DNA of 64,000 nt from NCBI RefSeq assembly GCF_010093535.1, contig NW_022985164.1:106826-170825 (forward strand), given 5' to 3'. The notes beneath the pieces were generated by a model. It was not told the DNA's origin. It made no database searches and was given only the letters and a program-made list of their open reading frames with translations. The DNA is from Lindgomyces ingoldianus (taxonomy: Eukaryota > Ascomycota > Dothideomycetes > Pleosporales > Lindgomycetaceae). The translations under genes and the position numbers were made by a program. Shown here piece after piece: positions 1-64,000 of the stretch; within the stretch, counting starts at the first letter, position 1; each line of letters opens with the position of its first letter.

Positions 1-476
1 CAATAAGAATGGGTCCCTTGATTGTATGTTTCCCCCTTCACCAGCTGCCCTAATCCTGGAATCTAACGGACACTTTAGCACCACCGTCCTGGCCCCTCTA
101 TCCAGAACCACAACCCCTCGGTCAAGGACGCTATCTACTTGATCCTACCAGTCACGAAAACCTCCCGCGCAAATTCGAAAAGATCGATGATGAGCAAACG
201 ATCGTCGTGCACTCGTCTGGCGCGCTGGAGGTCGCGAAAACTTTCCCATTCCACTTTCGTTCAAGCCCGTGCGCCCATTTTAATGGCAAAGGAGATTTTA
301 TCAATAACTGGTGGTATGAGCCCGTCCAAAATCCCAAGTTCCAGGGAAAGGGGAGGAAGTGGGCGTATCTTCCGTGGACGGAGACGATGGAAGAGACCTG
401 TCGGCCTTTCAAGATCAAATTGAGAAAGGTAGGGGAAGATGTGGAGGTGAGAGGGGACGTAGGCGGAGAGTTGTAG
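1..476 (+). CDS. 3' end of an unrecognised gene (5' truncated by window edge)
   Basis: An exon ends at 23 and another runs 79..476. The intron between them (24..78) has a GTATGT donor, a CTAAC branch site at 63-67 and a TTTAG acceptor. Reading the first exon in frame 2 joins exactly to the long downstream frame, giving about 139 C-terminal residues and a TAG stop. The visible part is basic and aromatic, with a WWYEP segment and PWTE near the end. I do not recognise the family. No signal or membrane segment is visible, but the N-terminus lies outside the window. The other ORFs over this interval are shadows. Confidence 0.6.
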
Positions 477-816
477 GATGGCTGAGGAGGGATTGGTTCA
501 GGTTAGGGATAGGAGGGCTAGTGTAAATAAGGGAATAGTCATAGGGGACAGTGTGGAAGCATAAGAGCTCTCTACGAGGCCCCAGGGGCTGCTAAAAGCT
601 TGACTCTAGAGGCATATGTTCCAAGCCGACCTACAATGATCAGTCTCTCTATTGAAATTACTGTTAAAAGCCAGAACCCGCACTCCTCCAACCACAATAA
701 AATAGTGCCGAAGCAACAAAACTAGTCACCGAAGAAGATTATCCCGAATATAACCTTCCACATCAATTTCTACCTTATACTATCTTCAGGTCAACGAGGC
801 TCACATATCAGAATAG
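477..816. other. 3' intergenic stretch
   Basis: This is the space between the convergent ends of the truncated gene and the aldo/keto reductase gene. I see no coding frame, RNA gene or repeat; it presumably holds both 3' UTRs. Confidence 0.5.
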
Positions 817-1896
817 CTAACGGAAGTATTGCCAAGCATTACCCCGGCACACTTCCCACCCCTTGTTCAGCGCTTCTACCACGTCTTCCGGTAATGGACC
901 TAGCTCAAAGTCTTTCAGATTCTGGCTGAGTTGCTCCTCACTGCTTGCGCCAATAATGACCTTATCCCCAAGCTCTCTCTTCAGTTGCGAATGATGCATC
1001 ATCCACCTCAGCGCACACTCGCTCTCTCTCAGGCCATGCATCGCCGCAGCGGGCCTCAAAATCTCCAACGCGTCAAAGAACTCGTTATGCCAATACCTAG
1101 CCCTGTACATCTGGCCCTGTATATGCTTCGGATCGAAACGACTTCCCTTCTCGATCTCGGAATCCTGTATATCGCGATGGTAGCGGTTTGTCAGGTATCC
1201 GCCAGCCAGGGGATTATAAGCGTAGAACTGTATTCCGTATTTGCGAAGGCAAGGGAAGAGCTCATGCTCTACGGTTCGGTGAAGAGCGTTATATACACCC
1301 TGATAGGCGGATGGTTTAGGATATCCCTCTTTCTCGCAGATCTCACAGATGGCCGCAACTTCCCATGACATGAAGTTACTAAGTCCCCATCTGTTAAACT
1401 TCCCTTCCTTATGTAACTCGTTCACAGACTTTAGGGTGTCTTCAATTTTCACAGTCCTGTCTGGGGAATGTAGATACCATAGGTCCACACTGTTGGTCTT
1501 GAGCGCTTTGAGCGACTCTTCAAGGGCTTGACGCATATCTGCAACCACGAGCTGGGTTTTACGACGTCCCCACATCCCCTGTGTGTTGGGGAAGAACTTC
1601 GTGTCCACGACTAGACCACGTTTCTTCCACCCCATTGCGGCAATATATTCCTCACTGCTACCATCTCCGTAGAAGCGAGAGGTGTCGATCTCAGAATGGC
1701 CATGTTGTTGGAAAGTGTCGACGATGGCATTGGCGATGTTGAGGTCGGAGACGCGGACTTGTTCAATGCCTGAGGTGGTTAGAATAGTATGGTAGCTGAC
1801 GGAGAGGAAACTCATGCCTTCTTTTCCAATGGTCATCGCCCCAAAGGCGATCTCAATTGCAGTGGTTGGCGCCGTCTTTTTGCCCTGAAACTCCAT
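817..1896 (-). CDS. AKR7-type aldo/keto reductase (aflatoxin-aldehyde-reductase family)
   Basis: This is an NADPH-dependent carbonyl reductase of the aldo/keto reductase superfamily, most like AKR7 (aflatoxin B1 aldehyde reductase), and probably cytosolic. The family signatures are present in order: the FGAMTIG start of the barrel, EIDTSRFYG with the catalytic Asp and Tyr, DTKF with the catalytic Lys, WYLHSPD with the active-site His, WGLSNF, YNPLAGG, and a C-terminus ending QYFR as is usual. The open frame is 359 codons, but the segment after GKEGM does not fit the family. It is best read as a 42-nt in-frame intron (1770..1811) with a TTCTAAC branch and CTCAG acceptor, though its donor, GTTTCC, is weak. 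The spliced protein is 345 aa, close to family length. It lies in tandem with the FAD oxidoreductase; the substrate is unknown. Confidence 0.9.
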   Translation of the reverse strand: MEFQGKKTAPTTAIEIAFGAMTIGKEGMSFLSVSYHTILTTSGIEQVRVSDLNIANAIVDTFQQHGHSEIDTSRFYGDGSSEEYIAAMGWKKRGLVVDTKFFPNTQGMWGRRKTQLVVADMRQALEESLKALKTNSVDLWYLHSPDRTVKIEDTLKSVNELHKEGKFNRWGLSNFMSWEVAAICEICEKEGYPKPSAYQGVYNALHRTVEHELFPCLRKYGIQFYAYNPLAGGYLTNRYHRDIQDSEIEKGSRFDPKHIQGQMYRARYWHNEFFDALEILRPAAAMHGLRESECALRWMMHHSQLKRELGDKVIIGASSEEQLSQNLKDFELGPLPEDVVEALNKGWEVCRGNAWQYFR

Positions 1897-2460
1897 ACTG
1901 GATCTTCTAAGATGTCTTCAAGAATTTTTGATCTCAATGCTTAGTTCTTGTTTCGGTACGGCCTGAACACGAGCTACCCCCTCCCTTTAAGTAAATCCCC
2001 ACCTCTGCGCCATCGGCCATTAATCACAATATCGGCGTTTAGAGGAGTTTAAGATGACGACGGCGTTACCCGGAGATACACTTGAAGAAATTGAAACCGG
2101 TTAGATGAGTAAATACGAGATTTCGGATACCCTTGATCTGATGATCTTCCAAAAGTGTGGCCCGGATGCGAGGTGTTGGGGTTGCGGGAGCGTGAACGGA
2201 ATCTTAGCATCGAAGTAGATACCCGATGCGGTTTAGTGTCCATCCTCAGATGCTGCATGTGCTGTGACATCGGAAGGAAGTATTCTATACATTTTCTAGC
2301 GATAGGAGAATTGTGGCACACTGGATGTCCTCACGTTTTTCATCTCCGACAGCTAGCAACCACATTCTCAGATCCAAATGAGTAGCATGCAGAGCGCTAT
2401 TGTAATGCATATAAATTTTTTTCTATGCTCACACCACCCCCTACTTCGGAAATACAATCT
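1897..2460. other. Promoter region of the aldo/keto reductase; no gene seen
   Basis: This is the space between two minus-strand genes. The small frames at 2049-2385 lack family character or codon support, and I leave them out. Confidence 0.45.
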
Positions 2461-4329
2461 TCAACTCTTGATTCCATTCTCTTTTCTCCATGTTAACCTC
2501 TCCTGCTCCACAACACCCGGCCCCTTGTACACACTTCCGTAAAGTCCACTTGCCCAATCGTTCCCCTCCCCCTCCTTCGCCGCCTTCCTTCTATACCACT
2601 TTCCGTACACCAACAAGTAGTATAGTCGAAAACTCAATAGAGCAAACCTATCCCTCTCAAGGTCTTCAGGGTATGTAGCTCCCAAATCCACAGCTGCGGC
2701 GATACCAGAAATGACTGCGGTTTCATGTGCATTGACAAGGGTCCAAGCTGCCGCGAATCTAGTATGTTTTCTTCCTTGGAGGAGCCAAATACCGGGCACT
2801 ACGAATGCGTAATGAGTCCATGAGTGACATAGTTGGTGCCACCAATCTTTCCTGATAATTTTATTCTCATCAATCTCGTCGATGCTCCAGAGGTGTCCAT
2901 CGCGTTGCTTGTTCAGGAAGATAGTCTGGAAGACATGTTTATCGAAGGGAACTTCCGGTGGAAACTGGCTTTGATAATTTGTGCAATCGAAGCACATTTC
3001 AAGCTTGGTACGATCTTGCGGATAAGTCTTGATCATGTACATGGGCTTGAAGAATTTTTCGGCCATCTGAGTTCGATTGGTTTGGTCGACACCAGAGAGT
3101 GTGTTCACAGCTTGGTCGGAATTGTAGAAGTTCTCGTAATTCTTCTTCATATAGTTGCTGTCCCAGTGGGTTACCGTGATATCGTCCGCGAATTTAGCGG
3201 AACCAAGGACGCGCCTTTCGAAGAAGCTCGACGTTGTCTGGAGAATGCGCTTTGCGGTGTCTGCGCTGGAAGCTGTCAATGCCACTGTTGTAACACTCCA
3301 CATGAATGAGACGACTCACAGTACGCATAAAACCAGCTCATCGTAGTGCTCTTCCACCTCTTGGGCACCAGCATCTGCATTACTTTTGGTGTTGTGAGGC
3401 ACCCATGCGCTATTAGGATTGTGCCCATCAGCCGCAGGGGTACGCTTTATAAGTCGAACAGTCACACCGCTGTTATCCCTCTTCACGACCTTCGTTAGCT
3501 CCGTTGACAAACGGACATTGACGCCGTTTGATACCAAACTCGTCTTCCAATGTTCATAAAACGCCCCGAACTTAGGAAAGACAACCATAGGCGGTAAGTT
3601 GCTTGCAACACTAAGATTATCCATGGGGTACCACATCCCATATGTTGGGCTTGTGCAGAGCCTTTCGAGGATAATGCTGGGCACTTCAGGGGTGTAATTC
3701 CCAGTACCTAGAAAAAGAGCAACCATGGGTAAAATAATGGAGTTACAAAATTCGTCGGAGAACCAGAAGATTTTCATCAAGTACTTGATAGGTATCAGTG
3801 CGAAGAAAATCTCGAACCATCGGACGATAGTGAGCATCCTCTTAAATCTCCTGATCTGCTTTTGGTGTTTGGCCAAGAGTTGGGTCGGGAACACATTGGA
3901 CCAGAAGATATCATCTTTGCCAAAAGAAACCTGAGAACTTCAGTCAATCTCCAATTTCCCCTTAATTGGGAAGCAAACTCACCTGAAGCTTTACCGGGTC
4001 TGCATGATGTCCTTGCCTTGCAAACATTGTCATTGTGTGATGAAAGATATAGCTTCCACCCTGAACGCCTTGATTCATCCAACTAGCCCCATGACGTTCT
4101 TTATCAATTGGGATTGAGAAAGCCTGTCCGCCACAATAGTCGACAGCGTCAATGAGAGTAACGTCAAATTTGTCCAGGTGCTCAGCAAGGTGGTGAGCAC
4201 ATGACATGCCTGTAGTTATGTCAGCACCACTCTCCGTCAACGTTTCCACTGCCTCTGACCTGCAGCTCCAGCTCCGACAACCAGCACTCTCTTCCTCTCC
4301 GGCCTGGTCTTCCTGTTCGTGGCGGCCAT
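2461..4329 (-). CDS. FAD-dependent oxidoreductase, COG2907 / amine-oxidase-like superfamily
   Basis: A predicted NAD/FAD-binding oxidoreductase encoded by four exons: 4260..4329, 3983..4209, 3320..3930 and 2461..3265 (570 aa). All introns have clear signals: 4210..4259 (GTCAGA donor), 3931..3982 (GTGAGT donor, TGACTGA branch) and 3266..3319 (GTGAGT donor, TTGACA branch). Joining exons 1 and 2 builds the dinucleotide-binding motif VLVVGAGAAG at about residues 15-24, which supports the model. The FAD adenosine region follows (VTLIDAVDYCGGQAF). Further on, the YDELVLCVLADTAKRIL segment and the VNAHETAVISG region match the layout of the COG2907 family. The basic N-terminal tail (NRKTRPERKR) precedes the Rossmann fold. 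Substrate and pathway cannot be read from sequence. Its tandem position with an aldo/keto reductase hints at a small redox module, but this is only inference. Confidence 0.82.
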
Positions 4330-6446
4330 GTTAGTAATCGAAAGAATGGGCTTCGACGAGTGCTGCACGAGGAATTAAAAGGAGGGAGGAATTTTTCAGG
4401 AGTGAGTCAAGCCTGCAACGGTTATATTTGTTTTCAGGCGCCATCGCCGTGGATGGTAGATTGACGAGGGACTGCGTCATGATGAGACAAAATAGGGTTG
4501 GTAGATCTGGAACGCACACGTCCAGCATGACGATCGCGAGATTGGCGAGCAAGCTAGACCCATTCGGGCCTCACTCCACTATTGACAGTGAAATCCAAAT
4601 TGCTGGTCTAAAATACTGGAAACTATTCTAAGTTGTTAAAGGGCAAAATTATGGAGCATGTTGGAACATACTTAGTGGTGATGGGATTTAGATACTGTAC
4701 ATCCCTCTCAACGTCATCGTCGTCCAATCATCAACGTTGTTCCAGGGTCAATGAAGCTACTAGAATACGCAGCATGATAGTTGTTCATTGCGATGTTACC
4801 GTCCGGAGTTCCAATTTCGAAGAAAATCCTAAGAACCTGTTGCCGCTTCATTCTCGACCTAGTCGTTCGTTACATTCGAGATTTCGACTATGCCTGTCGA
4901 CATTCTATGACCAGTGACCATTGTTGGTTGTAGTGTCGGTGAAGGAACACTAGGCTCCACTACTGTTTTCTGCAGTGCATATGTTTTGTCTATAGCGCCC
5001 GTAATGTAGGCAAATTTTATGACAACTTGGCTCGGGATGTTGTCCATCGGTGCCGACTTTGTTGAGCGGGTCGAATTGAGAATAGTTCACACTGAAGCGT
5101 GTCGAGCAATGTCTTCTAAAGAATTCAGTTAGGTCCTTGTTCGGGTAAGAAAATCTGAAAACGGTGGTATAATTAGCCCAGATTTAGGTGGTAAACCTAG
5201 CTACAACGAGAGCCTTTTCATCCCTTCAAGCGCCTCATCCTGAAAGGTGCCGCACAAGCGAAAGGTCATGATAGGCATCAAATCAGAGGATTTCGAGCAA
5301 GTTAGATAGTATATTTGCACCTCTTTTACGTGCCTGAACAGATTACAAGTGTACTAGGGTATGTGAAGAATACATATATCCATGAAACACCGTTGAAGTA
5401 GCGTAATTTATTACCCTAGCAATACATTGGATGCTTTTGCATGCGGAGGCCATGGAATCCTCCCTCAACGCTAGGATCTGGTTTATGCCATCTGATTAGT
5501 AGAGTGGCTTGTCATCTAATAAACAAATTTTGTTATCGACTTTCTGGCAGAGACAATTGTGCGTGACAACACGGCAAGCAAAATAATAGTACACGTGTAA
5601 TAAAGTTAATCCTCGGGTTTCCTTGGGGAGGGTAAATGTTCAAGACAGAGGTGGGGAGGTTGTAAGCTTCGTAGGTGGTGCAGCGGAAGTGTGTTGTATT
5701 TTTGTTGTATTGATGATGGAACCTCTAGGGCAGTCATGGTACAGGCACGAGTAGATAGTAGCTTGGCCTGGTTACAGGATTCGAATACCATATATACCTG
5801 CTAAACAAAGCATCAACTGGATGGTCTTTGGTTCCATGCAGCCTAAGTTGATGGAAATGTCCGTCATCACAAGAGCGAAGATCGACATAACAGAGATTAG
5901 TTTATGTCAGATCCATGTCCATCATTGGCTGTTGAAATGTGAGTCTGAATGCAGCATGGGGGGATCAGGGCGAATGACGGTCAGCTGACAGTACTTTGTA
6001 AGCTTCACTTGCACGTCATTCTAGCAGACCTCGAAAACTTCTCTGGCAGCGAGTAACTGCCTAGGTTTGAAGAAATGAGGTGGACTGGCACTGGAGGCGC
6101 GAAAAGAGTGAGACTGAAATTGGTTAGGTTAAGAGCGGTAGAACTCAAATGCCCAAATTTCAGCTGAAAGGTGTCTACTTATACGATCGTGGGTGTTAGT
6201 AGAATGCACTCTACCATATTTTAGCTCTTGAGTAGTAGACTTAAAGTGTTGGAACTCTTACCAGCCAGCTATCACTCAAACTGCTAAAGTTTCAGGTAAT
6301 TGAAACACTTTTGTCCGAACGGATAATCACCAACGCAGGATTCGCACTGGCCTAGTGTAAGAAATATCCGGCTAGCAGACCCCATTTCTTCTTGTCCATA
6401 TCTAGAGCAGACGCAGGAAATCGCTAGGAACAACGACAACATTCTA
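4330..6446. other. Gene-poor stretch of about 2.1 kb
   Basis: I see only short frames (60-95 codons) with no family resemblance, no splice-supported extension and no tRNA-like cloverleaf. The part next to 4330 is the promoter of the FAD oxidoreductase. Two short frames on the minus strand (4859-5047, 5606-5791) are judged random. Confidence 0.5.
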
Positions 6447-7492
6447 CTAAGTCTGACTTGGATGAACCCAAGGTTTCCCCACCACGCTTATACCCAGCCC
6501 TCTATTCCTCAACTCACTCTCCATCATTTTCAGATTCACTGCCCAGTCCGGACTGCCTATCGTCACCTCCACGGTCCAATCACCCACCTTCAGGCCTTTC
6601 AATGGCTCGAACACACTAACAAGTCCAAGGGGCGATACATTCGCAGGATAGAATCCTGCCCGCCGGACGTCGATCCTGAGTTGACGTAATTTGGTCATAG
6701 CGAGCAAAGCTTTGCAGCCTGATTCCCAGGCTACTTCCGCGCCGGGATAGGCGATGTAGGAGCTTTTCCCTCTCAGAGGTTGATTTTCGTATTGATGCGG
6801 CTCAAAGAAATGGGAGAGATGGACTGAGCGAATAGAGGCGAAGCGTTTGGGGCGGATTGTGGTTTGAAAGAACGTCAGGTTCCAGATGTGGGGGAAGAGA
6901 AAAGTGTTTGAAGTGTAGAGCACGTCAATCGCCTCAGAGTAGCTGATTCTCCAGTTAGTGTGGTTGCTTTTAAGGGAAGAAAAGACAGGCGTAAGACTCA
7001 CATTTGGCGACATGTCAAGAGCAGGTTTAGCAGACTCATCTCTGCTAACTGTAGATCCTTCTTGAAAGGCTCCACTTGATCTCGCACATGGCGTTTATAT
7101 AGCACTCCATCTACCTTGGGACAATCTTTACACATCTCACCAGCGCAGGCAGAATAGCCCATCTTCCCCTGTTTGCGCAGGATATGCAAATCCTGTCTTC
7201 CGACTGCGTACTCCCAGATTCTCAGACGAATCTCTGCAGGGAGTCGATTCAGCAACAAACAATCTGGTTGTGTAGACTGTGGTTGAGGCCCTTCATGGTA
7301 ATGACCAGTCCTGACCCTCTTGGAACGCCGTGTGATCGGAGGGGGCGGCGAAAGCTCACGGAATCTCCGCTTGGAAAGAGGTTTGGGTTTTTGAGCTTCA
7401 TATCGAGCCTTAGTGATCTTGAGATACTGGTCAACGCGCATGCGACAGCGACACATTTCGTTCAGGGTAATTGCACAGCTGTCACAATACAA
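6447..7492 (-). CDS. DUF7730-type protein (F-box-like LPAEIR motif)
   Basis: A two-exon gene with exons 7002..7492 and 6447..6942 (328 aa). The intron 6943..7001 has a GTGAGT donor, a CTAAC branch and an AATCAG acceptor. Splicing there produces the hallmark LLLTCRQIYSEAIDVLY, typical of fungal DUF7730 proteins. Upstream is LLNRLPAEIRLRIWEYAVG (around residues 80-98), the F-box-like helical start seen in this family. The N-terminal part has a CxxC-like cluster (YCDSCAITLNEMCRCRM) and a basic proline-rich linker. The molecular role of the family is unknown. A nearer acceptor (GGAG at 6946) would also keep the frame but gives a poorer family match. Confidence 0.8.
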
Positions 7493-8221
7493 GAAAAGAC
7501 TCGCAGAGACTAATCTGTAGGGGAGAAAGGTAGGGTAAGCGAGCCCCAGAACTGAGCAATAATGGGAGACGAGAGAATTATAAATATCGCACAGTTACGA
7601 GTTCACAAGGCAGACTGCTGCCTAAACGAACTTGTAGACGAAGGCTGAGTGGCGTAGCACACAGAGAGAAAAGGAAGTTTAGAAGGAGGGGTAGTTAGCG
7701 CGAAGCAGAACATCCCACTTAGGGTCGCACAATTACACGGATGAGTCACCATCATACAAACATTATTCTCCCCTTCACCACCAGAAATAACATTGATGTC
7801 GTCTAATGGCATTTAGCGGCGAACGATGCACGTGCACGTGCAGACTTGGGCTGTACTGGAATTTAGAAAGACTGAGTTAGGGCAGCTGCAGTCGGCATGA
7901 TATCCTACCATCTCGTTCTCGTGCCCAAAAGGCTACAAGAGAAGGTAGGGATACACTGATATGTTTTAATTTGTTGGAGGGGTTCGGATAAATGTTTATG
8001 AAATACATCGGTCTGTCCTTGTCGTACACTTTCTTTCAAGGTTAAGGGGTATGATCTGAACGATAAAGAAAGGAACTTCTACTACTGGTAGTCTTCATCG
8101 GAGAAATGTATCGATCCCACGCTCCTGTGAACTAAGCCTTTCGAGTCATTATTAAGACAACCCATTAAACGCCGTGAGGTCCTAAGATGCGAGCCCTTCC
8201 CTTGACCAAAGCAGGCTATTT
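7493..8221. other. Intergenic stretch between two minus-strand genes
   Basis: It holds the promoter of the DUF7730 gene and the 3' flank of the EF-hand gene. A 69-codon minus-strand frame at 7603-7812 has no support. A GCACGTGCACGTGC run near 7828-7842 contains overlapping CACGTG E-box palindromes, a possible bHLH-type site. Confidence 0.45.
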
Positions 8222-9208
8222 TTATGACTGCGTGGCAGCGCCAGCTCCATTCTCGCCCCCGTTTCCACCACCAGCTACGCTGGTGACAAATTCCTGGTAT
8301 CGAAACACCTCGCCTCTTCCGAGACCCTTACCGCCCTTGCCGAATGCTCTCCTCCCGCTGAAGCCTTCAACCACCATGTCAATTTCCCTTTCAGTTAACT
8401 TTCTCTCCCCAGATTCTGGTGCCGTGTGCAGTAAAGCATCTTTCAGCTCACCTAGGTCAATCTGGCCGTCGTCCCCATCATCGAAAGCTTCAAATGCAGC
8501 GTTTAGCTCGCTTGGATGTGAGAGTCCCACTAATAGGTCCGACAGCGTGCTCAGATATGTCGCCAAGTTGATTGAGTGTGCGCCATTGGGAAAATATGAT
8601 GCGAGTGTCGATGGAGTAGCGCTGAGACCGAGTTGGGAGAGCATATCGGCTACGTCTGCCGAGTTCAGGCTGCCGTTGTTGTCCCGGTCAAGCACACTAA
8701 AGGATTCGCGCATGCTATGTAAGAGTGGAGGAGGGATTTTGGATAGCGCATCACTCGAGCCGGTTCGTGGGGCTGGAGCGGATCGAGGAGCAGGGGGTGG
8801 ATTTAGGGAGGCGCTATCGAATCGCGCGGCAATTGAGGCAGTGTTCGTCGGCCGTACTGTATGCTGTGTAGCGGTTGAGAGATTGCGGGTTGGCGAGGAA
8901 GGTGGTTCAGGTACGGTCGTGGTTCCACGCGTGTTCAGCCATGTAGGTGGGTTGTTTGAGGCGTTGCTAGTAGTGGTCTGGCGGAGAGCGGCTTGGGAAG
9001 GTGTGGCCTCTTTTGGTTTGAGCGGTGAGCTATTTGGCGTTGATGGTCGCAGGGTGGACGGGGAGAGTGCGAGCGGCGAGTTGGGGCGGCGAAAGGGAGA
9101 TGTGCGCGGACTGTTGAACGAGAGCGGGGACGGCTTGTAGGGTGTTGGAGTTGTGGACTGGTGCGAATCAATATTTGGAGTGGTCGAGGTGATACTGCCG
9201 CTTACCAT
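8222..9208 (-). CDS. Myosin regulatory light chain-like EF-hand protein (Rlc1-like)
   Basis: A single-exon gene of 328 aa. The first half is a Ser/Thr/Pro-rich, probably disordered tail. The second half is a calmodulin-superfamily light chain. EF-hand 1 has a full calcium loop (LDRDNNGSLNSADV, around residue 172-183). A second, degenerate hand has FDDGDDGQIDLGELKDAL at about residue 243. The end, FRYQEFVTSVAG, matches the last helix of regulatory light chains. The order and spacing resemble fission yeast Rlc1, which binds the IQ motif of type II myosin at the cytokinetic ring. The long N-terminal extension is an unusual addition. It is divergent with the Afi1/MesA gene, another polarity factor. 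Family assignment is firm at the EF-hand level and moderate for Rlc1. Confidence 0.75.
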   Translation of the reverse strand: MVSGSITSTTPNIDSHQSTTPTPYKPSPLSFNSPRTSPFRRPNSPLALSPSTLRPSTPNSSPLKPKEATPSQAALRQTTTSNASNNPPTWLNTRGTTTVPEPPSSPTRNLSTATQHTVRPTNTASIAARFDSASLNPPPAPRSAPAPRTGSSDALSKIPPPLLHSMRESFSVLDRDNNGSLNSADVADMLSQLGLSATPSTLASYFPNGAHSINLATYLSTLSDLLVGLSHPSELNAAFEAFDDGDDGQIDLGELKDALLHTAPESGERKLTEREIDMVVEGFSGRRAFGKGGKGLGRGEVFRYQEFVTSVAGGGNGGENGAGAATQS

Positions 9209-9712
9209 GCTTGTTTTCGTTTCCTGCGTCGTAAGAGGTTGTTGTCATTAAGATTCAGGCGCAGGTGAATGTTGCGGGGCGGTATGTTTGGCTGGTGTTG
9301 ATGTTCGACCATTGGCGCGGCAACCAACTGCAATCCGGCCAAAACACGGCATCACGTGCACCATAATTAAGCTCGGGAACGCTAGCACCGATATCGATAA
9401 GCGCAGGACCCCTGCCTGCGTCGCACCTCCACAACGTCCACTGTAATGGCGAAGCGCCGCACAAACTTCGTCTGAACACTACAATGTGATCCTTCACAAT
9501 ACAATACCTAGGTAAGCTAGACCGTCCCCCGTTACCCCATTTTCCCTGCCTGCCCAACATCAAATCAAACCAAGTCTCAATCGACCGTCACGTTCCTGAA
9601 ACCACACGTTTCGGAACAAGCCTCCGCCGAGGGGCGGCCCATACTTCACGCCCTCCAGCACATCACCGGCGTGAATGGGTTGAATTTGGAGCGCTGAAGC
9701 AATCACTTCATA
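9209..9712. promoter_or_regulatory. Shared intergenic promoter region between head-to-head genes
   Basis: 504 bp separate the start codons of the EF-hand gene (minus) and the Afi1-like gene (plus). No coding frame with support lies here. Divergent transcription from this interval follows from the gene layout. I do not see a clear TATA box near either start. Confidence 0.5.
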
Positions 9713-12259
9713 ATGGCGGAAATTATGACGCAGAGAGTCAATGGCGGGCTACAGCGACAGGCGTCCTTCTCTTCCTTTCCGCCCTCGAGATCTCCCTCTT
9801 CGATATCTACCCGGAACGACAACAAGAAAGGCCGGTCGCCCCAGCCTCCAATGGTCAGAGAAGATGATGTCTCATACAGCTCGTCTCATCCGCATTCGTG
9901 CAATTCCTCCCTCTCGGCGCCACGAGTCGCAAAATCCAAGAACGCAGCCAAGATGCGCTCACAGTACCCTGCCGATTCGGTGGAGAATCATGTGGAATAC
10001 ATACTGGTTGCATCTTTTGACATTGACCGCGGGTCGGTCATGGAACACCAGTACCCTGGGCCGATTAGTGGGGATGAGACGATGTTGGCGGAACTCATGC
10101 TGCCGGATCAGGCACATGTCCGCAGTCAGGATTGGACTATTTTCTTTTTGCATAAGGATACGAGTGCTGAGGATGAAGAAAAAGAGGCGAGAAGGGAGAG
10201 AAGGAGGAGGCGCAGGAGGAAGAAAGAGGGCCTGGAAAATGGAGAGGATACAGCGGCTGGGGCGGAAGAGGATGAGTGCGGACCGGACGACGAATCTTAT
10301 GACACCGAGGATGAAGAGAGCGATGACGATACCGACGCTGACGGGCCACCTCTCGTGTATGTATTGAATTTGGTGAACACTAAGCAGGACAACACAGTGA
10401 AGAGGTCTGTTCTCCAGCGTTAAGAGACTCTCTGTTGCTGACCTTGTTCAGAGGTGCTATCGTCAAGGCCATGGCAATTTGTACAAGACATTCATTCTTG
10501 CACATATACAAGGTGAGTGAATACTCTATAAGAAGTTCAGACTACTTATGCACTCTAGCCCCTTTTGCTCCTCGCACTTGAAGAATACTTCAGGGCGCCA
10601 GTCATTGAAACTCTCGCTTCGCTTTATAATGCTCTGAATGCCATGGATCTGTCGTTGATGCCGAAACTTTCCAATCTGGAGTCTTTTATCTTACAGTCTA
10701 GCGACGCGAAAGACATGTTCATCGAGAAGTTTGAAGTCATGATTCAACAGCGCTTGGTCGAGGACGCGGAACGAGATTCCCTTCCTTCAGCGACGTCCTC
10801 TGGGTCTGATCACAAAGCCCGGGAGTACAAAGCTCCACGAGATACGCACGAATTTGAATCGAAAGTCAACTACAACGGCATCCCCGTCCCAATCAAAGTT
10901 CCGACGGCCTTAAGCCCAGAGACTGTGGGAGACTTCTCACTTATTAAACTGATCCAGACCTTTTCTAGTCCTCATTCAACACAACCGCAACCTTTTGCTC
11001 TTCATCCACACCTCACAACAAGCGGAGCTTACACTCATCCCATCATCGTCCTTGTAAACGCTCTTCTCACTCAAAAGCGAATAATATTCCTCGGCCACAA
11101 TCGACCTTCTAGTGAGGTAGCTGAAGCGGTTCTCGCAGCCTGCGCATTAGCTTCGGGTGGCCTTCTTCGAGGCTTCATTCGTCACGCTTTTCCCTACACC
11201 GATCTTACCAAAATTGATGACCTCCTCAAAGTCCCCGGCTTCATCGCTGGTGTTACAAATCCCGCTTTCTCCCACAAGCCAGAATGGTGGGACTTACTAT
11301 GCGACCTCCCTACCGGCCGCATGAAAATCAGCCATCGGATCGAAGGGGCACCAGTAACCGAAGGCCTGCTGTTCTTCCAGCAACAAAGCGGCCTACCGAA
11401 TGGAGCAGGTGGGCTGCAGCTTGGCGCCGATGGAAAGAGCGGAGCTGCGGATCCGACTGGGGATTCTCAGTTCATGGAAGGGCTTCTTGCCAGCATCGCA
11501 AATCGCCATGGTGAAAATGCTATCCGTGCAAAATGGCGTTCCTGGATCCTAAAGTTTACGCGTATCGCCGCCGCGTTCGAAGAAACCGTCTACGGTGCAT
11601 CAGCCCTCTATGCCGGATCCCACGAAACGGATATTGGCGTCTATGGTGTCTCAGGCCACGGCTTCGTCTGGCCAGATGAAGGCTCGCGAATGAGAGAACT
11701 TGCAGCAAATGTCCACAGAGTTGAAGGCTGGCGAAGCACGCGTTCCTATTACTCGTTCGTCCAAGATCTCGCAAAACGCTGGGATAAGAGACCCGTAAGG
11801 GGTATTGATTTACATCATCAGCATGACAAGCTTCGCTGTCTCCGCCTCTCACACGACCAATCTGCAGCCATATACCTCGCTTTCGCACGTGCAGTCGAAG
11901 AAGCAGGCTTAGGTTCCTCATCCACGTCTTCAGATGACTTGACCTCCGCTGTTGAGAGATCGTTGACGCTGAATGATCCTTCGACATCGATTGCGCATCA
12001 ACGGCAGCCATCGGAGCAGTTGCAATATGACACGATTCTACAATTGCTCATGGTCGTGCCGGAATCTAATATGGGGCTGTTTTATTTGTCTTTGGCGTTG
12101 TTTCATCCAAGGGAGGAGGTTAGATTAGCGGTTGTGAGATTGTTGGAGAGGATCATGAGTCATGAGGCTGGGAGGCACTTTTGGGGGAGTTTGGGGCGGT
12201 TTGCGAAGTTGGCTTTTTATAGGGTTAAGAGGGAAGATGGTGGGGGTACTGTTAGGTAG
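9713..12259 (+). CDS. Afi1/MesA-type polarity protein (Arf3-docking and SPA/DENN-like domains)
   Basis: Three exons: 9713..10404, 10452..10512 and 10559..12259 (817 aa). Both introns (47 and 46 nt) have GT..AG borders. The tiny 61-nt middle exon restores the conserved segment [19 protein letters not shown], which continues into [11 protein letters not shown]. The N-terminal block [23 protein letters not shown] fits the Afi1 docking domain for the Arf3 GTPase. The C-terminal two thirds fit the SPA (stabilisation of polarity axis)/DENN-like region. In yeast Afi1 and in Aspergillus MesA this protein helps keep the axis of polarised growth. Odd here is a highly charged insert in the first domain: a basic run of Arg/Lys followed by an acidic Asp/Glu run (about residues 155-215). 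Confidence is high for the family. Confidence 0.88.
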
Positions 12260-14321
12260 GGGTCTGATTTGGGGGGGGGGGGGGGGGGTAGAAGCAGAGG
12301 AAGGGGGGGGAATAGCTGTAGCAGGGATATAAGATGGCAAATGTGGTGGGAAATAGCTCGAGCAGTTACTCGAATGAAGGCTTGGATTTGGCGACTTTGT
12401 TTGGGTACGTGCATGGCACTTCGACTGCGATGAATAATTTTGAGCACAGCTAACTTTTTTTTGGTTTGCTGACAATTCAATGCTCCAAAAACCCTCGGGG
12501 ATATTGTTGTAGGGAGGGCAGAGGTATTTTCGGGTAAAGAGAAAGACTGAGAGAAGAGAGGAGTGATGATGGCAAGGACTCAAGAACTTGGCGTAAAGAA
12601 TAGTCATGCAAAAGATTCAGAACTTGAGGTAAAACATGGCAGGAAAGTGGCAATGAGTTGAGGGGTTTGGAAGCTCCGTGCTGGGGTAATGAGAAGTGAA
12701 GAAATGCCAGCCGTGGTAAGCTGTCTGATAAGTCTAGAATGCAGATAGAAATGGTAATATGCGGACGGGTCCGGTGACTCAGATTTGACGGATGCTCACA
12801 GAGTTGGTTTCAGTACTAGGATTGGGAAAGGTGTAGACTATGGAATCCGCCACTTGGGAGAAGTATATCTCTCGAATCTATCTGGAATCGGGGTTCCTTC
12901 TAACTCTGTTCTATTAAACCTTTCCTCAACCCGAGTCGCAATCGCCCGAGCTACCTTTTTATGAAGTGGGAGATCAAGCGCGATTATAGATACAGCTATG
13001 CCCCATCCTCATTATATTAGTCGTGAGACACTTTAGCATTGAAAGTATCGAATGGGTGAGATATAATTTCGTGACAGTCAGCTAAAGTGACAATGGAAAT
13101 CCGAGCTGCAAACTCACCATTTGCATCGACCACAACATCTGTCTGAATCGGCATCTCTTTCTGTGCAGAGGCTGCACCTCCTGTTGCCTCTAGGGTGCTC
13201 TCATTCGTTGGCATTTGGGATATTGTACCAGCCACTCCAGGGAGGGCCTAAGAATTGTTCTGAATGCCGCCATCCCATTCCAAGATTAACAAGCCACCGG
13301 TGGCACCTTCAAACTTAAGCTTCAATTTTCCTCATGTCACTTCGAAAAAAGCTTCCAGATCGGGCAATTAGAAGTATTGACCAGATGCATCCTCACAAGT
13401 CTCTCCATATGATCATTCTCGTGCACGTCCGAGCTTCGAATGGAGAAATTGGAGTTTGCTCCACCTCCACCCCCCAAGTGTCATATTTAGATGGAGGGTT
13501 CTGTTGAGTTTGATTATGTGAGTTTTTATCGTTAATTTTGTCGATTTTGTGCACCATGGTTTGCACCATGGTTGCAACGACTTTGTGATAGGCAAGGGGA
13601 AACTTCCGAGGTCCAAGCAGTCAATGCCATTAATAAGGGATATTCGGGCTGGCGGGGAAGGGAGTTGAGGAAGAAGCTACAGCGGTACAAAAGTGAGATA
13701 AATATTGACGAGGGACAACCCTCATTAAGCATATATTCTCAAAGTTGCCTTCTAGATAGAAGCTCCTGCGCTCTTATTAGGTCCCTTCTAAAGGCAGTAA
13801 GCCTTAACTTGTTCTGCCTGTAACGGTGAGCGGTGCAGTTGAGCATCCTGAGAAGAACTTAAATGCAGAGCAAGATTTAAGAGGGACTTCACTTTCATAG
13901 TACGTGATAGGGAACCTCGAAACGTTGAACATGAAGACTGTTCGAATATAACTTCCATCTTCTAAAACTTGAAATGTCTTCTCCGGTCCCCAACGTAATC
14001 AGTAATAACGTCCCTCCACAAGCGGCAGTTTCCGGAAACTGCTCAGAAACGTTCTAATCCGAATTCTGTTTTCGTAGTGCTGACGACAGTATTGATAAAT
14101 TTCGTCTAACTAAGCGACCACAAAAAATTACTTTATTGGGTCAGAGCAGTATCAACGATGAGCTCGCCGCACATAAGCGAATCAATTGAGATCTTGCTTA
14201 CCATTAGTAGAGTTTCGTGGCACAGAACCCGATATTTTAAAGGGAGGCAGAGCACCAGGATTCCATCTTCCGTTGTTCTCTGCAGTTCTCTTAGTTTGGA
14301 CGTAACTTCACTCAATTCACT
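12260..14321. other. 2-kb intergenic region with weak coding remnants
   Basis: This is the 3' flank of the Afi1-like gene and the upstream flank of the sulfotransferase pseudogene. A minus-strand frame at 13017-13235 has a GTGAGT donor after DVVVDANG and could be a gene scrap, but I cannot extend it into a convincing gene. Nothing else is supported. Confidence 0.4.
12271..12288. repeat. Poly-G run of 18 in the Afi1-like 3' flank
   Basis: Eighteen uninterrupted G residues lie 12 bp after the stop codon of the Afi1-like gene. A second G run of eight starts near 12304. If transcribed it would sit in the 3' UTR, where it could form a G-quadruplex. Length may be affected by sequencing error. Confidence 0.9.
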
Positions 14322-15110
14322 ATGGACGCCATCCTTGGATCCATCTATGCCTTTCCCGCACCGCACCGAACACGCACTCGGCCACTCCAGGTCATATGCG
14401 TAGGCCCATCTCGCTCCGGCACCGACTCTCTGCGTCAAGTACTTCTCCAACTCAGTTATCCAAACGTCTTCCATGGCTATGAAACCATTTTTGATGAGAA
14501 CCGGTACCAAAAACCACTGCTCTCTCGCATCCTTAAGAAAAAGTACAACGGCGGGTCCAAGGATGGTAACATTGTCTTCACAACTGAGGAATTCGACCAA
14601 TTATTTGCAGATTACAACGCTGTAACTGATATGCTAGTTGCAATGATGGCAGTAGAGCTTGTATCCCGCTTACCCAAACGCAAAAGTCATTCTGGATCGA
14701 CGAAAAGACGTAGATGTATGGTGGGCTAGCACGGCGGCGACCTTCATGGTGCAGCAGGATAGTTAGATAAATTGGTTTCTGAGTTGGTTCTCGCCAGATT
14801 TGTATTGGACAAGGAAATTAGTTCTTCGGGAGGGATTTCGTTTGTTTTACCAGGGAGATTTTAAGCCAAATGGGAAGTGGAGGTATCGAGAGCATTGTGC
14901 GATGGTTGGAGACCTTTGTGCGAGTTCTTGGGAAAGGAGGTTCCTGATACGGATTTCCCAAGAGGTAATACTGGGAAAGATTTCGCATACAAGATTTGCA
15001 ACCGCGCATGCACACCACCGGAGACAAGCGTATCAAGATATGGCGTTGGTCTGTGTAGTCCTTATTGCCATCGGTTCGGTGGTCGTATTTACGCCTAACC
15101 AGGTTGTATC
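14322..15110 (+). pseudogene. Sulfotransferase-family pseudogene (Sulfotransfer_4-like, membrane-tailed)
   Basis: The start is intact: residues 1-115 carry VICVGPSRSGTDSLRQVLL, the PAPS/P-loop-like motif of fungal Sulfotransfer_4 proteins, followed by the FHGYETIF and AVTDM blocks. The frame then breaks. Around 14661-14671 a one-base shift moves the conserved YPNAKVILDRRKDVDVWW block into another frame. A TAG stop follows at 14764. SWFSPDLYWTRKLVL and YREHC are then read in that second frame. Near 14895 about 20 codons are missing and the frame changes again to reach DGWRPLCEFLGKEVPDTDFP. A final hydrophobic stretch (ALVCVVLIAIGSVVVF, near 15040-15090) is the usual C-terminal membrane tail, in yet another frame. 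At least four lesions make this a dead gene. Its neighbours are a Zn2Cys6 regulator and a transporter. Confidence 0.85.
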
Positions 15111-15200
15111 GAAGTCTGCCAAGGCCTTCATCAATGCGAAGCTCGGCTCGGATTTGCTCCAGTTACGGAGATTCGGCCTTGTATTAAATACGAGACGTAG

Positions 15201-17572
15201 CTATAGAAACTCGCTATGAGCAATGGATAACATGTTCTCGAGAAACATATTGTTGTCTAGACCTGCTTCTAGCGGGAAAGTGTCCATGAATTCTTCAAAG
15301 TCGACCATATCTAGATCTTGTGTAGCAGGAACCCACGGATCCGCGGGAGCTTCGGGGTCGGAAATGATTGCATTTGCCGGACTAGATTCTGAAGCCGCAT
15401 GCGCAATTGCAGCTGGTGAAATATTGTTTGGGAATGTATCAATCGTAGCGGATGACGGCAGATTCGGTCTCGAGGCTTCTATTCTCTTATTCCGTTCGTT
15501 AAGCAAGGAAGTAAGAAGGCGGATGCCGTGTGCAGCTAGTGAGCTCGTGGGTAGCCATCTTTGGAGGAGCTGGATCGCCTTTTCAACTAGTGCTAGGTAT
15601 TCTTGAGTCTCGGGCTCTCTCTCAGAACGGTGGAAGAGATCAAGAGCGAAACAGAGGCCGGCGGTAACTACAAAAGCCTATATTGTAAGTTAGCACACTA
15701 CTCAAGCACGAGCCTCCCTTAGGAATCGACAACGCTTGCACGCATGTCAAGTTACACAGCGGGTATCTTGGCAAATAGAAGGAGTGGCATACCTGTTCGA
15801 CCCACCATTGCGGTTCTTCCTCTTCCCGCTCGGGGGACAGATGCTTTATGATTTGTTTTGCTGAGTCAATGCATGCCCAACGACTGTAAGCAAATTGAGG
15901 ACATTTGAAGCTCTTAGGCATGAAACCTTGATGAATCATAATGATCTTGTGATACAAAGAGGCCTGATGCAAACGTCTCGCCCACACTACCCAGCGCGGC
16001 CAGGAAGGATTGAAAGGCGTGCCAGGGGACATGCATTTTGGAACTCTTTCGGTACACAACGCCCGCATCTTTTGGTCGCTTCTCAGGACTACGTTGTATT
16101 TTGACATGAGATCCGGTGCATCGAGCATTTCGTCGTGAAACTCAATCAAACTTCGGGCGACATTGTGGAGATGTAAGGCGGACTGGGTAACCGTAGGTAT
16201 GTCATCCCCAACTGGAGTCATAGATTCTTCATCGAAGTAGCCCGGCCAGACTGTAGTAAAGTGTTTCTTTTGTATACTATATTGGCCCGTTGAGGTAGAG
16301 CAAAGCCAGTCATGGGAGACCATTGCATACCAGGTCCTTCGTCCCATTTCGCGTTGGATCAGGGCTTCCTTTTGTTCGGGGGTGGCCCCACTGGATATGT
16401 TGTCTTCTGGGTGAGGACCAAGTCTGTTCATATGTCAGCTCCAATAAGCAAGTAAAGGAACAAAGTCCTTACCTATGTAAGCCAAGCCCTCGAGCCACTC
16501 CAACGGCAGCACCTTGATAAACCATGAATTCTTTGGAAGATCCGACTAGATGCTCTGATGTATGCAGGTTTAGAATTGCTTGCACAGAGTAAATATGGAA
16601 CCTCGACGCGAAGTCTCCAAGTAAAAGACAAGAGATTGTGGCGTGAGCCCATTGCTTTGTCAGACGTAACTTTTCAGAGCGCCCATAACCCCAGGCTGTC
16701 GTAGAGGCGTCCGGAGCAGCTATAACTGTTGCCGAAAGAATTGAAAACAACAGCCCAATCCAACGCCAATCGATATTCTGGGTCTGAAGATCAAGAGCGT
16801 CAGAATGACCAAAGGCTTCTAGCACGCTCTTTCGAAAGCTTGGAGAATGATAAACCCCTCCCATCCAGTATATCATGAATTGTTCGTGGTAATCGATCAT
16901 CTGTAGAGTTTGGCTCTTGGTAGGTAGAAGCGATTGGAGTTGGAGGACTTCAAGGGCACGAGCGGGGGCTGAGAATGGACCACATGAAAGTGTAAGGTCG
17001 TCCTCATCTAATCGCCTGGGCTGGCTTTGGTTAAGGGTTTGATGCGCCAATGCCTTGCCTCGAGCGTCCGCATCCTTAGCCGATAAAAGGGCGCCAATAC
17101 TGATATCTGAAAAGTCGGATCGTCCAAAAGTGACGAAGTCGAGATGTGTGCTTGGCGGCGCGGTTTCCTGTGTTCCAGGTCGAGCTCTCTCGCTGGAAGA
17201 TGCACTTGAAAATGAGCGCTCACGGATGGAATCATCTGTCCTAGTGCATCGACTCACACATGGATTTGTAAGTCCAGTCTGCATAGATAGATCCTGGCCA
17301 GAGAAAGGAGAATCTGGCCATCCCGGCTGGCCTTGTTGGGAAAGATTCAGAGGCGCTATCGGATCAGGAGAATTTAGATCTGGGGCTTGAAGGCGCGCAT
17401 CCAGTTCCTTCTTTGGATATTTACGATGAACGCTTGGATTATAGCCATTGGTCCATTGCGTTGTACAGAGATGGCCTTCCTTGTTCTGGATGCATCTCGA
17501 GCAGGGGCTCTTCCGGTCGCATTTCTGCCGGCGCATGGAGCACCGAGTGCAGGTCTGTCGGAGTTTGGGCAT
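15201..17572 (-). CDS. Zn2Cys6 fungal transcription factor
   Basis: Three exons: 16473..17572, 15793..16423 and 15201..15677 (735 aa). The introns are 16424..16472 (GTAAGG donor, GCTGAC branch) and 15678..15792 (115 nt, GTATGC donor, GCTAAC branch). The binuclear zinc cluster is at residues 8-36 with spacing C-x2-C-x6-C-x5-C-x2-C-x8-C, followed by a basic, proline-containing linker. The middle (YHEQFMIYWMGG through ARGLGLHR, then RRTWYAMVSHDW) fits the fungal-specific transcription factor domain (PF04082). The C-terminus is acidic and Asp/Phe-rich (DMVDFEEFMDTF), a likely activation region. The zinc cluster would bind CGG-type sites in the nucleus. Its stop codon lies about 90 bp from the pseudogene's end. 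It may once have controlled the pseudogene or the MFS gene, which is inference from position only. Confidence 0.9.
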
Positions 17573-18136
17573 CGCGGGAGCGTTGTCCGGTCACGTTTTG
17601 ATGGTTAGGACAAGAAAAAGTGGTAGGCTTTGCAGAAGGGGCCATGAGATTTAAAGGCTCGTACATACCCGTCGTACAACCTCGTACATGACGCGAAGCT
17701 CGCCTTCCACGTGAAACAATTGTGCGCCAAAGCCTACGACAGCATTGTGGTCTTCAATATTACTGGTTGTGAAGATGGTTCCAACCTCAGGGGAAAGGAG
17801 ACAGAATAATTGTCTGCTCATTTTATGAATCCCTAAAGGCTGTGTTAATCTTTCTGTTGATGGGTTATTTAGTATTAGGAATACGACGCATCGGGCATTC
17901 GGCGAAAGGAAAGCGCGAAGTGTGTAAAAACTTGCAACCTAACCCTTCTTCACATCATGCTTTATGTACATACCCACAGACTTTGTCTCCTACTATTACA
18001 TTGTCGATTATCGAGCGTGGATATCCACTTAAAAGAACTAGCAGGTCTATAATCTTTACACGTTGCTCCTTTTATCCCATTCTCTATCCCAAAGAACCTC
18101 GAAATACAGATTGGATGATAAACATCAGGGTGGATC
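17573..18136. other. Promoter of the Zn2Cys6 regulator and 3' flank of the MFS gene
   Basis: 564 bp between two minus-strand genes. No supported coding frame is seen; the 101-codon plus-strand frame at 17842-18147 runs into the transporter antisense and lacks family character. Confidence 0.45.
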
Positions 18137-19597
18137 CTAAACTTTGACAAATATCTTGTACTCGGCGACTATCGCTCTTGTGAAAACGAACATCGTGGCC
18201 CCTGCAAGAAGCATTACACCAGCAAAGATGCACAAACCATCAAATCCACCATGATCTCTACTAACAATCGCTCCAGCAATAGGGGATCCAGCCAATCCTG
18301 CGAAGCTCACGATGGAGAAAAGCATTCCTACTCGGATTCCGATCTGCTCAACTTTAGAAATGAATGCGATCTGTGCGGGTGCGAGGGAGACGTATGCACC
18401 AGACGCGAATCCGTAGAGGGCGGCGAACGCGATGAAGGCGGCATTCCCTGACGCTGGGAGGGCTAGAGCTAGGACGAGGATACCGGTAAAGAAGGACATT
18501 AACACCTGCATGTTGAAACGGCCGACCTTATCTGCGAGAATCCCTGGTATGATTCGACCGAATATACTAAAAAGAGTTAACCGCGTTACACCGCTTCCGG
18601 TAGGAGACGCTACATACCTCGCCGCGTTTAGGATGGGAATTAAATAGCCAGCAAGATGGAACGACATGCCATTTGCCAAAGCCTGAACTTCGACAAAGTT
18701 GATTGGAATGAATAAACCCATGAAGAACAGGAATGACGATATTGTGGTCAATACAAACCGGATATCCTTGAATGGTTCGATAAAAACTCCAGGGACAAAA
18801 GGTCGAGGTTTCGGCGGTAGACGAGATTTTACCGTGAGTATAGCGATTCCAAGCAATCCAAGAATCATAAAAGCGCAGATTCTCATCGTCCAGCCATATC
18901 CGACTTCAGGGATCAGATGTTGGGTCATGATTGGGAAAATGATGCCACCTAGACCCGATCCAGCGGCCATTATGCCAAAGGCAGCGCCTCTTTTCTTGAA
19001 GAACCATGAGGTAATGGAGCTAGTAGCAGCCGTGAATATGCAGTTTAGACCAAGAGGACTACAGATACCTTGGGCTAGGATGAATTGGTAGTATTCCTTG
19101 CAGAGAGAAGTCATCATCAGGCCAAAGACGTGAAAAAAGGTGCCAATGACCAAGAGCCATTTGGGTCCATAATTGTCGAAAGAGAAACCCACAATTGGCC
19201 CCGGAATGAACATGACGAAGATCTCGCAAGAAGATATCCAGGAAATCGTACTTGGAGAGTACTGGCTGAGTTGGTTGCGCTGATAATAGTTCTGAAAAAC
19301 ACCAATGCAGTTGATCCATCCGAAACTGCAGAATAAACAGCAAAAGGTGCCGAGAAGACACAACCACGCGTCCTTGCCGCCGTCGGGGAATTGGCTGGGA
19401 TGCCATGGGTTTAGAGTTTCGTCCGTAGCGTTCGTCTCTTTTGTTTGCACATCTTGTTCCTCTTCCACTTGTTGCTCAAGGTCCTCCTTTTCTTTGCACT
19501 GGAGGACAGAATCCTCGAGTGATGGCGTGGAGCTTCCGGGTTTTGGCATGGTTACGGGTTTAGATCGAAATCGAGAATACTTGAAGGTATTTGACAA
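18137..19597 (-). CDS. MFS transporter, monocarboxylate-porter-like
   Basis: A 12-helix major facilitator of the monocarboxylate porter (MCP) group that fungi use for small acids and secondary metabolites. It is in the plasma membrane by family. The N-tail is acidic and hydrophilic (about 75 residues), then comes WLCLLGTFCCLFCSFGWINCIGVFQNYY, the typical first helix region. The loop motif DNYGPKW and the central motif NAASIFGRIIPG follow. The central motif appears only after removing an in-frame, stop-free 51-nt intron (18567..18617: GTATGT donor, GTTAAC branch, TTTTTAG acceptor). The protein is then 469 aa rather than 486. A second Met at 19549 is an alternative start. The substrate cannot be inferred. 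Confidence 0.9.
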   Translation of the reverse strand: MSNTFKYSRFRSKPVTMPKPGSSTPSLEDSVLQCKEKEDLEQQVEEEQDVQTKETNATDETLNPWHPSQFPDGGKDAWLCLLGTFCCLFCSFGWINCIGVFQNYYQRNQLSQYSPSTISWISSCEIFVMFIPGPIVGFSFDNYGPKWLLVIGTFFHVFGLMMTSLCKEYYQFILAQGICSPLGLNCIFTAATSSITSWFFKKRGAAFGIMAAGSGLGGIIFPIMTQHLIPEVGYGWTMRICAFMILGLLGIAILTVKSRLPPKPRPFVPGVFIEPFKDIRFVLTTISSFLFFMGLFIPINFVEVQALANGMSFHLAGYLIPILNAARYVASPTGSGVTRLTLFSIFGRIIPGILADKVGRFNMQVLMSFFTGILVLALALPASGNAAFIAFAALYGFASGAYVSLAPAQIAFISKVEQIGIRVGMLFSIVSFAGLAGSPIAGAIVSRDHGGFDGLCIFAGVMLLAGATMFVFTRAIVAEYKIFVKV

Positions 19598-21774
19598 AGT
19601 TGAGATTTGAGAAGGGTGTGAAGTCTGAATATGAGCATTGTGAGTAGACCAGAGGGGGTGGTAAATAGGAATCTTAATATCTCAAGCCCTCGCGCCTAGA
19701 TAAGTCCGAGAGGGGATTCATTGTCTTGTACGAAAGGGTTGTACAAACTGCGCCCCAGAGACCTCGTTTGACACGCAGATTTAGTGTCGCTTTCGAGCAA
19801 CCCTTGTCGGCGAGACGATGAAACCTTGGCTCGCCCTCCTTGTAGCGTGGGAGTGGAACTCGGAGTTGAGAAAAAGCGATCGACCGAGGGGCCTCACTCC
19901 GTGCTTCAGATGTTTACAGTGAATAAACCGCCAATAATAAGGCCATGTGAATGACGTGAGCAAGCGGACATACCGGTGCAGGACACTTAAAAATGTTTTT
20001 CCTTCGGCGTTTCGGTCGGCAGAACGCTGGAACGGTAAGTTGAAACCCCGTGAACTGCGAGGCTCGGTGAATGTTGGAAGGGAACACAATACCAAGGTAA
20101 GAAACTGCGGTCTGGTGCCATCCGTATGCCTCAGGAGCGGCAGCACCCTGGACTAGTTAGCGCATCAGTCCCCATATAGATTGTGATACTGTACTGTTTC
20201 GACGGACATCATAGATATATTATTAATTGATGGGGACGGCCACTCGAGCACCAGCCTCCAAACACCAACCTTAGAAGTCTGTCTCTTCAAAGCTCCGTGT
20301 GGCTTGGCTTTAGGTATGCCTTAGAACCAGCAAGAGTAGGATAGATTCTTCTGTTGTATTAGCGTCTGGATATAAGAACACTTCGCAAACAGTAATCTAA
20401 AAACATTCCTCGACTGGTCTTGTTCAACATCGCCTTTATTTTACTCTCTCAACCAACCAACCGGGCGTACGAATGGCGAGTTTATTCGATTTATCGACAA
20501 CCCGATGACGTTGCGTAAGAACTGAGCGTATTACCGAATGGGGACAAGGGAGTAGAGATTTCATGCTCAAAGCATCGCAAACATCTAGAGGATGGGAGGG
20601 AGAACACAACTTGAGCCCGTGAACTACGGAACGCGCGGCGTAGACTAACCTAGGATTCGTCCCCAAAAAGCCGATCTCTTATTTATCAGTAACGCGCCCC
20701 AGGCGCGTTTTGTCGTGGGCAACGAGACTGTGGTTGTTGACCTGGAATGCTACCTAGATAGAGCTTGAGATCCCTACCACTACTTCAAACAGACGTCGAT
20801 AAGGATCAAAATAAGAAAGGGAACAAAGAGTTAAATGATTAACAGAAGAAAGGGGAGTGTACTCTCTCTGCTATCGGACTTGAATGATGCGGTCTAAAAT
20901 TGGGAATGCAGAGGTAGAGGGGAGTACTATTGCGGATGTGGCCCGTTGTCCAAGCTGCAGTGGTCCAACAGATACATTTTCTACGGTCGACCCATCGGTA
21001 TAGGCCTTGCCCACCCAGATTATGCGGACAGATACAGATACTTCGCGCTAGCACATCGAGAAGTAGAGATGCATTCCGCTGATATGCGGTGGGTAGCTTG
21101 TTCAGCTGTTGAGACTCGGAGAAAACGATTGTCTTGGCCAATTCTTGCTCCATGACGCAAAATTGACTGACGCATTCGATTGGAGTTTCTGTTGCCCTTG
21201 GACTCAGGATCCGGACTGCTTCTTCCTTGGGGATCTCTGGGTGAGGAAGGTCTTCGCGGGAGCGAAGAGGGTGGTTCGTGGGAGGCCGCTGCCGGAATAA
21301 AGCCGCACGGGGCACTCTGGGGCTCGGCAAGGCTAGCGCGCCTCCCCAAATTATCTAGGTCGAAATCTTCTCTTCGCCAGGTGCCCTCACAGGATCATCA
21401 ATCCAACCCCGAACCTCGACCCACCCATCGCATTACCACCGCCCTTCCATCTGCTTGACCTACCTTGGGGAGCTCCATCTACTGCCATCTAATTCGCCGC
21501 GTCCATCACACTCTCTCGAGCTCTTCCCAGCTCCCCAAGTCGTATCCCAGCACTCATCTCTCCCCAGCTCTCACCAGGCGCAAGCAAGTCAGTGTGGCCC
21601 AGACCAATCGCCTCTATTCTTACCTAACATTTGCTCTCTAGCAGTTCATACCCTCAATAATCTCTCCCCACGGAGAACTTTGTCCTGCCCCATCCTCACT
21701 TATCTTCACCCAGCATCGCCACCTCCGCGAAGCCAGTCCACCCGCCTACCTAATCCATCTCCGAACTTTTCAAG
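19598..21774. other. 2.2-kb divergent intergenic region
   Basis: It separates the MFS gene (minus) from the G3BP-like gene (plus). Frames of 70-160 codons exist on both strands but show no family features or splice support. A perfect 8-bp inverted repeat with a 3-base loop lies at 20691..20709 (AACGCGCC-CCA-GGCGCGTT). Bases 21360-21774 are C/T-rich, as expected of a strongly transcribed fungal promoter and leader. Confidence 0.5.
20691..20709. promoter_or_regulatory. GC-rich perfect inverted repeat
   Basis: AACGCGCC and GGCGCGTT are exact inverse complements around CCA. In a promoter region this could be a dimeric regulator site. That is inference only; no matching site is seen elsewhere in the window. 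Confidence 0.3.
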
Positions 21775-23564
21775 ATGGCAACTGCCGAATCAACCATCCC
21801 TATCAATGGCAGCTATGCGCAACCGGCGTATGATGCCATGGCCAGCAGTTACAACGCCGCGAGCACCACCAGTGCCACCGGTTATAGTACCAGCCAGCAG
21901 GCCCCATCCAGCCAGCAGGGCAGCAGTGCGTCTACCTCTGAGATTCCAAAAGACGAGGTCGGCTGGTATTTCGTTGAGCAGTACTATACCACTCTCAGCA
22001 AGAGCCCCGAGAAGCTCTTCGTAAGTCCTCCCCCTCTTACTGCCATTCCGGCCCGTCTTCTCGAAGTGATCTCGCTAACTCCAGTCTCAGCTCTTCTACA
22101 ACAAGCGCTCACAGTTCGTCTCTGGAACTGAGGAGGACAAGATTCAGGTGTGCATTGGACAGAAGGTACTTGGCAGCGAAATTCCGCTTAATCGACCATC
22201 AACTGACAAATACCTTCCTAGGCCATAAACGACCAGATCAAGGAGCTCGACTTCCACGACACCAAAGTCCGCGTCACCAATGTTGACTCTCAAGGTTCCG
22301 ATGCAAACATTGTCATCCAAGTCATTGGTGAGATCTCCAACAAAGGCCAGCCGCACAAGAGGTTCGTCCAGACTTTTGTTCTAGCCGAGCAGACCAATGG
22401 TTACTTTGTGCTCAACGATATCTTCCGCTACCTTGCCGAGGAGCCAGAGGAGGAAGAGGAACAGCTTCAACAGGAAGCTGCTCCGGTCAGCGGTGTGCAG
22501 GAGCCTGCTCCCACAGCTGCAGTTCCTGAGGCCGAGCACCTGAACCAGAGCGACGAAGTTGCTGCTAGCGAGGAAGATCTTGTTAAAGTCGACCAGAAGC
22601 TCGAAGATGTTGTCCATGAAGAACCAGCCCGTGAAGCCTCTCCTCCTGCAGCTGTCAACGGTACCCCTGTACCGGAGACGGCTGAGGTCGTCCCAGCGGA
22701 AGAGGCTCCAGCAGCAGCAGTTTCAATTGAGACTCCTACCGAGGAGCCCGAGGAGCCTGCCATGGAGGAGACAATTGAGCCCGAGAAGCCGAAAGATCCC
22801 TCTCCAACGCCTGCCGCTCCTACTCCCAAGCCCGCTCCTCCAGCTGCCACGCCAGCCGCCCCGCTCAAGCCTGCTGCCCCTCGCACCTGGGCTAGCCTCG
22901 CTGCCTCCGCCAACAAGGTTGCCACTCCAAACGTTCCCACGCCCGTCACCCCACAAGCCCCACCTCAACCCAAGTCCTCCACCACCGCTCCGAGCCAACC
23001 CTTGGCCGTGCCGGCTGTTCAGCCTTCTGCTCCCGCTCGCGAGCCATCCCCAGCCAACAGCCAAGGCGAGACCGCAGGGTGGGAGACGGCTACCAAGCAC
23101 AAGAAGGAACAATCGCGCGCTCAGAACCAAGCTCCGACTAGCGAGGCGGAGAGCAAGCGGGCTTACATCAAGAATGTCTACAGCCAGGTCGAAGAAGGTG
23201 CCTTGAGAAGCACTCTCTCCAAATTCGGCGATATTGAGTACCTCGACATCAGCCGCCAAAAGGTCAGTGTCTGCAACCCGTCACATTTAGAGTTTGCTAA
23301 CCCGTGCAGAACTGTGCTTTCGTTGACTTCAAGACGGCTACCGGATTCCAGAACGCCGTCAGCAACAACCCTCACACTGTCAACGGTGTCGAAATCAAGG
23401 TTGAGGAACGCCGATTGCGCCCCCAGTCATTTGCACCGTACCAGCGCGGCGGCGCTCCCCGTGGTCGTGGAGGTATGCAGGGTCCCCGCGGGGGTTTCCA
23501 ACCTCGTGGTGGTCGGGGCGGTCCCGTCGGACGCGGCGGTCGCGCAGCTGCCCAAGAAGCTTGA
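21775..23564 (+). CDS. G3BP/Nxt3-like NTF2-domain and RRM protein (stress-granule type)
   Basis: Four exons: 21775..22020, 22091..22165, 22222..23262 and 23310..23564 (538 aa). Residues about 55-185 form an NTF2-like domain (EVGWYFVEQYYTTLSKSPEKLF, then FYNKRSQFVSG, INDQIKEL, and NGYFVLNDIFRYL at the end). A long acidic Pro/Ala/Glu-rich disordered region follows. An RRM starts near residue 421 (AYIKNVYS as RNP2) and has NCAFVDFKT as a degenerate RNP1, split by the last intron. The end is Arg/Gly-rich (RGG boxes), for RNA binding. This is the architecture of G3BP and fission yeast Nxt3, which act in stress granules and ubiquitin-protease control. The first intron has two in-frame acceptors six bases apart (CCAG and TCTCAG), so two isoforms differing by Ser-Gln are possible. 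Confidence 0.92.
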
Positions 23565-24733
23565 AGACGCGGATCCACCTCGTCTCAATGAACCCGTACT
23601 CTACCTTCCCCGTCGTCTCTCACCAGGTCTACACCATAGAGCGATCTCCTATGCTGAGCATCGAATATGGCTAGAACTGGCTTATTAACGACTTACGGCT
23701 TCACACACATGTACTGTACCCCTATCCCTTCCGGCGCCTGTCTAAAAGTTACCGAGCTTGTTTCGGCAAAAGTTCTAGCTGTCTGCATTTCGCGAGACAT
23801 GGAGAACGCGCACCTGATTACCCTTGCATAGCGAGTCTTTTTTTATTTGCATTTCCCTCTGTACCCTATTTCGCCATCGGCGCTACCTTGTTATTAAGAA
23901 GAGGTTTCTTCAGTGTTTTGTTTTACAATTCTGATATCCCTTAATTTCCATCTGGATGGCCATCTGAGCGGTTCGAGGGCTGGATAGGGGTACGGACAAT
24001 GGATCTGGCCGGATATCCATGCTGGACAGCCTTGTGATGGTGGTACTGGCGTGCAGAGTAAACTGCACAAGTTCGCTGTATTCAGTGCTTATTTGGGGCG
24101 CGTCATTAGTAGCAAAACTCTCGTCAAAAGTTTCCACAGCGGACAGAACAAGCAAGTGAAGAGGACGAGCGTGGCGAGCTTTGGAGTGGTGTAATTTAGA
24201 GGGCTGGACTGGACTGTGTATGATAGGCAAAGGAAATAATGGAAATATAGGATCCAAAAGAAGTGTGCCACGATGCGCTGAGGGGGCTAGTGGATGATAG
24301 TGTCACCTGATAGCACGCTTCGAAGGCGGCCGTTTAGAAGCATCATGTATGGTAGGGTGGAGGTTGATTCGCTCGGCCAGATTAGGGCCATGCAGCAACG
24401 GGCTAACCTACCATGTTGGACGTCGCAGGACATATCGTGTTTGCCGTGGCCGAGTCGACACTCAAGGCAATCACAGCATTCATCGCTCTTTTGGCCTGCG
24501 TTGTCTTCGTCTCCCTCGCCTTGGGCTGCTGTCTTTATCTTCAAGGACAACGGCACGCGGCCTGAGCTCCCACGGTTCGTGCTCAGCGGGGGTGCGTGGG
24601 GTCAGCTCGCTCGTCTCGCAACATCATCACTCAACACACACCATACCACCGCACCTCGAGCGTCCACGACCGCCTCCTGAGCAGCAATTTCCAGCTTGCA
24701 TTCGAGTATTCACATATCTGCAGACCATCAACC
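23565..24733. other. 3' flank of the G3BP-like gene and leader of the septin-type gene
   Basis: No supported gene. The frame that continues upstream of 24734 into the leader adds 46 residues without family character. Confidence 0.5.
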
Positions 24734-27348
24734 ATGCGGCCGTCATCGGGCGGCGACATTCTCCCCTCCATTAAACCTCGATCCCGCAAGTCCAGCGTCG
24801 CCGATCATTCCCCTGCCCACCATGGCCCATCTAGCCATGTACCTACCACCTTCTTCCTAAGGAGTGAGGAGGATGTAGAACTATCGATAGCTCAGTCACA
24901 GAGCACCGAGCCAGCAAGTAGGCAGCGGGAGAGCACCTTTGGCGTTCAGAGCTTAGCAGACACCTTAGCAGCTGCATTTGGCCAGGGAAGCGGTGCTATA
25001 GATAAGAGTACAGAGCATCTGGCCGAGACAGCGAAGGCACAGGAGGAGAGCTCGAAGGTGTCAGCAGCCAGCTCGCCGAAAGCCTCTAGCAGGAAGTCCG
25101 ACAGTTCCAAAGCGTCCCCGGCAAGAAAGCATAGGAGGAGAGTCTCGAATCACACCACCTCCGCACCTCTCACCCCCCTCAACATCAATGCCGCATCTTC
25201 AGTACTTCCGTCGGCAATGCCGAGTACGCCCAAGTCTGTTTCGTTGCAGTCGTTGAAGCTCTCTGATGACGACTCCGGCATGGATGAAATGACTAGCCAA
25301 GCTATTACATCGAGTGGCGAGGAAGAGGAACAGGATACTCAGCAAGAGAATTCGAGCAGCTTCCCACAGCTTGTCATGCCGAGCATAGAGATGCCGACTC
25401 GAAGGCCATTCACGCCCAAAGGCAAGTCTATGGGGAAGCTGAAAGTGCTGATTGCGGGTGAATCTGGTGAGTAATGAGCCTCTCCCTGGTGTTCTACAAC
25501 TAAACTTCTGTAATAGGGCTTGGGAAGACTTCGTTGATTCGCTCCATTGTACAGCTATGCGAGGATATTGTTCATGTAGATCCTTTGTCTCCATCCCAGT
25601 CCCTCATCCAGCCGTCGCCGCCACCAAAATCAAAATCCCGGAAGCGGAAAGTTGTCGGCCCCGGAACTCTAAGAATAACCGAGATTCATGCAAGCACAAG
25701 ATCATACCCACATTGGTGGACAGATCTTGATGAGACCCGCGTGCTCCGACGAAGAAAGAGTTTAAGCGACACCGTGTTAGAGCGGAATCTTTGTTTCATT
25801 GATACCCCTGGATACAAGAGAGGTTCCTCAAGCACAGACGAAATGAACTTAGTGGTTGAATACGTAGAGTCACTGCTACATCGGAATGCGTTGACGGACT
25901 CGATGGAGGACAGCGAACTGCTTGGTGTTGTCAGCGGGAATGGGGGCATTCAGGTAGATGTAGTTCTCTACCTACTATCCCCTAGTAAGTGACACTGGTT
26001 TAAAGAAGTCATACCAAGCTAATTAAAAGAAGGCCACGATATATCTAAGGACGTCGAGTATATGCAACGCCTTTCTTCCCTCACCAGCGTCATCCCTATC
26101 ATTGCGAAATCGGACACGCTCTCCCCGTCCGAAATTATAGCAGTCAAAACGTCGATATTAGCCCGGCTGCAGACTACTTCGATAAAGCCTTTCTTTTTTG
26201 GACAAGCGGTGGATGATGCCTTGCTAGCTGTTCAAGGGCTTTCTGTTCCTGGTTCTTCCTCCACTTCCCTGTCCGAGCCTTGCCAATATTCAGTTAATGT
26301 TCCAACTCATCCTTACACCATATCATCTACACCTGGTCCGGATCCTGACACAATGGATGCGTCACTACTCATGTCACCTGACTACGTGCAGCCCCTTCTC
26401 CCGTCTGAGCTCGCAACCTTGGTCTCCCAGGTATTTGATCCAGAGTCAATTGCATGGTTAAGGCATTCTGCAGCCAAGAAGTTCATTGCTTGGCGACGTC
26501 GATCGAAGCTCCCTGGAGATTCTTTCATTCTCCACAGCTTTGCGCAACAAAGACACCAGCAGCGCAGCAGTATTTCGAGCTCCTCCGTCGGCCTAAATGG
26601 AGGTGCATTGAACAGTACGAACATGCAATGGAATTCCTTGATCAGGCTAACATGATCTTCAGCCTCTACCACATCTTCCATCTTCTCTGCCACGTCACCG
26701 TCAGGAGTCCTCGTACCTCGAGCGACCTCTCCGTTCTACCTCTCGAACTCTAACTTCAATTCTAACCTCCAGTCACCATTCCCTGCATCTTCCCCTTCCC
26801 TTTCTCATGCTCCATTAGAAGGCCTCGAAGGGCCAACAGCCTTTTCTCTTGCTCGATACAACAACTATACCCAAGGCGAACAGCGATTCGCAGAAGTCAG
26901 ACTGGCAAGATGGGCAAGTGATCTACAACGAAGCCTCCGGAACGAACGCGAACGATTTGAAGAGCTGCAACGTAACGAGCGGGCGAAGTGGCTACTTGAG
27001 CGTGTCGGTGAAGAAGTAAGAGGTGGCAACATTTCCTCATCGCCTAGAAATGGTTCTCCCCGTGCGGATTGGGCGATGATCAGACATGGAGACCGGAAAG
27101 GTACGAATGCGGATGAGCATTGGTATGGTAGGGGTGGGCGGTTGGATGCAAGAGACCCACTCGGATTGTGTGATTTTAGCGATGAAGTGAGAAAGAGGGG
27201 GTTCGTGCTAGTCAAGGTGCTTGGAGGTATGAGTGTGCTGGGTGCGGTTGTAGTAGCTGTAGTGAGGGCTTGTGGTGTTGAGGCGGGTTTGCCAGAGGCG
27301 GGGCTTTGGAGTTGGATTACAGGAGCTGCGGTTGCGGGGGCAGAGTAG
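24734..27348 (+). CDS. Septin-type G-domain protein with C-terminal membrane segment
   Basis: Four exons: 24734..25466, 25517..25984, 26030..26602 and 26663..27348 (819 aa). All three introns are 45-60 nt, with the clearest branch GGCTAACATG before the third acceptor. A Ser-rich disordered N-terminal half precedes the GTPase domain. That domain has a P-loop AGESGLGKTS (about 242-250, assembled across intron 1), G3 FIDTPG (about 338-343) and G4 AKSD (about 426-429), the septin pattern. The C-terminal part has an Arg/Glu-rich helix that is likely coiled coil (YTQGEQRFAEVRLARWASDL onward), then two hydrophobic stretches near the end (VLGGMSVLGAVVVAVV and ITGAAVAG), as in a tail anchor. Canonical septins lack a membrane tail, so this is a septin-related fungal family. 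I chose 24734 as start because it has a CAACCATGC context and the N-terminus MRPSSGGD. The second intron has a NAGNAG acceptor. Confidence 0.85.
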
Positions 27349-29949
27349 TGCGATGCTCTGGGATGTGGGATCAGAGTTAACGAAGCGCCATGCGCTGGCT
27401 AGCCATGTAATACAGTCTTAAACATCACTCTGGAAGGTAGTTCACAGCTCTTGTATAACATGAACTTCTCTCGTTCTTTTATTTGCTGTGCGTTTCTGAT
27501 TTGATACTAATGGCTTTGCGGTGATGATAGAGAGGTAGCATTAATAGAGCTAAGTAGACTCGAGCTTTTTGTACTCGCCTGAAGGGAAAAGGAATGATGC
27601 TCCAACTAAACCCGACCTATGAGTAGTAAGAGTAACCCTGTACTTAGACTCTTAGCATAGAGAAAGTTAGCTTAGTTAGATTATAGTTAGGAGAATGAAG
27701 AGGTAGACACTGTACTGTATCCCCTCCTTTTTAAATCGCATCTAGCATCCTCTTGTTGCAGATAGCATAGCAGTTATCTAAACCCGTACACATTATGCGT
27801 CTCTTAAATTAGCAATTAATAAGTAGCTTAGTGTTAAAGTAGCCCTACTAAGATGCTGTAAAATCTAGATAACTAGTTATAGTTTACTATAAGAGAGTAT
27901 AGTGGCACTATGTAGGAGCAGTGTTTCTAGTTAAAAGGCGCTAGGCAGGTATAAGGCCAAATTCAACATCAAGGCTTAAAACAAAACCAAAAAAGGGGGG
28001 GTGGATAGTATTTAGTTAACAGTTATGTAATCTGTACATTATATAAAAGCGGCCTAATACAGCCATCACTTCATCTTGTCCAAGTACATCTAGCTGTGTG
28101 CGACAAGCTTACAAAATAGAGACTCTCCATTAGCTCGAGTGAACCTTAGAGAGCACTCTAATTGCTGTATCCTTAGGGGCGTTATTTTTAGTGTTATTTT
28201 TATATACCTTATAAAGAGCTAATAGATCTTGTACACTGTAGTGCACCTTACGCGCGATTATTTAATAACCTCCAAGATAAGAATTCTAAGCATAAAGAGA
28301 TAATACACAACAGAACAACATAAGCAGTTCTCTAGCTGTGCTTTAAGTAGGAAGCTAGCAGCAGGGCTGCTGGATTATTAAGGATACGTGCCTCCATAAG
28401 ACGCGCCCGCTGGGCCTGTAAGAGAGCCGCGACTGGATCTATAATTTAAAGCTCTGCCAAATCTGCGGGATAGGCCTTATCTATATATTTATAATACTTC
28501 ATTCGCAACAGAACGCACTATAGTTAATTATATAGAACGTGTCGCTCCTGCGTACAGACAGAACGAAATATTTAGGTTCCCGAATTTCTATGATTTTTGT
28601 GAGGGGGAAGTGGTTGCACCGCCGCTACACAGGTTGCTCTCCTTCGCCTCACCTTTCTATCCCAACTCCGTTAGCCAGCCCAATTATAGAAATACAAACT
28701 CATCCTTGTTATAGTTTTCTGTTAACTCTACGCGAGAGATAGTTTAAGGGATGGGCTGGCAATAAAGCCCAGATATAGGCCATCCCATGAAATGTCCCAG
28801 AACTGAGCCACTCATCCAAGATGGCCGCAGAAGCTAGCTTGATGTTCCTGAATTGCTTGGTGTTGACTGAATGTCGAACGCCGTAAGGCATCGTCGCCTT
28901 GCCGCCTATCTTATCCATATTCTATGTCCTATTTTCTCTTTTTATTCAATGTCCATTCGCTATTCCGGATTCTCTCTGCCTGGACTCATCATTAATGATA
29001 AAAACTAAGACAGATTTCATCAGCGAACGAAGGGGGAAAGAGGCACCAAGCTACGTCCCTCTGGGAAACCCTCCATACTTTCAGGAATAGTTCTCAATAA
29101 GCCCTCATGGTCATATTGGTATTCATTATGTATTATTTTCAAGTTTATTGTGTCTATTATTGTCTACATGAACTAGTCTCGAGACCTTCTGGCCATCGAA
29201 TAAAACCGATGACTAACACCCACACTCACGCTGTCGTAAAAGTGCGAGTGTTTTCTTTGAAGCCCTTTAAGCTCCGCTACCCACGTGCTTTCTTCTCTTG
29301 CACAAGGCCGCGATGGGATATATTAGTCGCTAGGTCGCGAAGGAATCCGATCTCCGTAAAGATGCGGACCTCACTGGCGTTGCCAAAATCTCCGAACAAA
29401 TCATGATTCCCGCCTGAATAATAAAGACGGCTATATATAGTAATAGCACAATAAATAGCACAATCTTTTGCATTAACCTCTTTACTAAGTCACCATCAAA
29501 ACGGGAACAGGGGAACACATTATCCCTCTTCACGCCTCCTACTCATGAGAATCCGTCCTGAAATCCAGCAATGAAGCATAGACACAAATATCAGCCTTCT
29601 AAACGGGCTGTCGATATGTTTAAGCAGTCTACGACCTTGCGCAGGCACGCCTCAGAAACCATAAGCAAATGGAGGATCGTCCGCTGTCATTCCTTCAGGC
29701 AGCTCATAATAGTCTACATTTTCTTGATCCGTATTATCCAAAGACTCTGTATCGATCGAAGCTTCGCGTAAGTCGTTGCGGGCCATTTCTCGTTTTCGGA
29801 TCTCCAGACCTTGCATCATTCCATCGGCAGTCTGATAATTGGTTCTTCGAAGATCTCTGCTACTTGATCGTGGTTGAGGGTGGCGAACAAGAAATCAAAA
29901 CATCGGATTTCCGTACCGTTGTTCTATACTGAAAGTTCTTGAGTCTGGC
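27349..29949. other. AT-rich gene-free transition zone
   Basis: From about 27.5 kb the base composition turns AT-rich, with many TAG/TTA words, as in old RIP-mutated repeats. Frames here are all under 100 codons and broken. A minus-strand 69-codon frame at 28709-28918 and plus-strand frames near 29669-29932 look protein-like in part, but I cannot connect them into a gene. This marks the edge of the gene-rich compartment. Confidence 0.5.
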
Positions 29950-29989
29950 CGAGTCCTAAAACTGGTTGACTTGATTGAATTGCTTCTTC

Positions 29990-30513
29990 CACCGCTTTGG
30001 TATTCATTCAGTAACAGCCAGAGTGCGCTTTATAGCGGCTTTGGAATTATTGAGAGTATTGACGGGACCACGTAGCTTCCAAATAGCCGTCGCGAAGCTA
30101 GGAAAGTCCATTAGCCAAGCTGGTCGAGTCCGTGAAGTCGGACACGCTTAAACTGGTCACAACGAGGATGGTGAGAATTTGAAGCTGAGGGCCGAGTCTT
30201 TGAGGCTGCCTGAGGATTTTCACACGCGTCTTTGTTACCAGTCCTTGGAACCACAAGTTGGGATCCAGTGTCCGTATAACGTTGAAGGAGTCCTCTTTGC
30301 TGACCTTTGAAACCCCTGTCTTCACCTACGGTTGTTAGTCAGCACATTAGCGATTGGATTACGTCGACAGCTTACCTGAATCGCCCAAAGGATCCGATTT
30401 TCCGGCTGCTGCTCATGATTGAGCATAAAAACGAGATCGGGGCCGGCCATATTGCATGGAAAATACCAAGGCGCAAAGAATTGTTGTTTCCTGACTCGTC
30501 GTAGCTGTCGCAC
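29990..30513 (-). pseudogene. Remnant of a PD-(D/E)XK-like nuclease-domain gene
   Basis: Two exons join across a clear intron (30326..30375: GTAAGC donor, ACTAAC branch, CGTAG acceptor). They give a segment with GPDLVFML, about 20 residues, then ILWAIQVKTG. An acidic residue followed on the next strand by Q-x-K is the core of PD-(D/E)XK nuclease folds, and the combination resembles a family seen in fungal Crinkler-type proteins. Read from the minus strand, the frame stops at 30098, but coding-like sequence continues in another frame (MDFPSFATAIWKL) down to about 29990, so there is a frameshift. Upstream of 30513 the frame is closed by a TAG and has no good start. The fold assignment is tentative. 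Confidence 0.5.
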
Positions 30514-30658
30514 GTGTCTCAGGCAATACCATACCCATGTACTGCACTATTCACTCATTAGGACTAGCTCCTTTCTCGTACAGTATATAGTCAGCCCAGA
30601 GCTCTCTCGAGCTCCTTAGACCTTACAATACACTAGTTCAATCCACCTTGTTTGGATC

Positions 30659-31305
30659 TCAATACCTTGTCGACTCGCCTACCCTATGACCCCTTCTCAG
30701 CTCATGCGAGAGTAGCCAGTCCTGAAATTTTATATCTGAACCTAACGAGATATCGTCTTGAATGGCCCAATCGGGTTCTTCAACAGTGTAATCTGCTAAG
30801 TTTGACATAGACAATTCCTGTGGAGCTTCGGAATTTCGAAGAATGGGATACGGTGTGTTGAGCATTTCTAAAAAACGCTGCCTTTCTTGCGGTACAACTC
30901 GTGCCACACCATTTTGCTTTAATAAGAGACCACCGAAAGACTGAATAAATCAATCAATGAGTTTGTCCGAAGCGATACGCATATAGTACTCACCCATCCC
31001 ATGTAATAATCGGCCGCCTTACCAAACATTGAGTGATCGTCATGATTATCGTAGATCGAAAATCTAAGAATCTGTTCATGACGGTCGTTCTGGATCTGAA
31101 TATGTTCGATAACAGTGCGTAAAACCAAGGGTTCAACCAGTTCCTGTTCGTGGCATCCAGGCCCTCTCTTGCTTGTCCAGCTGCTGATGGCCTGACCTGC
31201 TACTTTACACAAGAAAAAAAAAAGATTTCGTAGACTTTTCCACCGCTCTACTAACGAAGCAATCTCTTCCAAGCAACACTTAGGATACTTAAGAGCGTAA
31301 TGCAT
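30659..31305 (-). CDS. Hypothetical two-exon protein
   Basis: Exons 30994..31305 and 30659..30940 join across an intron (30941..30993: GTGAGT donor, TTGATTGA branch, TTCAG acceptor) in phase 0, giving 197 aa. The protein is soluble and mixed in charge, with LVERWKSLRNLFFFLCK near the start, and has no signal peptide. I do not recognise it. It begins 45 bp downstream of the NLR pseudogene's last codon on the same strand, so it could be a separate gene or a read-through remnant. A ten-A run within the first exon (FFF) is a possible frameshift site. A GTGAGT donor just upstream (31311-31316) could mean an earlier exon. Confidence 0.4.
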
Positions 31306-31349
31306 ACAATAGAGTTTACTTAACTCACCATGTCCATATTATCTAGCCT

Positions 31350-32080
31350 CTACTCATTTACAGCCATAAGCGAAAATGCTGTGTACGGATGCTGGCAGCC
31401 AAGGACTTGCTTCCGCAACTGGAGACATTCCTCTATTAATGCAATAGCCTCGCTATTGTAACTTTGGCACTTGAACATGCACTCCAAGTTAGCCATGCTG
31501 GCCAGTGCGTCTAGATACTCCTCCCCAAGGATCCTCTATCTGGTCTCCATCCCTTGCACCTCCAGCTCTCTTCGGCCTCCTTCCACCACCCTTGCTACCT
31601 GTACGTTGACGCTAAGTTGGACATGCATGCTGGTTAGCGTGTCTGGATGCTCCTCCCCAAGCACCCTTGTCTCCATCACTTGCACCTCCTGCTCCTTAGC
31701 ATCTCTCCACCGCCCTCTGAGCTTTCTTACTAACCCCACCACTATACTTCTTAGCGTCTCTATATGGTCTGCCTCAAGCGGCCCTGTCCTAGCTTTTGTT
31801 AACTTTGTTAGCATATTTTCTGCCTCGTCTGCGTTTCCTATTTGCCACGCGTAGCACGCGGCGTTGCACAGTAGCAGAGCCTACTCCTTGCGCGTCTCTT
31901 TGCTCTTAGGTTTCTGTGTTGACGCTGCTCTCGCATGCGGGAAAAGCCCCTAGCACTTCCCTTAATTCTCATACTGTCCTGTTAGAAACTCTAGGCAGAG
32001 GTTAGCAATAAACTGCTGTTTCTATCCTTGTATTTGCTCCTAGCTTTTAAGCTATTTTTAGGCCGCTAGCTGTACTAGAC
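31350..32080 (-). pseudogene. 3' half of NLR pseudogene: linker and tetratricopeptide repeats
   Basis: In one continuous frame the minus strand shows the classic downstream half of a fungal NB-ARC/TPR protein: SLVQLAA, then KQQFIANLCLEFLTGQYEN, GLFPHARAAS, ALLLCNAACYAWQIGNADEAENM, kinesin-light-chain-like TPR units with ETRVLGEEHPDTLTSM, and the end block SEAIALIEECLQLRKQVLG. The last unit ends with a TAG at 31350-31352, where the family usually has Trp. At least seven in-frame TAG/TAA codons interrupt it. Several sit where Trp is expected (TGG to TAG), as RIP would produce. It would have been the sensor/scaffold half of the NLR whose NB-ARC half lies at 36114-37210. Confidence 0.85.
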
Positions 32081-33306
32081 TAACGTCCGTCCCTGCGTAG
32101 CGAGATACCCTATACAGACACTCCCTAACATAACAAACTTAATAGCCGGTAGGGAAAATACATATCTTTGGAATAGTAGCCTTAAGTTATAAAGTCTACT
32201 CTCCCCTAATATCTTTTAGAAACGGGTTCTGCTTACCATGAAATACAACAATTTAGTATAAGCGTCACGCGACCACTTTGCTTTGGCTAGCAGAAGGTGC
32301 GTTAAAAGCTTATGGATCTTGTTGAAAGTCTGTTAACTTACGGCTTGTTATATCATTATCCTATCCTAAGCACTGCGCTTAAGCTTGAGAGGTTGTTGTG
32401 CTTCTGTGCTAATTCTAAGTCCGCCTGCTAGAAGTGCTAGATAAGGAGGACCCGCACGCCTAGCTTAAAGCAGCTTAGCTGTAATCTATCGCGGCTTAGA
32501 CCTGTGTATGGCGCCTTTGTCAAGCGCTCCAGGACACCTGAAAACCGGCTCGGATTGGGAGCAGGGCTAGGTTAAAGGCGCTGGTGTCTAGCTCGTGTCA
32601 ACAAACATACGCAGCATCGAAGCTGTAACTAGCTTCCGATACAGCCGTTCGAGACGTAGTGCAGTAGATGACTATAGCTAATGTGAACGCTTCCATGCCA
32701 TAGAGATACACCATCGCGCTGCGCTACAGCTCCGCAGACTCGCTGTTGATCCATTATCCAACCCATCACGTCTTCGTCCTTCTTAAGCACATCGCAACCA
32801 ACACATATACGCATGATACAGAATACTAAGATCCAAGTCTAGGCTTCAGCAAGCGGAGTGAGTATTACTAGAAGGACGCCACGCCTAGACTTAGCCACAG
32901 AACCTGAGGTGCTCGAGTGACTCTAAGGCAACAAGCGCTGGCGGCCTAAGCGCTTCGCTTTTAACGCAATACGGCTCTTCAAAGACAAGAAGCCGTCGGC
33001 GTTATTAAATTATGTAATAGAGCCAATTAAGATACCATACAGTAAGTGTAAAGAAAGGTGCGTTGTACTGTAAGTAGATACGACGCGGATTCCTAGTGCA
33101 ATTACAGAATGTTGCTGGTGATAGGATTGTCGGTACAGTCTAAAGATGTTGTAATTAGGCAGTTTGATAGATATCTGGTGCAATAAGTTCACTAATGAAC
33201 AATTAGTTCTAAGCTGAACCTTTTCCCTTTTCCCTTATCAATTATGTGACTCTACGTGCTAGTGTTGCTTTGCTTCCGTACCACGCGGCGAATATCTAGT
33301 ATTGAG

Positions 33307-33811
33307 AATGAGTGATTTTTATTGTTACTATTAGGCTCTTGGAGAGAGCGGGTAAATGCACATAACGCTAAGAGACTAGCTATGGAGCAACAGTGTTCTA
33401 AACCACTGATGCTTAACAGAAAAGCTCGTGCGATTGAAAAGTTAGCAGGATTAAAAGGTTTGTGCGATTGAAAAGCTTGTGCGTGTCAAACATCAGTTGT
33501 GAGAGGTATTGAGCAGGAATCATGAGGCACAGAGAGGGAATGCAGGATAAGGGGCTGTATGGCAGAGCCACAAGAGAGAGAGTAAACCATAAGGTCAGAA
33601 GCAGATGTACGGAGGCCGAGGAGCCTATATCCCCCGTGCCAAGCCGTTAGGGTACTCAGGGGTTGGATAGTTGTAACATAACCGTGACATCAGTGATGTT
33701 AAACATCAGTAGTTTAGAACACTGTTGCAACATAGCGGTAGCCTCTCGGCGTTATGTACATACGCCGGCTCTCCCTAGAGGCCTAATAGTAACAATGGCA
33801 ATTACTCATCT
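33307..33811. mobile_element. Fold-back (long terminal inverted repeat) element
   Basis: About 110 bp at 33307-33418 recur in inverse orientation at 33703-33811. Shared words include TTGTTACTATTAGG and CAACAGTGTTCTAAAC on the left, with their complements on the right. The central part holds short AAAAGCTYGTGCGATTG repeats and a solo LTR. No coding frame is present. It looks like a MITE or fold-back transposon. Confidence 0.7.
33498..33689 (-). mobile_element. Solo LTR, same family as the LTRs at 41622 and 51302
   Basis: In minus orientation it starts TGTCACGGTTATG and ends CCTCTCACA, matching the 174-bp LTRs of the large retrotransposon over nearly its whole length, with an 18-bp length difference. 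A perfect 5-bp target duplication, TCAGT, flanks it at 33493-33497 and 33690-33694. Its LTR-internal TATA-like ATATAG before GCTCCTCGG is kept. It is less RIP-mutated than the other copies. Confidence 0.85.
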
Positions 33812-33940
33812 TTAACACATATAAGCCTCTTATCATAAGCCTCTTGCACTAATGCTTTCTCTCTAACTTATAACCACCTCTTTCATCGCCGCGCTGCGCT
33901 CTCTTCCCGCCCTCCACTGATCAAGGTCCCACATGAGCCC

Positions 33941-34318
33941 CTAGTGACAGAACACCTTCATTGAGTGGAAGTACTGAATGTCAATGCAATCATCGGCAAT
34001 ACTCGTGCTGACCTGGCGCTCCGCACCAGTGCAGTCTCGGTTACGGTAGATAAAGACTAAACCTTTCATTAGCGACCTTTTGTTCGATCCCGGAATCTGG
34101 TACTTACCGCGGCAGGTGTCCGCGATGTACTTGACATCCAGACGATCTCTAGGGAGGGGCTTGCAGCCATCATCGGCGTAACTGTACCCATCTCCTCCTA
34201 CTCCCAAGGTGCAGGCCACATTGCCGCCATAGACATTGAATTTCACCGCGGGGTCCACCACAGCCGAGACTGAAGGGAGAGCGACCGCGAAGATTGAGAG
34301 GAGAATTGTTTTGAGCAT
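33941..34318 (-). CDS. Small secreted six-cysteine protein (effector-like)
   Basis: The protein starts with a clear signal peptide (MLKTILLSIFAVALPSVSA). The open frame is 125 codons, but it contains a very good 45-nt in-frame intron (34063..34107: GTAAGT donor, GCTAATG branch, AAAG acceptor), leaving 110 aa. The mature part is about 90 aa with six cysteines, none in the removed segment, consistent with three disulfides. Small size, secretion and even cysteine number fit a candidate effector or other apoplastic protein. I know no function for it. It lies within the 4-kb TIR element and has its own TATA box. No stops or frameshifts are present, unlike the surrounding repeats. Confidence 0.75.
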   Translation of the reverse strand: MLKTILLSIFAVALPSVSAVVDPAVKFNVYGGNVACTLGVGGDGYSYADDGCKPLPRDRLDVKYIADTCRGKYQIPGSNKRSLMKGLVFIYRNRDCTGAERQVSTSIADDCIDIQYFHSMKVFCH

Positions 34319-34437
34319 TTTAAAGGTTAAAAGAGTGAAGAAGTTGAGGTGGCACTTAGTAGATTTAACGTTGTAATCTTGAAGGAGAGTTGAAAGCTTG
34401 AGGTTGTTGTGATGAATCTAGCAGGACACTAGCAGTA

Positions 34438-34445
34438 TATTTATA
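34438..34445 (-). promoter_or_regulatory. TATA box of the secreted-protein gene
   Basis: TATAAATA on the minus strand, 120 bp before the start codon, within an AT-rich palindromic context (TATAGTATAAATATACT). Position and consensus fit a core promoter. Confidence 0.5.
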
Positions 34446-34470
34446 CTATAATGACATCTAGCTTTTCTAC

Positions 34471-34486
34471 GTCTGTTTAAACAGAC
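34471..34486. repeat. Perfect 16-bp palindrome
   Basis: GTCTGTTTAAACAGAC is a perfect palindrome. It sits upstream of the secreted-protein TATA box and just outside the large inverted repeat that starts near 34491, so it could be a regulator site or a relic of an insertion. Confidence 0.6.
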
Positions 34487-34490
34487 TAAC

Positions 34491-35210
34491 TCTTCTTGAT
34501 CCCGAGTATACAGCTTTGATGCACCAGCGTTGGGCTCTCTAGCGATGTCCATGAATTGTTGGTGAGGCTACACCGCCGAAGTATCTGCTTAGGCCACACC
34601 CGAGCAGCCGCCATGAATCCGGAATGTTCGACATTCAGTAGTTAGCTGGAAGGATTAAAATTCAATTTAATCAATGAGCTGAAAGCTGAGAAACGCGGTG
34701 TCGCCCCTTGGCACCTAGCATGCTAAGCTTTACCGGTATCCAGTGTTGCACAAGAAAACTGAACTCTATGTCCACTCGCTGCAAGCTTTCTCTGCGGTTT
34801 GTTTGGCACTCATGGTCGCTTTACTTAGGCATATGTATTTTGGCGCTCTCATTGTTCGAAAGAGCCAGGGGTGCGAAGCTAAAATAACTAATGAATTCGT
34901 AAGTTTCGACCGTGGTTGACCCCTCATGCTATAGCGCGCAAATATGGATAAACACGACCCACCCCTACGATGCAGTGCACTATATCCTCAGCCCATTTCG
35001 AGTACCATCCTACTACGCTGATTTGCGTCTAAAACAGACGACGTGCGCGCGGTGCCCGACTTTCGCAAACATTCCGGATTCATGGCCGCTGCTCGGGTGT
35101 GACCTGATTAGATACTTCGGCGGTGTAGCCTCACCCCGATAATTCATGGACATTGCTGGTGAGCCAAACGCTAGTGCATCGAAGGTGTATACTCGGGGTC
35201 AAGAACAGTC
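34491..35210. mobile_element. Non-autonomous element with about 135-bp inverted repeats
   Basis: The sequence 34491-34626 recurs inverted at 35076-35210 with high identity. For example, GGTGAGGCTACACCGCCGAA and GCCATGAATCCGGAATGTT occur in both arms. The 450 bp between the arms carry no supported gene; a 76-codon plus-strand frame lies partly in the right arm. It resembles a MITE with long terminal inverted repeats. I could not fix a target duplication. Confidence 0.7.
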
Positions 35211-36060
35211 AGTCATGCCCACTGTGTGAGACCGTCCCGCCCGACTCTGTCCTAGACGTTGCTCATTGTATTCCTCTTCAACGTGCCGAAGCGATATTTG
35301 GTTGCTGCTTGGTATATATATAGGTTACGCTGTGCTCGAGAGGCAGGAAGACGTGATGGGTGGGAGGGGTCAACGGCGGGTCTGGGGAGCTGGAGGGCGA
35401 TGCGATGGTTCGTCTCTATAGCATGGAAGCTTCCACCTTAGGTGCGGTCATCCCTTGCACTACATCTCGAAGTTGTACGACGGCTGTGTCGGAAGCTGAT
35501 TGCGGTTCGCGGTTTCACGGTTTTAAGGCCGGATTGGCTTTGAAGATAAACGCTCGGGCTTGAGAACCTCCGTGCTGCTCCCAATCCAAAGCCGGATTTT
35601 AGATGTCCCGCAGCGCTTGGTAATGGCGCTGCACAGCCACGGGTCCGCTAGTCGTCACAAATAAATTACACTAACGATGGGGTGGGACGTGCAGGACGTT
35701 TGCACGAACGAGTATCGGCGTCGATCGACGTGGCGACGCCACATGAAGTTGCGCGCCACAGCAGACGCAAGGCTGATGATGACTTGCTAGTATTTTAGAG
35801 AGGCTTTGAGGCTAGCATAAGGCTTTTTTATAAAAATTCGGAGCGAAAAAGACGTACCGTCGGTGCTGTGGGATGGGAAGTTTGTTACTCTACGAAGAAG
35901 GCGCTTACAAATTAGGCGTGGAGGCGACGATGCAAACGTAATTTTTAAGGAAGAGTGATAATGGAGATTCAGGATTAGCTACAGCTGATTACTTCCACGG
36001 AATTATAGCAACATTCGTTGTGCGCATGGGCTTTCAGCCGCTGAAAATCAAAGTAACTTA
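35211..36060. other. Right flank of the 4-kb TIR element; no gene
   Basis: The frames at 35259-35563 are short and unsupported. A segment near 35565-35622 is inversely similar to 32521-32575 in the left part of the same element. Confidence 0.45.
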
Positions 36061-36113
36061 CCCCTCATTTGTCTCGCCACACAGGGTCTCTCGCTACACA
36101 GGGATGCACATTA

Positions 36114-37210
36114 TTCATTTTAACGTATTCGTATCTGTTGCAACAGAGATAAACAAGTAGTCTTGTAGTTAGTGTGAGAACATCATCTTCAAACCCGTTG
36201 TCGATGCTGGCTTCTGAGATACTATCATCCTCGTTACTGTCTGTATTATGTTCCTTGTCTGACTCTGCACTACTGTACTTATTTCCCATAGTGCCCTAGT
36301 CGCGAAGTAGGGCTTTAAGGACCTCCTGTCGGTTAAACAAGCTCACAAGCGACAAGAGGCTAGCTACTGATTGTCCTGTACTTCGGATATGCTCAAATAA
36401 TATCTGCTACGTAATGATGATAGAGTTCTTGGCTTCTTCGTCTCTTCGGAGATGCCCGGTTTCTGGTTTAGTAGACTTGTCTTTCTTTTGTCGCTCCTAC
36501 AGCATTCCTTAGGTATTGTCCCACCAAATATCTCGGTGCTCGATGTCGGATATATGCTGCCTCCCGCACGAGAGCGAGTGGCATGTGCTCTAACGCTGTT
36601 GCTAACTCAGCAATGCCATCTTTTTTGGCATTGTCTCCTAGCTTCCTGTCAAGGGGAGCTTGTGTACCTTCATCTTGCATCGGCTAAATTAATATGGTAT
36701 CGCTGTCCTCAACCAGCCGTGATGCTACATGCTTCGCCCGACTGGTGAAAAGGAGCAAGCCATACTTATTCGGAGGTAGATACCTCGACATGTGCTGCGG
36801 AAGAGCGCCGTTTCCGCCGTCCGCCTACGTCTTCTGGCTCTTGCATGATGGAGAGAGAATAGCAGCGCTGTCGGCCTTGTCGAGGACTAGCAACCACTTC
36901 CCGTGTTTCTCGTCGCGGAGCCAGTCGTGGACAAGCTTAAAGACGTTTGCTTGTTGGTCTTTCCGGCCAGCAAGCTTGAGTCGGTGCGCAATGTCTCGGA
37001 AGCTTTACTCAAGGCGGGCTGCATTGCTTGCGTGCACCCAGAACACCCATGTGTCTGGTGATGCTCCCACGATACGATAGCAGTGTTCGATGGCGAGCTG
37101 CGATTTCTTTTTCGCATGTTAGGTACGAGCATTGACCCATCAATTACTTGCGCGTGGCCCAAGGCGTCGCCGAGCACGACCCCGCGGTTGTTAGAGATCG
37201 CATTGGACCC
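36114..37210 (-). pseudogene. 5' half of NLR pseudogene: N-terminal motif and NB-ARC domain
   Basis: On the minus strand a short N-terminal motif with ISNNRGVVLG (37151-37201) comes first. It is followed in a shifted frame by NB-ARC: SQLAIEHCYRIVGASPDTWV, KHGKWLLVLDKAD (Walker B-like), ALEHMPLALVREAAYIRHRAP (GLPL-type MPLAL), EAKNSIIIT, FEHIRSTGQS, VASLLSLVSLF, FEDDVLTLT and SFISVATDTNTF. The Walker A glycines are gone; AKKKSQ stands where GxGKS is expected. There are in-frame stops and several frameshifts. The downstream TPR half is at 31350-32080 beyond the inserted element. Fungal NB-ARC/TPR NLRs sense a signal and trigger an effector through the N-terminal domain or motif. The gene runs head to head with the hydrolase gene. 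Confidence 0.85.
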
Positions 37211-37584
37211 TGCAGTTTTTAAAGATTGTATTGAACCCCTTCGCGCCTGTTGAGACTGTCAGCGCGCTGTCAGTCATTGTGTTTCAGGATAATCTCGTAT
37301 ATAGAAACTTTAAACTGTGTTAAATCCGTATTCATAGCACTCGAAGATGCCAGCTCAGACGTATCGCATGAGCTGAGCGTGGCTGAGCTGGAAAGCAAAG
37401 CCTTGCACAAGGCGCTCAATTTATCCAATGGTCGTAGACGCGCCTGCAATACTAATAACACGCCAAGCCATGATGCCTATTGGAAGATAACTCGGGCGGG
37501 GCTTAATGCACGATTACAATACTTCGTCCTAGTCCCTCCATCACTACCTACCTACCTAGACCGCTTCTTTGCTACATTATCAAC
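37211..37584. promoter_or_regulatory. Shared interval between NLR pseudogene and hydrolase gene
   Basis: About 375 bp separate the NLR N-terminal motif from the hydrolase start codon. The plus-strand frame through here (37250-37642) has no family features. Head-to-head spacing suggests a common promoter region. I see no clear TATA box. Confidence 0.45.
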
Positions 37585-38759
37585 ATGGCAGAACAGTACG
37601 GATTGGGAGACCCCCTTTTTGATCCTCAGGAGGCTAAAATAGAGTATGGAGAACCGCCTTATCTACCTAAAACCTAAGCTAACAAGGCAGCATCGTCTTC
37701 ATACATGGACTCGGTGGCAATAGGACCAGTACTTGGACATGGGAGGGAGACGGTAGGAAACTTTTCTGGCCGAAAGATCTACTGCCGCAAGACTGTCCAA
37801 CAGCTCGAATTCTTTCTTTTGGTTACAATGCTGAATTCGCCCACTTCTTTCCTTTCTACGGGCCGAAATTTATGCCAGAGAAGTCAACCATCGACAACCA
37901 TTCGACTGCGCTATTACGGAGCCTGACTGGCTTGCGTGACAAAACTAAGACTGTAAGGAAAAGGCGAGCGTATATCTTGTTTCGCGTCAAATTAGCTGAG
38001 AACATGTCCAACTCTAGGCAAATCGCCCAGTGATTTTCGTCTGTCATAGCCTTGGAGGCCTTGTTTGCGCCAACGCACTGTCAAGGTATCACGGGGCGGA
38101 CCTAGCCAGCGCCGGCCTCGTGGAGAAAACAGCTGGGGTTGTCTTTCTCGGAACACCGTTCGAAGGAACTTCAAAGGCGAAGTGGGCCGGGAGGGCGCTT
38201 AAAGTCTTAGACTGGGTAAGCACAACGCACAAGGAAGATGTGAAGGATCTAGAAGAGCGTTCGGCAAATCTCACGAATATCAACGATACTTTCCAGAAGT
38301 TTCTCAAAGCACGGGACCGGTCAGAAACAGGACAGTTTGTCGAGGTAGCCTGTTTCTTCGAGCAGTATGCCATGTACAAGGCTGGGAAAAAGATTGGAAT
38401 CATCGTACCTAAGGAGTCAGCTTGTCTGCCCGGTATCGACCCGCAGTCGATCCAAGCCAACCACGTTGACATGTGTAAGTTCGAGGATGACGACAGGGAG
38501 GGATATAAAAACATTTCGCAACGGTTAAGTCAATGGATATCGGATCTTGACGGGCCGCTTAAGGGTTCTACTGCTAAAACCCAGGTTTGGCTGACGTCCT
38601 ACACATCTGAAGCTATCTGACAGCGGACAGACACACTCGGTGTACATGGGCGACGTCAACTATCGCGACAAGATTGAGAACAACCAGGGGGTGGTAATGG
38701 GCCATGCCTACAGCACGGCCACAGACGGGGTCAGAATAATCGGGAGCACCCACGTATGA
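37585..38759 (+). CDS. SesB-type alpha/beta hydrolase with C-terminal amyloid-like motif
   Basis: The model has exons 37585..37643, 37691..37952, 38018..38584 and 38631..38759 (338 aa). Intron 1 (GTATGG, GCTAAC branch) joins DPQEAKID to IVFIHGLGGNRTSTW. Intron 2 (GTAAGG, CTCTAG) joins to ANRPVIFVCHSLGGLV. Residues include the oxyanion HGLGG, the nucleophile Ser in CHSLGG and the likely catalytic His in NHVDMCKF. This is the lipase/esterase-like domain found at the N-terminus of many fungal NLRs and in stand-alone SesB effectors. Without a third intron it stops at 38620 (307 aa). With the proposed intron (38585..38630, weak GTTTGG donor, good CTGAC branch) it gains 42 residues containing KIENNQGVVMGHAYS. 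That motif matches the N-terminal motif of the adjacent NLR. No lesions are seen, in contrast to the NLR. Confidence 0.75.
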
Positions 38760-39259
38760 AGTCACCAAACTGTTGCGACGCTGATATATCTGCTAATGAG
38801 ATATACAGAATACATACAACGGCGTTAACCCGAATAATTTGTAGCCGAACGCTGGGTAGGAAAGAGTGCACGTTGTCGCACTTGACTTCGTCTCACGTGA
38901 TCCTGCGTTAAGGTGAATGTGGGTCCTTGTGTTGCACTAGTAACCTATCCAGGGCCAGCACCTACTACTTTGGACTAGCGCAGCTTTGTATGATATATAT
39001 CCACCTGGAGCTCCTCCAGGTTCCTCAAACTTTACACAATCGCTCCATCTTGGCTTTCACTACCTAATTGGTCCCTCGCACGTCTATATGGTCTCTATCA
39101 ATCAACTCTAACCGTGCGATAGTCAATTTCCAGACTGGTTCCTGTAGGAACGTACGGTGGTTGCGGTTGAGGGAGATGGTTTCTAATAGTATTGATATAG
39201 CTGTGGATACGGCTACAGTGGCCTTGCGAAAGTCTGAAATGAGAAACTCTAGAGCTTGA
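38760..39259. other. Intergenic stretch downstream of the hydrolase gene
   Basis: It holds a TATATAT stretch near 38993 and a CTGGAGCTCCTCCAG palindromic element near 39005. A 63-codon frame at 39068-39259 is unsupported. This could be the promoter of the uncertain gene that follows. Confidence 0.35.
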
Positions 39260-39265
39260 AGGAGC

Positions 39266-39742
39266 TTGAATTATTTGATTTCTGGGCAAGGGCGTGTTCT
39301 ATCCGGAACCCCAATTGACGTCGGACACAAGCTAGTAAGTCTTAAAGGTCTTCAACACCTAACTCATCTCATTATTGGGCTTGACCTGGTATTTGACTCA
39401 GGCAGAAAATGCAGCTTCTCAATCCTTGCAACTTCGAAGCACCATCCTTCTTGCTAACATCGAGTATGTCGACTTTGTCCACTCCAAACCCATGTTTCTC
39501 TTTTGCCTTGCAGGTGAGTACTGTATGAGTGAGACTGCAACAATGAACCAGCTGGCGACGTCCTTGCCGCAGCGGTCTCGGTTTTGCTTCGATGCCTACA
39601 GGGAGCTCCATTCAGACACTACACGTGTTCTCGCGTACATGCCAAAGAAGGCAGCCTTGAGGGTTTCGATTTTAGTGTGTTTAAGTCAAACAAGGAGAAG
39701 AGATCGGGGATGATTATCGGGCTGGGGCGAGGCGTGGTCTAG
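39266..39742 (+). CDS. Possible spliced hypothetical gene, 5' end unresolved
   Basis: Splice signals join three coding-like pieces: one ending at 39334, 39402..39513 and 39552..39742. Intron 39335..39401 has GTAAGT and GACTCAG. Intron 39514..39551 has GTGAGT but is only 38 nt, short even for fungi. The last exon has steady protein-like composition and ends RSGMIIGLGRGVV. The first exon has no clear Met, so this may be a fragment or pseudogene. I do not recognise the product. Confidence 0.3.
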
Positions 39743-41616
39743 ATGACGCTTGTTGGTGCATCCGACGGAACTTGGTTAGGACAACGGTAATCATCACGTC
39801 CATTGCCTGGTCCAGGATATAGTCAACGGTGTATATCCCAAGCCGTGTGTCAGCATTCGGTTTGACTTAATTAGTGATTGACGAGCTGATGTATGTCAAT
39901 ATGAGTCTCAAGAGAAGTGCTGAGCAATGGAGCTTGACTAAATGGAGAGAGAGCTGCAGTCGTCGTGGGGAGGTCAGCACGGCGGATAGTTCTATGCAAT
40001 ACGGTGTTTGCGCTTAGTAAAAATGGTACACTGGGGGTTGACAAATTGGGGGCAGTGATAGTCGGTTGGAAGGGGTCCGATTTCGGATGCGCAGGGCGAA
40101 TTCTTACATAATTTATTGTGTGCGTTAATCTGTGCAATGTCTTAGCAACACCTTAAACTTTGCTTTCTAGCACTAAGTTTATATAAAAACTTAAAAAATT
40201 TGCCTATAAAACCTAATAACTACCTAACATCTTTTAATTTTAGTAAAAATTTAGGCGCTGTATGTACTTTCTATTTAAGAAATAATAAGGCTAGGTTTTA
40301 ATATTAAAAATAGCTTTCTAGCTATGTTTTAAGCTTATAGAGTCTCTTGTTGCCTACTGTAACGGCACAGGCAAGAACAATAGGTTTAAATGCGGTGGGA
40401 ATCCACTTAGAGGCATATGGGAGTGCGTGGGGACTTAGAACCTAGGAATGCTATTAACACCTATAGGCCTTGTACAAAAGGATATTAGAAAACTACTAAG
40501 CTAGCTAAGAGAAGAGGTGCAACTAAATACTTAGGTAAATAGAGGTAACTGCGGGAGATAAGGTTAAGTTATAGTTAGAGCTAATATAGGGACTCTTTAG
40601 ATAGGATCTAAGTAACCTAAGATAGAATAATTTATAAAAATTATTACATTACTTTTTTTTTATAAACTAATAGTTTTTATCTATAGTATGTAGAAAATAT
40701 TTAGAACTAATTTAAAACTAATTTAAATAAAATATAATAAAGTATAACTTTTTAATAAAAAAAATTTATTACTAAAAAAAACTAGACTAAAAACCTAATA
40801 CTAATATAATACTTTTATTATAATGTTTTTATTTAGTAGTAACTAGTAGTGTAGTTGTTATTAATATAGTAAATTTATTATTTATAGTAATAAGTGTTTA
40901 CTTACTTTACTTATATAGTTTAGTTAATGTTATTAGTTTCTTTTTTAGCTATTCTTTAAATCTCTACTATGTAGGTATTATTATACACCTAACATTCTAT
41001 AGCTTAGTCTACTAACTAATTATAGTATTAAAAAATTACTATGCTGCTTTACCTCCCTTTTAGAGCCTTTTCTAGAGGCCTTTTAGGTTATCTGCCTTTA
41101 GGCTGCCTACACTTTAGCTTATAGCTTTTAAGTTAAGTTTTTTTTTTAGTTTTTTAAATTAAAGAAATGTAAGTATTACACCTTACATAATAAAAAATAT
41201 AACTTTATATAAATATAGTTTAATACTACTAGAGTATAGTTTACTAACACGTGTATAAGTTTTTTTATATTATAAATTTTTTTTTTTTTTAGTCTTTTAA
41301 AGCTATTTTAAGCTATAAGCAGCAGCCTAAAACATAAGAAGTAAAGAGAATAAAAAAAGAGCTTTTAAGGCTATTTTAAAGTTTACTTAGAACCTAGCGC
41401 AGGTAGTATAAGTTATAAAGAGTTAGGAAGCTAGTCTTTCTATAGCTAGTGTCTAGGTAGCCTTGTTCTACTAAAATACTACGCTGCTTTATTAAGTTTT
41501 AGCTTTAAAAGCTTTAGTATTTAACTTTTAAGTAAACATTATAGCGCTTTTAAGCAGCTAAAGATAAAGTAAAAGGGTTTGAAAAAAGAAAAAAAAAGAA
41601 AAAAGAAAAAAGGTCT
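39743..41616. other. Start of the AT-rich, RIP-degraded compartment
   Basis: From about 40140 the sequence is dominated by TA, TTA and TAG words, with no frame above 60 codons. It is presumably an old repeat saturated by RIP. No terminal repeats could be assigned. A purine run of A and G precedes 41617. Confidence 0.55.
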
Positions 41617-41621
41617 AAAAG

Positions 41622-41795
41622 TGTCACAGTTATGTTACAGCTATCCAACCCCTGAGTACCCTAAGGGCTTGGCACGGGGTATATAGGCTCCTCGGCCTCT
41701 GTACCTCTGCCTCTGACTCTAAGGTTTACTCTCGTTACCCCCCTATCCTGCATTCCCTCTCTGTGACCTGTGTTTCCTGCTTAATACCTCTCACA
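41622..41795 (+). repeat. 5' LTR of element A
   Basis: It begins TGTCACAGTTATG and ends ACCTCTCACA. It contains a GGTATATAGG TATA-like box, as expected for an LTR promoter. Homologous to 51302-51475 and, inverted, to 33498-33689. Confidence 0.85.
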
Positions 41796-42229
41796 TTATA
41801 AACCTTTACATATCCTCTTAGAATAAGCAGTCTGCGCAGCGCAGCTAGAGGAAGCTTAACTCTATTAATTTTAATAGCAATAACGCTTACTATAAAATAA
41901 GCTAAGTTAAATAAGCTTAGGCACTGCAACTAACAGAAGATAAAGGTACCTCTTATTCTTAATTGTTAGCTTGCAAGCTGCCTATCTACTAAGTTGCCTA
42001 TCTACTAAGCTGCCTATGCCCTGTCATTAATCTAAGCCCTTACTAGCTACTTTGCGTACGCGCACTAATTGAGCGTTTAAGCTCTTAAGCGGATACAGTG
42101 GTGGTGGTAGTTGAATGCAGGATTGTTGTTAGCTGCACTAGCGCTAAGAACCTTGTGTTTTAGCAAGAGGTGCAGCACAGACAGCTTTATAATGCAACTG
42201 CCCTTAAGCTTTAGGTAGCTTTAGAAAGT

Positions 42230-42515
42230 ACCTAGGAAGCTTCTAGGCTGTATCCAGATTGCCTTTAGACCTCCTAGATAGCTTTAGGCTACACCTAGTT
42301 TGCCTCTAGGCTGTATCTAGATGGCCTATAGGCCTGCAATTGCCTGCTAGCTTTGTGAAGTTGCATTACTGCTAGATAGTCTTTAGGCTGTATCTAGATA
42401 GCTGTTAGCCTATACCTAGATAGCTTTAGACTGCACCTAGTTTGCCTCTAGGCTGTATCTAGATTGCCTATAGGCCTCCTAGATAGCTTTAGGCTACATC
42501 TAGTTTACTAGCAAA
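42230..42515. repeat. Imperfect tandem repeat of TAGGCTGTATCTAGAT-type units
   Basis: The block TTTGCCTCTAGGCTGTATCT with the flanking AGATAGCTTTAGGCT word recurs at about 42276-42335 and 42419-42510, with shorter copies between. It lies inside element A; related words occur near 50130-50165. No coding role is seen. Confidence 0.6.
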
Positions 42516-42710
42516 CTATGTAAGGTTTAGCAACTAAATTTTTTTAAACTAACCTTAGCTACTTCTTTCTAAGGGCTTAGGACGCGCCCTAAGAAGGAGG
42601 GGGTGTCAGATATGCGCACCTACTGTCAAGACAGGAGGAACGTTTGACGAAAGCTGCTACATAGTACGAGCAATAAGCTCGAACAGTATGTTGCTGCAAA
42701 CTGCTGCATT

Positions 42711-42760
42711 TTGCAGCATTTTGCAGCATGTTGCAGCAAATTGCAGCAAATTGCAGCATG
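42711..42760. repeat. 10-bp minisatellite (TTGCAGCAWN), five copies
   Basis: Five adjacent units of TTGCAGCATT, TTGCAGCATG, TTGCAGCAAA, TTGCAGCAAA and TTGCAGCATG, with degenerate units upstream. It abuts the TA target and left end of a DNA transposon at 42764. Confidence 0.9.
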
Positions 42761-42763
42761 TTA

Positions 42764-42900
42764 ACGTACTTCATGGGCGAGTTGCTCACACACCCGAGTC
42801 GCTCACTTTTGCCAAGACCCCACCAAACCACCCTTCCTACACTAATGCATTCCCCACAACACCACTTAGACGCGCCAAAAGAACGTTAGATACAGCTTGC
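42764..42900 (+). mobile_element. Left end of a TA-type DNA transposon, cut by the gap
   Basis: It begins ACGTACTTCATGGGCGAG after a TA (42762-42763) and matches the left end of the element at 61618 for about 60 bp (GTTGCTCACACACCCGAGTC, then CACTTTTGCCAAGACCCCACC). It has little RIP mutation. The rest runs into the assembly gap. Confidence 0.75.
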
Positions 42901-43725
42901 NNNNNNNNNNNNNNNNNNNNNNNNNNNNNNNNNNNNNNNNNNNNNNNNNNNNNNNNNNNNNNNNNNNNNNNNNNNNNNNNNNNNNNNNNNNNNNNNNNNN
43001 NNNNNNNNNNNNNNNNNNNNNNNNNNNNNNNNNNNNNNNNNNNNNNNNNNNNNNNNNNNNNNNNNNNNNNNNNNNNNNNNNNNNNNNNNNNNNNNNNNNN
43101 NNNNNNNNNNNNNNNNNNNNNNNNNNNNNNNNNNNNNNNNNNNNNNNNNNNNNNNNNNNNNNNNNNNNNNNNNNNNNNNNNNNNNNNNNNNNNNNNNNNN
43201 NNNNNNNNNNNNNNNNNNNNNNNNNNNNNNNNNNNNNNNNNNNNNNNNNNNNNNNNNNNNNNNNNNNNNNNNNNNNNNNNNNNNNNNNNNNNNNNNNNNN
43301 NNNNNNNNNNNNNNNNNNNNNNNNNNNNNNNNNNNNNNNNNNNNNNNNNNNNNNNNNNNNNNNNNNNNNNNNNNNNNNNNNNNNNNNNNNNNNNNNNNNN
43401 NNNNNNNNNNNNNNNNNNNNNNNNNNNNNNNNNNNNNNNNNNNNNNNNNNNNNNNNNNNNNNNNNNNNNNNNNNNNNNNNNNNNNNNNNNNNNNNNNNNN
43501 NNNNNNNNNNNNNNNNNNNNNNNNNNNNNNNNNNNNNNNNNNNNNNNNNNNNNNNNNNNNNNNNNNNNNNNNNNNNNNNNNNNNNNNNNNNNNNNNNNNN
43601 NNNNNNNNNNNNNNNNNNNNNNNNNNNNNNNNNNNNNNNNNNNNNNNNNNNNNNNNNNNNNNNNNNNNNNNNNNNNNNNNNNNNNNNNNNNNNNNNNNNN
43701 NNNNNNNNNNNNNNNNNNNNNNNNN
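42901..43725. other. Assembly gap (825 N)
   Basis: 825 undetermined bases. Open frames reported across it are artefacts. The gap lies between the DNA transposon end and a GC-richer stretch (43726-43851) that precedes the Ty3 insertion. Confidence 0.99.
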
Positions 43726-43851
43726 GCTAGTGCGCGAGGGACTCGGATCGGCAGAACAAAAAGCCGAGCAACACGAGTAGAGCAGAAAAAGGATCGAGAA
43801 ACCAACACAATCAATAAAATCAATCAATCATCCCATACATCATATCCAAAC

Positions 43852-46800
43852 TGTCACGGTATCCTCCCCGGATCCCAGACATAACTATATTAGACGCGTA
43901 CTAGAGTATTATTAGTGCACGTCTAACACAAACACAACATAACATAGACATAAACTTAAGCATAAACTGCCTTAACACTAACTAAACCTAGAATAGGCTT
44001 AATTTATACTTAAAGCGCTTAGACTTTTAAGCTAAGTATTTAATTACTAATTTTCTTCTAAACCTTTCTATTTCTTATATAATGTCTTGTACCTACTATA
44101 ATACCTTACATAGTAATTAAACTAGACCTTTATAAAGCTCTATAACCTTACTTATACATAATTATAACATTATGTTATGTTAAAACTTTAGCTAAGAATA
44201 GCCTTTAAATCTAATCTAATAAGCTTAGTACTTGCATAACTCTAAGCTATTAAAGTAAGCTAAAAAGCCTTTTAAAAAGCGCTTACTTTATAAAAAAGCT
44301 GCTATATTGTAAGCTTTAAAGCTTTTTAAAAAGACTTTAAAAAACAGCTTTATATTATTAAGTAGTCTATTTCTGCTTTAACTTTTATTATAGTAGTAGA
44401 AACTAAGAACTTACTAGCCTTAAAGCCTACCTAGAAGTCTAGAGATAGCTTAACTCTCTTTTACCTAACACTACTTATAACCTGTAACTTTTTTAACTTA
44501 GTAATAAAATCTAACTAACTCTCTAATCCCCTACTATTTAATAAAAAATAGAAAGACCTACTTTTCTTTCTACATAAGCTCTAATATAAACTTAAAAAAA
44601 ATGTAGACTAATTTCTCTTTAAACACTCTTAGTTACTATATGCCTACTTTTAACTTAACTATAATATAACAGCTTTAATTAACTTACTAATAAATAAAAA
44701 TATTATTAACTTAGATTAATTTATAGTGTTTTTATAAGTAACTTATAAAAACTTAAATAAAAAGTTAACAGCCCTAAGTTACTTAAACACTTTATAATAA
44801 AAAAAAAAGCTTTACTTTACACTTTACTAAGTTCTACTAACTTACATTTAATATAGGCCTAAATAAAATAGGTCTAATTATAGCCCTATATAACTCCCTC
44901 TTAACTAAACTATAACACACTATAGTAGAAAAACCCCTCCTAAACAACCTTAACACATATGTAAACCTAATTGCTACCTATAATAATAACATAAGGTTCC
45001 TTCTTGTATAAGCTCTAATACGCCCCTAAACTAGCGTAGTTATAAATAAAAACTCTAATATAATAAAAATTAATTTAAATTATGCTCTAGTTAGTTCTAA
45101 AAAGTGTAAAAATTATAAAAAAAAAAGTTAATACTTTAAGTATAGTAAGCATAGTTATATTTTTTAAAACTACTTTATTTCTCTTTTTTAAGTTTACATA
45201 AGTAGTGCTACTAGTACTTATTAAAAATCTTTACTATTTTAATCTTATTTTTATAAGGGCTTTAACTTATATTTAAGCCCTAATTTCTCTTACTACTCTT
45301 AACATAGCTGCAGCTATAGTAGTAGAAGCCTGTAAAAAGGCTTGTTCTAGGGCTAAGTTGCCCCTTAGAACTAATTTAACACTAGATCTCTGCTAACTTA
45401 TAGGCTAAGTCCCCTACTAATAACTAAAAGTACTAAGTTAATATTTTTATATATTTATAATAAAGAACTATATTAGCCTTAATATAAGCTTTTATTAACT
45501 TAGAAGTAAATAGCATAAGTTATATTAATAAAGAACTAGCATATAAACTAAATCTTTAATTAACACTACTTACTTAAATAATTTACTTAACTAAATTTAA
45601 TAAAAAACAACTTAAAAAAGGTTTTATTTTTTATACTATAACTATTATAATTACCTACTAACACTATAAGGAGTAAATTAAGCTTTATGTAATAAACATA
45701 AAATGTTATAACTTAATTCTAGAACAACTATAGCTGTATTAGCATAAAGTTGCCTTTAATTACTAAAAGTAAGTTCTAAACTTTAACTTTTTCTAATGCT
45801 AAGATATATGCTTACACTTACACCTAAATAACACCTAAGTAGCACTTAATATAAAAAGTTTTTAGACCTACTTTTTAATAACCTAGAGAAGAACTACTTA
45901 AGTAAGGCTAATAAGCTAGGCCTTTTACTAAGATAAGCTATATAAAATAATTTAATAACTACTTAAACTTAAAAAAAAAAGCTTTTATAAAATCTTTACT
46001 TACTTAATTTAGACATAAACTAGAACTTAAACAGTAGATAGACATCTGCTATATAGAACCTGCCTTATTTATAACTCTAGCTTAATAACTAGATTATAAA
46101 ATCTACATAGTTATAATTTTTAATATAGACTAAGCTTTAGCTCTTTAAAAATATACTAACTTAAAGATAATAGTCTCTTAAGACTACTATAACTTATTAT
46201 ATGTTTTTTTAAGACAAGTTTAATAAGCTTTTAATATAATATTTATATAATTACTAAATAACTTTTAAGCCTAGTAAATAACCTAGTTATAGGCTACTAT
46301 ATAAAATGTTACTAAACAAATTAAAAGTGCTTTAAAAATACTTTAATAAGAACCTAGAAAAAAGGTTTATTTAAGCTAGCTTTTTACTAGTAGTATTACT
46401 TATACTATTTATAAAAAAACTTAAAAGTAAGCTTTAATTTTATGTTAACTACTAAAAACTAAACACTATTACTATTAAAAACTAATACTTAATTTCTTTT
46501 TTATAGAAAACTCTAAGCTAACTAAGTAAAGTAAAGTATTTTATAAAGTTAAATATTATTACTACCTTTAACAAGCTAAGAATAGTAAAGAGTAATAAGT
46601 AGCTAATAGTATTTTAGACCTAATATAGACTATTTAAGTACCTAGTAATGCCCTTTAGCTTAGCTAACACGCCTAGTACTTTTTAACATTTTATAAATAA
46701 CTTACTTTAACCCTACCTAAACATGTTCTATACTGTGTATATTAATAATATTTTAATCTATAGTAATAGCCTTTTAAAGCATAAATAGTATGTACGCCTA

Positions 46801-49510
46801 GTGCTAAAAGCTATAGAAGAAGTAGGTCTGTAACTTAATATAAATAAATATAAGTTCTACTAATTAAAGGTTATATATTTAGAATATATAATCTTTATAA
46901 ATAGCATCTAAATAAACCCTATTAAGGTTTAGACTATGCTAGATTAGTAATACCTAAAAGATATAAAAGATATTTAAGCTTTTATAAAATTTACTAACTT
47001 TTACTAATAATTTATTAATAACTTTTTATAGTAAGTAAGCCTTATAATTATACTTACTAAAAAAGAAATTTAATTTAACTTTAACTTAAATTACTAATAG
47101 TCCTTTAACTAGCTAAAGAAAGCCTTTACTAAAGCTTTAATACTTTACTACTTTAACTTTAAACTACTAATACTTATAAAAGCTAATGCTTTAGACTATG
47201 TAGTAGCAGGAGTTCTTTTTTAGACTAAGCTAAATAGAACTATTAGGCCTATTACATACTTCTTAAAAAGAATAAGTTCTATAAAAAGTAATTATAAGAT
47301 TTATAATAAAAAATTACTTACTATAGTACACTACTTTAAATAATAGCAACCTAAACTAAAAGGTGTAGCGCATCTAATATAAGTTCTATTTAACTATAAG
47401 AACTTATAGTACTTTATAACTATAAAATAACTTAGCTACTAATAAGCTTATTAGTTTAAATACTTATTCTATTTTAATTTTAAAATTACTTATTATTTTA
47501 GTTAAAATAAAGGGAAACTAAATGCCTTTATAAGGTAATTTTAAAACATCTTTACTTAAAAAAAAGTGTAAAAAGCTTAATACTAAACTTTACTTTAACT
47601 TAAGCTATTTTTAGACCTTAACTTAAATAAAATAAATTAGATAATTAATTAAATTATTACTAATAAGTATTTAAATAATAAGTTTATCTAAGAAACTTTA
47701 AACCTACTTTAAAACAGCACTAGTTAGTTAAAGAAAGTAACACTAGCTAACTATAAAAACTAAAATAGTAAGCTATATTACTATAACTAACTTATAATTT
47801 TTAATTTTAATAAACTAAGAATTAAACTACTTTAAATTATATATAACTTACCTATTAAAAGACACTTAGGCAGAGAAAAGACTCTTAACCTACTATAAAG
47901 AGAGTACTACTAGCCCTGCATGTTCTATACTGTACACTAATACATATTATGTTGCTATACTTGCTGTAAAGTAAAAGCCTTTTAAAAAAAGTATAATAGC
48001 CTACTTAAACTACTTCTAATCTTTAAATAAGCTTAGAAAAATATATTAATTAATTTTATTATAAACTTACTTTTATTTAAAGAGTATATAAATATTATAG
48101 TAGTTATTAATTACTTAACTAAGTATTAACACTTAATACTATGTTTCTTTATAACTACTTTTAATATAGCCTAGTTATTTTACTAATACATATAAGTTTA
48201 CTATAGCCTACCTAACATAATTATATTAGACAGAGGTACATAGTTTGTCTTAGCCTTCTAGGACAAACTCTATAAATAGCTTTAAATTATCCTTTATCTA
48301 TCTACAGCTTTTTACCTAGAGACTAACAGCTAGACTAAAAATATAAACACTATAATAAAATAAGTCTTATAAGTGTATATAAACTACTAGTAAGATAACT
48401 AAGTAAAATAGTTAGCTATAGCATAGTTTAAAGCTAATAACATAACATCTAAATTAACATAAGTATCTTTATTCTTAGTAAACTATAGATACTACTTTTA
48501 AATAGAATTTAAATTACTTTTAAATACTCTCTAACTAACTTATTAATTTATATAAGTAATAGATGTAAATAGACTTATTAATAAAATCTAAAATATATTT
48601 AAATATGTTTATAAAAAGCTTATATAGGCTTAAGCTTTTTAATAAAAGTACATAAACTAATTCTAAACCTTTACCCCTGCGTATGCAGCTAGTAAGAAGG
48701 TCTAGCTAAACACTAGAAATATCTAAATAAACTAATAATTAAAAAAACTTAATTAGAAGAACTTTAGCCCCTTTATAGTAGCCTATATAGTCTTATTATA
48801 TGCTTACTAATTAATCCTACCTAATAGCATAAAGATACACCCTGTGTTCTATGTATTATTGCTGCGCTAAGTAGCCCCTAAATCTAACTATCTACCTAAA
48901 TAGCTAAACCTACTACTTAAACTTATTATTATAAATAATAAACTAAAATACATTATAAAAGATATTAAATAGATTTAGTTTAATAAAAAAAAACATATCT
49001 ATAAATACTTTATAAAATAGACTAGATATAATAAACTGTTATAAGAACTTATAAAAGCTTTGTAAAAAAACTCTATAGTAACCTAATTCTACACCTAATA
49101 CTTATTTAAACTAAACCTGTACTTTAATAAAGATAACTTAATGCTAGAACTACTAATGTAAAGAATTCCCTTTTTAATAAGAGGGGGAGTACTGTTATAG
49201 TATTCTCTCTAGATCCTAGACATAACTGTATTAGACGTGTACTAGAGTATTATTAGTGCACGTCTAATATAAATATAACATAACATAGATATAAACTTAA
49301 GTATAAACTGCTTTAACACTAACTAAACTTAAAATAAGCTTAATTTATACTTAAAGCGCTTAGACTTCTAAGCTAAGTATTTAATTACTAATTTCTTTTT
49401 AAACCTTTCTGTTCCTCACATAATGTCTTGTACCTACTATAATACCTCACGTAGTAATTAAACTAGACCTCTGTAAAGCTCTATAACCTTACTCGTGCAC
49501 AATCGTGACA
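43852..49510 (+). mobile_element. Ty3/Gypsy chromovirus copy B1, RIP-degraded
   Basis: 5,659 bp with 318-bp LTRs at 43852..44169 and 49193..49510, and a perfect target duplication CAAAC (43847-43851 and 49511-49515). The pol frame can be followed on the plus strand through many stops. Reverse transcriptase shows LFKYLVMPFSLAN and YINNILIYS near 46630-46770, where family members have YIDDILIYS. Integrase, with the HPH-like zinc region, lies near 47860-48480. A C-terminal chromodomain-like block (KYL-KWTRYNK) is near 48995-49060. A purine tract, AATAAGAGGGGGAGTAC, precedes the 3' LTR. Stops are mostly CAA/CAG to TAA/TAG and TGG to TAG. It is dead by both stops and lost catalytic Asp residues. 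It is inserted within element A. Confidence 0.88.
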
Positions 49511-49515
49511 CAAAC

Positions 49516-51301
49516 CCATCATTCATCTCAGGAAGCCTAGAAACAGTGCTTCAATCTGACAGGGGGATAGGTAGACTATCTCTACTATTAGCTCTATTGT
49601 TTGCAGTTACTGTCACGGTCGGCATGCTCAAGCTACAAGCAAGAGGTGGTGTAACTCAACTAGATTAAACTAAGGAGCAGAGGAGCTGCTCTGCGAGTTT
49701 AATATACATGTGTGCCCCTGCCAAGGCGCTACTCGTAGCACTAGCGTGCTACTCGTTGCGCAAGCGAGGGAGCTGATGCCGCAGAGCATGTGACGCGGTA
49801 CGCGCCGTCACAGTTACGGAGCTCTCCATGCGCTAGCCACCAACACTTCTTTAGCGTACTGCTGCCTAGCAATGCCACCTGCTGCAGCCTAGAGCTATTG
49901 GTGGCCTTAAGTCACATGATGGGTTCATCTAGTACTATATAAACCTGTAGTTGCCCTCCTTTAGCAATAGAATCCAGTTCCTCATGTCTTTAGTGCTCCA
50001 CATAGCTTCACATCTATCCTATAAGCTACTACCTACCTTAGCAAAGGCAGGTAAGAAGGAAGGGTAAGACATAGAGGTTTCTTCTTAGAGAGATCTCTTA
50101 TTAAAGTTAACTTAGTTGCACTAGTACTAGACAGCATATAGGCTGTTACTAGATAGCCTATAAGCCTTACTAGATTATAGTTACTTTAAGCTGCAGCTTG
50201 TAATTACACTAAGCTGCAGCTCTACTGCACAGAGATTTAGACAACATTAGACAGGCCACGCCTAATTAAGTCTAGTTGCATGTATAGCATTACTGCCTAG
50301 TGCTATTGCATATGCCTTTATGTATTCTAGTAAAGCAATGCCTTGCAGTTCTTACTAAGCCTACTAGCTTATACAACCTTCTGTGCTGTACAACCCCTAT
50401 AGTAATGCTTACTAGCCTAGAAGCTTATAGCTATAGTAATGTACACTCTTATAATAAGCTTAATACTTTATTTATAAGAATGTAAAGCGCTTAATCTCTA
50501 CTTTACATAGTTACACTAGAAGTTAAGCCTAATGTCTCTTAATTACACATATCTAGCACTATTGCTGTAAGGTCTAGCCACCTTGTAGTAGCAGTGCAGA
50601 GCTGCAACACTAGGTTGCTGTGTCTACCTATTATATTGCTAGCTTACATAGTTAGCATCTTGTTTTACTTATAACATTTATGTTGTTATCTATCTTCTTT
50701 AACTTCTTTAATAATTAACCTTTAACTAAAAGAACTTTTAATGTTAAATTTAAGCTTGCTACTGTAAGGCTGTCTAGCTCTGTAAGCTTACTAAGCACGT
50801 CCTGTACAAGCTAAGTACGCCTAGCGTCCTGCTATCTATGCAATAGCTCTCTGTTAACTACAGTTAACATTCTATGCCTAATATAGTATGCTAGAGAGGT
50901 GAGGAAACACGCGTACAGCTTAGGGAGCTGTCACTCACGCTTGCACCTAGCTACTAGCATAGCAATGCTCCTAGCAAATAGCAACTCTTCTTAAGCTTTT
51001 TATGTATAAATAACACTAGTAGTAGCGTTTTAAAGCACCTAGTTGCACTTCTTCTAATATAGTTTTTTCTTACTAAGGTTTTCTAGAGTTTAGTTACTAG
51101 AGATAGGTACTGCCTAGGCGTCACCTGTACAGTCACCACCGCAGGTCTGCCTATAGCTAGTACAAGCTTTGTGGCTAACTATGTACTCTTTTTTCCTACT
51201 AGGTTTTTAATAAGGCTAGTTACACTACTTTTGTACATAGAATTTAGCACTACTTATTCTTTTCTAGGTCTTAGGACAAGCCCTAAGAAGAGGGGAGGCT
51301 A
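49516..51301. other. Remaining interior of element A, including an LTR-like promoter segment
   Basis: 49612 starts TGTCACGGTCGGCATG and is followed by a TATATAAA box near 49936, so it may be an LTR of another element whose partner is not visible. The rest is AT-rich with no supported gene. The frame at 50300-50485 is judged random. Confidence 0.45.
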
Positions 51302-51475
51302 TGTCATAGTTATGTTACAGCTATCTAACCCCTAAGTACCCTAAGGGCTTGGCACAGGGTATATAGGCTCCTCGGCCTCCGTACCTCTGCCTCCGACCCT
51401 AAGGTTTACTCTCGTTACCCCCCTATCCTGCATTCCCTCTCTGTGACCTGTGTTTCCTGCTCGATACCTCTTACA
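51302..51475 (+). repeat. 3' LTR of element A
   Basis: 174 bp, TGTCATAGTTATG to ATACCTCTTACA, preceded by a polypurine tract and followed by the AAAAG duplication. Confidence 0.85.
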
Positions 51476-51480
51476 AAAAG

Positions 51481-52350
51481 TGTCTAATAGCTTACTATTA
51501 AACCTCTCTAGCATAATGTCTATAAAGTTGTAATACTATTATGTATAACTATAAATTTACTTTTTACTTTTATACTTTATTATTTACTAAGTAATCTGTT
51601 ACAATCCTTGCTTTGTAGAAGCACGCGGGTTAATGTTGTCCCTAGGTTAGGGCGTAGGGAGAGGGGCTAACAGTAGGATGTACAGTCCTACATAATAGCT
51701 AATAGGCTAATAGAGTAGGATAGAGTGACTAGATTGTAGTTTATCCCTGTAACAGTAGTATAGAGGCTAGGTTAAATAGTCCTGTTAGACAGAATTAGAG
51801 GTATATATATTACAAGATATATAAATAGTATTACAGGTCTTTAAAAAGCTAAAAAGCTACTTAGTCTATGTAAAAAATAAACTAAACATTAAACACACCT
51901 TTTAAAAGTCTGTTTAAGCTAGAACTATATACATGTCTAACAGCGCTAAGAACAAGTTATTTAAGTTTAGACAAGCTTACTATATAGTAAGCTTATTTAA
52001 CTTGCTTAAACTTATTCTTTTTTTATAGCTTTTTTTTCTACTAGATAGTGCATTCTTCTGTAACCCTAGGCAGCTGTGCTGCCTCTACGTCTTCTAATTA
52101 GTCTGTAAACAAGCTCTGTTCTAACTAGGCTAGATTATAGAGCACTTCTAGTAGAGTTATGTTAGTCCAACTATAGACTGTAACATGCTGCCTCCTCTCT
52201 CTAGTAGTGTTTTTGCTGCTCTGCTTACATAACTGCGTTAGTAAAAGTTTATTTATAAAGTAAGTGCTTACTTACTAAAAGGTGTTTATAACATCTATCT
52301 TTTTTATACTAAATAGCTTATTAGAATTATTTGTTTTATTATTCTTACAC
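51481..52350. other. AT-rich non-coding flank
   Basis: Contains a short GC-richer island near 51617-51690. No supported gene, and terminal repeats could not be assigned. Confidence 0.4.
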
Positions 52351-52352
52351 TA

Positions 52353-54211
52353 ACGTACCTAACGGGTTGGCCGGCTACACAGGTTGGCCAGCCACTTTTG
52401 CTAAGCCCCTACTAAAACCACCCTATTCTAGCGCAAAACAGCCTACTTTAGCCCTGTATAAAGTAATATAACATAAGATATTATTTAAAGTCTACTTCTA
52501 CTACTTACTTATATGTATGTAAGTTATGCCTAGTCTAATTACACTACTTGTATTACTTTTAACTTAGCTTACTTTTTTTTAGCGCGCACTTGTGTCTTTA
52601 GCTTCTTTTTATTACTACGCGCTTTAAACTTCTTTAAAGTAGTTAAATAAGCTCTATTCTTAACTATTAAAGTTTTTTTTACCTAAATTTACTTTTTTTA
52701 TATAATTTATGTTATATAACAGCTTTATTTACTACTTAAAGCTTTATAATCTTTTTTTACACTAACACTAGCTTATGCATAATAATTACTACCCTTTTTA
52801 AAACTTTCTTAAAGGCCTTTACTATAAATGTTAGTAAGCTATTTATATACCTTTAAATTTTTACTTTTATAAGTGTTAATTATAACTTAAATTTAAAAGT
52901 ATTACTTAGAGTTTATAACTGCTAGAGCTTATTATTAATAAGTAGTAGTAGTAATAAAGTATATAACTAGATATTAAGGGCTATTTTAACTTATTTTAAG
53001 TTAAATAGAACTAAACTAGCGCCTTAAAACCTTTTTTAAATATTACTAAAAGTAATTACTACATTATAGGCGTGTATAAAGCATAGTAAAAACTTAAGTT
53101 TTATAATATAAGTAATCTAGTTATATATAAGATTTTTAGCTTAGCACTTATACACCTTTTTTAAAAAAGCAAAATAACTTATATTAAAAGGCTATAAAAA
53201 GTATAATAAGTGTAAAGGCATGTAAATAGTAATAATTTTTTTTTTATAGTACTACTAGAAATTAAGTAAGTTATAGCTTTTATAGCTATTAATAATAAAA
53301 AGCTAATAAGCACTTATAACCTTTTTTTATATACTTATTAAAGTGCTTTAACTACTGTAGCTTAAGCTTATTTATTATTTAGCTATTTTTAAAGACTATA
53401 ATAACCTAGTTCTAAAGTAGATTCTTTTTTTATACTAGGCAAAAAAATAATAGCAGCTTTTAAAAATAATAAAAAGTAAAATAGCTTACCTTATTATATT
53501 AATACTTTAAATAACTATTATTTACTTTTTATTACTTTACTATATTACTTTTAGCTATTTTTATTTTTTTAAAGCTATAATAACTACTTTAGTTAATATC
53601 TAGCCTATTATAAAGCTTAACTTATTAAAGTTATATGTGTCTTTATCTTAGATACTATACTTAGCTTTTATATTAGCTACTAAGTAAAACTAGCCTTAGA
53701 TAACCTTTAAATCTTTATAAAGCACTTTTTTATAATTATACTTATAATTAAACTTTATTATAAACTTAAGGTAGTGCTTAACTTATATACTAGGCTATTT
53801 TAAGCTAACTTAGCCTAGATTATGCTTTATGTGTAAGAAATTAGCTATATTAGCTATAGCTATAAGCTTAAAAGGAAATCTATGTGTAATAAGCTTAAGT
53901 ATATACTTAACAACTACTTTTTTTTAAAGCTTAGTTAGATTTCTTAATTTAGGCTAGTATTCTGCTTATAAAGGCTGTTTAGCGTGTTAATTACTTAGTG
54001 TTATGTAAAAAACATTATAAATAGCTATAGCATGTTATAAGAAAAGTTTTAAGTTTTTTTTAAAAGCCTAAAAAGTAAGCTATATTTAATGTTCTTTAGA
54101 AGATTTAATCTAGTGTTGTTGTTAAGGCATTATATAGATAAGTAGAGTTTAGTAGAGGCTTAGCAAAAGTAGCCAGCTAACCTGTGTGGCCGGCCAACCT
54201 GTTAGGTACGT
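52353..54211 (-). mobile_element. TA-type DNA transposon E1 (1,859 bp, pogo-like), RIP-degraded
   Basis: Both ends read ACGTACCTAAC-GGTTGGCCGGC-type inverted repeats of more than 50 bp, ending in the shared CACTTTTGC-AAGCC block. TA flanks both ends (52351-52352, 54212-54213). Size, TA target and ACGT ends fit the pogo/Fot1 group. The transposase appears to be on the minus strand, from basic coding-like remnants near the left end, but it is full of stops. GC-rich ends contrast with an AT-saturated interior. Confidence 0.75.
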
Positions 54212-54994
54212 TACTTATTATTTTAATGTTTTTTATTAGATAAAAATAAAACCTTATAACATTTACTAATTATTAGAATTATTTTAACGTACCTAACAGG
54301 TTGGCCGGCCACTTTTGCCAAGCCCCCACTAAAACCACCCTATTCTAGCGCAAAACAGCCCACTTTAGCCCTATATAAAGTAATACAACACAAGATATTA
54401 TTTAGAGTCTACTTCTGCTACTTTCTTATACATATATAAGCTATGCCTAGTCTAATTACACTGCCTGTATTACCTTTAACTTAGCTTACCTTCTTTAGCG
54501 CGCACTTATGTCTTTAGCTTCTTTCTATTACTACACGCTCTAAACTCCTTTAAAGCAGTTAAACAAGCTCTATCCTTAACTATTAAAGTCTTTTCTGCCT
54601 AAATCTGCTTTTTTTTTATATAATTTATATTATATAGTAGCATTATTTACTGCTTAAAGCTTTATAATCTTCTTTTATGCTAACACTAGCTTATGCGCAA
54701 TAATTACTACCCCTTTTAAAACTTTTTTAAAGGCCTTTACTATAAACATTAGTAAGCTATTTACATGCTTTTAAATTTTTACTTTTATAAGTATTAATTA
54801 TAACTTAAAATTTAAGAGTATTACTTAAGGTTTACAACTGCTAAAGCTTATTATTAATAAGTAGTAGTAGTAATAAAGTACATAACTAGATGTTAAGAGC
54901 TATTTTAACTTATTTTAAGTTAAATAAGACTAAACTAGCGCTTTAAAACTCTTTTTAAATATTACTAAAAGTAATTACTACATTATAAGCATAT

Positions 54995-57900
54995 TGTCAC
55001 GGTATCCTCCCCGGATCCCAGACATAACTGTATTAGACGCGTACTAGAGTATTATTAGTGCACGTCTAACACAAACACAACACAACACAGACATAAACTT
55101 AAGCATAAACTGCCTTAACACTAACTAAACCTAGAACAGGCTTAATTTATACTTAAAGCGCTTAGACTTTTAAGCTAAGTATTTAATTGCTAATTTCTTT
55201 TTAAACCTTTTTATTCCTTACACAACATCTTGTACCTACTATAATACCTTACGTAGTAATTAAACTAGACTTTTGTAAAGCTCTATAACCTTACTTGTGT
55301 ATAATTATAATATTATGTTGTGTTAAAACTTTAGCTAAGAATAGCCTCTAAATCTAATCTAATAAGCTTAGTACTTACATAACTCTAAGCTATTAAAGCA
55401 AGCTAAAAAGCCTTCTAAAAAGCGCTTACTTTATAGGAAAGCTACTATGTTGTAAGCTTTAAAGCTCTTTAAAAGGACTTTAAAAAACAGCTTTATGTTA
55501 TTAAGTAGTCTATTTCTGCCTTAACTTCTGTTATAGTAGTAGGAACTAAGAACTTACTAGCCTTAAAGCCTACTTAGAAGTCTAGAGATAGCTTAACTTT
55601 TTTCTACCTAACACTACCTACAACTTGTAACCCCTTTAACTTAGTAATAAAATCTAACTAACTCCTTAATCCTCTGCTGTTTAACAGAAAACAGAAAGAC
55701 CTACTTTTCTTTCTACATAAGCTCTAATACAAACTTAAAAGAAACATAGACTAATTCCCCTTTAAACGCTTTTAGTTACTATATGCCTACTTTTAACTTA
55801 ACTATAATATAACAGCCTTAATTAACTTACTAATAAATAAGAATATTATTAACTTAGATTAATTTATAGTGTTTTTATAAGCAACTTATAAAGACCTAAA
55901 TAAAAAGTTAATAGCCCTAAGTTACCTAAACACTTTATAATAAAAAAAAAAAAAGCTTTACTTTACACTTTACTAAGTTCTACTAACTTGCATTTAATAT
56001 AGGCCTAAATAAGATAGGTCTAATTATAGCTTTACATAACTCTCTCTTAACTAAACTGTAACACGCTATAGTAGAAGAACCTCTTCTAAATAACCTTAAC
56101 GCGTATGTAAACCTAATTACTACCTATAATAATAACATAAGGTTTCTCCCTGTACAAGCCCTAATACACCTCTAAACTAGCGCAGTTGCAAATAAGGACC
56201 CTAACATAATAAAAATTAATTTAAATTATGCTTTAGTTAGTTCTAAAAAGTGTAAAGATTATAAAAAAAAAAGTTAATGTTTTAAGTATAGTAAGCATAG
56301 TTATATTTTTTAAAACTACTCTATTTCTCTTTCTTAAGTCTGCGCAAGTAGTGCTGCTAGTACTTATTAAAGATTCTTACTATTTTAATTTTATTTTTAT
56401 AAAGGCTTTAACTTATATTTAAGCTTTAATCTTTTTTACTACTTTTAACATAGCTGCAGCTATAGCAGTAGGAGCCTACAAAAAGGCTTGTTCTAGGGCT
56501 AAGTTGCCCCCTAGGACTAATTTAACACTAGATCTCTGCTAACTTATAGGCTAAGTCCCCTACTAACAACTAGAAGTACTAAGTTAATATTCCTATATAT
56601 TTATAATAAAGAACTGTATTAGCTTTAATATAAGCTTTTATTAACTTAGAAGTAAACAGCATAGGTTACATTAATAAAAAACTAGCGCATAAACTAAATC
56701 TTTAATTAACACTACTTACCTAAATAATTTACCTAACTAGATTTAATAGAAAACAACTTAAAAAAGGTTCTATCTTTTATACTATAACTATTATAATTAC
56801 TTACTAATACTATAAAGAGTAGATTAAACTTTATGTAATAAACATAAAATGTTATAACTTAATCCTAGAACAACTATAGCTGTATTAGCATAAAGTTGCC
56901 TTTAATTACTAAGAGTAAGTTCTAAACTTTAACTCTTCCTAATACTAAGATGTATGCTTACGCTTACACCTAAACAATACTTAAATAGCACTTAATATAG
57001 AAGGTTTCTAAACCTACTTTCTAATAACCTAGAAAAGAACTACCTAAGTAAGGCTAATAAGCTAGGCCTTTTACTAAAATAGGCTATGTAAAATAATTTA
57101 ATAACTACTTAAACCTAAAGAAAAGAAAGCCTTTAAGAAACTTTTACTTACCTAATTTAGACATAAACTAGGACTTAAACAGCAGATAGACATCTGCTAC
57201 ATAGAACCTGCTCTGTTTGTGACTCTAGCTTAATAACTAGATTATAAAATCTACGCAGTTATAATTTCTAATATAGACTAAGCTTTAGCTCCCTAAAAAC
57301 ACACTAACCTAAGAATAATAGTCTTTTAAGACTACTATAACTTGTTATATGTCTTTTTTTAAGACAAGTCTAATAAGCTTCTAATATAATGTCTATATAA
57401 TTACTAGATAACTTTTAAGCCTAGTAAATAACCTAGTTATAGGCCACTATATAGAATGTTACTAAACAAATTAAAAGTGCTTTAAAAATACCTTAACAAG
57501 AACCTAAAAAAAAAGTTTATTTAAGCTAGCTTCTTACTAGTAGTGTTACTTATACTATTTATAAAGAAACCTAGGGGTAAGCTTTAATTCTGCATTAACT
57601 ACTAAGAACTAAACACTATTACTATTAAAAACTAATACTTAATTCTCTTTTTATAGAAAACCCTAAGTTAACTAAGTAAAGCAAAGTATTTTATAAAGTT
57701 AGATATTATTACTGCCTTTAATAAGCTAAAGATAGTAAAAGGTAATAAGTAGCTAATAGTATTTTAGACTTAATATAGACTATTTAAGTACCTAGTAATG
57801 CCCTTTAGCTTAGCTAACGCGCTTAGTACTTTTTAACATTTTATAAACAACTTGCTCTAACCCTACCTAGACATGTTCTACACTATGTATATTAATAATA

Positions 57901-60660
57901 TTCTAATCTATAGTAATAGCCTTTTAGAGCATAAACAGCATGTACGCCTAGTGCTAAAGGCTATAGAAGAAGCAGGTCTGCAACTTAATGTAGACAAATG
58001 TAAGTTCTACTAATTAAAGGTTATGTATTTAGGATATGTAATCTTTATAGATAGCATTTAAATAGACTCTGTTAAAGTTTAGACTGTGCTAGATTAGCAA
58101 TACCTAAAGAATATAAAAGATGTTTAAGCCTTTATAGAATTTGCTAACTTTTACTAATAATTTATTAATAACTTCTTGCAGCTAGTAAGCCCTATAATTA
58201 CACTTACTAAAAAAAGGGTTTAATTTAACTTTAACTTAAATTACTAATAGTCCTTTAACTAGCTAAAAAAAGCCTTTACTAAAGCTCTAATACTCTGCTA
58301 CTTTAACTCTAAACTACTAATACTTGTAGAAGCTAATGCCTTAGACTACATAGTAGTAGGAGTTCTTTTCTAAACTAAGCTAGACAGGACTATTAGGCCT
58401 ATTATATACTTTTTAAAAAGAATAAGTCTTGCAGAAAGTAATTATAAGATCTATAATAAGAAATTGCTTACTATAGTACACTGCTTTAAATAATAGCAAC
58501 CTAAACTAAAAGGTGCAGCGCATCTAATATAGGTTCTATCTAACTATAAGAACTTGTAGTACTTTGTAACTATAAAATAACTTAGCTACTAATAAGCTTG
58601 TTAGTTTAAATACTTGTCTTATTTTAATTTTAAAATTACTTATTATCTTAGTTAAGATAGAGGGAAACTAGATGCTTTTATAAAGTAATTCTAAAACATC
58701 CTTACTTAGAAAGAAGTGTAAAAGGCTTAACACTAAACTCTACTTTAACTTAAGCTATTTTTAGACCTTAACTTAAACAAAACAAATTAGATAATTAATT
58801 AAATTATTACTAATAAGTATTTAAATAATAAATTTATCTAAGAAACCTTAGACCTGCTTTAAAACAGCGCTAGTTAGTTAAAGAAGGTAACACTAGCTAA
58901 CTATAAAAACTAAAATAGTAAGCTGTATTACTGTAACTAACTTATAATCTCTAATTTTAATAAACTAAGAATTAAACTACTCTAAATTATACATAACTTG
59001 CCTATTAGAGGACACCTAGGCAGAGGAAAGACTCTTAACCTACTATAGAGAGAGTACTACTGGCCCCGCATGTTCCATACTGTACGCTAATATGTATTAT
59101 GTTGCTATACTTACTGTAAAGTAAAGGCCTCTTAAGAAAGGTATAATAGCCTACTTAAACTACTCCTAATCTCTAAATAAGCTTAGAAAGACATATTAAT
59201 TAATTTTGTTATAGACCTACCCCTATTTAAAGGGTATATAAATATTATAGTAGTTGTTAATTACTTAACTAAGTATTAACACTTAATACTATGTTCCTCT
59301 ATAACTGCCCCTAATATAGCCTAGTTATTCTACTAATACGTATAAGTTTACTATAGCCTGCCTAACATAATTATATTAGACAGAGGTATGTAGTTTATCT
59401 TAGCCTTCTAGGACAAACTCTGTAAATAGCTCTAAATTGTCTTTTATCTATCTACAGCTTTTTACCTAGAGACTAACAGCTAGACTAAGAACGCAAACGC
59501 TGTAATAGAATAAGTCCTATAAGCGTACACAAACTACTAGTAGAATAACTAGGTAAAATAGTTAGCTATAGCATAGTTTAAAGCTAATAACATAACATCT
59601 AAATTAACACAAGTATCCCTGTTCTTAGCAAACTACAGATACTACCCCTAAATAAGATTTAAACTACTTATAAATACTCTTTAACTAACTTATTAATCTA
59701 TATAAGTAATAGATGTAAATAGACTTATTAATAAGATCTAAAATATATTTAAATATGTTTATAAAAAGCTTACATAGGCTTAAGCTTTTTAATAAGAGTA
59801 CATAAACTAATCTTAAACCTCTGCCCCTACATATGCAGCTAGCAAGAAGGTCTAGCTAGACACTAGAAATATTTAAATAAACTAATAATTAAAGAAACTT
59901 AATTAAAAGAACTTTAGCCTCTTTATAGTAGCCTATATAGTCTTATTGCACGCTTACTAATTAATCCTACCTAACAGCATAAAGATACACCCTGTGTTCT
60001 ACGTATTATTGCTGCGCTAAGCAGCCCCTAAATCTAACTATTTACCTAGACAGCTAAACTTGCTACCTAAACCTGTTATTATAAATAATAAACTAGAATA
60101 TGTTATAGAAGACATTAAACAGATCTAGTTTAATAAAAAAAAACATATCTATAAATACCTTACAAAATAGACTAGATACAACAAACTGTTGTAGAAACCT
60201 GCAGAAGCCCTATAAAAAAACTCTGTAGTAACTTAATTCTACGCCTAATACCTATCTAAACTAAACCTGTACCCTAATAAAGACAACTTAATGCTAAAAC
60301 TACTAATGTAAAGGATTCTCTTTCTAATAAGGGGGGGGGTACTGTCACAGTATTCTCCCTAGATCCTAGACATAACTGTATTAGACGTGTACTAGAGTAT
60401 TATTAGTGCACGTCTAATATAAACATAACATAACATAGATATAAACTTAAGTATAAACTGCCTTAACACTAACTAAACCTAAAATAAGCTTAATTTATAC
60501 TTAAAGTGCTTAGACTTTTAAGCTAAGTATTTAATTACTAATTTCCTTCTAAACCTTCCTGTTCCTTACACAACGTCTTGTACCTACTATAATACCTCAC
60601 GTAGTAATTAAACTAGACCTCTGTAAAGCTCTATAACCTTACTCGTGCACAATTGTGACA
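54995..60660 (+). mobile_element. Ty3/Gypsy chromovirus copy B2, RIP-degraded
   Basis: 5,666 bp with LTRs 54995..55312 and 60343..60660 (318 bp each) and a perfect target duplication CATAT (54990-54994 and 60661-60665). Domain order is the same as in B1: RT near 57775-57915 with YINNILIYS again, integrase with YYWPRMFHTV near 59060 and TDLPL-like core near 59210-59500, and a chromodomain-like block near 60150-60240. It is somewhat less AT-saturated than B1, so several conserved blocks read better (GHLGRGKTLNLL). A G-run of nine precedes the 3' LTR. The primer-binding site is not recognisable. It sits inside E2. Confidence 0.88.
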
Positions 60661-61617
60661 CATATATAAAGCATAGTAAAAACTTAAGTTTTATAATATA
60701 AGTAATCTAGTTACACATAAAATCTTTAGCTTAGCGCTTATACACTTTTTTTAAAGAGGTAAAATAACCTATATTAAGAGACTATAAAAAGTGTAATAAG
60801 TGTAAAAACATATAGATAGTAATAATTTTATTCTTTTTATAGTACTACTAAAAATTAAGTAAGTTATAGCTTTTATAGCTGTTAATAATAAAAAGCTAAT
60901 AAGTGCTTATAACTTTTCTTTTTATATACTTATTAAAGTGCTTTAACTACTATAGCCTAAGCTTATTTATTGTCTAGATATTCTTAGAGACTATAATAAC
61001 CTAGTTTTAAAGTAAAAATTTTTTTATACTAAGTAAAAAGGTAATAGCAGCCCTTAAAAATAATAAAGAGTAAAATAGCTTACTTTATTATGTTAATACC
61101 CTAAATAACTATTATCTACTTTTTATTACCTTACTATATTACCTTTAGCTATTTTTATTTTTTTAAAGCTATAATAACTGCTTTAGTTAATATCTAGCCT
61201 ATTATAAAGCTTAACTTATTAAAGTTATATATGTTTTTATTCTAAATACTATACTTAGCTTTTATATTAGCTACTAGGTAAAACTAGCTTTAGATAACTT
61301 TTAAATTTTTATAAAGCACTTTTTTATAATTATACTTATAATTAAACTTTATTATAAACTTAAAGTAGTGCTTAACTTACATACTAGGCTAGTTTAAGCT
61401 AACCTAGCCTAGATTGCGCTCTGCGCGCAAGGAATTAGCTATATTAGCTATAGCTATAAGCCTAAAAGAAAATCTATGTGTAATAAGCTTAAGTATATAC
61501 TTAATAACTACTTTTTTTTTAAGCTTAGTTAAATTCTTTAATTTAGGCTAGCATTTTACTTATAAAGGCTGTCTAGCGCGTTAATTGCTTAGTGTTGTGT
61601 AAAAGACATTATAAATA

Positions 61618-63483
61618 ACGTACTTCATGGGCGAGTTGCTCACACACCCGAGTCGCTCACTTTTGCCAAGACCCCACCCTAACAAACTCTATTATGGCCC
61701 ATAACAACCCGCTCTAGCACTATATAGTACAGTACAGCCTAGAATATTATTTAGATACTACTTCTACTTCTTGCTTACACGTTTGCGCGTTATGCCTAGT
61801 CTAATTGCACTATCTGCAGCGCCTTTAGGATAGCTTACCTACTTTAGCTTGCACCTGCTTCTTTGCCTTCTTCCTGTCACTGCGCGCTCTAAACTCCTTT
61901 AGAGCTGTTAAGCGTAGGCTTTTCTAAATTATTAAGGTCTTTTCTACCTTAATCTGCTTTTTTTTATGTAATTTATATTATGTGGCAGCCTTATTAGCTA
62001 CTTAAAGCTTAGTAATTTCTTGTTGCACTAACACTAGCTTATGCGCAATTATTACTGCCCCCTTTAAAACCTTTTTAAACGCCTTAACTATAGAAGTTAG
62101 TAAACTATTTATATACTTCTAAATTTTTATCTTTACAAGCATTAATTACAACCTAAGTTCTAAGGTATTGCTTAAGGTTTACAACTACTAGGGCTTGTTA
62201 TATATAGGTAGTAGTAGTAATAGAGTGCGCAACTTTACATTAAGGCCTATTATAACTTATTATAGGTTAAAAGAAACTAATCTAGCACTTTAAAACTTTT
62301 TTTAAATATTACTAGAAGTAATTATAGCATAATAAGCTACTTTAAAGCATAACAGGAACTTTATTTTTATAATATAAGTAATCTAGTTACGCATAAGGTT
62401 TTTAGCTTAGCACTTATATACCTTCTTTAAAGAAGTAAAACAACCTATATTAAGTAGCTATAAAAAGTGCAATAAGTAAAAAAGTATGTAGATAGTAATA
62501 ATTTTATTATCTTTATAGTATTACTAGAAATAAAGTAAGTTATAGCTCTTATAGCTGTTAATAACTAGCAGACAGTAGCTACTAACAGTACGCTTCTTTA
62601 TATGCGTGTTAAAGTGCTTTAACTAGTCTAGACTAAGCTAATTAGTAGTCTAGCTACGCTTAAAGATTGTAATAACTTAATTTTAAAGTAGATTTTCCTT
62701 TTTATACTAGTTTAAAAGGTAGTTGCCACCCTAGAAGATAATAAAAAGTAGAATAGCCTACTTTTTAGCATTAATGCCTTAGATAGCTATTGTCTACTTC
62801 TAGTTACTTAGCTAGACTGCTTTTAGCTGTCCTTGTCTCTCTAAACCTATAATAACTACTCTAGTAGATATCTAGCCTATTATAAACTTTATTTTATTAA
62901 AGTTATACATGTTATTATTCTAGATGCTATACTTAGCTTTAATATTCTTTATAAAGTTAAACTAGCTTTAAATTACTGTAGAATTCTTATAAAAGGCTCT
63001 TTTATAGTTGTACTTATACTTAAACTTTACTTTAAGCTTTAAGTAACACTTAATAAATGTATTAGACTAGTTTATGCTAATATAGCCTATATTATGCTTA
63101 GCGCATAAAGAATTAGCTATATTAGCTATAGCTGCTAGCTAGGGGGGAAATCCTCACGCATTTAGCTTAAGTATGTGCTAAATAATTACTTACTCTTTAT
63201 TATTATCTAGCTTTTATAAGTTAGCTATATAATTAGCTTAGAAAGGTTGTCTAGTGCGTTAGTTACTTATTATCTTTTAAAAGACTTTATAGATAGCTGC
63301 AGCGTGTTGCTTAAAAAGTATTGTGTTTTATTTAAAAGCCTAAAGTGTAAGCTGCATCTAATGTTCCTTTAACACATTTAAGTAGTGTTATTAGGAATGC
63401 ATTAGTGTAGAAAGAGTAGTGTAGTAAGGTCTTAGTAAAAGTAAGCAACTTAGGTGTGTAAGCAACTCGCCTATAAAGTACGT
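61618..63483 (-). mobile_element. TA-type DNA transposon D (1,866 bp, pogo-like)
   Basis: The left end is ACGTACTTCATGGGCGAGTT. The right end carries its inverse (AACTCGCCTATAAAGTACGT) with RIP-type changes. TA is duplicated at 61616-61617 and 63484-63485. The interior is diverged but collinear with E1/E2, so D is a second subfamily of the same transposon. It is inserted into E2, and E1 provides the empty site. Confidence 0.8.
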
Positions 63484-63618
63484 TAGCTATAGCATATTAT
63501 AAAAAAAGTTTTAAGTCTTATTTAAAAGCTTAAAAAGTAAGCTGTATCTAACGTTCTTTAGAAGATTTAATCTAGTGTTGTTGTTAAAGCATTATGTAGA
63601 TAGGTAGAGTGTAGTAGG

Positions 63619-64000
63619 TGTAACAATCAGCTATCCAGGTGTTTCCTAGGCTGTCATAGACTAGCCTAGACTGCACTAGGCAGTCCTAGACAACTCCTAA
63701 ACTGTGCCGTTAACCCCGCACTTCCTAGACAATGCCTACCTCGCCTAAAAAGCTGGGCATCCTAGACAGGTAATACTTTAAACTAGACCTACAGCATACT
63801 AGATCTGTTGCTACTAGCGCTGCTGTGCCTAGCTCTCTAGAGAAGTATATAGCTAGTTATAGAAGCCTTTTTTAGATAGTAAAAAATTACTTTAGAAATT
63901 AAGTAAGTACTAATTATACTTCTATGTTATAGTTACACTTTTATTAGTTAATACACCTTTTAATTATAAAGTGTATACTTTATTTTTTATAATATAATTC
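63619..64000 (+). mobile_element. Start of a further, less degraded element cut by the window end
   Basis: It begins TGTAACAATCAGC exactly where E2 similarity stops. A start codon at 63732 opens MPTSPKKLGILDR before a TAG, and the frame goes on with KLDLQHTRSVATSAAVPSSL. This looks like the N-terminus of a transposon protein hit by one CpA-type change. The class cannot be decided from this piece. Confidence 0.45.

Follow-up and report, generated by a model that had tools for sequence, protein, structure and literature searches.

A SesB-like hydrolase and a dead NLR gene with homologous terminal motifs in Lindgomyces ingoldianus: probable remains of an amyloid-type signalling module

Known motif systems and the layout of the locus

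Templating of an amyloid-type fold by a receptor onto a separate effector is the idea put forward in the published accounts of NWD2 and HET-S, of PNT1 with HELLP and the putative lipase SBP, and of HET-eN with SesA and SesB (PMC5485727, PMC3321046, PMC7885112). Four to five families of fungal amyloid-signalling motifs are in print according to the text of PMC12261475: HRAM, sigma, PP and PUASM 1-2. The PP pattern is given as FxGx(x)NxGLQLxGxNxGxL and that of sigma as GxGxQFNxx/GGTQNINT in the text of PMC3321046; for PUASM (PNP_UDP-associated motif), the text of PMC9815663 gives FxGxGxQxxGxGxF.

The locus studied here lies in a 64,000-nucleotide stretch of DNA from Lindgomyces ingoldianus, of the Pleosporales (the window), which belongs to contig C3 of its genome (G000). 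A preliminary description had seen in it a head-to-head NLR gene and alpha/beta hydrolase gene, the effector intact and the receptor dead. Both observations hold: the divergent start codons lie 307 bp apart and the hydrolase has an open five-exon frame, whereas the NLR carries stops, lacks the Walker A stretch and is split by a 4.04-kb insert. The features are as follows.

37585..38844, + strand: SesB-like alpha/beta hydrolase gene, intact, 348 aa, five exons
37585-37643, 37691-37952, 38018-38584, 38631-38753 and 38809-38841, + strand: hydrolase exons, with the stop codon at 38842-38844
37644-37690, 37953-38017, 38585-38630 and 38754-38808, + strand: hydrolase introns, all GT..AG
38631..38841, + strand: C-terminal tail with the shared motif (HSVYMGDVNYRDKIENNQGVVMGHAYSTATDGVRIIGSTH, intron 38754-38808, NTYNG), conserved in hydrolase relatives
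37278..37584, no strand: 307 bp separating the start codons of the divergent genes (312 bp at a second, likewise arranged locus, C8)
37215..37277, - strand: start of the NLR (MTDSALTVSTGAK...), in a frame that differs from that of the motif; 67% identity to P0234 residues 1-21
37142..37204, - strand: N-terminal motif remnant of the NLR pseudogene (AISNNRGVVLGDALGHAQVID); hydrolase-tail HMM E 0.0019, 62% identity to P0234 residues 16-36
36170..37106, - strand: NB-ARC part of the dead NLR; P0234 residues 99-308 at 37106-36474 and 313-412 at 36463-36170
32078..36116, no strand: 4.04-kb insert with 34-nt terminal inverted repeats (28/34 identical; inverted pair I7, alignment), splitting the NB-ARC from the TPR parts
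31329..32081, - strand: TPR remnants of the dead NLR, matched by P0234, P0135 and P0122; TPR_12 at 4.1e-5, below its curated cut-off

The public gene model of the hydrolase (P0001, L. ingoldianus) is 100% identical over the 338 residues of the model that we derived from the window, and it adds one further 3' intron, giving the C-terminal end ...GSTHNTYNGVNPNNL. The last exon was placed from P0001 and by tblastn, and the C-terminal sequence contains ...KIENNQGVVMGHAYSTATDGVRIIGSTHNTYNG.... The splice into the tail exon, as first proposed, is the same in our model and in P0001; the final intron, visible in P0001, had been missed. That the tail exon goes unused was rejected, given the splice in P0001 and the tails aligned in relatives. 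In Pfam, P0001 exceeds the cut-off for Abhydrolase_6 (27.1 bits against 26.3) and falls 0.1 bit below that for DUF676 (20.2 against 20.3), as fits the effector class, and among its relatives one is named SesB-related and one SesB. P0001-P0003 and several relatives bear the public name 'putative ribonuclease p/mrp subunit'; beside the Abhydrolase_6 and borderline DUF676 assignments, this seems to be a misannotation. Residues 103-206 of P0001 also weakly match the PADLOC model PDLC02918 (DUF626_VIII, E 3.1e-6), an anti-phage candidate model.

A PDB sequence search with the third-exon frame of the hydrolase gave no relevant match, and the 50 Foldseek matches listed from PDB were general alpha/beta hydrolases with low TM-scores (TMq 0.30-0.43) that pointed to no specific function. 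The AF2 model of the effector has a mean pLDDT of 75.9, with a mostly confident core that is weak near residues 71-80 and 157-190, and the tail blocks score 38-62. Such low predicted confidence is expected where a tail takes on its fold in the assembled state only, but equally for any disordered tail.

The NLR of the window is a dead pseudogene. When aligned to P0234, from Dendryphion nanum, it is missing the equivalent of residues 37-98, Walker A included, and has four stops inside the main NB-ARC match. The match breaks off at 36170 and picks up again at 32081, beyond the insert, where P0234 residues 431-833 match down to 31368. RIP was considered as the cause of death and set aside for want of a strong signal (TpA/ApT 0.93, (CpA+TpG)/(ApC+GpT) 1.17 over 36050-37281). 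The insert holds further inverted pairs, I2/I3 at 34484-35214, I4/I6 at 33299-33818 and I1/I5 at 32648-35471. It also contains a 158-aa open frame (33941-34417, - strand) with a stretch that by eye resembles a signal peptide (MLKTILLSIFAVALPSVSA); this frame, for which Pfam gave nothing at E up to 1, possibly encodes a small secreted protein.

The motif on the hydrolase tail and the NLR N-terminus

The two peptides on which the preliminary description based a common motif are both present, and eight of their 14 aligned positions are identical, as claimed. The NLR peptide AISNNRGVVLGDALG is found at 37201-37157 (- strand) within the frame 36890-37258; the hydrolase peptide KIENNQGVVMGHAYS is at 38670-38714 (+ strand), about 15 bases downstream of the 38655-38700 first given for it.

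The tail is better conserved than the linker that precedes it. Of 150 hydrolase relatives, 120 were listed, and for 68 of these the alignment covered 28 or more tail residues. Mean majority identity for core, linker and tail was 0.88, 0.44 and 0.77 among eight close relatives and 0.60, 0.24 and 0.37 among the 68. Sixty of the 74 listed relatives of at least 280 residues have an aligned tail; the other 14 end earlier, some of them at the intron, or differ. A GVQ-x-G core occurs in 4 of the 68 aligned tails, and these C-termini (P0047, P0064, P0066 and P0071) are PP/RHIM-like where most aligned tails show GVV or a like triplet.

An HMM was built from 56 of the 68 tails, with P0001, which is the window's own, and fragmentary or odd tails left out (12 altogether). 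Against the 2461 stop-to-stop frames of at least 15 residues in all six frames of the window, it matched the hydrolase tail at E 7.5e-22 and the NLR frame at 0.0019, while the next frame scored 1.2 and the rest worse. The NLR fragment scored 18.1 bits; among 2000 shuffles, of which 1953 were reported, the highest score was 12.0. Six of eight NLR N-termini beat every shuffle; that of P0157 (11.2) and the copy on contig C1 (9.0) did not. Chance resemblance of the two motifs was rejected on these E-values and shuffles.

The similarity extends over some 35 columns and takes in another conserved segment, I-x-G-S/T-x-T-x-N. A profile of seven other NLR N-termini (P0234, P0135, P0157 and four from the L. 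ingoldianus genome) matched a profile of 17 hydrolase tails at 94.9% (E 4.4e-8, 35 columns), so that the claim of a motif common to receptor and effector was borne out beyond the window as well as by the HMM within it. The motif is paired and specific in position: in the window remnant and the seven other NLRs it stands N-terminally, before the NOD, and its homologue stands at the C-terminus of a separate effector. When the same seven-NLR profile was compared with 30 sister NLRs of the N-x-G-phi-Q-x-G type, again at their N-termini, the match was 0.7% (E 0.077), or 4.5% (E 0.0089) for the GLQ subset. Taken against either side, NLRs or tails, the 30 Q-type N-termini gave 0.7-5.4% (E 0.007-0.08) in the expected register. 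As judged from these profiles, the N-termini of the motif-bearing receptors are closer to the effector tail than to the corresponding part of sister NLRs, as would be expected of a paired signalling motif.

Exon shuffling via a shared intron was discarded as an origin for the motif pair. An intron lies near the motif end in both genes, but the phases differ, being 0 after GSTH in the hydrolase and best read as 1, in the glycine of IVG, in the NLRs. They are therefore not the same intron, and no claim is made from them.

Motif-bearing loci in Lindgomyces and in other fungi

The database check set out in the preliminary description came out in its favour, with the motif present on NLRs and on hydrolases of other fungi. 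Among 120 NLR relatives listed of 1927, the motif is present in three, the Q type in 30 and neither in 87. The three, P0234 (Dendryphion), P0135 (Neocucurbitaria) and P0157 (Lobaria), start with versions of TGAKxFGAISxNxGVVxGDASGxAxIxGSQTxN; the tail profile matches P0234 and P0135 at E 6e-5 and 2e-4, and P0157 weakly at 0.075, below the threshold. Neocucurbitaria cava has the NLR N0V83_007612 and the hydrolase N0V83_007611, which come from contigs of equal length and whose adjacency is indicated by their consecutive locus tags only. In Dendryphion nanum, the records of the motif-bearing NLR (P0234, longest contig 1,515,542) and a hydrolase (P0003, contig 1,860,979) give no indication of adjacency. 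A region search with the N-terminus of P0135 across the protein set matched P0135 alone (1 of 14 candidates).

Searched against the L. ingoldianus genome, the N-terminus from N. cava gave nine matches: C4 (2.2e-9), C8 (8.1e-6), C1 (1.4e-5), C25 (4.9e-4), the window (0.009), the weaker C5, C15 and C13, and C17, which was dropped as sitting in a repetitive frame. A composite query recovered C25, C4, C1, C8, C5, C13 and C15 again. The motif tail was found on at least two effectors in this genome, those of C3 and C8.

C8 carries a second head-to-head NLR/hydrolase pair, so that the genes are adjacent at both C3 and C8. Its hydrolase is 84% identical to that of the window over residues 107-302, and part of the intergenic gap aligns as well (76%). 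Its receptor combines NPHP3_N/NACHT with ankyrin repeats, whereas that of C4 has NB-ARC and TPR, like the remnants in the window; next to copies of one effector, the motif thus occurs on receptors of two different architectures. The C8 receptor has an open frame as far as the examined sequence reaches. Exon 2 of the C8 effector is interrupted by about 1.77 kb (L021 3034-4802) of roughly 35% GC, with the inverted ends CAGTCAACTC/GAGTTGACTG next to TA, as in Tc1/mariner-type elements. Decay at the two loci is reciprocal, in that C3 has a dead receptor and an intact effector, and C8 an open receptor frame and an effector split by an insert. The dN/dS ratio between the two hydrolases is 0.13 for the third exon and 0.19 for the tail, the latter from 12 changes and with the C8 copy itself broken.

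C1 and C25 have only hydrolase relicts head-to-head with an NLR, and no hydrolase match was found in the 1.5 kb upstream of the C4 NLR. The C4 and C1 NLRs have long open frames with Walker A; at C25, a possible intron breaks up the Walker A stretch. Since the C4 and C1 frames are long and that of C8 is open, several possible receptors for the intact effector exist elsewhere in the genome. With the local receptor dead, any receptors that still act on the effector are probably these other motif-bearing NLRs (C4, C1, C8). At 19 other hydrolase loci, the pattern N-x-G-[FLIVYM]-[QV]-x-G was matched in frames of at least 30 residues only at C1; the pattern misses the C25 copy, which has GAV. Six of 19 loci examined (L023, L024, L025, L026, L036 and L037) have hydrolase and then NB-ARC/TPR matches in order on one strand, an arrangement that would fit integrated SesB-NLR proteins.

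Interpretation and comparison with known systems

We propose that the locus is probably the remains of a two-gene NLR/effector module that signals via an amyloid-type motif, with a SesB-like (DUF676) effector. The paired homologous motif, the adjacency at C3 and C8 and the presence of the motif in other fungi support the signalling-pair reading of the preliminary description. The hydrolase would combine a folded enzyme core with an unfolded C-terminal signalling motif, and the divergent NB-ARC/TPR receptor would have borne the homologous motif at its N-terminus. On receptor oligomerisation, the clustered motifs could nucleate a beta-rich (amyloid) template, which would recruit and convert the effector tail and so bring hydrolases together. 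Clustered in this way, the enzymes may gain lipase or esterase activity and damage the cell. Amyloid templating, enzyme activation and cell death are suggested for this locus by analogy with NWD2/HET-S, PNT1/SBP and HET-eN/SesB.

The motif of a true homologous receptor-effector module might instead be an ordinary soluble docking motif, which we consider unlikely. It is true that the sequences reveal homology common to both partners and not fibre formation, and that the core is GVV and not the Q-bearing core of PP and RHIM. However, known fungal amyloid motifs, as the texts of PMC3321046 and PMC9815663 present them, have the same length, place, G/N content and N-x-G-phi-x-phi-G skeleton, and the same motif on both partners would suit self-templating better than unlike docking surfaces. 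There is very little probability that the tail is the hydrolase's own conserved part, for membrane anchoring or autoinhibition, and its resemblance to the NLR secondary or fortuitous. Tail-bearing hydrolases do span many Pezizomycotina genera, most without a demonstrated receptor, but such a tail would leave unexplained the window-wide E of 0.0019 with the next match about 600 times weaker, the profile match to other NLRs and the head-to-head placement at both C3 and C8.

A further reading, compatible with amyloid signalling as such, takes the motif for a drifted member of the plain PP (RHIM-like) family; this seems to us rather doubtful. The register is that of the sister NLRs, with N-x-G-phi-[Q/V]-phi-G in the profile alignments, and GVQ-x-G does appear in the four tails of the same hydrolase family. 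On the other hand, the profile comparison with Q-type N-termini is poor, Q is absent on both partners, and the I-x-G-S/T-x-T-x-N segment is extra. Pfam Ses_B hits GLQ-type sister NLRs, with P0127 and P0141 above its cut-off, whereas it gave no match for P0234, P0157 or P0001, nor among the best 25 of 29 matches of P0135, in a search with E up to 5 whose filters drop most matches above 0.1; the window's tail and NLR pieces had none at E up to 1.

The motif of the proposed module may represent an undescribed family. The literature text searched yielded no description of it, and logo figures and supplements, such as Fig E of S1 Text in PMC9815663, lie outside that text and may hold an earlier listing. 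Tentatively, at somewhat less than an even chance, we suggest jointly that this is a further amyloid motif family, in which V replaces the PP/RHIM Q on both partners to give a channel insulated from PP, and that Lindgomyces has many-to-one wiring, in which NLRs of two NOD types, their own effectors absent, decayed or split, converge on the intact hydrolase of the window. Lacking Q on both partners, such a relative of the RHIM-like class would make it possible to test what determines specificity in the RHIM/PP amyloid core. The two duplicate loci, each decayed in the opposite partner, offer a natural test of receptor-effector signalling across loci, which the text of PMC9815663 raises as a possibility for other motifs.

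The motif fits no HET-s-related, PP or sigma pattern, as first reported, by pattern reading and by the Ses_B searches. The PUASM system resembles the present one in its enzyme effector with a C-terminal motif and its cognate NLR (as described in the text of PMC9815663), but its effector is a phosphorylase (PNP_UDP) and here it is an alpha/beta hydrolase; read against the published pattern, the window motif does not follow FxGxGxQxxGxGxF. HET-S/NWD2, of the HRAM family, has the same two-gene layout and proposed templating logic. It differs in its HeLo effector and 21-residue motif, and no HET-s family is among the Pfam matches listed, so that HRAM is set apart by Pfam and by effector class. In the PP system CgPNT1/CgHELLP/CgSBP of Chaetomium globosum, as its published text has it, there are likewise an NLR N-terminal motif, a putative lipase effector (SBP) and clustered genes (PMC7885112, PMC5485727), and the motif here has the N-x-G-phi-x-phi-G skeleton of PP. 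The central Q of G-(I,V)-Q-(I,V)-G is V here on both partners, however: the window has GVVLG/GVVMG in place of GxQxG, and none of the seven aligned NLRs has Q there. PP also has a HeLo-like partner (CgHELLP), whereas the window module is known here as NLR and hydrolase only. The sigma submotifs GxGxQFNxx and GGTQNINT, in their published form, are absent from the window motif. The sesA/sesB/het-eN sigma locus of Nectria haematococca, as the text of PMC3321046 presents it, is like the present locus in having a SesB-type hydrolase beside a STAND receptor, with a terminal extension shared between them.
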